NCBI GenBank assembly: GCA_039028635.1
Contig: JBCCHV010000063.1
Span: 1-38,881 of the forward strand
Reading direction: 5' to 3'
Source: Acidobacteriota bacterium
Lineage (GTDB): Bacteria > Acidobacteriota > Thermoanaerobaculia > Multivoradales > JBCCEF01
Length of the DNA: 38,881 nucleotides
Positions 1-38,881 of the stretch are shown here, piece by piece (the stretch's first letter is position 1; each line of letters starts with the position of its first letter). A program made the position numbers and the translations under genes. Below the pieces are notes generated by a model that was not told the origin of the DNA, ran no database searches, and saw only the letters and a list, made by a program, of their open reading frames with translations.

Positions 1-20
1 CTTTTTTCAGCAGCCTGCTA
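1..20. repeat. Right end of a TA-flanked repeat element, cut by the window edge
   Basis: The first bases read TTTTTTCAGCAGCCTGCTA, the same right terminus as the complete elements at 19-227 and 5740-5992. The final TA (19-20) is shared with the left end of the next element, so two elements are joined through a single TA dinucleotide. Confidence 0.75.
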
Positions 21-92
21 GCAGCTTGCTGAAAAACTCTTGACTCGGCGCATCTTTGGTTCTCAAGAGTTCCCGAGCCCGAGGGGCGAGGC

Positions 93-171
93 GGCGGCGA
101 AAGCCGCCGAGGACGGGGGTGAAGGCGCACGACATGTGCGAGTGCCTGAGGGGGGCGCCTTTAGCCCCCCT
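93..171. repeat. Structured module with GNRA-loop hairpin and GACAT-loop hairpin
   Basis: Three stems follow one another: GGCGGC-GAAA-GCCGCC (93-108), CGCAC-GACAT-GTGCG (126-140) and AGGGGGGC-loop-GCCCCCCT (149-171). Related modules occur near 38770-38881 in the same orientation and at 16801-16915 and 16973-17115 in inverted orientation. In those copies the second hairpin keeps GACATG in the loop while the outer stem bases change. Confidence 0.6.
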
Positions 172-195
172 GAAACAAACAGCAGGCGTTGAAGA

Positions 196-214
196 AGCCG
201 CCACGCGGCTTTTT
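196..214. terminator. Intrinsic-terminator-like hairpin inside repeat copy A
   Basis: AGCCGC-CAC-GCGGCT is followed by five T on the plus strand and preceded by an A-rich run, so it could act in both directions. The stem differs from the copy at 20005-20027 but is still paired. Confidence 0.5.
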
Positions 215-300
215 CAGCAGCCTGCTAACAGGTTGTCGCGGCTCGGCGGCAGCGCGGGAGATGTGCTCCCGGTGGTGAGGAAGGGGCGGTCAACGGCGCT

Positions 301-322
301 GGGCGCCCGCGGGGGGGCGCCC
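301..322. terminator. GC-rich hairpin downstream of the DUF465 gene
   Basis: GGGCGCCC occurs twice with a 6-base spacer (301-308 and 315-322) and is self-complementary, so it can form an 8-bp stem just beyond the stop codon of the minus-strand DUF465 gene. No T-run follows on either strand, so a terminator role is only a possibility. Confidence 0.3.
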
Positions 323-335
323 GGCCGGTGAAGCA

Positions 336-572
336 TCAGGCGGAGGCGGCGACCGCCGGACGGTGCTGCCGCATGATCTCGTACATGCGGTCTTTGAGGG
401 CCAGCTTGTGAACCTTGATCTTCTTGGCCTCGAGCTCGTCGTCGAGGGTGTAGTCGGGGGTCTGCTGCAGCCGGTCGAGGCGCCGCTCACATTGCTGGTG
501 CTCGTCGAACAGGCTGCGGAATTCTTCGTCGGTCTTCAGAAGCTCTTCCTTCAGGTCGGTTTGTGCACTCAT
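336..572 (-). CDS. DUF465 (YdcH-like) small coiled-coil protein
   Basis: This 78-residue, highly charged helical protein has the DUF465 pattern: an N-terminal DEEFRSLFDEH segment, a heptad-like centre (ERRLDRLQQ), then LDDELEAKKIKVHKLALKDRMYEI near residues 43-66. Family members are about 70 residues and of unknown function. The start is supported by GAGAGGAG a few bases upstream on the minus strand. It follows rimI on the same strand after a 320-base gap, so it is probably transcribed separately. It ends shortly before the repeat cluster at the window start. The family call is firm from the motif; no role can be inferred from the neighbours. Confidence 0.85.
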   Translation of the reverse strand: MSAQTDLKEELLKTDEEFRSLFDEHQQCERRLDRLQQTPDYTLDDELEAKKIKVHKLALKDRMYEIMRQHRPAVAASA

Positions 573-892
573 GCAGTCTCCTCTCGGGAGGTGAAGGTAG
601 CGGCCGAGGGCCGGCGCGTCGCTGCCGCGACAGCGAGTCCGGAAGCTTGGCCGAGACCAAGAAAAATCGACCCGTCCGCGGCAGCGCCGAGGGACGAGCG
701 ACGGGGAACCAGATTTTCGAATTGGGGACGGACGACGACCGCAGGAAACCCGGCGAACGCGGGAAGGAGCGGGAGTGGGGGTGTCTTCAGCACCCCGGAA
801 TTGCGATCTCTTCGGTCGTCATCGGAGGCGGTCCAAGGGTAGCACTGCGATCGATGGACGGGCAACCGCCCCGGCGGGTGGTTCGATCGCCG
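573..892. other. Intergenic gap between the rimI stop and the DUF465 start
   Basis: I see no convincing gene in these 320 bases. A 6-bp hairpin (GGGGTG at 778-783, CACCCC at 791-796) could mark the end of the tsaB-rimI transcript, but no T-run accompanies it. The DUF465 ribosome-binding site is at the left edge. A 98-codon minus-strand open frame crosses the gap but has biased, low-information composition. Confidence 0.5.
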
Positions 893-1390
893 TCAAGGCC
901 TACCGGCTGGAGTGGTCCGGGCCTCCGAGGCCCTGCCGTCGCGCTCGAGCGGCCGCGCCATCAAGACGGCATCGACCCCCCGGCGGTAGTAGCCGGGCCG
1001 CCGGCCGACGGCGCGGAAGCCGTGGCGCCGGTAGACGGCGAGGGCCGGGCGGTTGTCCTCGGCGACCTCGAGGTGGCAGCGCGTGATGCCCTGGCTGGCG
1101 AGCCTGCCGAGTCCGCGGCGCAGCAGGGCGTCGGCACAGCCGGCACCGCGATGGGCCGGAAGAACCGCCAGGCGCAGGAGCTCCGCTTCGTCGGCCACGG
1201 TCGTGAAGAGGGCGTAGGCGACGGCCGAGGGCACGCGATGGGCGATCCAGCCTTGCCCTCCCGCCTTGACCAACTCGCCGAGGAGCTGGCTCTCGCTCCA
1301 GGGGGTGTCGAAGCAAGCCGCCTCGAGGTCCGCCAGGATCGCGCCGTGGCGAGCCTCGGCGGGAACGATGTCGAGACGCCGCCGCCTCAT
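893..1390 (-). CDS. rimI: Ribosomal protein alanine N-acetyltransferase (RimI-like GNAT)
   Basis: A 165-residue GNAT-fold protein. The acetyl-CoA-binding segment is LRLAVLPAHRGAGCADALL (about residues 71-89; the R-G-A-G-C-A loop corresponds to the family Q/RxxGxG/A motif), followed by the late-domain signature EVAEDNRPALAVYRRHGF. RimI enzymes acetylate the N-terminal alanine of ribosomal protein S18; close paralogues modify other proteins, so the substrate is inferred from family and context. The start ATG (1388-1390) overlaps the tsaB stop as ATGA, indicating translational coupling. The tsaB-rimI pairing is a common bacterial arrangement and supports the call. An in-frame extension through tsaB exists but is only an open frame. 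Confidence 0.85.
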   Translation of the reverse strand: MRRRRLDIVPAEARHGAILADLEAACFDTPWSESQLLGELVKAGGQGWIAHRVPSAVAYALFTTVADEAELLRLAVLPAHRGAGCADALLRRGLGRLASQGITRCHLEVAEDNRPALAVYRRHGFRAVGRRPGYYRRGVDAVLMARPLERDGRASEARTTPAGRP

Positions 1391-2052
1391 TCCTTGCGGA
1401 ATTGCAGCAGGCGCTTCGGCGGACCGGGCGGCGTCGTCGCCGGTGGTCGGAAGTAGAGCGGCGAGATCAAGCCGGCGGGGTTCCATTCCAGCTCGCGCTC
1501 GCTGAGGTGGCGCGCCGCCTGCTCGGCGAGGTCCTCCGGATCGTCTCCGGCGGGCAGCGGAACCTCGCCATCGAGGGCGCTGGCGCCGAAGCCGCGCAGC
1601 CGAGCCCGATGGCGTTCGGCGAGGGCGATCAAACGCTGGCGCGACAGGCGCTCGGCCGGCCCCTGGAGCTCGCCGGTGGAGAACCACTGGGCCGCCCAGT
1701 CGCCGCGCAGCACGTCGACCACGGTGATCAGCTCGTCGGAACTGCCGAAGGCGAGCGCTTCGAGGGTCGGAACGGTGGTGACCGCGATGCCGGTGGCCTG
1801 GTGGAGGCCGAGGACCGTCGCCATGCCGACCCGCAGACCGGTGAAGCTGCCGGGTCCGGCCAGGACCACGATGCCGGCGAGGCCTTCGAGAGTGGTGTCG
1901 CCGCGCTCGAGACAGCCATCGATCATCGGCAGCAGACGACGGGACGAGCTGCGCAGACCTTCGTGGTCCGAAGCCAGCAACTGACCCTGCCGGGCGAGGG
2001 CGACGCCGACCACCGGCGAGGCGCTGTCGAGGACCAGAAGGGGGCGCTCCAT
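1387..2052 (-). CDS. tsaB: tRNA threonylcarbamoyladenosine biosynthesis protein TsaB
   Basis: A 221-residue ASKHA-fold protein beginning MERPLLVLDSAS. The TsaB-typical LAGPGSFTGLRVG motif lies at about residues 64-76. TsaB is the non-catalytic partner of TsaD in the complex that transfers threonylcarbamoyl to A37 of ANN-decoding tRNAs. The upstream open frame adds 22 residues that would run into the divergent mutS start, so the internal ATG at 2050-2052 was chosen. There is no Shine-Dalgarno; a TATACT hexamer lies 9 bases before the ATG, which predicts a leaderless mRNA. rimI follows with a 4-base overlap. The mutS start is only 25 bases away on the other strand. Confidence 0.9.
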   Translation of the reverse strand: MERPLLVLDSASPVVGVALARQGQLLASDHEGLRSSSRRLLPMIDGCLERGDTTLEGLAGIVVLAGPGSFTGLRVGMATVLGLHQATGIAVTTVPTLEALAFGSSDELITVVDVLRGDWAAQWFSTGELQGPAERLSRQRLIALAERHRARLRGFGASALDGEVPLPAGDDPEDLAEQAARHLSERELEWNPAGLISPLYFRPPATTPPGPPKRLLQFRKE

Positions 2053-2061
2053 GGTGGCGCG

Positions 2062-2069
2062 AGTATACT
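2062..2069. promoter_or_regulatory. Palindromic shared -10 box for divergent tsaB and mutS
   Basis: AGTATACT is a perfect palindrome. Read plus it gives TATACT ending 8 bases before the mutS ATG; read minus it gives TATACT ending 9 bases before the tsaB ATG. The -35 matches are weak on both sides. Neither gene has a Shine-Dalgarno in the 25-base gap, so both mRNAs would start at or next to the initiation codon. Inference from sequence only. Confidence 0.6.
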
Positions 2070-2077
2070 TCGGCGCC

Positions 2078-4714
2078 ATGTCGAAAAAGGCGTCGAAAAA
2101 GGTCGGTGGAAAGCTCACTCCGATGCTGCGGCACTACCTCGAGGTGAAGGCCGAACACCCCGACGCCATCGTGGTCTACCGCATGGGCGACTTCTACGAG
2201 CTGTTCTTCGAAGATGCGGTGACGGCGGCGCCGATTCTCGATGTTCAGCTCACCGCCCGGCAGAAGGGGACGGCCAACGAAACGCCCATGTGCGGCGTGC
2301 CGCACCACGCCATCGAGGGCTACATCGGCAAGCTCCTCGAGGCCGGCTTGCGAGTGGCGGTGTGCGACCAGGTCGAGGATCCGGCCCAGGCCAAGGGTTT
2401 GGTGCGGCGGGAGGTCACCCGGGTGGTGACGCCGGGCACGGTGAGCGACCCCAGTCTGCTCGACGGCAAAGAGGAAAACCTGCTGGCGGCGGTGGCCTGG
2501 GACGATCGGCGCGAGGAGGGCGCGATGGCCTCCCTCGATGTTTCGACCGGTGCCTTCGTTCTGCGCCGCTGGGCGAGCTCCGAGGAGGGCCTCGAGGACC
2601 TCGAGCTCAGCCGGCCGCGGGAGGTCCTCTACGAGCCCGACGAGGTGCCCTCGGAGATGGCCCGCTGGATCGAGAGCCAGGCGCCCTGCCGGACTCCCCT
2701 CGAAGGCGACCGCCTACTCGACCGGGCGCGCTCCGCGGAGCTCCTGGAGCGCCACTTCGGCACCGCGTCCCTGCGCGGCTTCGGGCTCGAAAAGGGAGAA
2801 GTGGCGATTCAGGCCGCCGCCGCCGCCCTCGCCTACGCGCGCGAAACGCAGCGCAGCGAGCTGTCCCACATCCAGACCCTGGAGGTGAGGACGGCGGCTG
2901 ATCGCGCCATCGTCGACGCCACCACGGTGGCCAATCTGGAGATCTTCCGCAGTCTGCGCGAGGGCGGTCGCAAGGGCACCTTGATCGGCGTCCTCGACCG
3001 GACGGTGACGGCACCGGGCGGCCGCACCCTCAAGGATTGGCTGCGCCGGCCGTTGCGCCAGCCGCCGGAGATCGCCCGCCGCCATCGTGCCGTTCGAGCC
3101 CTGCGCGAGGCGCCCGCGGAACGGGAGCGGGTGCGCCATCTGCTGGCTTCGGTGGGGGACCCGGAGCGCCTGCTCGGGCGCGCCGTGCTGGCCTCCCTGA
3201 CGCCCCGCGAGGCGGCGGCGCTGCGCGACAGCCTGACCGTGGTGCCGGAAATCTTCGCCACCATCGCCGATTCACCGAGCGGCGTGCTGGCGGATCTTGC
3301 CCGCATCGATCCCTGTGCCGATCTCGGCGAGCGCTTGACGCGCAGCCTCGAGGCCGAGCCGGCGGCCAGCCTCAAGGACGGCGGAGTGATCGCCACCGGC
3401 TTCGACGACGAGCTCGACCGCGTCCGCTCGCTGGCGCGCAACAGCAAGCAGCACATTCTGGCCCTCGAGGCACGCGAGAAAGAAGCTACCGGCATCACTT
3501 CCCTGAAGATCCGCTACAACCGGGTCTTCGGCTATTACATCGAGGTCACCAAAGCGAATCAGGACCTGGTGCCGGAGCACTACATCCGCAAGCAGACGCT
3601 GGTCAATGCGGAGCGCTACATCACCCCTGAGATCAAGGAGCTCGAGGAGGAGATTCTGTCCGCCGAGGAGCAGCAGGTGGCCCTCGAGCAGCGTTTCTTC
3701 GAAGAGCTCCGCCTCGGGATCGTCGCGGCCGGCGCCGCCTTGACCAGCCTCGCCGAGGCGGTCGGTGAGATCGATGCCCTGGCGGCCTTCGCCGAGGTCG
3801 CCGACCGCCGCGGCTACGTCGAGCCGGTGATGGCGGCGGCCGGTGGTGCCCTCGACATTCGCGAGGGCCGTCATCCGGTGGTCGAGCGGACGAGCCTCGA
3901 GGATTTCGTGCCCAACGATGTCGAGCTCGACGCCGAAGAGGCCCGCATCGTGCTGCTCACCGGTCCCAACATGGGCGGCAAATCGACCTACTTGAGACAG
4001 GTGGCCTTGATCTCGCTGATGGCCCAGGCCGGCAGTTTCGTCCCGGCGGCCGAAGCCCGCCTGAGCGTGGTCGATCGCATCTTCACCCGCGTCGGAGCGA
4101 GCGACGACCTCGCCCGGGGCGAGTCGACCTTCATGGTCGAGATGATCGAGACCGCCAACATTCTGCGCCACGCCACTCACGAGAGCTTGGTGGTGCTCGA
4201 CGAGGTCGGGCGCGGAACGGCGACCTTCGACGGCCTCTCCCTGGCTTGGGCGATCGTCGAGTATCTGCACCAGCATCGCCGGCCGAAGACCCTCTTCGCG
4301 ACCCACTACCATGAGCTGACGGAGCTCGCCACGCTGCTGCCGGGGGTGGTCAACCGCACCTTGGCGGTGAAGGAGTGGGGCGATCGCATCGTGTTCCTGC
4401 GCCGGGTGGTGCCGGGAAGCGCCGACAAGTCCTACGGCCTGCATGTCGCGCGCCTGGCGGGCCTGCCGGAGACGGTGGTGGAGCGGGCCGGCGAGGTGCT
4501 CGCCAATCTCGAGTCCCAGGAGTATGACCCTCAGGGGCGGCCGCGGCTCGCCGCCGGCTCGGTGCCGGAAGGGGCCAAGGCGGACCAGCTTCCGCTGTTC
4601 GTACCGGCGGAGCAGGTGGTGGCCTCGATCCTCCAGGAAACGGACGTCGATCAGCTCACCCCGCTGGCGGCCCTCAACCTGGTTCACTCGCTGAAGTCGC
4701 GAGTCGGAGGATGA
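2078..4714 (+). CDS. mutS: DNA mismatch repair protein MutS
   Basis: An 878-residue protein of normal MutS length. The N-terminal mismatch-binding motif GDFYELF (the F-x-E signature) is near residue 35. The ATPase domain has Walker A GPNMGGKST at about residue 630, then RGESTFMVEM, Walker B VVLDEVGRGT and the ATHYHEL segment. It recognises mispaired bases and recruits MutL. The start MSKKASKK (2078) was chosen over an upstream GTG-like extension that would overlap tsaB. It appears leaderless (TATACT 8 bases upstream). Its stop overlaps the next gene's start as ATGA. mutL is not in the window. Confidence 0.97.
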   Translation: MSKKASKKVGGKLTPMLRHYLEVKAEHPDAIVVYRMGDFYELFFEDAVTAAPILDVQLTARQKGTANETPMCGVPHHAIEGYIGKLLEAGLRVAVCDQVEDPAQAKGLVRREVTRVVTPGTVSDPSLLDGKEENLLAAVAWDDRREEGAMASLDVSTGAFVLRRWASSEEGLEDLELSRPREVLYEPDEVPSEMARWIESQAPCRTPLEGDRLLDRARSAELLERHFGTASLRGFGLEKGEVAIQAAAAALAYARETQRSELSHIQTLEVRTAADRAIVDATTVANLEIFRSLREGGRKGTLIGVLDRTVTAPGGRTLKDWLRRPLRQPPEIARRHRAVRALREAPAERERVRHLLASVGDPERLLGRAVLASLTPREAAALRDSLTVVPEIFATIADSPSGVLADLARIDPCADLGERLTRSLEAEPAASLKDGGVIATGFDDELDRVRSLARNSKQHILALEAREKEATGITSLKIRYNRVFGYYIEVTKANQDLVPEHYIRKQTLVNAERYITPEIKELEEEILSAEEQQVALEQRFFEELRLGIVAAGAALTSLAEAVGEIDALAAFAEVADRRGYVEPVMAAAGGALDIREGRHPVVERTSLEDFVPNDVELDAEEARIVLLTGPNMGGKSTYLRQVALISLMAQAGSFVPAAEARLSVVDRIFTRVGASDDLARGESTFMVEMIETANILRHATHESLVVLDEVGRGTATFDGLSLAWAIVEYLHQHRRPKTLFATHYHELTELATLLPGVVNRTLAVKEWGDRIVFLRRVVPGSADKSYGLHVARLAGLPETVVERAGEVLANLESQEYDPQGRPRLAAGSVPEGAKADQLPLFVPAEQVVASILQETDVDQLTPLAALNLVHSLKSRVGG

Positions 4715-5742
4715 TCGGCGGCGAGCTCTTGGTGGTGGGCTTCGAGGGGCCCTCCTTGACGTCGCCCGAAAGCGCCCTTTTGCGTCGCCTCGATCCCTTC
4801 GGGGTGATTCTCTTCGGACGCAACATCGAGGACGCGGCGCAGCTCCACGGGCTGGTCGGGGAGCTGCGCCGAGTGGTTCCCGGGGCGGTGCTCTGCCTCG
4901 ACGCCGAAGGCGGTCCCGTCGATCGTCTGAGGTCCGTCGTCGGCGCTGCCCCGGCCGCCGCCCGATTGGCCCGGCAGCCGGTGCGTCAGGCGCGCCGGGC
5001 GGGCCGCTGGATCGGCGCGGCGCTACATCATTTCGGCATCGGAATCGACTTCGCCCCGGTCGTCGATCTCGACCACGGGGCCTGCCGCAACGCTCTCGAC
5101 GAGCGCTATCTCGGATCTCGGCCGGGCGCCGTGACGGCGCGCGCCGGAGCCTTCCTCGAGGGCCTGCGGAGCGCTGCCGTGGAAGGCTGCCTGAAACATT
5201 TTCCGGGCCTCGGAGGAGCCGCCCAGGACACCCATTTCGAGGGTTCCGAAATCGATCGTAGCCGTGCCGCCTTGGCCGACGACCTCGCTCCCTTCACTGC
5301 CCTCCGGGACCGCCATGCCCCGGTGATGGTGGGCCACGCCAGCTATGCGCTCCTCGATCGCTCGGCGCGTCCCGCCTCGCTGTCGCCGGCGATCGCCAGC
5401 GATCTCCTGCGAGGTGAGCTCGGCTTTCGTGGCGTCGCCTTCAGCGATGACCTGGAGATGAAGGCCCTCGACCGCTGGGGTTCTCTGCCGGAACGCACCC
5501 GGGCAGCCCTCGAAGCCGGCTGTGATGGTCTTTTGATTTGTCGGCGCTTGGCCGAAGCGCCGGCCGTGGCGGAGGCGCTGGCGGCTCCGGAGCTGGCCTC
5601 CCGGCGGCGTCAGGCCGGGGAGCGCCTGTCAGAGCTGCGCCGGCGAATGGCGAGCTGGCGACCGCCCCGGCGCTGGAGCCTCGAGACGATCCGCCGTCGC
5701 CTCGAGGCGCTCGATCGAGCCTTGCCTTCGGCCCAGGGCTAG
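4711..5742 (+). CDS. nagZ: Glycoside hydrolase family 3 beta-N-acetylhexosaminidase (NagZ-like)
   Basis: A 343-residue single-domain GH3 protein. Visible motifs are FGRNIED (about 35-41), LDAEGGPVDRL (64-74), KHFPG (162-166), QDTH (172-175, the Asp-His pair used as acid/base in NagZ) and FSDDLEM (244-250, nucleophile region). NagZ removes N-acetylglucosamine from cytoplasmic muropeptides during wall recycling; no signal peptide is visible, in line with a cytosolic enzyme. One oddity is that the loop after KHFPG reads GLG where NagZ usually has GHG. The start overlaps mutS by four bases (ATGA). The TAG stop (5740-5742) is formed by the flanking TA plus the first base of the adjoining repeat element. 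Confidence 0.88.
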   Translation: MIGGELLVVGFEGPSLTSPESALLRRLDPFGVILFGRNIEDAAQLHGLVGELRRVVPGAVLCLDAEGGPVDRLRSVVGAAPAAARLARQPVRQARRAGRWIGAALHHFGIGIDFAPVVDLDHGACRNALDERYLGSRPGAVTARAGAFLEGLRSAAVEGCLKHFPGLGGAAQDTHFEGSEIDRSRAALADDLAPFTALRDRHAPVMVGHASYALLDRSARPASLSPAIASDLLRGELGFRGVAFSDDLEMKALDRWGSLPERTRAALEAGCDGLLICRRLAEAPAVAEALAAPELASRRRQAGERLSELRRRMASWRPPRRWSLETIRRRLEALDRALPSAQG

Positions 5743-5992
5743 CAGGTTGCTGAAAAACTCATCGGCAACCTGCTTCCGGGCCCGAGAGGGCTGGGCGCCC
5801 CCGGCCCAGCGGCGGCTCAGTCGCCGCGACGGTAGAGGAGGCCCAAGAACCACGCTTCTTGGGCCGCTGCGGGACGCGCAGTCAGGGGCGCTCAGCCCGG
5901 GGCGCGCAGTCAGGGGCGCGTAGCCCTCCTCGAAACACACAGCTAGCAGGGCTGGAAAAGGACGCGAAGCGGACTTTTTCAGCAGCCTGCTA
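5740..5992. repeat. TA-flanked palindromic repeat element (MITE-like), copy B
   Basis: The element runs TA|GCAGGTTGCTGAAAAA to TTTTTCAGCAGCCTGC|TA. A left hairpin pairs AGCAGGTTGC with GCAACCTGCT (10 bp). A central hairpin pairs GGCCCAAGAA (5840-5849) with TTCTTGGGCC (5856-5865). A unit of about 28 bases containing GCGCAGTCAGGGGCG is present twice (about 5871-5926). An internal decayed terminus TAGCAGGGCTGGAAAAG sits near 5943. The outermost TA at the left belongs to the nagZ stop and the TA at the right belongs to the ssb stop. No transposase is encoded. It is clearly homologous to 19992-20206 (inverted) and to the left part of 38530-38881. Confidence 0.85.
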
Positions 5993-6472
5993 GAAGGGAA
6001 TGTCGTCGTCGTCCATCTCCGGAGCGCCGCCGGCGTTCCCACCGCCGCCGCTACCGCCGCCGGAGCCGCCACCTCCGCCTCCGCCTCCGCCTCCGTAGCC
6101 GCCACCACCGCCGCCGCCGTAGCCGCCGCCACCGTCCATGTCGCCGCGCTGGCCGAGCATCTGGAAGTTGTCGCAGACGATCTCGGTGCGATATTTCTTC
6201 TCGCCGGTGTTGCGATCGTCCCAGGAGCGGGTCTGGAGACGGCCCTCAACGTAGATCTGCTTGCCCTTCTGCAGGAAGCGGCCGGCGATCTCGGCCTGCT
6301 TGCCCCAGCAGACGATGTTGTGCCACTCGGTCTGCTCCTGACGCTGGCCTTCGCGGTCCGTCCAGCGACGGTTGGTGGCCAGGCTGAAGCTGGCGACGGA
6401 CTGCCCCGACGGCGTGTTCCGTACTTCCGGATCACGGCCCAGATTGCCGACGAGAATGACTTTGTTGACCAT
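5990..6472 (-). CDS. ssb: Single-stranded DNA-binding protein
   Basis: A 160-residue SSB. An OB fold starts [18 protein letters not shown], with [22 protein letters not shown] and [13 protein letters not shown] at expected spacings (residues 1-105). A glycine/tyrosine-rich flexible linker follows (about 118-151), then an acidic tip ending DDDDIPF that binds partner repair proteins. The start at 6472 is set by GGGAGGAG upstream on the minus strand; the longer frame has no family similarity. The intact canonical C-terminus shows that the TAG stop is native even though it is now made by the edge of repeat copy B. The linker DNA is a long imperfect GGN repeat. Confidence 0.96.
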
Positions 6473-6564
6473 GAACCTCTCCTCCCTTGAATCGTTGGGC
6501 CGGCAAGGTATCACAGCCACCGACCGCGTCCGGCGCCGTGGTGGGGCGCCTACCAAAGGGTCGC

Positions 6565-6570
6565 TATGAT
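6565..6570 (+). promoter_or_regulatory. Possible -10 box for dtd
   Basis: TATGAT lies about 48 bases before the dtd start, with no clear -35. The short leader carries GAGGAGG at 6601-6607, an ordinary Shine-Dalgarno. Confidence 0.35.
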
Positions 6571-6617
6571 GCCCTGCCCGCAGGGTCGGGTGCTTTCCCA
6601 GAGGAGGACGGAAAAAG

Positions 6618-7064
6618 ATGAGGATTGTCTTGCAGAGGGTTTCGTCGGCGGCCGTGCGGGTCGACGACGAGGAGGTCGGAGCGATCGGACGAGGTCTGCT
6701 CCTGCTGGTCGCGATCGAGCCTGACGACGACGGCGCTCGGGTGGCCGCGGCGGTGGAGAAGCTGACGCGACTGCGGGTGTTCGAGGACGAACGAGGTCAC
6801 ATGAACCTCGATGCCGGGCAAGTCGGCGGCGCCTTTCTGGTGGTTTCCCAGTTCACCCTCGCCGGCTCCCTCGCCAAGGGACGGCGCCCTTCCTTCGACG
6901 GCGCCGCGCCTCCGGCCGTCGCCGAGCCGCTGGTGGAGGAGTTGTCCGCGGGACTGAAGGAGCGTGGCTTCGAGGTCGCCAACGGACGTTTCGGCGCCAC
7001 CATGGAGGTGGCGCTGGTCAACCAAGGTCCGGTGACCTTCGTCCTCGACATTCCTGCCCGCTGA
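6618..7064 (+). CDS. dtd: D-aminoacyl-tRNA deacylase
   Basis: A 148-residue DTD-fold protein starting [16 protein letters not shown]. The two signature motifs are present: SQFTLAG (residues 76-82, family SQFTL) and NQGPVTF (135-141, family NxGPxT with the cross-subunit Gly-Pro). The enzyme hydrolyses D-amino acids and glycine mischarged on tRNA. A strong AGGAGG-type ribosome-binding site precedes the ATG. It converges with the HU gene across a 70-base gap and diverges from ssb. Confidence 0.94.
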
Positions 7065-7133
7065 GGGGTGGTCTAGAAGGTCCTGTGGCGACTTCAGCCG
7101 CTGGCTGACGAGGTGAGGAGCGAGCTCAGGCTC

Positions 7134-7400
7134 TCAGAGGTTTTTGAGCTCTTTGCCGGGCTTGAAGCGGACCGTCTTTCCGGGGGTGATCTCGACTTCG
7201 ATGCCGGTCTTCGGGTTGCGACCGACGCCCTTCTTGCGGTCGCGGACCTGGAACACTCCGAAGCCGCGAAGCTCGATGCGCTTGCCGTTGCTGAGGGCGC
7301 GCTTCATGGATTCGATGATGGTGTCGACCGCCTGGGCGGCCTTCACCCGCGGCACGTCGGTCGCATCGGCCACGCGATTGACGATGTCAGCTTTGATCAT
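7134..7400 (-). CDS. HU/IHF-family DNA-binding protein
   Basis: An 88-residue protein of typical HU length, starting MIKADIVNRVAD. The beta-arm region RGFGVFQVRDRKKGVGRNPKTG (about 45-66) contains the RNPKTG tip that inserts into the minor groove. Family members bend DNA and compact the nucleoid. The longer frame with 14 extra residues lacks family similarity and would include the leader; GGAG sits about 7 bases before the chosen ATG. A near-consensus promoter lies directly upstream. HU and IHF subunits cannot be separated from sequence alone here, so no symbol is given. Confidence 0.93.
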   Translation of the reverse strand: MIKADIVNRVADATDVPRVKAAQAVDTIIESMKRALSNGKRIELRGFGVFQVRDRKKGVGRNPKTGIEVEITPGKTVRFKPGKELKNL

Positions 7401-7432
7401 CGATGCTCCAGTTGGGCCCCAAAACGGGCGCG

Positions 7433-7461
7433 AGTGTAGCAACGGCCCTGAACCCTGTCAA
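7433..7461 (-). promoter_or_regulatory. Strong sigma70-type promoter for the HU gene
   Basis: On the minus strand TTGACA (7461-7456) is followed by 17 bases and TACACT (7438-7433). The -35 is a perfect consensus and lies directly after the stop codon of the upstream gene, so HU has its own promoter and a leader of about 25 bases. Confidence 0.8.
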
Positions 7462-7465
7462 CGGC

Positions 7466-8629
7466 CTAATTCTCTGGTTGGGCCTGCTTTTTCAATACGA
7501 TACAGCGTTCGAGGGCAGCCGCCGCGACATTTGCTAGACGCTGCAAGGTGGTCAGGTCGAGACCGACCACCGCATCGCGCCGACGGTCACCATAGAGTAC
7601 CGCCACCAGGCGCTCGCCGATGGCGATCGGAACGATGATGCAGACCTTGGGCATGGCGCCGTCCCAGCAGGCCATCAAGCGTCGGTGGCTGGGCATCGGA
7701 GGCAGGGGGCCAAAGTGATGATCGACCCCTTCCCGCAGCGCCTTGAAGAGCGAGGGTTGGGTCGCGGGGAGCGAGAACTCGGCGAAGCGCTGGTGCTGGA
7801 GGCCTTGTCCGCCGGCTTTCCAGGGCACGAAGGCCCGGCGCGTCGCTCCGAGGAGGGCGACGCGCTCGCAACTCTGCAGGAGAAAGTCGGTCAGGGTCTC
7901 GCCGATGGTTTCACGATCGCTGGTCGCGGCGAGGACAGTGAAGGCCTGCTCCGCCGTCAGTTGAATCGTCGACTCCGGCTCCAGGATGACCGCTTCGGCC
8001 GAGAAGTCGTCGAGCACCGTCGCCGAGGCGGTCGCCGCCGCCTCGCCGTCGGGTGATCCGTAGGCGGCTTCTTCGCCCGCCGGGAGAGCGAGCTCCGGCG
8101 GGGTGGCGAAGAGAGCGTCGCTGCCGAAGTCGTCCTCTTCCTGATTCCACAGGTAGCGTGATCGGTTGAGGCGATCGAGGAGGCGCGAGATGCGGCCCGG
8201 GCAATCGGTCTGGTAGTAGCGCTCCAAGGCCTCGACGATGCGCGCTTCGGGAGCGACGAAGGGCTCGATGTGCTTGCCGGTGGCGAAGGCCAGCTCGTCC
8301 TGGATGGCGAGGTCTTTGGGGTCGAGCATGGCGACCTCGAGGCGGTCGCCGCGCTGCCGGAAGGGGACCGCCCGGAGCTTCCGGACCAGCCGGTTGGACA
8401 CCATGCGAAAGGTGTCCTCGGGAATGGTGCGGAGGCGGTCGGGGTCGACGGCCGGTACCTCGAGCTGGCTCGAGAGGGCCTCGAGGAGGCGCGTTTCATC
8501 GATGATCGAGGCCTCGAGCAGGCAAGTTCCGAGGCGGCCACCGGCGGCCTGCTGGGCGTGGAGCGCGCGATCGATGTCGGCACTGCCTGCCCAGCCACGT
8601 TCGACGAGCACTTCACCAAGCTTCTTCAT
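7466..8629 (-). CDS. MshEN-like (c-di-GMP-binding type) domain plus GAF-like domain protein
   Basis: A 387-residue protein without a GspE ATPase domain. The N-terminus has the MshEN layout: a 24-residue motif beginning KLG at residue 3 and ending Q26, a 5-residue spacer, then a second 24-residue motif beginning RLG at residue 32 and ending Q55. MshEN domains with this 24-5-24 pattern bind cyclic di-GMP in type II secretion and pilus ATPases. The segment to about residue 145 continues as a T2SSE-N-like domain. A low-complexity acidic linker follows (about 165-225), then a GAF-like C-terminal domain (about 235-380; IIVPIAIGERLVAVLYGD). No catalytic ATPase is present, so I infer a stand-alone sensor or adaptor. 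It diverges from the TPR gene through overlapping promoters. Confidence 0.75.
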   Translation of the reverse strand: MKKLGEVLVERGWAGSADIDRALHAQQAAGGRLGTCLLEASIIDETRLLEALSSQLEVPAVDPDRLRTIPEDTFRMVSNRLVRKLRAVPFRQRGDRLEVAMLDPKDLAIQDELAFATGKHIEPFVAPEARIVEALERYYQTDCPGRISRLLDRLNRSRYLWNQEEDDFGSDALFATPPELALPAGEEAAYGSPDGEAAATASATVLDDFSAEAVILEPESTIQLTAEQAFTVLAATSDRETIGETLTDFLLQSCERVALLGATRRAFVPWKAGGQGLQHQRFAEFSLPATQPSLFKALREGVDHHFGPLPPMPSHRRLMACWDGAMPKVCIIVPIAIGERLVAVLYGDRRRDAVVGLDLTTLQRLANVAAAALERCIVLKKQAQPEN

Positions 8630-8721
8630 GGCCAGTGGTCTCCGCGATCGAGGCGTCCGGGTCGGTTGTGAGTTGAGGCGCTTAAAGCCTTATTGCGCTT
8701 TCGTTTAGGAATCAAAGGTCG

Positions 8722-8751
8722 ATTATAGGAGGGAGTTTCGGCTCTTGTAAA
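8722..8751 (-). promoter_or_regulatory. Promoter for the MshEN-GAF gene
   Basis: On the minus strand TTTACA (8751-8746), an 18-base spacer and TATAAT (8727-8722) form a good sigma70-type promoter with a leader of about 85 bases. Its -35 overlaps the -35 of the divergent TPR promoter (8745-8750). Confidence 0.7.
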
Positions 8752-8774
8752 GACGAGCCGCGGCAGGGTATTCT
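8745..8774 (+). promoter_or_regulatory. Promoter for the TPR gene, predicted leaderless
   Basis: TTGTAA (8745-8750), an 18-base spacer and TATTCT (8769-8774), then only 6 bases to the GTG start at 8781. The GGGAG touching the GTG is too close to act as a Shine-Dalgarno. Confidence 0.6.
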
Positions 8775-8780
8775 CGGGAG

Positions 8781-10694
8781 GTGAGGTTACTCCTCGGTGT
8801 TTTCCTGATCTTTCCCTTCCTCGCGACGTCACTCCCGGCGCAAAGCGAACCGGACAACGCCCGCGCCCGCTACCTCTTCACCCTTGCCAAGATGCTCGCC
8901 GAAGAGGGCGAGCTGCGCGAGGCCGGCGAGGCCTTTCGGCGTGCCGAGACCCTGGCACCGGATGAACCCTATCTGCTGATCGAGCGGGCCGAGTTCCTGT
9001 TTCGACTCGCGTCTCGGGCGCGCGCCGCCGAACGTCGAGCCGAGCAACTCGGCGAAGCGGTGCGGCTGGCCGAGAAGGCGGCCGAGGTGGCGCCCGAGAA
9101 CCTCGATGTGCTGCGCGCCCTCGGACAGATTCATCTCGCCCTGGCGGGCGAGCGAGCGGGTTCCCTGGAATCGGCTCTCGCCGCCCTCGAAGGAATTCGC
9201 CGCCAGACTCCCGGTGACCTCCGGACCATGATGCCCTTGGCGCAGATTTATCTTCGCCAGGGGGAGGCCAACCAGGCCGCCGAAGTGCTGCAGGATGCGG
9301 TCCGGCAAGGGCCGCAGTCGGCGGCGGTCTATTCCCTGCTGGCGGACGCTCTGCAGGATGCCGGTCGCACCGCCGAGGCCAGTGTGGCTCTCGAAAAGCT
9401 CCTCGAGCTCGACCCGCTGGCGGTTCAGGCACGCATCGAGCTGGCCAAGAACCACGGCAACGGGGGAGACCACGAGGCCGCTCTGCGGGTCCTCGAAGAG
9501 GCGCCCGAGCAGGTCATCGACCAGCCCGAGGTGCGGTCTCAGATGAGCTGGCATCTGCTGCGTCTGGAACGCTATGACGAGGCCCTGGCGGCGGCCGATG
9601 ACAGTCTCGCCAAGGGGGCCGACGACCTCTGGCTGCGCTTCCTGCGCTCGCAGGCCTTGATCGGGCTGGAGCGAACGGAAGAGGCGCAGGCGGAGATCGC
9701 GGAGCTGCGTCGAGAAGAGCCCGACAACCTCGAGCTGGTGCGAACGGCGGCGGATCTCTTCGAGCGCGAGGGGCGCATCGATGAAGCGGTGGCGGTGCTC
9801 GAGGAGGCGATCGCTGGAATGCAGGAGGAGCGTGCCCTGGTGCGTGCCCGCTTCCTGCTCGCCGGCTTGTTGGCGCGCGCCGGACGGGTCGACGACGCCC
9901 GCCAGGCCTTCGGCCCCGCCCTCGGTGCCGAGGACCGCGAGGTGCGGCGTTCCGCATACCTGATCCTGGCCGACCTGCTGGCGCAGGAAGGACGGGGTGA
10001 AGATGCCCTGGAGGTGCTCGCCTCGGGCACCGCCGATCTGCCCGAGCTGCAGGCCAAAACCCTCGATCTGCTGATTCGCGAGGGCTCCGAAGGCAAGGCC
10101 CGGCGTCTGGTCCAGCGCCTCGCCAAGGCCGGCGAGAGCGCCATCTCGGTGGTGGCTGCCCAGGCGGCCCAGGCCCACCAGCGCTACGACTGGTCGCTCG
10201 ATCTGCTGGAGTCGGTGCTGGCCAAGCGGCCGGATCATCGCCAAGCGCTGTTCTCGGCCGGCGCCGCCTACGAGCGGACCAATCAGCAGGAAAAGGCGGA
10301 GGCCTCCTTCCGGCGCCTTCTCGCCCTCGAGCCGGACCACGCCCATGCCCTCAACTATCTCGGCTACATGTGGGCCGAGAACGGGGTCAATCTCGAGGAA
10401 GCCCTCGATCTGGTGCAGCGAGCAGTGGCCCTCGATCCCGAGAACGGCGCCTTCATGGACTCCCTGGGGTGGGCCCATTACCGCCTCGGCCAGTATGTTC
10501 AGGCGCGGCAGTATCTCGAGCGCGCGGCCGGCATGGTGCCCGACGACGGTACCGTGGCAGCCCATCTCGGCGACGTCTACCGGGCGCTGGGGGAGAACCA
10601 GCGGGCGGCCGAGCTCTATCGCCGAGCCCTCGACCTCGATATCGCGACCGCCGACGAGGTGCGTCGCAAGCTCGAAGCGCTGCGCCTCGACTAG
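8781..10694 (+). CDS. Secreted or periplasmic tetratricopeptide repeat protein
   Basis: A 637-residue protein with a signal peptide (MRLLLGVFLIFPFLATSLPAQ, cleavage likely after about residue 21), then TPR units over nearly the whole length. Recognisable ones include LAKMLAEEGELREAGEAFRR (residues 34-53), a block around 150-220, and the C-terminal units YLGYMWAENGVNLEEALDLV and DSLGWAHYRLGQYVQARQYL (about 525-585). TPR arrays are protein-docking scaffolds; no enzymatic domain is seen. The start is GTG. The following lipoprotein gene begins 27 bases after its stop, so the pair probably forms an envelope-assembly operon. The precise role is unknown. Confidence 0.85.
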   Translation: MRLLLGVFLIFPFLATSLPAQSEPDNARARYLFTLAKMLAEEGELREAGEAFRRAETLAPDEPYLLIERAEFLFRLASRARAAERRAEQLGEAVRLAEKAAEVAPENLDVLRALGQIHLALAGERAGSLESALAALEGIRRQTPGDLRTMMPLAQIYLRQGEANQAAEVLQDAVRQGPQSAAVYSLLADALQDAGRTAEASVALEKLLELDPLAVQARIELAKNHGNGGDHEAALRVLEEAPEQVIDQPEVRSQMSWHLLRLERYDEALAAADDSLAKGADDLWLRFLRSQALIGLERTEEAQAEIAELRREEPDNLELVRTAADLFEREGRIDEAVAVLEEAIAGMQEERALVRARFLLAGLLARAGRVDDARQAFGPALGAEDREVRRSAYLILADLLAQEGRGEDALEVLASGTADLPELQAKTLDLLIREGSEGKARRLVQRLAKAGESAISVVAAQAAQAHQRYDWSLDLLESVLAKRPDHRQALFSAGAAYERTNQQEKAEASFRRLLALEPDHAHALNYLGYMWAENGVNLEEALDLVQRAVALDPENGAFMDSLGWAHYRLGQYVQARQYLERAAGMVPDDGTVAAHLGDVYRALGENQRAAELYRRALDLDIATADEVRRKLEALRLD

Positions 10695-10721
10695 GGACGA
10701 CGGGCGCCGTCGGCTGAGAGC

Positions 10722-11474
10722 GTGGCCCTGATCAAAACGACCGCTGGAAAAGGACGCTGGCGATGGCTCCTCGGAGGCTTCGCCTTGACCTTGGGTGTGG
10801 GCTGCGGCTCGCTGACCACGGTGCCGGCATCCCAGGGCTCGTCGCAGCCACCTTGGCAGCTCGCCGAGGAGGAGTACCCCAGTCAACGACTGTTGCGTCT
10901 CAAGTTCGACGATGGCTCCGGTGGCGGCAGCTTCCGGCTGGCATTGCGTCTGGCGGCTCCTGATCGCTATCAGGCCCGTGCCGTCGACCTCTTCGGGCGG
11001 CCCCTTTGGTCGGCCGAAGTCGAACCGGCGGCGGGCACCGTCGTCGACCACCGGCAACGGCGGTGGTGCGCCATCGCAGGGCGGGCGGAAGGGCTGAGGC
11101 TGCCTCTGGCGCCGTTTCCGATGACCGCCCTGCCGGCCCTGTTGGTCGGCCGGTTGCCGGCCCAGGGGGAGGTTCGTCGCCTTGCCGAAGAGGGACGCTT
11201 CGAGGTCACCGGCGTCGATGGCCTGCGCTGGACCGGCCGCGAACGCTCCGGCGAGCTGGTCTCCTGGACCTTGTGGCGAGAGGGTGATCGGCGGCTCAGC
11301 TGGGTGCGTCAGGGGGGCGAGGCGATCCTGTCCGATCCCGCCGGCGGTTTCCAGCTGCGCTGGCGTTCCGGCACCCGCCACGAGCTGCCTCTCCCGCTCA
11401 CCGCGATGCGCCTTCCCGAAGGTTACGAGGAGGTTCCTTGTCGCCTTCTTCTCGACCGCCTTTCTCCGATTTGA
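10722..11474 (+). CDS. Predicted lipoprotein, LolB-like in size and context
   Basis: A 250-residue protein with a basic N-terminus, a hydrophobic segment (about 15-27) and a lipobox LGVGC with the lipidated Cys at about residue 28. The rest is beta-rich with alternating hydrophobic/charged residues (LRLKFDDGSGGGSFRLALRL). In proteobacteria the outer-membrane lipoprotein receptor LolB lies near tRNA-Gln/prs; this gene sits just before spoVG-tRNA-Gln-prs, and the fold pattern is compatible. I do not see a decisive LolB signature, so the role remains inferred. The start is GTG with a weak GAGAG upstream. Its stop codon lies inside the -35 box of the next promoter. Confidence 0.6.
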   Translation: MALIKTTAGKGRWRWLLGGFALTLGVGCGSLTTVPASQGSSQPPWQLAEEEYPSQRLLRLKFDDGSGGGSFRLALRLAAPDRYQARAVDLFGRPLWSAEVEPAAGTVVDHRQRRWCAIAGRAEGLRLPLAPFPMTALPALLVGRLPAQGEVRRLAEEGRFEVTGVDGLRWTGRERSGELVSWTLWREGDRRLSWVRQGGEAILSDPAGGFQLRWRSGTRHELPLPLTAMRLPEGYEEVPCRLLLDRLSPI

Positions 11475-11499
11475 CACCGTATCGTCGCATCTCTAGCAT
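11471..11499 (+). promoter_or_regulatory. Strong promoter upstream of spoVG
   Basis: TTGACA (11471-11476), a 17-base spacer and TAGCAT (11494-11499). The lipoprotein TGA stop is embedded in the -35. The predicted transcript starts near 11506, about 255 bases before spoVG, and meets a terminator-like hairpin by 11603. Confidence 0.7.
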
Positions 11500-11538
11500 T
11501 AGGTCTACAGCGCGAAGACACGGCTCTTCGTCGTCTCG

Positions 11539-11603
11539 AGAAATCGGTTTTTTGTCGCGCGGAAGTGCCGAAGGCCGCGCGATTTCTAGCGTTTTTGTTT
11601 TTT
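11539..11603 (+). terminator. Terminator or attenuator-like hairpin in the spoVG leader
   Basis: An outer stem pairs AGAAAT (11539-11544) with ATTTCT (11582-11587), and an inner stem pairs CGCGCGG (11556-11562) with CCGCGCG (11575-11581). T5 and T6 runs follow at 11592-11596 and 11598-11603, rare in this GC-rich DNA. It may end the lipoprotein operon, act as an attenuator for spoVG, or end a small RNA of about 100 bases started by the promoter at 11471. Confidence 0.55.
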
Positions 11604-11760
11604 CGAAGCCGTCGCCTCGAGCGGTGGCCGATTGCTTGGTTTTGCGGTAGGGGCCTTGCCTCGGTGTGCTCGACGCTCGCCTCGCAATGGTCTCGAGGTT
11701 CCCATCGTGCGCCTTCGCACGGCTGTATTCGGTCATGGGATCACGAATAGGGGCAACAGT

Positions 11761-12207
11761 ATGGAGATCACCGAGGTCAAGGTCTTTCCGATCAGCGAAG
11801 AAAAGCTGAAGGCCTTCGTGTCGGTCGTTTTTGACCAGTGCTTCATGGTCAACGACATCAAGATCATCCAGGGCCGCGATGGTCTGTTCATCAGCATGCC
11901 CAGCCGCAAGAAGAAGAACGGGGAGTTCAAGGATGTCGCTCATCCCTTGAACAATGCGACCCGTCGGATGATCGAAGGCACGGTGCTGGAGGAGTACGAG
12001 CGGGTGTTGGCAGAGCGTGGTGAGCGCTTGCCGGCGCCGCCTCGGGCCCCGGTCGGATTGAACCCGACGGCGCCGGTCGCAGCGGAGCCAGCGCCGGCAG
12101 GAGGCTCGCCGGCGCCGCCGAAGGGCGAAGATTCGGACGACGCGGAGAGGAGTCTCGAGGAGGTGCAGGAGATGCACCTGCGCGATTCGTTCTGGTCCGT
12201 GCCGTAG
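11761..12207 (+). CDS. spoVG: SpoVG-family nucleic-acid-binding regulator
   Basis: A 148-residue protein. Residues 1-90 match SpoVG: MEITEVKVFPISEEKLKAFVSV, DQCFMVNDIKIIQGRDGLFISMPSRK and a C-terminal helix. In other bacteria SpoVG binds DNA and RNA and tunes development and virulence genes. The last 55 residues form an Ala/Pro-rich then acidic tail that is longer than in the usual protein of about 90-100 residues. The start was chosen at 11761 because AGGGG precedes it; the upstream open frame has no similarity. The order spoVG, then prs, rplY and pth resembles the Bacillus spoVG-glmU-prs-ctc-pth region. No sporulation genes are visible here. Confidence 0.92.
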   Translation: MEITEVKVFPISEEKLKAFVSVVFDQCFMVNDIKIIQGRDGLFISMPSRKKKNGEFKDVAHPLNNATRRMIEGTVLEEYERVLAERGERLPAPPRAPVGLNPTAPVAAEPAPAGGSPAPPKGEDSDDAERSLEEVQEMHLRDSFWSVP

Positions 12208-12235
12208 GTTGTGGCGGCGCTCGCAGCGGCGTCGG

Positions 12236-12268
12236 TCGAAGGTTTCGAGGCCTTCGAACACGGTTTTT
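12236..12268 (+). terminator. Possible intrinsic terminator after spoVG
   Basis: TCGAAGG (12236-12242) pairs with CCTTCGA (12251-12257), and a T5 run follows at 12264-12268, just before tRNA-Gln. The gap between stem and T-run weakens the call. Confidence 0.4.
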
Positions 12269-12275
12269 AGTTCAT

Positions 12276-12350
12276 TGGGGCGTCGCCAAGTGGTAAGGCA
12301 CCGGACTTTGGATCCGGCATTCGGAGGTTCGAATCCTCCCGCCCCAGCCA
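12276..12350 (+). tRNA. tRNA-Gln, anticodon TTG
   Basis: A 75-base cloverleaf. The acceptor stem pairs TGGGGCG with CGCCCCA, the anticodon stem CCGGA/TCCGG holds loop CTTTGGA (anticodon TTG, reads CAA/CAG), the T-arm GGAGG-TTCGAAT-CCTCC is canonical, and CCA is genome-encoded. Its position just before prs is conserved in many bacteria. Confidence 0.97.
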
Positions 12351-12442
12351 TACTGATCCACCATCGTAGGCCACCGAGTCACCGAGGAAAGATTCACAGC
12401 GGGGAGGAAAGGCGCTGATCGCAGCGCGCTTTCGGGGCGAAC

Positions 12443-13384
12443 ATGCACGGAGAATTGAAGATTTTCAGCGGCCGGGCCCATCCGGCCCTCACCCAGGAGA
12501 TCGGTACCTATCTCGGCGTCGGCGTCGGGCGCGTTTCGTCCTTCGACTTCTCGGACGGCGAGACCTTCTGCCAGATCGACGAGAACGTCCGCGGCCGCGA
12601 CGTCTTCGTGATCCAGCCCACCTGCGAGCCGGTGAACCAGAACTTGATGGAGCTGCTCATCCTGCTCGACGCCTTCAAGCGGTCGTCGGCAGCCCGAGTG
12701 ACGGCGGTGATCCCGTACTACGGTTACGCCCGTCAGGACAAGAAGGACCAGCCGCGGGTGCCGATCACCTCCAAGCTGGTGGCGGACCTGATCTCCAAGG
12801 CCGGAGCCGACCGGGTCCTCACCATGGACCTCCACGCGGCCCAGATTCAGGGTTTCTTCGACATTCCAGTGGACCACCTGTTCGCGGCTCCCGAGGTGCT
12901 CAAGGCGATCCGCGCCCTCGAGATCCCGGATCTGGTGATCGTTTCTCCGGACGCCGGTGGTGTCGAGCGGGCTCGCGCCATCGCCAAGCGGCTCGAGGCC
13001 GACCTCGCCATCCTCGACAAGCGGCGGACTGCCCCCAACACCGCCGAGGTGATGAACGTCATCGGTGACGTCGATGGTCGTAACGTATTGATTCTGGACG
13101 ACATCGTCGATACGGCGGGCACTCTGGTGCACGCCCTCGAAGCTCTCAAGGAGAAGGGCGCCAGCCGCCTACTCTGCGCCGGTGTTCACGGCGTCCTGTC
13201 GGGACCGGCCCTCGATCGGATCGAAAATTCGCCCCTCGAGCAGCTTCTGATTACCAACACGACGCCGGTTGAGGATAAGATCCGCCGCTGTAGCAAGCTG
13301 CGGTCGCTTTCCGTTGCCAGCCTACTCGGAGAGGCCATCCGCCGAATCCACGAGAACAGCTCGGTGAGCTCTCTCTTCGTCTGA
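12443..13384 (+). CDS. prs: Ribose-phosphate pyrophosphokinase (PRPP synthase)
   Basis: A 313-residue class I PRPP synthase. Visible motifs are FSDGE (about residues 36-40), the catalytic flexible loop IPYYGYARQDKKDQPR (about 93-108), MDLHAAQIQGFF, and the PRPP-binding loop VLILDDIVDTAGTL (about 214-227). It makes PRPP from ribose-5-phosphate and ATP for purine, pyrimidine, NAD, His and Trp synthesis. The Shine-Dalgarno is weak (CGGGGCG). It lies 92 bases after tRNA-Gln and is followed by rplY after 17 bases, so the two are probably co-transcribed. Confidence 0.97.
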   Translation: MHGELKIFSGRAHPALTQEIGTYLGVGVGRVSSFDFSDGETFCQIDENVRGRDVFVIQPTCEPVNQNLMELLILLDAFKRSSAARVTAVIPYYGYARQDKKDQPRVPITSKLVADLISKAGADRVLTMDLHAAQIQGFFDIPVDHLFAAPEVLKAIRALEIPDLVIVSPDAGGVERARAIAKRLEADLAILDKRRTAPNTAEVMNVIGDVDGRNVLILDDIVDTAGTLVHALEALKEKGASRLLCAGVHGVLSGPALDRIENSPLEQLLITNTTPVEDKIRRCSKLRSLSVASLLGEAIRRIHENSSVSSLFV

Positions 13385-13401
13385 CCTAAGGAAACAGTGC
13401 C

Positions 13402-14058
13402 ATGAGTGAACTGATTGTTGATGTCGAGCTGCGTGAAACGCCGGGCAAGAATGCCAACCGGCGCCTGCGCGCCGCCGGCCAGATCCCTGCCGTCGTCTAT
13501 GGCGGAGACATCGATCCGGTCTCGATCCAGACCGACCGCCGCAAGTTTCTCGCTCTGCTCAAGGAGGCCGGGAGCGATCACGCCGTCTTCCAGCTCCAGG
13601 TACCGGGCACCAAGAAGAATCGTCACGTGATGATCCGAGCGCTCGACGTCGATCCGATCACTCGCAGCATTCGCCACATCGACTTCCTGCGCGTGCGGAT
13701 GTCCGAGGCGGTGCGCGTGGCGGTGCCCGTCGAGGTGGTCGGAGTCGCCGTCGGCGTCAAGGCCGAGGGTGGCATCGTCGACTTCGTGACCCGCGAGATC
13801 ACCATCGAGTGCTTGCCCGGCGACATTCCCCATCATCTCGAGGCGGACGTCTCCGAGCTGCACATCGGCCAGCACCTCGAGGCCAAGGATCTCGAGCTTC
13901 CGAAGGGTGTCGAGGTGATCCCCGACGATCTCGGGAAGGTGGTCGTAGGTGTGGCCCAGGCGCGCGTCGAGGAAGAAGTCGTCGAGGAGGAGGACGACAT
14001 GCTCGAGACGGTCACGGCCGAGCCCGAGCTGGTCGGAGGCGACAAGGACGAGGCCTAG
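13402..14058 (+). CDS. rplY: Large ribosomal subunit protein bL25 (CTC/TL5 type)
   Basis: A 218-residue two-domain bL25. The N-terminal 5S rRNA-binding domain (ELRETPGKNANRRLRAAGQIPAVVYGG, residues 9-35) is followed by the beta-rich CTC/TL5 domain, with SIRHIDFLRV and VPVEVVGVAVGVKAEGGIVDF in its middle. The last 30 residues are strongly acidic. It stabilises the 5S RNA-central protuberance region. AAGGA precedes the ATG. Clustering with prs and pth supports the call. Confidence 0.95.
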   Translation: MSELIVDVELRETPGKNANRRLRAAGQIPAVVYGGDIDPVSIQTDRRKFLALLKEAGSDHAVFQLQVPGTKKNRHVMIRALDVDPITRSIRHIDFLRVRMSEAVRVAVPVEVVGVAVGVKAEGGIVDFVTREITIECLPGDIPHHLEADVSELHIGQHLEAKDLELPKGVEVIPDDLGKVVVGVAQARVEEEVVEEEDDMLETVTAEPELVGGDKDEA

Positions 14059-14082
14059 ACGGCCTGGTACCGGCGACGCTCC

Positions 14083-14664
14083 GTGCCATCCGACGAATCG
14101 TCTTCGCATCCCGAGGGCCGGCTGGTCCTGGGCCTCGGGAACCCGGGGGAGGATTACGCCGCGACTCGCCACAACCTGGGCTTCCGGGTGGTCGACGAGC
14201 TGGCGCGGCGCCGCGGCCTTTCGCCGTGGCGGCTGGAGTGCAACAGTTTGGTGGCGACGGAAGGCGAGGTCTTTTTCGCCAAACCGTTGACCTACATGAA
14301 CCGCAGTGGCCATGCGGCGCGCTGCTTGGTGGAACGGCACGGTTTCGCACGCGATGCCGTGCTCGTGATCTACGACGAAGTGCACCTGCCGCTGGGACGG
14401 TTGCGCTTGCGGCCGGCCGGTAGTCCGGCCGGCCATCGCGGCATGGAGTCGGTGATCGCCGGGCTACGCAGCGACGGCATCGCCCGCTTGCGCTTGGGGG
14501 TTGCCCAGGACGATGCGGCGGCGGACCTCGTCTCCTTCGTTCTCGCACCATTCGACGAGGACGAGCAGGAGCGAGTGGAGAAGATGATTGAACGGGCGGC
14601 CGACGCCTGCGAGGGCTGGCTGGAGGGCGGCGTCGCGGCGGCCATGAATCGATTCAACGGATGA
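14083..14664 (+). CDS. pth: Peptidyl-tRNA hydrolase
   Basis: A 193-residue bacterial Pth. The active-site segment [19 protein letters not shown] (about 16-34) includes the catalytic His of TRHN, followed by [10 protein letters not shown], the Asp-bearing YDEVHLPLG and GHRGMESV. It frees stalled peptidyl-tRNA. The start is GTG at 14083, 24 bases after the rplY stop; about 13 N-terminal residues precede the family core, so a slightly later start is possible. Confidence 0.95.
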
Positions 14665-14701
14665 GCCGCGCCGGCTCGAACCGGCGCAACTGGAGGGGAA
14701 C

Positions 14702-16777
<2,076 letters not shown>

Positions 16778-16800
16778 TTTCAGGGAGGTCTGTCCCAGAC

Positions 16801-16915
16801 CCCCCTCGGCCGCACGCCCATGTCGTGCGGTGCGGCCGGCTAGGCCTCACCCCCCAAGTCCGGCGGCTTTCGCCGCCGCGCGCCCTCCCTCCGGAGGGCG
16901 CGTTCGTTTCTTGAG
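16801..16915. repeat. Structured GACATG-loop module, inverted copy 1
   Basis: The reverse complement matches the module inside repeat copy A: GGCGGC-GAAA-GCCGCC (plus positions 16862-16877) and a hairpin CCGCAC/GTGCGG (16810-16815 with 16825-16830) whose loop keeps GACATG on the minus strand. It starts about 24 bases after the hppA stop. Confidence 0.6.
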
Positions 16916-16972
16916 AGTTTTCTCTCCGTGGATCTGGTTCTGGAGCAACCGTTCTCATTCTGTCTCAGCTCC

Positions 16973-17115
16973 CCTCGGCCGCACGCCCATGTCGTGCGGT
17001 GCGGCCGGCTAGGCCTCACCCCTGGCCGGGCGCCCCCAAGTCCGGCGGCTTCCCGCCGCCGCGCGCCCTCCCTGCGGAGGCCGCCGCTCCCCGATCCTTC
17101 GGAGGGTGCGTTTGT
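16973..17115. repeat. Structured GACATG-loop module, inverted copy 2
   Basis: A near-identical repeat of 16801-16915 in the same orientation. The first 50 bases match exactly; later parts carry small insertions (a CTGGCCGGGCG block and an extra GC-rich piece). The CCGCAC/GTGCGG hairpin is at 16979-16999. The two copies are separated by about 58 bases of unrelated sequence. Confidence 0.6.
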
Positions 17116-17173
17116 TCTATGAGTTTCTTGCGGGTGCTCGTAGATCCTCCGCTCCGCGTGCTGGAAAGCCGTC

Positions 17174-17384
17174 CCAGGGGTGTGGGTCGGTCCGGGCGGA
17201 GCGTCGCCTGAGCCCGCGGGCAAGGTCCTTTCGAGTCCGAGACTCGGCCCGTGGAGGAGGAGCGGAGGCATTTGTCTGAGCCGCAGGCGAGTTGTGCCTC
17301 CGCCCGGAACGGGCCGATTCGCAGTCCGAGCACCTGCCCCGCGGGCGTCTCGGCGGCGCGGAGCCCGGCCCGACCACGCCCCGG
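17174..17384 (+). ncRNA. ssrS: 6S RNA candidate: long rod with a central bubble
   Basis: By hand-folding, about 211 bases form one imperfect rod of roughly 60 pairs. Closing stem: 17174-17226 with 17332-17384, including CCGGGC/GCCCGG, GCGTCGCC/GGCGGCGC and GCCCGCGGG/CCCGCGGGC. Central bubble: 17227-17243 opposite 17318-17331. Apical stem: TCGGCCCGT (17244-17252) with ACGGGCCGA (17309-17317), then an internal loop, then GCGGAGGCA (17262-17270) with TGCCTCCGC (17295-17303) and a 24-base loop. Two U-G wobbles favour the plus strand. Length, proportions and bubble position match 6S RNA, which binds sigma70 RNA polymerase. No clear promoter was found, and the usual fthC neighbour is absent. Confidence 0.6.
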
Positions 17385-17442
17385 TCTCGCCAATTCTCCC
17401 GAGCGGCTTTCCTCGCGAAGTGGGCGCCGCCGCCCAGAAGAC

Positions 17443-17470
17443 TTGCAATCATTGGAGAAGTCGTTAAAAT
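17443..17470 (+). promoter_or_regulatory. Promoter for the rpsF-rpsR-rplI operon
   Basis: TTGCAA (17443-17448), a 16-base spacer and TAAAAT (17465-17470). The predicted leader is about 90 bases. Confidence 0.7.
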
Positions 17471-17483
17471 CTCTCGTCCGCAC

Positions 17484-17537
17484 GGCCGGTCGGCGCGATC
17501 GGCCCACGTTTCCTCTCTGTTTCGCGAAAAGCGAGAC
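17484..17537 (+). promoter_or_regulatory. Structured rpsF leader, possible autoregulatory site
   Basis: The leader can form GGCCG (17484-17488) with CGGCC (17500-17504), and GTTTCGC (17519-17525) with GCGAGAC (17531-17537) around a GAAAA loop. S6:S18 autoregulatory leaders are known in many phyla, but I cannot identify their diagnostic bulge here. GGGAGG lies further down before the ATG. Confidence 0.3.
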
Positions 17538-17568
17538 TGACTAGGCCATAGGGAGGTTCTAGAGATCC

Positions 17569-17961
17569 ATGCGTACCTATGAGTTGGTGTTCATCACCGA
17601 TCCTCGGGTTTCCGACGAGGATGTGACGGCGCTGGCCGACGAATACAAAGCGATTCTGTCGGGCGACGGCGGCGTGGTGGTGACCAAGACCGAGTTCTGG
17701 GGCCGGCGCAAGCTGGCCTACGAGATTCAGAAGGTGACCGACGGCAAGTACGTCGTCGTCTACTTCGCGAGCGAGCCCGGCGCGGCCCAGATCTCCGAAG
17801 TTGAGCGCCGCCTCGGTCAGAACGACAAAATCCTTCGTTTCCTGACCATTCGCACCGACGAAGACCTCAAGCGGGCGGGTATCCCGCTGCCGCTGGAAGT
17901 CGAGGTCGAGTCGAGTGAAGAAGACGAAACCGCCGAGAGCGGCGAAACGGCGGAGGCTTAG
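17569..17961 (+). CDS. rpsF: Small ribosomal subunit protein bS6
   Basis: A 130-residue bS6 starting MRTYELVFITDPRVSDED. WGRRKLAYEIQKVTDGKYVVVYF (about 44-66) is the S18-contact strand region. The C-terminal 25 residues form an acidic Glu/Ser/Thr tail. It binds S18 on the small-subunit platform. It is the first gene of an operon with rpsR (3 bases between) and rplI. Confidence 0.97.
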   Translation: MRTYELVFITDPRVSDEDVTALADEYKAILSGDGGVVVTKTEFWGRRKLAYEIQKVTDGKYVVVYFASEPGAAQISEVERRLGQNDKILRFLTIRTDEDLKRAGIPLPLEVEVESSEEDETAESGETAEA

Positions 17962-17964
17962 ATC

Positions 17965-18198
17965 ATGGCACGTGGCAAGCGAGTATTCTTCCGGCGTCGC
18001 AAGGTCTGCAAATTCACCGCCGAGCACATCGAGTACATCGACTACAAGGATGTGAAGCTGCTGCAGCAGTTCATCCCGGAGCGCGGCAAGATTATGCCGC
18101 GGCGCATCACCGGTACCTCGGCTCGGCACCAGCGCATGCTGGCGACGGCCATCAAGCGGGCACGGCACCTGGCGTTGCTGCCGTTCTCCACGGACTAG
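17965..18198 (+). CDS. rpsR: Small ribosomal subunit protein bS18
   Basis: A 77-residue protein. The family core [44 protein letters not shown] (in pieces from about residue 27) is intact. Its N-terminal region is basic. It forms a heterodimer with S6, and RimI of the kind encoded at 893-1390 acetylates its N-terminus in model species. An N-terminal Met-Ala start is present, consistent with an acetylated alanine after Met removal. Confidence 0.97.
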
Positions 18199-18210
18199 GA
18201 GGCTCAGACG

Positions 18211-18660
18211 ATGGAAGTCATCCTGCTCAAGGATCAGCGTCACCTCGGTACCCGTGGTGACGTCATCAACGTCAAGCCCGGGTTCGCGCGTAACTTTCTC
18301 CTGCCCCAGGGTGTCGCCCTCGAAGCGACGCCGGGCAACATCCGTTACTTCGAGCAGCAGCGCGCCAAGATCGACGCCATGCACGCCCGCGAGCATGAAG
18401 AGGCGGCGGCGTTGGCGGCTCAGCTCGCCGAGGTCCAGCTCCAGGTGGCCAAGCGGGTCGGTGAGACGGAGACCCTCTACGGCTCCGTGACCACCCTCGA
18501 GATCGCCTCCATGCTGGCGGATCAGGGCTTCAAGGTCGATCGTCGTCGCATCGAGGTCGAGGGCGGGGTTATCAAGACCCTGGGCGAGCATACGGCGAAG
18601 ATCGACCTCCACACGGAGGTCGTCGCCGAGGTGACGGTGACGGTCGTTCCGGCCGAGTAA
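18211..18660 (+). CDS. rplI: Large ribosomal subunit protein bL9
   Basis: A 149-residue protein of normal length. The N-terminal rRNA-binding domain reads MEVILLKDQRHLGTRGDVINVKPG followed by ARNFLLPQG; a long helix (about 45-75) joins it to a C-terminal domain with ETLYGSVTTLEIA. AGGAGG-like sequence precedes the ATG 12 bases after rpsR. Last gene of the operon. Confidence 0.97.
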   Translation: MEVILLKDQRHLGTRGDVINVKPGFARNFLLPQGVALEATPGNIRYFEQQRAKIDAMHAREHEEAAALAAQLAEVQLQVAKRVGETETLYGSVTTLEIASMLADQGFKVDRRRIEVEGGVIKTLGEHTAKIDLHTEVVAEVTVTVVPAE

Positions 18661-18739
18661 TTGGTGGCCAGCCTGCGTTTCCCGCCGGGCCCTTCGTCGC
18701 CGCGCGCTGACGCGGGCTGGCGCCTCCAACAGCGATTGC

Positions 18740-18759
18740 GGGGCGGCTCCCTCCGCCCC
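18740..18759 (+). terminator. GC-rich hairpin after rplI
   Basis: GGGGCGG and CCGCCCC form a 7-bp stem with a 6-base loop in the 143-base gap before the methyltransferase gene. No T-run follows, so termination is uncertain. Confidence 0.3.
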
Positions 18760-18803
18760 TTCGAGCTTCCTTCCAGAATCGCCCTGCGCCGATCGGAGAA
18801 CCG

Positions 18804-19994
18804 GTGAGCGTGCACGACGGCGACGGCGATCGGCCCGCCGGCGGCGATCGGCCCGGGGGCATCGAGCGCTTCCGCGGCGAGCCCTCACGCCATCTCGCCG
18901 ACTGGCGTTGGCTATGGAGCGGGGACCACGGCTTTCCGATCGAGAGCCATCGCGGTTTTCTCGGCCGCCTGATCATCGCCTTCAAGACCCTCTTCCGGCC
19001 GCTGGTCAAGGCACCGGTGGCGGACCTCTGGGACCGGCAGCGCGTCTTCAATCTCATTTTGCTCGAGCATCTCGAGCAGTGGCAGAGCCTGCGCCACGAG
19101 GAGCGCCTGCATCACCTCGAGCGTTCCTTCCCGGCGGCGGTCAGCGACGCCATGCGTCACAACGACGCGCTGTTTGCCCGGGTCGACCAGAAGCTCGACC
19201 GCTATCGCCGGGAAGCGGCGGATCTGCGCCAGGTTCTGGGAGCGGCGGTAGCGGCCGTCGACGAACCCGGAACGGCGGTGGTGCGAGCCGTCGAGGAACA
19301 CGGCTATGTCGAGCTCGAACGACGCTACCGCGGCACTCAACGGGAGATTCGGGAGCGCATTTCGAGCTACCTCCCAGACCTTCGGGGGCGTGGTCCGGTC
19401 CTCGACCTCGGTTGCGGACGCGGCGAAGCCCTGGCGGTGCTGGGGAACGAAGGAATCGAGGCCCGCGGTGTCGACGGTAGCGCGGCGATGGTCGCTCAGT
19501 GCCGTGACGCCGGCCTCGAGGTGCGCGAAGGCGACCTCTTCGATGTCCTCAAGGAGCAGACTCCCGAGTCTCTCGGTGCGGTGGTGTCGTTCCACGTCGT
19601 CGAGCACCTGCCGCCCGGTGAGCTCGACCGCCTGGTGCGCCTCGCCTGGCGTGCCCTGCGGCCAGGGGGCGTGTTGATTCTCGAGACCCCCAACCCCTTG
19701 TCGGTGGTGGTGGCGGCGCGCAACTTCTGGCTCGATCCGACCCACCGTCGGCCGGTCCACCCGGAGAGCCTACGGCTGAGCTTCGAGCTCGCCGGCTTCG
19801 CGGTCGAGCATCGCGAGCTGCGACCTTTTCCGGCCGACGAGCGTTTGACCGAGATCGATCTCTCCGCCCTCGCCGGCGAGCATCGGGAGCTGGCGGATCG
19901 CATCAATCGCCTGCGCGATCAGCTCGACGACCTGCTCTTCGGAGCGCAGGACTACGCCCTGCTCGGCACCAAGCCGGAGCCCGAAGCACCCTAA
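18804..19994 (+). CDS. SAM-dependent methyltransferase, probably acting on a glycan
   Basis: A 396-residue protein. Residues 1-190 are helical and charged, with a possible membrane-associating or coiled-coil part (FLGRLIIAFKTLFRPLVKAP, then long helices). Residues about 195-310 form a class I methyltransferase: motif I VLDLGCGRGEAL, then GVDGSAAMVAQC, DLFDVLKE, FHVVEHLP and LRPGGVLILETPNP. The arrangement resembles methyltransferases that modify or cap surface polysaccharides; the substrate is not visible. The start is GTG with GGAGAA upstream. The TAA stop is formed by the TA flanking the neighbouring repeat element. Confidence 0.75.
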   Translation: MSVHDGDGDRPAGGDRPGGIERFRGEPSRHLADWRWLWSGDHGFPIESHRGFLGRLIIAFKTLFRPLVKAPVADLWDRQRVFNLILLEHLEQWQSLRHEERLHHLERSFPAAVSDAMRHNDALFARVDQKLDRYRREAADLRQVLGAAVAAVDEPGTAVVRAVEEHGYVELERRYRGTQREIRERISSYLPDLRGRGPVLDLGCGRGEALAVLGNEGIEARGVDGSAAMVAQCRDAGLEVREGDLFDVLKEQTPESLGAVVSFHVVEHLPPGELDRLVRLAWRALRPGGVLILETPNPLSVVVAARNFWLDPTHRRPVHPESLRLSFELAGFAVEHRELRPFPADERLTEIDLSALAGEHRELADRINRLRDQLDDLLFGAQDYALLGTKPEPEAP

Positions 19995-20206
19995 CAGGCT
20001 GCTGAAAAAGTCCGCTTCGCGGATTTTCCAGCGCTGCTAGCTATTTGTTCCGAGAGGGGCTACGCGCCCGTGACTGCGCGTCCCGGGCTGAGCGCCCCTG
20101 ACTGCGCGTCCCGCTCCGGCCCAAGAAGCGCGGTTCTTGGGCCTCCTCTCCCGAGCCCTCCAGGGCTCGGTCGCAGGTTGCCGATGAGTTTTTCAGCAAC
20201 CTGCTA
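19992..20206. repeat. TA-flanked palindromic repeat element (MITE-like), copy C, inverted
   Basis: Read on the minus strand it is a near copy of 5740-5992: the left hairpin AGCAGGTTGC/GCAACCTGC, CCGAGCCC/GGGCTCGG, GGCCCAAGAA/TTCTTGGGCC, two GCGCAGTCA units, the internal decayed terminus TAGCAGCGCTGGAAAA, and the right terminus. On the plus strand it begins TA|ACAGGCTGCTGAAAAAG and ends TTTTTCAGCAACCTGC|TA. It lacks about 35 bases found in copy B. The outer TA pairs supply the stops of the two convergent genes. Confidence 0.85.
20005..20027. terminator. Bidirectional intrinsic-terminator-like hairpin inside repeat copy C
   Basis: An A5-G run, stem TCCGC-TTC-GCGGA and a T4 run. On the minus strand the same stem is followed by CTTTTT. 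It stands between convergent genes, where it could stop both transcripts. Confidence 0.5.
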
Positions 20207-22681
20207 ATCGTCGCGGTTGGCGAGCTCTTCGCTGATCTCGTCGTCGAAGCCGAGGGGCAGGCGCTCGCCCTCCTTGGCGAGGTAGAAGGGACGCTGCTGG
20301 TACCACGGCAGCTCCATGATCTCGGCCCACTTCGGCTCGTACTCGCGGATCGGCTCGGTGCCCTGCAGGAAGGCCTCCTCGATCAGGCGCTCGGCGCCGG
20401 GGCCGGGAAGCAGGCCGGTGAAGTACTCGATCGACTGCAGGTTCACACCGGCGGGGGGTACGAACCGTTCGTCCGTCTGGATCCAGCCTTCGGCGAGGCC
20501 GTCTTCGACCACCTCTTGCCACATCGGCAGGGCGGCTTCGGCGCCGGTCATGTTGTAGCCCAAGGAACGCTTGCGGTCGTAGCCGACCCAAGAAAGGATG
20601 GTGTAGCGCGGCGTGTAGCCCACGAACCAGGCGTCGGTGTAGTCGTCGGTGGTGCCGGTCTTGCCGGCGAGATCCAGATCGAGGCCTTTGACGGCGGTGG
20701 CGGTGCCGCGATCCACCACCCCCTCGAGCACGTGGGACAACAGGTAGGCGATGCGTGGCTCCATCGCCGTGCTGGTGGTCGGAACATGGGCTTCCCGCAG
20801 CCGCCCGTCGGGCATTTCGACCCGCTCGATGGTGTAGGGCTCGACCCAGGTGCCGTGGTTGGCGACGGCGGCATAGGACGCCGCCAGCTCGAGGGGGGTC
20901 ATCTCCGAGACGCCGAGGGCCAGGCTGGGGTAGGGCGGCAGCTCCGACTCGACTCCGCAGCGGCGGGCGAACTCGATCACGCTCGGAACTCCGACCATGT
21001 CCTGGAGCTTGACCGAGGTGATGTTCGCCGACAGCTCGAGGGCCCGCCGTAGGGTGATGATGCCGTAGTAGCCGCGATAGTAGTTTCGCGGCACGTAGCT
21101 CAGCTCGTTGTCACCGCCGAGGAAGGCGGTGGGACCGTCGAGGAGGGTGTCGGCCGGGGTGAAGCCGGCCTCGAGGGCGGCGCCGAAGACGAACAGCTTG
21201 AAGGCCGAGCCCACCTGGCGCTTCGCCTGGGTGACGCGGTTGAACTTGTTGCGCCGGTAGTCCCAGCCGCCGACCATTGCGCGCACCGCTCCGGTCGCCG
21301 ACTCGAGCACCACCAGGGCGGCTTCCATCTCCGGCTCCTGCTCGAGGTAGAGCACCGGCTCGACGACCGCCTCCGGGTTCTCCGGATCGGCCTCCGGCGT
21401 CACCAGCCGGAACCAGGCGACATCGCCCGGCTCGAGCAGGGAGCGGGCGCTGCGCTTCTTGGTCCAGCGATAGCCCTCGGGACCGAGGGTGTAGCTCTGA
21501 CCGGCGATTTCGATCTCCGCTCGGGCGCCGTCGACGGCGGTCACCAAGCCGTGGATCCAGCGCTCCGCAGGGGCTCCGTCGAGGCCTTGCCAGGCCGCCA
21601 GGGTGCGCGCCTCTTCGTCCTCGAGGTCGACGTGATCGATCGCGCCTCGCCAGCCCTTGCGGCGATCGAGGCGAGTCAGGCCCGCCCGTACCGCCGACTC
21701 GGCGCTTTCCTGAATCGCCCGATCCATCGTCGTCCACACCTGCAGGCCACCGGAGGTGACGGCGTCGCTACCGTAGGTGGACTCGAGGTGCTTGCGAACC
21801 TCTTCGGCGAAGTACGGGCCGAGGCGATCCTTGGGCTGTTGCTCGATGACCTCGAGAGGGGTGGCGAGGGCGTCGTCGTACTGCTGTTGGTCGATGAACT
21901 GCTCCGCCAGCATGCGCCGCAGGACGCGGTCCCGACGGCGCTGAACCAGCTCCGGCCGGCGATAGGGGCTGTAGCGCGACGGTAGCTGGACAATGCCCGC
22001 CAGGGTGGCCGCCTGGGGCAGGTCGAGCTGATCGACGGACTTGCCGAAAAAGTACTGCGAGGCCGCCTCCATACCGTAGTTGCCATGGCCGAGATTGACC
22101 AGGTTGAGATAGAGGGTGAGGATCTGGTCTTTGGAGTAGTTCTTCTCCAACTCGACGGCGAGGAAGGCCTCTTCGATCTTGCGGCTCCAGGTCTGTTCCG
22201 GAGTCAGGAAGAGCATGCGGGCAAGCTGCATGGTGATGGTGCCGGCGCCGGAGACGATCTCGCCGGCCCGATAGTTGGCGATCTGGGCCCGCGCCACGGC
22301 GAAGGCGTCGACGCCGCCGTGGCTGAGGAACTCGGAATCCTCGATGGCGATCACCGCATTGCGTAGCAGCTCGGGAATCTCGTCCTCCTCGAGCAGGATG
22401 CGACGCTCGAAGGCGAAGCTGCCGAAGACGTCGTCGTTGCGGTCTCGTAGCTGGGTGATCAGGTTGGGAGTGAAGCCGGCGACGGTTTCGACTTCGGGGA
22501 CATCGATGGCGGCAGCGAAGCCGAGCCCGCCGACGATTCCGAGAATGCCCGCCAACAGCACCGGAATGCTCCAGCGCCAACGTTGCTTTCCGCCCCTGCG
22601 GACGGCCGCGAGGACGCTGCGGCGGCGGGAATTCGAGGGCGGGGGAGTCGCGTTTTCTGGGGGGCTCGGGGCGCTGTCCAT
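20204..22681 (-). CDS. Class A penicillin-binding protein (PBP1-type)
   Basis: An 825-residue bifunctional enzyme. Order: a Pro/Ser-rich cytoplasmic tail, one transmembrane helix (about 36-60), glycosyltransferase GT51 domain (AIEDSEFLSHGGVD near residue 112, GAGTITMQLARMLFL, then the EKNYSKDQILTLYLN segment), a linker domain, and the transpeptidase with S-A-F-K (about 492), SAN and KTGT (about 671). It polymerises and cross-links peptidoglycan outside the membrane. GT51 enzymes usually have EDRRF and STITQQ; here the segments read EDSEF and GTITMQ. The start at 22681 was chosen because TATAAT lies 7 bases upstream, predicting a leaderless mRNA. The TAG stop comes from the adjoining repeat element. 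Confidence 0.92.
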   Translation of the reverse strand: MDSAPSPPENATPPPSNSRRRSVLAAVRRGGKQRWRWSIPVLLAGILGIVGGLGFAAAIDVPEVETVAGFTPNLITQLRDRNDDVFGSFAFERRILLEEDEIPELLRNAVIAIEDSEFLSHGGVDAFAVARAQIANYRAGEIVSGAGTITMQLARMLFLTPEQTWSRKIEEAFLAVELEKNYSKDQILTLYLNLVNLGHGNYGMEAASQYFFGKSVDQLDLPQAATLAGIVQLPSRYSPYRRPELVQRRRDRVLRRMLAEQFIDQQQYDDALATPLEVIEQQPKDRLGPYFAEEVRKHLESTYGSDAVTSGGLQVWTTMDRAIQESAESAVRAGLTRLDRRKGWRGAIDHVDLEDEEARTLAAWQGLDGAPAERWIHGLVTAVDGARAEIEIAGQSYTLGPEGYRWTKKRSARSLLEPGDVAWFRLVTPEADPENPEAVVEPVLYLEQEPEMEAALVVLESATGAVRAMVGGWDYRRNKFNRVTQAKRQVGSAFKLFVFGAALEAGFTPADTLLDGPTAFLGGDNELSYVPRNYYRGYYGIITLRRALELSANITSVKLQDMVGVPSVIEFARRCGVESELPPYPSLALGVSEMTPLELAASYAAVANHGTWVEPYTIERVEMPDGRLREAHVPTTSTAMEPRIAYLLSHVLEGVVDRGTATAVKGLDLDLAGKTGTTDDYTDAWFVGYTPRYTILSWVGYDRKRSLGYNMTGAEAALPMWQEVVEDGLAEGWIQTDERFVPPAGVNLQSIEYFTGLLPGPGAERLIEEAFLQGTEPIREYEPKWAEIMELPWYQQRPFYLAKEGERLPLGFDDEISEELANRDD

Positions 22682-22688
22682 GGTGGCG

Positions 22689-22694
22689 ATTATA
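22689..22694 (-). promoter_or_regulatory. -10 box for the class A PBP gene, predicted leaderless
   Basis: A consensus TATAAT on the minus strand ends 7 bases before the ATG, with no Shine-Dalgarno between and a poor -35. The CGCCACCATGG start context matches that of tsaB. Confidence 0.6.
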
Positions 22695-22813
22695 GGGCCA
22701 ATGGGGCGCGTTAAGATGCCCGTGGGCTGCCGGGGCATTCGTCCCTCGGGCCGATGCGGGAGCTAGTCGAGGCTGAAGTCGAGCGTCCCCGAGACAGCCC
22801 TTGGAGGAGGCCC

Positions 22814-24805
22814 ATGGACCGATTCGAGATCGATTCCCCTTTTTCGCCGAGCGGTGATCAGCCGGGCGCCATCGCCCAACTGGTGGCCGGGTTGCAGCAG
22901 GGCACCCAGGAGCAAGTGTTGCTCGGCGTCACCGGCTCCGGCAAGACCTTCTCGATCGCCAAGGTGATCGAGGAGGTCAACCGTCCGACCCTCATCCTGT
23001 CGCACAACAAGACCCTGGCGGCGCAGCTCTTCCAAGAGTTCCGCAACTTCTTCCCGCGCAACGCCGTCGAGTACTTCGTCTCCTACTACGACTACTACCA
23101 GCCGGAAGCCTACGTTCCGACCACCGACACCTACATCGAGAAAGAGACCTCGATCAACGAGGAGATCGACCGGCTGCGGCTGCGCGCCACCAAGTCTCTA
23201 TTCGAGCGTCGTGACGTGCTGATCGTGGCCTCGGTTTCGTGCATCTACGGTCTGGGCTCGCCGGAGGCCTTCTTCGGCATGCTGCACTTCTTCGAGGTGG
23301 GCGACGAGCAGGGCATGGACGTCGCCCTCGAGAAGCTGGTGCAGATGCAGTATCAGCGCACTCCCCTCGACCTCTATCACGGCGCCTTCCGCGTGCGCGG
23401 AGACGTCCTCGAGATCCTGCCGGCCTACGACGACATCGGTATGCGGGTGGAGTACTTCGGCGACGAGATCGAACGCATCAGCCGCTTCGACACCTTGCGC
23501 GGTGACGTTCTCGAGGAGATCTCGAAGGTGGGAATCTTCCCCAAGACCCACTACGTGACCCCCAAGGAGCGCCGCGAGCAGGCGATTCAAGGCATCCAAC
23601 TCGAGCTGGCGGAGCGTCTGGCGGAGCTTTCGGATCACGGCAAGCTGCTCGAGTTCCAGCGCCTCGAGCAGCGTACCCGCTTCGACCTCGAGATGCTGCG
23701 CGAGATCGGCTACTGCCACGGCATCGAGAACTACTCGCGGCACCTTTCCGGGCGCCAGCCGGGGGAGCCGCCGCCGACGCTGCTCGATTACTTTCCGGAC
23801 GACTTCCTGTTGATCGTCGACGAGAGCCATCAGACGATTCCCCAGGTGCGCGGCATGTATGCCGGCGACCGCTCGCGCAAGCTGACCCTGGTGGAGCACG
23901 GCTTCCGGCTTCCCAGCGCTCTCGACAACCGCCCCTTGACCTTCGAGGAGTTCGACACCCGCATCGGCCAGCGCGTCTACATCTCGGCGACGCCGGCGCC
24001 CTGGGAGCTGGAGCGTGCCGAAGGGGTGGTGGCGGAACAACTGATTCGGCCCACCGGCCTGCTCGACCCGCCGATCGAGGTGCGGCCGGCGCGCGGTCAG
24101 GTGGATGACCTGTTGGGCGAGGTGCGGGCGGTGGCGGAGCGCGGCGAGCGAGTGCTGGTGACCACCTTGACCAAGCGCATGGCGGAGGAGCTGACCCAGT
24201 ACTTCGCCGAGCTCGGGGTGCGGGTGCGCTACATGCACAGCGACATCGACACCCTCGAGCGGGTCGAGATCGTCACCGCACTGCGGCGCGGCGAGTTCGA
24301 TGTCCTGGTGGGGATCAACCTGTTGCGCGAGGGGCTCGACCTGCCGGAGGTCTCGCTGGTCGCCATCCTCGATGCCGACAAGGAGGGCTTTCTGCGCTCC
24401 GAGACCTCACTGATTCAGACCGCCGGCCGGGCGGCGCGAAATGCCGACGGCCGGGTGATCTTCTATGCCGACGGCGAGACCCGCTCGATGGCGCGGGCGC
24501 TGGACGAGACGCGCCGCCGTCGCCTGCGCCAGGAGGAGCACAACCAGCAGCACGGCATCGAGCCCAAGACCATCCTCAAGGATGTGCACAGCCCCTTGGT
24601 CGCGCTCGGCAACCTCGACTACTACACCCCCGGCCGGCGTTCCCTGTCGCAGGTGGCGGAGGGGGCCGAGTTGCCCCTGGCGGAGCGCATCGCCCGCCTC
24701 GAAAAGGAGATGAAGGCGGCGGCGAAGCGCCTCGAGTTCGAGGAGGCGGCGGTGATGCGGGACCAGCTCAAGGAGTTGCGCGAGCTGCAGATCTATTCGG
24801 GATAG
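22814..24805 (+). CDS. uvrB: Excinuclease ABC subunit B
   Basis: A 663-residue protein. Motifs include Walker A GVTGSGKT (about residue 38-45), [12 protein letters not shown] (beta-hairpin region), the DESHQTIPQ box, ISATPAPWE, the helicase segment [27 protein letters not shown] and QTAGRAARN, plus a C-terminal UVR motif ([13 protein letters not shown]) that contacts UvrC. It is the damage-verification helicase of nucleotide excision repair. GGAGGAGG at 22803-22810 fixes the ATG at 22814; the longer open frame lacks similarity. uvrC follows 63 bases later. No LexA-like box was recognised. Confidence 0.97.
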
Positions 24806-24868
24806 GCGCGAGGTCAGCGCCGACATGTTCGAGACAGCGAGCCCGCGACTCGAAAGCCGGGAGTGGCG

Positions 24869-26656
24869 ATGAGCTGGACCGACCGCCTGCCGGAGCTGCC
24901 CGACCAGCCGGGCATTTACATCTTTCGTGCCGCCGACGGCGCGGCCCTCTACGTCGGCAAGGCGAAGTCTCTGCGCAAGCGGGTGGCGAACTATCAGCGC
25001 CCCAACGAGGCGCGGCTCATCGCCATGACCCGAGAGGCCGTCGACCTCGACTACGTGGTCACCGATTCGGAGTCCGAGGCGCTGCTGATCGAGAACAACT
25101 GGATCAAGGAGCATCGGCCGCGCTTCAACGTCCTGCTGCGCGACGACAAGACCTACCCGTACCTCAAGCTGACGCTGGCGGACGACTACCCCCGCATCGC
25201 CTTCACCCGCAAGATTCGCAAGGATGGCGCCGAGTACTTCGGCCCCTTCCTGCCGGGAGGTTTGGCGCGCAAGGCGATCAAGCTGGTGCAGAAGCTCTTC
25301 CAGGTGCGGGTTTGCCGCATCGAGATCGATGGCGGCCTGGCTCGGCCCTGCCTCTACCACCCGATGCACCGTTGCCTCGGGCCATGCGTCGACGGCCTCA
25401 CCACGGACGAGGCTTACGGCGAGGCGGTGGAGCAGGCGCGCCTCTTTCTCGCCGGTCGCAACGAAGACCTGATGAAACGCATGCGGCGGGAGATGTGGCA
25501 GGCCTCGGAGGATCTCGACTTCGAGGCCGCGGCTCGCCTGCGCGACTCCCTGGCCGAGATCGAAGCCATCGGCCAGCGCCGCAAGCTGTCCTCGGTGGCG
25601 GGTGAGGATGTCGACGTCTACGGCTTCTACCGCGCCGGCAACAATGCCTCGCTGGTCAGCCTGGTGATGCGCGGCGGCCAGGTCCTCGATCGTCGTGAGC
25701 TGTTCTGGGAGGGGGTCGGGGAGCTGGCGGCGGAGCGCCTTCTCGACGAGGTGCTGCCGCAGATCTACGATCGCACCACCTTCATTCCCAAGGAGATTCA
25801 CCTGCCGGTGCCGATCGACGGCGAGGACGCCCTGACCGCTTGGCTCAGCGAGCGCAAGGGGGCGCGGGTCTACCTGCGCATGCCGGCCCGCGGGCCCAAG
25901 GCCGAGCGCGTCGCCCTCGCCATGCGCAATGCCCGCCTGGCCCACCAGCGGCGCTTCCGCGAGGGGGGCCGCGATGCCGGGGCGGAGCGGCTGCGGGAAA
26001 TCCTCGAGCTCGCCGACACACCGCGACGCATCGAGGGCTTCGACATCTCCCATTTCCAGGGCGGGGAGACGGTGGCCTCTCTGGTGGTGTGGGAAGAAGG
26101 GCGAATCCTGAAGAAGGATTACCGCTCCTTCAACATCCGCGGCGATGTCGGTAACGACGATTACCTGTCGATGCACCAGGCGGTGAGCCGGCGCTATCGG
26201 CGGCGTCTCGAAGAGGTCGGGGAGATGCCCGATCTGGTGCTGATCGACGGCGGTCGGGGTCAGCTCAATGCCGCCCTCGAAGCGCTGGCGGAGCTCGGCG
26301 TCGAGGAGACGCCGGTGGCCTCTTTGGCGAAACGGGACGAGGAGGTGTTCCTGCCGGGGAGGCCGGAGCCGCTGCGATTGCCGCGCTCCGATGTCGGCCT
26401 CAAGCTGCTGCAGCAGGTGCGCGACGAAGCCCATCGCTTCGCCCTCCATCGTCATCGCCGTCGGCGCTCCAAGCGCACCCTGACGAGCCAGCTCGAGGCC
26501 ATCCCCGGGGTCGGTCCGCGTCGCCGCCGCGCATTGCTCGAGACCTTCGGTTCCCTGGCCGGGGTGCGCGAGGCCTCGCGGGAAGATCTCCAGGGGCTCC
26601 TCGGACCCAACCTCGGCGATCAGGTGCATGCCGCGGTTCATCAGTCGGAGGACTGA
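24869..26656 (+). CDS. uvrC: Excinuclease ABC subunit C
   Basis: A 595-residue protein. An N-terminal GIY-YIG nuclease (PGIYIFRAADGAALYVGKAKSLRKRV, about 13-38), a Cys-containing segment (CLYHPMHRCLGPC), a UVR motif (LDFEAAARLRDSL, about 218-230), the RNase H-like nuclease (GFDISHFQGGETVASLVVW and LVLIDGGRGQ) and a C-terminal helix-hairpin-helix pair (IPGVGPRRRRALLETFGSLAGV). It makes the 3' and 5' incisions after UvrB loading. CGGGAG is 5 bases before ATG 24869; an in-frame GTG at 24863 is the alternative. Confidence 0.96.
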   Translation: MSWTDRLPELPDQPGIYIFRAADGAALYVGKAKSLRKRVANYQRPNEARLIAMTREAVDLDYVVTDSESEALLIENNWIKEHRPRFNVLLRDDKTYPYLKLTLADDYPRIAFTRKIRKDGAEYFGPFLPGGLARKAIKLVQKLFQVRVCRIEIDGGLARPCLYHPMHRCLGPCVDGLTTDEAYGEAVEQARLFLAGRNEDLMKRMRREMWQASEDLDFEAAARLRDSLAEIEAIGQRRKLSSVAGEDVDVYGFYRAGNNASLVSLVMRGGQVLDRRELFWEGVGELAAERLLDEVLPQIYDRTTFIPKEIHLPVPIDGEDALTAWLSERKGARVYLRMPARGPKAERVALAMRNARLAHQRRFREGGRDAGAERLREILELADTPRRIEGFDISHFQGGETVASLVVWEEGRILKKDYRSFNIRGDVGNDDYLSMHQAVSRRYRRRLEEVGEMPDLVLIDGGRGQLNAALEALAELGVEETPVASLAKRDEEVFLPGRPEPLRLPRSDVGLKLLQQVRDEAHRFALHRHRRRRSKRTLTSQLEAIPGVGPRRRRALLETFGSLAGVREASREDLQGLLGPNLGDQVHAAVHQSED

Positions 26657-26717
26657 ACCGACCTATTTACCGGCTCTCTACTGTAAGAACGCCGGACCGG
26701 CGGGGCGGCCCTCGGGA

Positions 26718-26735
26718 CCGCCGTGCGGACGGCGG
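26718..26735. terminator. Hairpin after uvrC
   Basis: CCGCCGT-GCGG-ACGGCGG forms a perfect 7-bp stem in the 174-base gap. Only ATTT follows, so termination is uncertain. A TAAACT hexamer at 26747-26752 could be a -10 for the next gene. Confidence 0.35.
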
Positions 26736-26830
26736 CGGATTTGCGGTAAACTGCTCGAAATTCAATGCCTAGCTCGCGACCTCCTCACCAAGAGATGTGG
26801 TGAAAAGGTCGGGCGGACGACGGTTCCATC

Positions 26831-28354
26831 ATGAAATTCGAACATCCGACTCAGGTAGCGGTTCCGATCATCGATGCCGTCCGCCTCGTCTTTCAGGAAG
26901 GCAAGAGCGGTCTCATCGAAGTGGCTCCGGACCCCTCGTCCGGACCCTCCGACCAAAATCTACCGAAGCGTCGCCTGTTCTTCGTCGATGGCGAGCTTCA
27001 CTTGCCGAGCCTCAACGCCCTGGCCCGCAAGCTGGCGCCCCATTTGCCGCTGGTCGACGGTGCCGAGGCCGAAGCGGCGCGCTCCGAAGTGACGTCGGTG
27101 ATGGAGCGGGTCGCCAAGCTGCTGGCGAGCTGGGAGGGATCCGACTACAGCTTCTTCGAGGGCAATCACTTGCTGCCGCCGGATCTGGTCGGCCCCTTTC
27201 CGACCGCCTTCTTGCTGATGGAATGGTCGGTTCTGGGCAAGGAGTTCGGCGAGCTGGTCAGCGAGCTCGGCGGCGGCAGCGCGCGCCTCAAGACTTCCGA
27301 GAAAGAGATTCCGCCGGGCCTGTCGCCTATCCTCGATCCAGTCGATCGCGCCTTGATCGAGCGCCTGGTCAACCCGATGGAGCTCAACGAGCTGGTGGCA
27401 GATGCCGAGGATCGCTCCCACGCGGTGCGGCGCCTCGCTGGCCTGCGCGCCATCGGCCTGATCCGCAGCGAAGTCCAGACGAGCGTCGCCCACGGTACCG
27501 TTCCGGTTCCGGTGGAGGTGCTGAATCGCCTGTCGGAACGGGTGGGCAAGGACCTCGAGGAGCGTCCCCTGCAGCTCGATCCCAGCGAGCATCGGGCGCG
27601 CATTCGGGACTTGTTGGCCGATTCCGGGGGCATGACCCACTACGAGCTCTTCGGTCTCGATCAGGATGCCGACGACGGCGAGATCCACGACGCCTACGAT
27701 CGGCTGGCCCGGCTGGTGCACGTGCGCCATGCCGAGACCATCGACCTCGCCGGCCGCGAGCAGGCCTTCTGGCTGCTCTTCGAGCGCGCTACCGATGCTT
27801 ACCTGACCCTCAGCGATCCCAACCGCAGGAGCCGCTACAACCTGCGCATCGGGGCGTCCCTCGATCCGCGCCCGACCCGTCACGTGCGCGACGGTGAATC
27901 GCAGGAGCTGGCCTCCAACTATTACCGCCAGGGCAAGGCGTATCTCGCCGAAGAGGACTTCCACTTCGCCGTCGAGCTGTTGCAGCAGGCGGTCCAGGCG
28001 GACCCCAAGCCGAAGTACTACCTGACCCTGGCCGAGGCGCAGGAAAAGAACCCCAATTGGTTGCGGCGGGCGGCGGAGAGCTACCGCACCGCGATCGAGC
28101 TCGGGGCGAACGAGGCCGACACTTGGAACGCCCTCGGCCGGGTGCACGAGAAGATGGGCCAGTTTGAGCAGGCGAGACTGCAGTTTCGCGCCGCCCTCAA
28201 GCGGATGCCGGGCGATCCCGAGGCCGAGGCCGGCCTGGCGCGCATCGCTGCGCTGCGTCCCGATGGCGAGGCGCCGACGCCCGAGGGAGGCGCCAAGGGC
28301 AAGGGCCTGCGAGGGCTCTTCGGGCGCCTGCGCCGCAAGAGCTCGGAGCGCTGA
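26831..28354 (+). CDS. DUF4388/PATAN-like, degenerate J-domain and TPR protein
   Basis: A 507-residue cytosolic protein. Residues 1-150 look like a DUF4388 (PATAN-type) domain: a Gly-bearing sheet (GKSGLIEVAP), KRRLFFVDGELHLP and a helical part. Residues about 175-225 are winged-helix-like (LVNPMELNELVADAEDRSHAVRRLAGLRAIGLI). A J-like domain follows (HYELFGLDQDADDGEIHDAYDRLARLVH at about 270-297, ending LTLSDPNRRSRYN), but the loop after helix II has HVRH where HPD is required for Hsp70 stimulation. Residues 355-480 hold TPR units. DUF4388-TPR proteins occur with bacterial signalling and polarity genes; the function here is unknown. No Shine-Dalgarno is evident. Confidence 0.7.
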   Translation: MKFEHPTQVAVPIIDAVRLVFQEGKSGLIEVAPDPSSGPSDQNLPKRRLFFVDGELHLPSLNALARKLAPHLPLVDGAEAEAARSEVTSVMERVAKLLASWEGSDYSFFEGNHLLPPDLVGPFPTAFLLMEWSVLGKEFGELVSELGGGSARLKTSEKEIPPGLSPILDPVDRALIERLVNPMELNELVADAEDRSHAVRRLAGLRAIGLIRSEVQTSVAHGTVPVPVEVLNRLSERVGKDLEERPLQLDPSEHRARIRDLLADSGGMTHYELFGLDQDADDGEIHDAYDRLARLVHVRHAETIDLAGREQAFWLLFERATDAYLTLSDPNRRSRYNLRIGASLDPRPTRHVRDGESQELASNYYRQGKAYLAEEDFHFAVELLQQAVQADPKPKYYLTLAEAQEKNPNWLRRAAESYRTAIELGANEADTWNALGRVHEKMGQFEQARLQFRAALKRMPGDPEAEAGLARIAALRPDGEAPTPEGGAKGKGLRGLFGRLRRKSSER

Positions 28355-28369
28355 GGAAGCCCGACCGAC

Positions 28370-28378
28370 TGATAGAAT
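28370..28378 (+). promoter_or_regulatory. Extended -10 promoter of rnpB
   Basis: TGA-TAGAAT fits the TGn-TATAAT extended -10 form, and the hexamer ends 6 bases before the first base of the RNase P RNA closing stem. Confidence 0.65.
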
Positions 28379-28384
28379 CGTCGC

Positions 28385-28779
<395 letters not shown>

Positions 28780-28805
28780 CCGACACCGTAAGGCGATCAA
28801 ATCCC

Positions 28806-29720
28806 ATGCCCCCCCGAGCTGTCAGCGCCCGCTTGCCCCCTGCCGTGCTGCCCGGAGCTCGGGTCGGCGTGGCGGCCCTCTCCGGGCCGGCCGAGGCCGA
28901 GCGCATCGATCGCGGCCTGGCGGCGCTGCGACGGCTCGGCTTCGAGCCGATATTGGCCGACAATCTCTACCGTCGCGAGGGACTCTTCGCCGGCGGTGAC
29001 GACGAACGCCTGGACGCCTTTCATCGCTTGGCGGCCCGTCCGGATCTGGCGGCGATCTTCTTCATCCGCGGCGGCTATGGCGTGATGCGCCTGCTCGATC
29101 GCCTCGATTGGGAGCTTCTCGGCCGCCACCCCCGCGCCTACATCGGCTACTCCGACCTCTCGCCGTTTCTATTGTCGGTGGTCGAGCGCCTCGGCTGGGT
29201 GACCTTCCACGGCCCGATGGTGGCGGCGGATCTGGCCCGCGGCCTGTCGCCGACGGAGGAGGCCTCGCTCCTGGATGCCCTTGCGGGGCGCTATCCCCAG
29301 ACCCTCGAGCTTGCCGTCGGCGGTTCCGGGGCGATCGCCGAGGGGCCGTTGCTGGGGGGCTGCCTGTCGATGCTGACCGCCTTGTTGGGCACCGATTATT
29401 TCCCGTCCTTGGACGGCAGCATCTTGTTTTGGGAAGAGATCGACGAGCCTCTCTATCGCCTCGACCGAATGTTGACCCACCTGCGCCTCTCCGGTAGGGT
29501 GGAATGTCTCAGCGCCATGATCGTGGGGCATGTCACCTGCCGGAGCGAATCCGCCGCGGCGCGCTGGAGTTCTCGCCTCGAAGGCGCGCTGGCGGAGTAT
29601 CCATGGCCGATTGCTTGGGGTCTCGAATGTGGGCACGTCGCCCCGAATCGGACTCTTCCTTTGGGATTGATGGCGCGTCTGGAGGGGACGGCGGGCCGGT
29701 TGCTGTTGGGTGAGGTTTGA
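28806..29720 (+). CDS. ldcA: Muramoyltetrapeptide (L,D-) carboxypeptidase, peptidase family S66
   Basis: A 304-residue S66 protein. Motifs are VAALSGPAEAERID near the N-terminus, FFIRGGYGVMRLLDRLDW, YIGYSDLSPFL with the catalytic Ser (about residue 116), TFHGPMVA, LFWEEIDEPLYRLDRML with the catalytic Glu, and CGHVAPNRTLPLG with the catalytic His. It trims the terminal D-Ala from recycled muropeptides, complementing the NagZ-type enzyme at 4711. ATG 28806 was chosen because the in-frame ATG at 28719 lies inside rnpB. No signal peptide is seen, consistent with a cytosolic enzyme. Confidence 0.93.
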   Translation: MPPRAVSARLPPAVLPGARVGVAALSGPAEAERIDRGLAALRRLGFEPILADNLYRREGLFAGGDDERLDAFHRLAARPDLAAIFFIRGGYGVMRLLDRLDWELLGRHPRAYIGYSDLSPFLLSVVERLGWVTFHGPMVAADLARGLSPTEEASLLDALAGRYPQTLELAVGGSGAIAEGPLLGGCLSMLTALLGTDYFPSLDGSILFWEEIDEPLYRLDRMLTHLRLSGRVECLSAMIVGHVTCRSESAAARWSSRLEGALAEYPWPIAWGLECGHVAPNRTLPLGLMARLEGTAGRLLLGEV

Positions 29721-29725
29721 TTGCA

Positions 29726-30511
29726 ATGACCAAGGCGAAGTTCAAGACCACGAGCGCCAAGTCGGCGCCGGCTCACTACACCGCAGAATTTGCGTCCGAT
29801 TCGTTCATCTTCACGGAAGGTGAGCTCGGAACGCACATGTACATAATTCAGGACGGCAAAGTCGAAATCATGCAGCGGGTGGCGGGCGAAGATCGCCGCG
29901 TCGCGGTGCTCGAGAAGGGCGACTTCTTCGGCGAGATGGCGGTCCTGGAGGATTTGCCGCGCAACGCTTCGGCTCGCACCCTGAGCGACACGCGGCTGCT
30001 GCAGATCGACAGCTCGACCTTCGATCAAATGTTGAAGGACAACCCCGAGATCGGGGTTCGCATGATGCGCAAGCTGTCGCGCCGCCTGCGCGAGACGGAC
30101 ACTCTGTTGCGCGAGTACCTCGGTACCTCGGAGTCGAGCCCGATCCCGGAGATGCCGAGCCCAGAGGCCGGGCCGGCGGCGGTTTCCAAGCACGAAGTGC
30201 TGCGCCATGCCGAGTCGGGCATGGAGTTCCCCTTGGCGGCCGGGGCCGAGACCATGATCGGACGCAAGGATCCGGTCACCGGAATCTTCCCGGACGTCGA
30301 TCTGGCGCCGATCGATACCCAGCGCTCGATCAGCCGGCGCCACGCCAAGATCTACCGCCGCAACGACAAGCTCTATCTGTCGGAAGAGATCGGCACCATG
30401 AACGGCACCTTCGTCAACCAGACCCGCTTGGTGAAGGGCGTTCCGGCCGAGATCAAGGCCGGCGACGAGGTGCGCTGCGGGGTGATCAATCTCCAGCTCG
30501 AAGTCGGCTGA
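29726..30511 (+). CDS. Cyclic-nucleotide-binding domain plus FHA domain protein
   Basis: A 261-residue protein. Residues about 15-125 form a cNMP-binding (CRP-type) beta-roll: IFTEGELGTHMYIIQDGKVEI, then the phosphate-binding cassette region GDFFGEMAVLEDLPRNASART with the FGEMAVLE...RxA pattern. There is no CRP helix-turn-helix. After a Pro/Ser linker, residues about 165-260 form a FHA domain with GRKDPVTG, SISRRHAKI (the S-x-x-H core) and NGTFVN. It would couple a nucleotide or allosteric signal to phosphothreonine binding. ATG 29726 was preferred to TTG 29717, which overlaps the ldcA stop; GGTGAGG lies upstream. Confidence 0.85.
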   Translation: MTKAKFKTTSAKSAPAHYTAEFASDSFIFTEGELGTHMYIIQDGKVEIMQRVAGEDRRVAVLEKGDFFGEMAVLEDLPRNASARTLSDTRLLQIDSSTFDQMLKDNPEIGVRMMRKLSRRLRETDTLLREYLGTSESSPIPEMPSPEAGPAAVSKHEVLRHAESGMEFPLAAGAETMIGRKDPVTGIFPDVDLAPIDTQRSISRRHAKIYRRNDKLYLSEEIGTMNGTFVNQTRLVKGVPAEIKAGDEVRCGVINLQLEVG

Positions 30512-30584
30512 GGCAGACGCCGCAACAGAATCCGGCCGCTCCCGGGGGGGCGCGAGGCTCGAAGACCTGCCGGGTGTCGGGCCG

Positions 30585-32477
30585 GTGCGGGCGGCGGCCC
30601 TCCGCCAACTCGGCGTGCGGCGACCGCACGACCTCCTCCTCTGGTTGCCGCACCGCTACGACGACCACAGCACCCGATGTGCCGTCGCCGACCTGGAAAG
30701 CGGGCGGGCGGCCACCGTCGAAGGCTCCTTCGAAGGTCTCAAGACCATCCGCCTGCGGGGACGCCGGACGATGGTTCGGGGCCGCCTGGTGGACAGCTCC
30801 GGAGAGCTGGCGGTGGTTTGGTTCAACCGCCCCTACCTGGCTCGCCAAGTCGACCCGGAACGCCGCTATCGGCTGCATGGTGAAGTGCGCCGGAAGGGGC
30901 GTCAGCTCGAGCTGCTCAATCCCTCCGTCATCGCGGCGGCCGATGCACCGGAGGGCATCGTGGCCACTTATGGCCGCCATGGCGACATCGCCCCGGCGGT
31001 GCTGGCGGGGTGGGTCGAAGTCCTGCTGGACGGCAGCTTGCCGGCCGATGACCTGCCGGCCGAGGTCAGCCTGCGGCACGCACTCGTCGACCTTCCCTCG
31101 GCTCTGCGCGAGCTGCACCGCCCGAGCGGCCGGTTTTCCGTCGGCGAGCTCAACCAGCGGGCCACCAACGCTCACCAGCGGGTGGTCTACGAACGCCTTT
31201 GGCGCCAGCAGCGGGAGCTGCGCCAGCGCCGCCGGAGTCGGCGCCAGCAGGCCGTGGCGCTGCCGGTGCAGCCGCCGGTGAGCAGCGAGCTCACCTCGCT
31301 GCCCGCCTTCGAGCTGACCACCGCCCAGGCCCTCGCCCTCGACGAGATCCTCGCCGATCTCGGCCGGCCCTGGCCGATGCATCGCCTGCTGCAGGGCGAA
31401 GTCGGAAGCGGCAAGACGGTGGTGGCGCTGCTCGCCCTCGAGGCGGTGGCCCGGAGTGGCGCCCAAGCAGCTTTGATGGCGCCGACGGAGCTGCTCGCGG
31501 AACAGCACTGGCAAGCCTGCGACCAACTTCTCGGCGGTCGCCGCCGGGTCGGCCTCCTCACGTCCAGCAGCGCGCAGCCGGAGCGCCTGCGGCGCGACTT
31601 GGCGGAGGGCGATCTCGACCTGGTCATCGGGACCCACAGCTTGATCCAGGAATCGACCGCCTTCGCCCGCCTGGCTCTGGTGGTGATCGACGAGGAGCAT
31701 CGCTTCGGCGTCGAACAACGGCGGGCCTTTCCCGATGCTGTCCACCGGCTGGCGATGACGGCGACGCCGATTCCCCGCTCCCTGGCCCTCGGCCTGTGGG
31801 GTGACCTCGAGCTTTCCCTGCTCGACGAGCTGCCGGCCGGCCGACGCCCGGTGACGACGGCGGTGGGCTCGGGCAGCGATCGCGCGCGCTTCTACCGCCA
31901 TCTGCGGCAGCGCCTGGAGGCCGGCGAGCAGGGCTTCGTGGTGTTGCCGCGGGTCGATGGGCGTGGTGCCGCCGCCATCGCGCGCGAGGGCGCCGAGATC
32001 GCCGCCCAGTTCGAGGCCTTCGGAGTTTCCGTGGTTCACGGACGGCTGGCTGCGGACGAGCGCCGCCGGCGGACCCGCGCCTTCGTCGGCGGCGAGCGGC
32101 GGTTGCTGGTGGCGACCACCGTCATCGAGGTCGGCCTCGATGTACCGCGGGCGACGGTGATGATCATCGAGGACGCCGAGCGCTACGGCCTGGCGCAGCT
32201 GCATCAATTGCGCGGCCGGGTCGGCCGCGGCGTGGGAGCGTCGTGGTGCTTCGCCCTCGCCGGCGCCGCGACGACACAGCCGGCGGCGAACCGCTTGGCC
32301 GAGTTCGCCGAATGTCGTGACGGCTTCGAGCTGTCGCGCCGGGACCTCGCCCGACGCGGTCCGGGAGAGCTCCTCGGCGACCGCCAAGCCGGGCTCCAGG
32401 ACCTGCCGTGGGAGCTGGTCGAGGAGTGGCTGCCGAAGGTGCATCGGGACCTCGCGGCATGGGAGGAGGGAGGGTGA
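30585..32477 (+). CDS. recG: ATP-dependent DNA helicase RecG
   Basis: RecG helicase of at least 630 residues. It has a wedge/OB domain (HRYDDHSTRCAVADLESGRAATVEG), Walker A GEVGSGKT at about residue 270, the DEEH box (VVIDEEHRFGVEQRRAFP), MTATPIPRSLAL, HGRLAADERRRR, ATTVIEVGLDVP and the QLRGRVGRG motif. It remodels stalled forks and Holliday junctions. The first canonical start in frame is GTG 30585, but the frame upstream encodes LEDLPGVGP, the beginning of the usual RecG helix-hairpin-helix segment, so translation probably begins earlier (CTG 30567 with GAGG upstream is one option). It overlaps the next gene's GTG start. Confidence 0.93.
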   Translation: MRAAALRQLGVRRPHDLLLWLPHRYDDHSTRCAVADLESGRAATVEGSFEGLKTIRLRGRRTMVRGRLVDSSGELAVVWFNRPYLARQVDPERRYRLHGEVRRKGRQLELLNPSVIAAADAPEGIVATYGRHGDIAPAVLAGWVEVLLDGSLPADDLPAEVSLRHALVDLPSALRELHRPSGRFSVGELNQRATNAHQRVVYERLWRQQRELRQRRRSRRQQAVALPVQPPVSSELTSLPAFELTTAQALALDEILADLGRPWPMHRLLQGEVGSGKTVVALLALEAVARSGAQAALMAPTELLAEQHWQACDQLLGGRRRVGLLTSSSAQPERLRRDLAEGDLDLVIGTHSLIQESTAFARLALVVIDEEHRFGVEQRRAFPDAVHRLAMTATPIPRSLALGLWGDLELSLLDELPAGRRPVTTAVGSGSDRARFYRHLRQRLEAGEQGFVVLPRVDGRGAAAIAREGAEIAAQFEAFGVSVVHGRLAADERRRRTRAFVGGERRLLVATTVIEVGLDVPRATVMIIEDAERYGLAQLHQLRGRVGRGVGASWCFALAGAATTQPAANRLAEFAECRDGFELSRRDLARRGPGELLGDRQAGLQDLPWELVEEWLPKVHRDLAAWEEGG

Positions 32478-33640
32478 GCGCCGAACGCGTTCTGCTGATC
32501 GCCAATACCCTTCCGCCGCAGGATGTCTCCGGCGTCGGGGAGCAGGTCTTGCAGCTGGCGGCGGCCCTGCGCCAGCTCGGTCACGAGGTCGAGATCCTGG
32601 GGCGCCCGCGGGCGAGCCCGAAGGTGTTGTTCCCGTGGTCCGTCGTACCCGCGACCTGGAGGGTCCTGGGAAGATTCCGGCCAACGGTGGTGCAGGTGCA
32701 CGAATCGGACGGAGCGCTGGCCGTGCTGGCGGTGCGTCTGTTTCGCCGCCTGCGCCGGCGACGGATCACCCTACTGGCCCTGCAGCAGGTCTCCTACGTC
32801 CGGGAGCGGCAGGCGGTCCGTCCGCTGGTGGATCGCTCCGCCGGGGATCGACCTCTGGGCTATCCCGGAGCCGTCGAGCGTCGTTTTCGCTGGCTCAAAG
32901 CGCCGATCCAGATTCTCTTCGGTCGCTGGACGGCGCGCTCGGCGGACGTCGTGCTGGCGCCCAGCGAGGTCACCGCCGAGGAGCTGCGCCAGGACTACGG
33001 CGTCGAGCGGGTGTCGGTGGTCCCCAACGTCACCGGCGGCCTGCCGGTGGCGAGCGAGGAGCCCTCCGGCTCTGACCGTCGGGACGACGCCGGGGAGCTG
33101 CTCTTCGTTGGCCGCCTGCGGCTGCGCAAAGGCGTCGAAGTCTTGCTCGAAGCCCTCGCCCGATTGCGCGATGAAGGCCTCGAAGGCCGCCTTCTGGTGG
33201 CCGGTGACGGTGAGCACCGGGGGGCCCTCGAAGCCTGCCGGGAGCGCCTCGGGCTGGAGGGCGTCGAGTTTCTGGGCCGGCGTTCGGCGGCCCAGGTGCG
33301 CGGTCTGCTGGAGCGGGCGCAGGCATTGGTCGTGCCCTCCATTTACGAGGGCATGCCGCTGGTGATCCTGGAGGCGATGGAGGCCTCCCTGCCGGTGGTG
33401 GCGAGCCGGGTTTCGGGAATCCCCGAGGTGGTGGTCGATGGCGAAACCGGCTGGGTGGTGCCGGCGGAAGATTCGGCGGCCCTGGCGACGGCCCTGCGCG
33501 AAGTGCTCGCCGACTTCGCCGAGGGCGTCCGGCGCGGCACCGCCGGCCGGCGCCGTCTCGAGGCTCTCTACCGGCCTCACCACGCAGCGCAGATCTGGCT
33601 CGCCGCCGTCGCCCGCTGGCGTCGCCGGCACGAAGGCTGA
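32474..33640 (+). CDS. GT4-family glycosyltransferase (GT-B fold)
   Basis: A 388-residue protein. The N-terminal Rossmann part begins MSAERVLLIANTLPPQDVSGVGEQV, with the acceptor-side loop GVGEQ. The C-terminal part has LLFVGRLRLRKGVEVLLEAL (about residue 210), VEFLGRRSAAQVRGLL and PSIYEGMPLVILEAM (about 291-305), which contains the E-x7-E signature. Family members transfer sugars from nucleotide donors in surface-glycan synthesis; donor and acceptor are unknown. GTG 32474 overlaps the recG TGA, with a long purine-rich GGGAGGAGGGAGG ribosome-binding tract inside the recG end. Confidence 0.88.
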   Translation: MSAERVLLIANTLPPQDVSGVGEQVLQLAAALRQLGHEVEILGRPRASPKVLFPWSVVPATWRVLGRFRPTVVQVHESDGALAVLAVRLFRRLRRRRITLLALQQVSYVRERQAVRPLVDRSAGDRPLGYPGAVERRFRWLKAPIQILFGRWTARSADVVLAPSEVTAEELRQDYGVERVSVVPNVTGGLPVASEEPSGSDRRDDAGELLFVGRLRLRKGVEVLLEALARLRDEGLEGRLLVAGDGEHRGALEACRERLGLEGVEFLGRRSAAQVRGLLERAQALVVPSIYEGMPLVILEAMEASLPVVASRVSGIPEVVVDGETGWVVPAEDSAALATALREVLADFAEGVRRGTAGRRRLEALYRPHHAAQIWLAAVARWRRRHEG

Positions 33641-33651
33641 CGGCAACCGCC

Positions 33652-33660
33652 TGCTACTAT
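33652..33660 (+). promoter_or_regulatory. Extended -10 for the 33668 membrane protein gene, predicted leaderless
   Basis: TGC-TACTAT fits the TGn extended -10 form and ends 7 bases before the ATG at 33668. No Shine-Dalgarno lies between. Confidence 0.55.
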
Positions 33661-33667
33661 CCGCGCG

Positions 33668-34102
33668 ATGAAATTTGAGCGCATCATGATGACCTTGGCG
33701 GTGCTGGCGACGCTGGCCTTCGTGGCCGTGGCGGCGAACTCCTATCGCGTCGAGCTGCCCTTCGAGGGACTCCATCAGCACGTCGTGCTCACCCTGGGGA
33801 CCGTGTCGGCGCTGCTGCTGCCGCACTTCTGGGTGCTGTTCTACCTCGTCGGCACCGGCCGGGTGCTGCGCGCCGCGGGGTCGGTCGAAAGCTCTCGCCG
33901 GCGTCTCTTCGGGCTGATGGCGATCACCATCCTGCTGTTGCTCGCGGTGGTGGTGACCAGCGTCCTTTTGGGCGGTCCGGCGGCGGTGCGCCTCCACAAG
34001 GTGGTGTTCGCCTTTGCCGGATTGCTCCAGCTCGCCACTCTGGCGGTGCAGTGGCAGGAGCTGCGGCACAATGCCCGCCAGTTCCGCGATGCGCCGGCCT
34101 GA
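33668..34102 (+). CDS. Small four-helix membrane protein of unknown function
   Basis: 144 residues with four hydrophobic helices (about 6-24, 38-62, 81-101 and 110-128) joined by short charged loops, and a charged C-terminus with His, Arg and Gln. I recognise no family. The ORF sits between two glycosyltransferase genes and overlaps the second by 14 bases, so it may belong to the same surface-glycan unit, but it also has its own extended -10 promoter. The start is set by that promoter and the absence of earlier starts before the preceding gene. Confidence 0.7.
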   Translation: MKFERIMMTLAVLATLAFVAVAANSYRVELPFEGLHQHVVLTLGTVSALLLPHFWVLFYLVGTGRVLRAAGSVESSRRRLFGLMAITILLLLAVVVTSVLLGGPAAVRLHKVVFAFAGLLQLATLAVQWQELRHNARQFRDAPA

Positions 34103-35000
34103 CGCCAAGGTCGCGGCGGTCCTGGTCAACTGGAACGGTGCCGACGATACCCTCGAGACCCTCGACTCCCTCAGCCGTTGTGGTGACGCCATGGACTGGC
34201 TGGTGGTCGACAACGGCTCGAGCGACGACTCCGTCGCTCGCCTGCGGGCTCGCTGGCCCGACCTCGACATCCTGGAGACCGGTGAAAATCTGGGCTTCGC
34301 CGGCGGCAACCTGGCGGGAATCCGACAGGCCCTAGAGGACCCGGATGTCGGTTTCGTGCTGCTCATCAACACCGATGTCGAGGTCGCCGAAGGCTTCTTG
34401 CGGCCCTTGGTGGCGGCCTGCACCGACTCGCAGGTGGGCGCCGCCGGCCCGAAGATCTTCTATGCCGAGCCGCGCGATCGCCTGTGGTGCGCCGGCGGTC
34501 GCTTGCGCCTGCGCGAGACGGTGACCGAGGAATGGGGGCGCGGCGAGCCCGACGGGCCGCGCTGGAGCCGGTCGCGAGATGTTTCCTACCTCACCACCTG
34601 CTGTCTGCTGATTCCGCGTGACGTTCTGGAGCGGGTCGGTCCCCTCGATCCGGTGTACTTCATCAACGTCGACGACGCCGACTGGTGCCAGCGCGCGGCT
34701 CGGCGGGGATACCGCCTGCGCTACGTGCCGGAGAGCGTCCTGTGGCACAAGGTGGCGGCGTCGACGGCCGGCAGCTACACGCCGTTCAAGACCTTCCATA
34801 CGGGACGCAGCAACGCCGTCTTTGTGCGCCGCCACCGCGGCTTGCTGGCGCGCGGGGTCTTCATCGCCTGGAATCTGGTAGCCCTCGCCGCCGCCCTGGT
34901 GCGCGAGATTCCGCGCGGCAACGGCCGCGCCGTGTGGTCCAAAGCACGCGGTCTCTGGCGCGGCTTGACCGAGCCCCTTCCGGCCCTTCCACAGCTTTAG
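34089..35000 (+). CDS. GT2-family glycosyltransferase, rhamnosyltransferase-like
   Basis: A 303-residue GT-A protein. Motifs in order: VAAVLVNWNG (residues 8-17), WLVVDNGSSDDS, ENLGFAGGNLAGIRQAL, LLINTDVEVAEGFL (the DxD-equivalent), GAAGPKIFY, and FINVDDADWCQRAARRGYRL followed by VLWHKV. This layout is typical of WbbL/rhamnosyltransferase-like GT2 enzymes. A hydrophobic segment near the C-terminus (FIAWNLVALAAALV) suggests membrane association. ATG 34089 was chosen because the earlier in-frame region overlaps a real gene in another frame. Confidence 0.85.
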   Translation: MRRPDAKVAAVLVNWNGADDTLETLDSLSRCGDAMDWLVVDNGSSDDSVARLRARWPDLDILETGENLGFAGGNLAGIRQALEDPDVGFVLLINTDVEVAEGFLRPLVAACTDSQVGAAGPKIFYAEPRDRLWCAGGRLRLRETVTEEWGRGEPDGPRWSRSRDVSYLTTCCLLIPRDVLERVGPLDPVYFINVDDADWCQRAARRGYRLRYVPESVLWHKVAASTAGSYTPFKTFHTGRSNAVFVRRHRGLLARGVFIAWNLVALAAALVREIPRGNGRAVWSKARGLWRGLTEPLPALPQL

Positions 35001-35042
35001 GAGAAGGCCTTTCCGGGGCTGTGCCGGGACCCTCGGATGGGC

Positions 35043-35048
35043 TATCAT
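35043..35048 (+). promoter_or_regulatory. Possible -10 box for the scpA operon
   Basis: TATCAT about 150 bases before scpA, without a recognisable -35. The leader would include the small open frame at 35109. Confidence 0.3.
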
Positions 35049-35108
35049 GGCGCCATCGCGCGCCGGTCGCTCGGACCGAGTGCCCCTGATTTACCCTCGA
35101 GGAATCTC

Positions 35109-35198
35109 GTGATCTCGTCTGCGGATGTCGTGCTGGTCGTCTTGCCGTGCTCCGAACCGGCCGGGAATCTCCGCCGCGCGGCGGAGGAGCGGCGATGA
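35109..35198 (+). CDS. Possible 29-codon upstream peptide coupled to scpA
   Basis: A GTG-initiated frame (MISSADVVLVVLPC...) with GAGGAA about 6 bases upstream ends in TGA that overlaps the scpA ATG as ATGA. It has a short hydrophobic middle and a basic/acidic end. The overlap mirrors the coupling used by the other genes of this operon, but a short open frame in GC-rich DNA can arise by chance. Confidence 0.3.
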   Translation: MISSADVVLVVLPCSEPAGNLRRAAEERR

Positions 35199-35995
35199 GC
35201 GCTGCGCCGGCGGTCAGTAGCCTGCTCCCGGAGTCCTGGAAGGTCCAGCTACCGGTTTTCGAGGGACCCCTCGATCTCCTGCTCCACCTGATCAAGATCA
35301 ACGAGGTCGAGATCACCGATATCCCGGTGGCCCGCATTTGTGACCAGTTTCACGAGTACCTGCGCCTGATGGAAGAGCTCAATCTCGACATCGCCGGCGA
35401 GTACATCTACGAAGCGGCCCTGCTCATCCACCTCAAGTCGAAGCTGCTGCTGCCGCGCTCGCCGAGCTCCTCGGGAGAGCCGGAGGAGGATCCGCGCGAG
35501 GAGCTGGTGCAGCGCTTGCTCGAGTACCAGCGCCTCAAGGAGGTCGCCCAGTCCCTCGCCGAGGTGCACCAGGTGCGACGCGGCATCTGGACCCGTCGGC
35601 CGGCGCCGTTGCGCTTGGTGCGCGACCCAGAGGAGGACGACGAGATCGACCTCGGAGATCTCTCCCTCTATGACCTGCTGGGCGCCCTCCGGACGGTTTT
35701 CGATCGCTACGAGCGCGAGAATCCACCGCCCTACAAGCTGAGCGGAGAGTCGTTTTCGGTCAAGGCGCAGCTCCAGCGCCTGATCGACGCCATCCCGCGC
35801 GGCCGCCCCTACGACCTGCTGGCCGACTTCCGCGATCGCTCCTGCCGCGCCGAGGTGGTGGCGGCCTTTCTCGCCGTGCTCGAGATGGCCCGTCTCAATC
35901 TGGCGCGGCTGCATCAGACCGAGGCCGGCGAGATCCTGATCTATCGCACCACCCGCGAGCTGGCGGTGGAGGAGCTGGAGGGCCTGCAGGAATGA
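35195..35995 (+). CDS. scpA: Segregation and condensation protein A (kleisin)
   Basis: A 266-residue ScpA. The N-terminal SMC-binding part reads VQLPVFEGPLDLLLHLIKINEVEITDIPVARICDQFHEYL in pieces (about residues 17-56), followed by AGEYIYEAALLIHLKSKLLLP. The linker is acidic, and a C-terminal winged helix ends AAFLAVLEMARLNLARLHQ...GEILIYRT. It bridges SMC heads with ScpB in chromosome condensation. GGAGGAG 6 bases before ATG 35195 sets the start. Its stop overlaps scpB as ATGA. The smc gene is not in the window. Confidence 0.96.
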   Translation: MSAAPAVSSLLPESWKVQLPVFEGPLDLLLHLIKINEVEITDIPVARICDQFHEYLRLMEELNLDIAGEYIYEAALLIHLKSKLLLPRSPSSSGEPEEDPREELVQRLLEYQRLKEVAQSLAEVHQVRRGIWTRRPAPLRLVRDPEEDDEIDLGDLSLYDLLGALRTVFDRYERENPPPYKLSGESFSVKAQLQRLIDAIPRGRPYDLLADFRDRSCRAEVVAAFLAVLEMARLNLARLHQTEAGEILIYRTTRELAVEELEGLQE

Positions 35996-36708
35996 CCACC
36001 CGAGGCGAGATGGAGGCAGCCCTCGAAGCGGTGCTGTTCGTGTCCTCCGAGCCGGTGCCCCGAAAACGCCTGCTCGCCCTTTTCGACGAGGCCGAGCGCG
36101 ACGAGGCGGAGATCGCCTTGGCGACGGTGCTGGAGCGATTCAGCGGCGACGGCGGCGGCGTGATGCTCGAAGAGGTGGCCGGCGGCGTCCGGCTGGTGAC
36201 TCGGCCGGAGCTGCACGGCTGGCTGCGCAAGTTCTTCGAAGTGACCGGAGCCAGCAAGCTGTCGATGGCGGCCGTCGAGACGCTGGCGATCATCGCCTAC
36301 CGGCAGCCGGTCACCGGGCCTGAGATCCAGGAGCTGCGCGGGGTGAGCCCTTCCGGCGTGCTCAAGACCCTGCTCGAGAAGCGGCTGGTGCGGATCGCCG
36401 GCCGCAAAGAGGTGGTGGGCAAGCCGTTCCTTTACTGCACCAGCCGGGAGTTCCTGGTTCACTTCGGCCTCAAGAGCCTGAAGGACCTGCCGCCCCTCGA
36501 GGACTTCGAGGACGCTCAGATGCTGGCGATCCCGGAGGAAGCTCCGGCCGATCCCGGCCTCGCCGGCGGCGATCGCGAGGAGACCATTCTGCAAGCGGCG
36601 GCGGAGCTCGACGAGCAGGCCGACGCACCGGATGAGCCGGACACCGACGGCGACGAGCGGGAGACCGACGAGCCGAAAGCGGCCGCCGGCGGGGGAGCGG
36701 AGGGATGA
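35992..36708 (+). CDS. scpB: Segregation and condensation protein B
   Basis: A 238-residue protein. Two winged-helix domains: MEAALEAVLFVSSEPVPRKRL at the start, and the ScpB signature LSMAAVETLAIIAYRQPVTGPEIQELRGV (about 91-119), then LLEKRLVRIAGRKEVVGKPFLYCTSREFLVHFGL. The last 50 residues are an acidic disordered tail. It dimerises on ScpA within the SMC complex. It overlaps both neighbours by four bases (ATGA), so scpA, scpB and rluB are translationally linked. Confidence 0.96.
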   Translation: MTTRGEMEAALEAVLFVSSEPVPRKRLLALFDEAERDEAEIALATVLERFSGDGGGVMLEEVAGGVRLVTRPELHGWLRKFFEVTGASKLSMAAVETLAIIAYRQPVTGPEIQELRGVSPSGVLKTLLEKRLVRIAGRKEVVGKPFLYCTSREFLVHFGLKSLKDLPPLEDFEDAQMLAIPEEAPADPGLAGGDREETILQAAAELDEQADAPDEPDTDGDERETDEPKAAAGGGAEG

Positions 36709-37850
36709 GCGAGCAGCGGCTGCAGAAGATTTTGGCGCGGGCAGGGGTGGCGTCGCGGCGCGGCGCCGAAGAGCTGATCGTTGCCGGTCGGGTGACGGTC
36801 AACGGCAAGGTCGCCGAGATTGGCGTGCGGGTCGATGCCGAGAAGGACTCGATCAAAGTCGACGGTAAGCGCATCGCCGCACCGACCCCGGACCGCTACC
36901 TTGTGCTCAACAAGCCGCGGGCGGTGATGTCGACGGTCGCCGATCCGGAAGGGCGACCGACGGTGATGGAGCTGGTGCCGCGGGACCTGCGCAAGGCTTT
37001 GGTGCCGGTCGGGCGGCTCGATTTTCTCACCGAGGGCTTGCTGCTGTTGACCGATGACGGCGACTTCGCCCAGCGGGTCGCCCATCCGCGCTACGGCTGT
37101 ACCAAGACCTACGAAGTGAAGGTCAAGGGTTTTCCCGAGGAATCGGCAGTGGATCGCCTGCGCGAAGGCATCGTGCTCGATGGCAAGCGCACCTCGCCGG
37201 CGCGCATCGAGCGGCGCCGGACCCAGCGCCGGCCCGGCGAGAAGGCGCCGACCAACAGCTGGTGGACGGTCGAGATCGGCGAGGGTCGCACGCGCCAGAT
37301 CCGCGAGATGTTCCAGCGCATCGGGCATCCGGTGGGCAAGCTGCGGCGGGTCGCCATCGGCACCCTGCGCGACGACACGCTGGCGCCGGGAGAGCTGCGG
37401 CCGCTGACCGAACGTGAGGTGGCGGCGCTGCTCAAGCCGACGCCGAAGAAGAGCTCACCGACCAAGAAGGGTGCTGCCGCCAGGAAAGGCCCGGCCGGGA
37501 AAGGCTCCGCCAGGAGTGGCCCGGCTAGGAAAGGCCCGGCCAGGAGTGGCCCCGGCAGGCAAGGCCCGGCGAGGAAGGGATCCGCCGGCAGTGGTCCAGC
37601 CAGGAAGGGCCCGGCCAAGACGGGACCCGGCCCAAAGCCGGGCGGAGGAGCGAAGGCCGGTTTCCGGCCGAGCTCGAAAGGGGCGCCCAAGGGACCTCGT
37701 GGAGGCCCGGCCGGGGGGCGCTCCGGCGCCGGCCGGCCAACGCGCGGTGGAGGTCAAGGCGGCGGTGGTCGTCCGGGCCGGCCTGCAGGCCGGCGAGGTG
37801 GCGGGCCGGCGGGCTCGAAGCCGCGCGGTGGAGCGACCAAGAAGCGATGA
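36705..37850 (+). CDS. rluB: 23S rRNA pseudouridine synthase, RluB/RsuA family, with a long basic tail
   Basis: A 381-residue protein. An N-terminal S4 domain (RLQKILARAGVASRRGAEELI, residues 5-25) precedes the catalytic core with VGRLDFLTEGLLLLTDDGDF (about 104-123, catalytic Asp in RLD), KTYEVKVKGFP and GRTRQIREMFQRIGHPV. RluB makes pseudouridine in the peptidyl-transferase region of 23S RNA. Residues about 245-381 are a disordered Gly/Pro/Arg/Lys tail built partly from six-residue GPARKG/GPARSG repeats (18-base DNA repeat, roughly 37480-37640). RluB versus a close RsuA paralogue is inferred from the scpAB context. Confidence 0.88.
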   Translation: MSEQRLQKILARAGVASRRGAEELIVAGRVTVNGKVAEIGVRVDAEKDSIKVDGKRIAAPTPDRYLVLNKPRAVMSTVADPEGRPTVMELVPRDLRKALVPVGRLDFLTEGLLLLTDDGDFAQRVAHPRYGCTKTYEVKVKGFPEESAVDRLREGIVLDGKRTSPARIERRRTQRRPGEKAPTNSWWTVEIGEGRTRQIREMFQRIGHPVGKLRRVAIGTLRDDTLAPGELRPLTEREVAALLKPTPKKSSPTKKGAAARKGPAGKGSARSGPARKGPARSGPGRQGPARKGSAGSGPARKGPAKTGPGPKPGGGAKAGFRPSSKGAPKGPRGGPAGGRSGAGRPTRGGGQGGGGRPGRPAGRRGGGPAGSKPRGGATKKR

Positions 37851-38512
37851 GCCTGGTGGTCGCGATCGACGGCCCCGCCGGGGTCGGCAAGAGCACGGTG
37901 GCGCGTCGGTTGGCGGAGCGCCTCGGCATTCCCTATCTCAACACCGGCGCCATGTACCGCGCTCTGGCGTTGGCGGTGCTGCGCGCCGGAATCGATCCCG
38001 ACGACCGCGCCCGCGCCGTCGAGGTGGCGTTGGCCGCCGACGTCGTGCTGCAGCCGCGGGACAACGGCGAGGTCGCCATTCTGCTGTCCGGCGAAGACGT
38101 TGGTGGTGCCCTCTACACGCCCGCCGTCGGGGCCGCCAGCTCTCGCCTGGCAGCCTACAGCGAGGTGCGACGGCGCATGGTGGAGCTGCAGCGGGTCTGC
38201 GGTCGCCGCGGCGGCGGCGTGCTCGAAGGGCGCGACATCGGCACCGTGGTTTTCCCGGAGACACCCCACAAGTTCTTCGTGACGGCGCGCCCGGACGTCC
38301 GCCACCAGCGCCGCTGGCGCCAGCTCCGGGACTCCGGCAAGGAGGTCACCCTGGAGACCGTGGCCGCCGAGATGGCGAGCCGCGACCGTCGCGATGCCGA
38401 GCGCGAGGACTCTCCCCTCACCCTCGGTGAGGGCTACCGCGAAGTGGACACTTCCGACGTCTCCATAGATCAGGTGGTCGACCTGCTGGTGGCCGCCGTC
38501 CAGCCGCGCTGA
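37847..38512 (+). CDS. cmk: Cytidylate kinase
   Basis: A 221-residue protein. P-loop GPAGVGKS (residues 8-15), the NMP-binding segment YLNTGAMYRALALAVLRAGID, EGRDIGTVVFP (about 126-136), KFFVTARPDVRHQRRW, the lid-like RDRRDAEREDSPL, and a C-terminal VDTSDVSIDQVVDLL. It phosphorylates CMP/dCMP. Its ATG overlaps the rluB stop (ATGA), extending the operon to four genes. The mosaic repeat element starts 17 bases after the stop. Confidence 0.96.
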   Translation: MSLVVAIDGPAGVGKSTVARRLAERLGIPYLNTGAMYRALALAVLRAGIDPDDRARAVEVALAADVVLQPRDNGEVAILLSGEDVGGALYTPAVGAASSRLAAYSEVRRRMVELQRVCGRRGGGVLEGRDIGTVVFPETPHKFFVTARPDVRHQRRWRQLRDSGKEVTLETVAAEMASRDRRDAEREDSPLTLGEGYREVDTSDVSIDQVVDLLVAAVQPR

Positions 38513-38529
38513 GGGAGTCTCCGCCGAGC

Positions 38530-38881
38530 TAGCAGGTTGCTGAAAAACTCGTCGGCAACCTGCTTTCGGGCCCGAGAAGGCTGGGCGCCCCCCGCCCGGC
38601 GGCGGCGTAGCCGCCGCGACGGGAGAGGGAGGCCCAAGAACCGCGCCTCTTGGGCCGGAGCGGGACGCGCAGTCAGGGTCGCGTAGCCCCTCTCGAAACA
38701 GACAGCTAGCAGCGCTGGAAAAGATCAGGTTTGAGGACTTCCGACCCGCGTGGGACCCCGAGCCCAGCGGGCGAGGGGGCGGCAAAGCCGTCGAGGACGG
38801 GGCCGCCCTGGATTGGGGTGAAGGCGCACGACATGTGCGTCGCCGGGCCGCGCAGGCCTGAGGGGGGCGCCTTTAGCCCCC
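38530..38881. repeat. Mosaic TA-flanked repeat element, copy D, open at the window end
   Basis: The left part matches copies B and C: TA|GCAGGTTGCTGAAAAA, the 10-bp hairpin, GGCGGCGGCGTAGCCGCCGC, the GGCCCAAGA...TCTTGGGCC stem, one GCGCAGTCA unit (B and C have two), and the internal terminus TAGCAGCGCTGGAAAA. After that it switches to the module of copy A, with GGCGGC-AAA-GCCGTC, CGCAC-GACAT-GTGCG and the GGGGGGC stem, and leaves the window before a right terminus. Confidence 0.8.

Follow-up and report, generated by a model that had tools for sequence, protein, structure and literature searches.

Passages of PMC2174442 on convergent gene overlaps name CTAA, TTAA, CTAG and TTAG as the tetramers that fit two opposite stop codons. 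Among mobile elements, CTAG repeats of 4 bp are reported for ISMysh01 of the IS5 group and 2-bp repeats for most of the listed IS427-group elements in passages of PMC9241763 and PMC3281130, and IS630 prefers CTAG according to a title cited in PMC2170065. GTAG-REPs, as passages of PMC3733652 describe them, are found chiefly where neighbouring genes are unidirectional or convergent, and the REP termini frequently give these genes a TAG stop. Here we characterize a family of short elements that meets the stop codons of neighbouring genes in a window of 38,881 nucleotides (the whole stretch of DNA analysed) from an acidobacterial draft genome of 117 contigs (G000), and compare it with the sister genome (G001).

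Sequences and sampling

The sample covered 29% of G000, mostly stretches picked for holding copies, and contained 66 paired copies, of which 57 came from the first 60 stretches plus the window and 9 from 40 further (held-out) stretches. The 57 remained of 61 pairs once nested ones and those exceeding 3 mismatches in sum had been removed; among the pairs removed was a further double-stop copy (L096, 686-916). Because the first 60 stretches were chosen for copies, occupancy is raised, and the ratio of both-edge to one-edge stops should be unaffected. With 3 mismatches allowed, the pattern of the termini gave 163+166 matches in G000 versus 3 for the reversed-pattern control, and therefore the family is genuine. 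In 26 stretches taken regardless of copies one paired copy was found, so that many termini matches are unpaired or located at contig tips. Several G000 contigs end inside copies, and a long, transposase-bearing copy could therefore be missing from the draft.

Copies in the window

Copy C, about 210 bp long, has a CTAA flank on each side (Table 1), with the junctions ...GCACCC TAA CAGGCTGCTGAAAAAG ... CTTTTTCAGCAACCTG CTAA TCG and TA as the minimal duplication. The initial annotation had placed the methyltransferase TAA on the left TA and the TAG of the penicillin-binding protein (PBP) gene on the right TA, which agrees with the gene calls, and had proposed that both stops fall on one TA once the element and one TA are removed, which is borne out by the flanks. 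The opposite orientation of copies B and C was likewise seen on comparison, and the double-stop pattern that it described at copy B is present in the glycosidase and SSB stops. The SSB protein ends in ...MDDDDIPF, a tail identical in the G001 orthologue. At copies A and D this arrangement is absent: the closest gene end on the right of copy A is 111 nt off, and the CTAG of copy D lies 16 nt past the gene end at 38512.

Table 1. Features of the window that bear on the element copies
Feature	Position	Strand	Remark
Copy A	22..224		left edge at the contig start; right edge without stop
Glycosidase gene (GH3 domain), ends at copy B	4711..5742	+	Pfam; gene caller; stop ends at 5742
Copy B	5743..5989		CTAG flanks; stops of both neighbours inside the flanks
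SSB gene, ends at copy B	5990..6472	-	Pfam; gene caller; stop begins at 5990
Methyltransferase gene, ends at copy C	18804..19994	+	Pfam Methyltransf_23; gene caller
Copy C left flank CTAA	19991..19994	+	TAA 19992-19994 is the methyltransferase stop
Copy C, body of MITE-like element	19995..20203		orientation opposite to that of copy B
Terminator-like stem and T run, one end of copy C	20006..20023	-	stem 20023-20011, then CTTTTT
Copy C internal palindrome	20118..20143		10-pair stem
Copy C terminal hairpin	20173..20204		end opposite the terminator-like stem
Copy C right flank CTAA	20204..20207	-	20204-20206 on the - strand is the PBP TAG stop
Class A PBP gene, ends at copy C	20204..22738	-	Pfam Transgly, Transpeptidase; gene caller
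Copy D, single recognised end	38533..38722	+	CTAG flank not a stop

Element family and its stop codons

The G000 copies are 100-414 bp long, mostly about 200 bp, and without coding capacity. Among the 57 copies the flanks were CTAG/CTAG in 37, CTAG/CTAA in 7, CTAA/CTAA in 1 and other combinations, each occurring singly, in 12, that is, a CTAG/YTAR target with a 2-4 bp duplication; a copy in genome G129 with TTAG/CTAA flanks favours a 2-bp TA duplication. The family is MITE-like, with terminal inverted repeats and CTAG, less often CTAA or TTAG, as its target, and was probably mobilised in the manner of IS5. One G001 gene has a 45-bp relative placed precisely at its stop, and its orthologue in G000 has the same C-terminal residues (...TWITQ) and no element.

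A stop codon was found exactly at an edge in 45 of the 66 copies and at both edges in 11, and the 56 copies with both neighbours known comprised 25 in convergent, 29 in co-directional and 2 in divergent positions. A rule had been suggested by which the elements insert in, or are retained at, tail-to-tail gene ends; with both stops in so few copies and the co-directional class so large it is too narrow as a description, but the predominance of divergent or off-stop positions that would have refuted it was not observed, and the strong excess at double-stop sites (see below) is the part of it that survives. When the 60 genes running into a copy in G000 were compared, 56 had their stop on the edge TA, 3 had it 11 nt inside and 1 had it 15 nt inside, and therefore the stop at the edge is not a frame accident. 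The bias was weaker in G001 (9 genes with an edge stop, 4 with a stop 11 nt inside, and 2 with a stop far inside doubtful pairs). The C-terminus lay within 5 residues of that of the G001 orthologue in 13 of 16 edge genes (81%) versus 80% of 101 controls, with median differences of 2 and 1, and since edge genes thus resemble their orthologues as much as controls do, the comparison suggests that edge stops are natural stops and not truncations. In three relatives the gene pair of copy C is convergent and free of the element, with a stop-to-stop gap of 15 nt in G001 and of 17 nt and 5 nt in Acidobacteriota OFTM223 and OFTM268, and therefore this closely spaced tail-to-tail pair is older than copy C; a four-base overlap at this site was present in none of the three.

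Target-site availability

There are 550 CTAG sites in G000 (copy edges included) versus 3418 expected from base composition. None of the 66 paired copies lies inside a called gene, compared with 232 unoccupied CTAG. A single end without a partner (L053), flanked by CTAG, is located within one. Divergent gaps contain 2/56 copies versus 88/365 unoccupied CTAG (p = 1.6e-4), and convergent sites are over-used (25/56 versus 71/365). At convergent sites the ratio with to without a stop was 22:2 for copies and 25:6 for unoccupied CTAG in the first sample (p = 0.44), and 23:2 versus 46:25 when the held-out stretches were added (p = 0.009); at co-directional sites, with the held-out stretches, it was 18:11 versus 101:105 (p = 0.23). 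Because CTAG is scarce and insertions in genes or divergent gaps are seldom kept, stops make up a big share of the tolerable sites, and much of the stop association comes from the choice of CTAG/YTAR together with the loss of harmful insertions. By the genetic code, every four-base tail-to-tail overlap is YTAR.

Double-stop sites and age of the copies

The ratio of double- to one-stop convergent sites was 11:12 for occupied sites and 1:45 for unoccupied CTAG (p = 7e-6), where the occupied set includes CTAA/TTAG and the unoccupied set CTAG only; the all-YTAR version gave 11:12 versus 3:68 (p = 4.6e-6). The first sample alone had p = 1e-4 (CTAG) and 4e-4 (YTAR), and the held-out set contributed one more double-stop copy and no one-stop convergent copy. 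The G001 counts are few (occupied 2:3, unoccupied CTAG 0:8, YTAR 3:14). This excess goes beyond the prediction of neutral insertion.

Copies with a stop edge had a lower similarity to their nearest relative (p = 0.03), and double-stop copies numbered 0 among the 17 closest copies versus 10/40 of the others (p = 0.025, with a cut set after viewing the list); for age, double-stop copies versus the rest gave p = 0.08 and convergent copies versus the rest p = 0.80. Since double-stop copies tend to be old, the excess hints at retention more than targeting. Shielding predicts that surviving single ends lie at stops more often, and this prediction fails (12/25 versus 56/132 full-copy ends, p = 0.66), leaving the pinning of single ends at stops unsupported.

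Transposase and related elements

In G013, which belongs to another family of the order, a 1338-bp element with CTAG flanks and ends GAGCTTGCTGAAAAA carries a transposase scoring 254 bits to the NCBIfam model transpos_IS5_4 (cut-off 140) and 205 to the IS1182 model (cut-off 270, not reached). These ends are similar, not identical, to those compared here (CAGGYTGCTGAAAAA). G013 also holds eight 158-bp copies that are 91-99% identical (median 96.5%), and 3/9 copies there lie at a stop, none at a double stop and 7/9 in co-directional positions. In G000 and G001 the four models searched, P0001, DUF772 (PF05598), DUF4096 (PF13340) and PF13358, detected no matching transposase, and therefore the support for an IS5 link is the likeness to element ends from other genera. 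An IS630 origin was rejected, PF13358 (DDE_3) having no match in G000 and G001, as was an IS427-type transposase, PF13340 being absent in five genomes.

Discussion

The copies, their flanks, the stop positions, the orthologue-like C-termini and the site bias are direct observations, and we think it likely that they arose because copy C is a non-autonomous IS5-type miniature transposon whose insertion was neutral to stop codons, the double-stop surplus coming from long retention. Such an element, mobilised by an IS5-type transposase, would insert at CTAG, less often at CTAA/TTAG, and duplicate at least the central TA, and this TA together with the first base of the element (usually G) would read TAG outward on both sides. 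Insertion at a TAG or TAA stop would then leave the protein unchanged, and insertion where antiparallel stops share a TA would give each gene a complete stop. Before insertion the site of copy C may have been a four-base stop overlap. In-gene and divergent-promoter insertions would seldom be kept and CTAG is scarce, which would make stops prominent among tolerable sites, and the surplus at double-stop sites would reflect long retention and not insertion preference, for instance if trimming harmed the coding sequence of one or the other neighbour, or if the copy had a use as a two-way terminator.

This last use could be the reason why copies are kept: as a domesticated two-way terminator, the element would stop transcription from both sides with its hairpins and separate overlapping convergent genes, a possibility that we consider doubtful. 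Folding was strong (z < -3 on the better strand in 50/50 copies shorter than 300 nt, of 57, versus 20% of 60 control gaps sampled from 179, with 30 shuffles each; -5.0 and -7.6 in copy C), but the median z of -6.28, -6.36 and -6.83 for two, one and no stop edges shows double-stop copies to be no stronger. A stem before a terminal T run was found in 19/57 copies, at one end only, versus 2.5% of shuffled ends, whereas 38/57 had no terminator-like stem under the criteria used, and window-wide scans remained at shuffle level (11 vs 9.6; 9 vs 8.9), with no listed site falling in copy B. RNAalifold on the two element ends yielded no usable structure, probably owing to mixed orientation and subfamilies. 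The double-stop excess would itself suit a terminator. The combined proposition appears unlikely: that a transposon whose YTAR target is, by the genetic code, the mark of two antiparallel stops on one TA would thereby be led to convergent genes that overlap, would resolve the overlap with both proteins intact and would then be kept as a two-way terminator.

Targeted insertion, with the transposition machinery favouring tail-to-tail gene ends through supercoiling, collision zones or a longer motif, would account for the over-use of convergent sites, and we judge it improbable. In 41 sites (excluding copies that adjoin a further element end or do not have TA on both sides), a wider preference of about GnCnGC-TA-GCnGnC was seen in non-stop half sites. 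Its score recurred at half sites with a stop (p = 0.002, with values of 0.007 to 0.16 for individual positions); yet the double-stop term persisted in a logistic model with this motif, which was trained on occupied non-stop halves so that scores of other occupied sites are inflated, and an origin of the double-stop excess in the motif is not supported. The absence of double-stop cases among the 17 most similar copies and among the G013 copies, most of them co-directional, also speaks against targeting.

Movement as a REP/REPIN by a RAYT (Y1) transposase, with the TAG within the repeat and no target duplication, is very unlikely: the placement and stops of GTAG-REPs are reminiscent, and Y1 genes do occur (two in G000, four in G001), but 0/6 of these loci are bounded by the element's ends, the G013 DDE transposase is bounded by the same end design, and natural-looking edge stops fit TA duplication better than element-supplied stops. 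It is hardly credible that genes were truncated after insertion onto the element's ready-made TAG, for although each edge gives TAG in one frame and many copies have TGA 11 nt inside in another frame, used by 4 G001 genes, the G000 frames are not near equality, C-termini are no more variable than in controls and several element-free orthologues share them, and on frame counts and C-termini this reading was rejected.

A stop-neutral IS5-type insertion would link a YTAR transposon target to a class of gene overlap, would mean that mobile elements can widen convergent gene spacing with the proteins untouched, and, through the surplus at shared stops, would allow a direct test of whether keeping convergent genes apart is under selection. 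With IS630/Tc1-mariner elements and the RUP MITE the family has TA target duplication in common (passages of PMC2170065 and PMC2229807), whereas their DDE_3 transposase is absent from G000 and G001. It shares CTAG with the IS5 family (IS5 and IS427 groups), and NCBIfam assigns the relative in G013 to IS5, although the G000 copies are much shorter than a transposase gene would require and none matching was found in the genome. Like the GTAG-REPs in passages of PMC3733652, the element occupies convergent and unidirectional gaps and meets TAG stops of its neighbours; unlike those 20-40 bp palindromes, tied to Y1 RAYTs, it is mostly an inverted-repeat unit of about 200 bp with CTAG at both edges, either or both serving as stops, and a relative carrying a DDE transposase. 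The passages of PMC2174442 on four-base convergent overlaps draw no link to a transposon, and the tetramers of those overlaps are the same YTAR that the element uses as its target.

Copy C and the other copies in the window

Copy C, one of four window members (A to D) of a MITE-like element family, holds the methyltransferase stop in its left flank and the stop of the class A penicillin-binding protein (PBP) gene in its right flank, exactly as the initial annotation had described; copy B, in the opposite orientation, likewise has a stop in each flank, that of a glycosidase gene on one side and that of the SSB gene on the other. This shared-stop arrangement is absent from the two terminal copies of the window, A and D.

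Coordinates of the copies, flanking stops and relatives in other genomes
Feature	Position	Orientation	Flanks	Description
Copy C element body	19995-20203		CTAA left and right	imperfect inverted ends CAGGCTGCTGAAAAA...TTTTTCAGCAACCTG; sequence read
Methyltransferase stop TAA	19992-19994			inside copy C left flank; gene call and domain match
PBP stop TAG	20204-20206	- strand		inside copy C right flank; gene call and domain match
Copy B	5743-5989	inverted relative to copy C	CTAG both sides	
Complete IS5-family element, 1338 bp	L121:6093-7430 (genome G013)		CTAG	ends similar to the family's
45-bp palindromic mini relative	L143:1568-1612 (related genome G001)		TA	exactly at stop codon

A G+C-rich module, perhaps another repeat subfamily, is common to 103-140 (inside copy A) and 38802-38839 (downstream of copy D) and recurs inverted at 16844-16879, in a gap near 16.8 kb. 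Two identical 52-nt direct repeats (16802-16853 and 16971-17022, spaced 169 nt) lie in the intergenic stretch that follows a gene with its end at 16777, and 15-bp tandem repeats at 37479-37628 lie inside a coding region and thus reflect a repetitive protein stretch.

Census of copies

The genome of the window (G000) is a 6.28-Mb draft of 117 contigs (G+C 67%, from the initial stretches), in which the termini pattern with at most 3 mismatches had 163+166 matches against 3 for the control; the family is real and well-defined. The first sample comprised 60 stretches around copies (among the first 100 matches listed) plus the window, 1.13 Mb with 914 genes called by a home-made hexamer caller, and 57 of 61 paired copies were retained; the second comprised 40 stretches (0.71 Mb; 14 around listed ends, 26 chosen regardless of copies) and added 9 paired copies (total 66). 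Several contigs (e.g. C108, C95, C26, C12, C105) start or finish inside copies; the family thus interrupts the assembly, from which longer copies may be missing. An apparent second element end adjoined an edge in 13 of 57 first-sample copies, one CTAG being common to both.

The initial annotation had proposed that the elements insert in, or are retained at, tail-to-tail gene ends, and that all copies in the genome be tabulated; the tabulation, run on the two samples, upheld the rule in part. Exact gene stops stood at an edge in 45 of 66 copies, none of the 66 lay within called genes, and 56 of 60 genes entering a copy stopped at the edge TA (three 11 nt inside, one 15 nt inside). Neighbours, where both were known (n=56), were convergent in 25 cases and divergent in 2, and shared stops were in excess; however, 29 pairs were co-directional and both edges carried stops in only 11 of 66 copies.

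Stop preference and the excess at shared stops

CTAG occurs 550 times in G000 (copy edges counted) against 3418 expected. After removal of sites whose neighbours were unknown or whose stop fell within another gene, the unoccupied CTAG sites of both samples lay within genes (232), in divergent gaps (88), in convergent gaps (46 at a stop, one of them double, and 25 away) and in co-directional gaps (101 at a stop, 105 away), whereas occupied sites were at a stop 23 to 2 in convergent and 18 to 11 in co-directional gaps (p = 0.009 and p = 0.23; convergent gaps of the first sample by itself, p = 0.44). On these values, target choice and loss of harmful insertions carry much of the stop rule; stop-codon placement is largely accounted for and partly precedented. 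The excess at shared stops is statistically solid and unexplained: the both-to-one ratio was 11:12 at occupied sites versus 1:45 at unoccupied CTAG (p = 7e-6) and 3:68 at unoccupied YTAR (p = 5e-6), and the excess was still present with the wider motif (below) added to the model. Any four-base tail-to-tail overlap is YTAR, and the four tetramers of opposite-stop overlaps are given in PMC2174442.

As to retention or targeting, stop-edge copies showed lower similarity to the nearest relative (p = 0.03); double-stop and convergent copies compared with the rest gave p = 0.08 and p = 0.80. The 17 closest copies included no double-stop case and the remaining 40 had 10 (p = 0.025, with the cut set after the data had been seen). 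Elsewhere, stop edges were found in 3 of 9 copies in G013 (none double; identity among the eight 158-bp copies there is 91-99%), 3 of 5 in G129 (none double), 0 of 2 in G133 (both divergent), 1 of 1 in G011, 0 of 1 in G035 and 7 of 12 in G001 (two double, some pairs doubtful), where 9 genes entering copies end at the edge and 4 end 11 nt inside. The evidence leans towards retention over targeting, with small numbers and some doubtful G001 pairs.

Natural stops and element-free alleles

Of 16 edge genes with an orthologue in the G001 stretches, 13 matched it in C-terminal length to within 5 residues (five exactly), compared with 80% of 101 control genes (medians 2 and 1), which indicates that most insertions landed on pre-existing stops. 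The SSB and two further edge proteins, which we take to be LepA and PEP carboxylase, terminate at the same position in both genomes. Moreover, the 45-bp relative in G001 directly follows the stop TA of a gene ending ...TWITQ, and the G000 orthologue reads ...TWITQ TAA without an element (one filled/empty pair). A similar mini-element seems to form one end of the ~210-bp element, which has an internal CTAG.

In G001 (15 nt between stops) and in Acidobacteriota OFTM223 (17 nt) and OFTM268 (5 nt), the two neighbours of copy C are convergent with no element between them, so the tight tail-to-tail pair predates the element. Judged from G000 alone, the two genes would have shared one TA before insertion; none of these three relatives has a four-base overlap, and in G001 the methyltransferase and PBP are each 4 residues longer than their G000 counterparts. 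Among the matches listed, where the nearest genomes may be missing, the best PBP relatives were from two Acidobacteriota MAGs (54% and 52%), and a Thermoanaerobaculia MAG gave 46% over part of the protein; on this basis the host is probably an acidobacterium.

Target site, folding and source

Flank pairs in the 57 first-sample copies were CTAG/CTAG (37), CTAG/CTAA (7) and others singly. In copies with TA on both sides, deviations fell chiefly at the outer flank base, and one G129 copy has TTAG/CTAA; this favours a duplication of TA, with G and C as bases of the element. A 4-bp duplication could also apply, since at stop edges the outer base occupies a codon's wobble position, where drift may have occurred; copy C, with CTAA on both sides, is compatible with it. 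The wider palindromic preference, GnCnGC-TA-GCnGnC, is similar to the element's own ends (GCAGGC), and undetected adjoining remnants may therefore contribute to it.

A fold with z < -3 on the better strand was seen in all 50 copies below 300 nt, compared with 20% of control gaps (60 sampled from 179); 94% of the copies reached it on both strands. A terminator-like stem ahead of a T run was predicted at one end in 19 of 57 copies; a general terminator scan of the window gave no excess of sites and none in copy B, and folding did not differ with stop-edge class.

Of the 148 genomes in the class, 24 contained the CTAG-plus-end pattern (2 mismatches), which exceeded 10 matches per strand in G000, G001, G013 and G129 only. 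The 1338-bp G013 element codes for a 358-residue DDE transposase (Pfam DUF772 and DDE_Tnp_1; NCBIfam transpos_IS5_4), and 158-bp MITEs in that genome have the same ends. Searches for the G013-type transposase, DUF772, DUF4096 and DDE_3 gave no match in G000 or G001. RAYT-like Y1 transposase genes lie at L098 and L100 (G000) and L099, L101, L102 and L103 (G001), none of the six bounded by the element's ends; short CTAG-bearing repeats stand beside some (e.g. L101, L103).

Comparison with known systems

Among the matches listed, with subscription papers mostly outside the scope, no title or abstract start described the over-representation of a MITE where convergent genes share stops. Passages in PMC9241763 and PMC3281130 describe an IS5-group element with CTAG repeats and IS427-group elements with 2-bp repeats. 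GTAG-REPs, according to passages in PMC3733652, lie chiefly between unidirectional and convergent genes and often supply TAG to flanking ORFs; the present element likewise has neighbours' stops at its ends.
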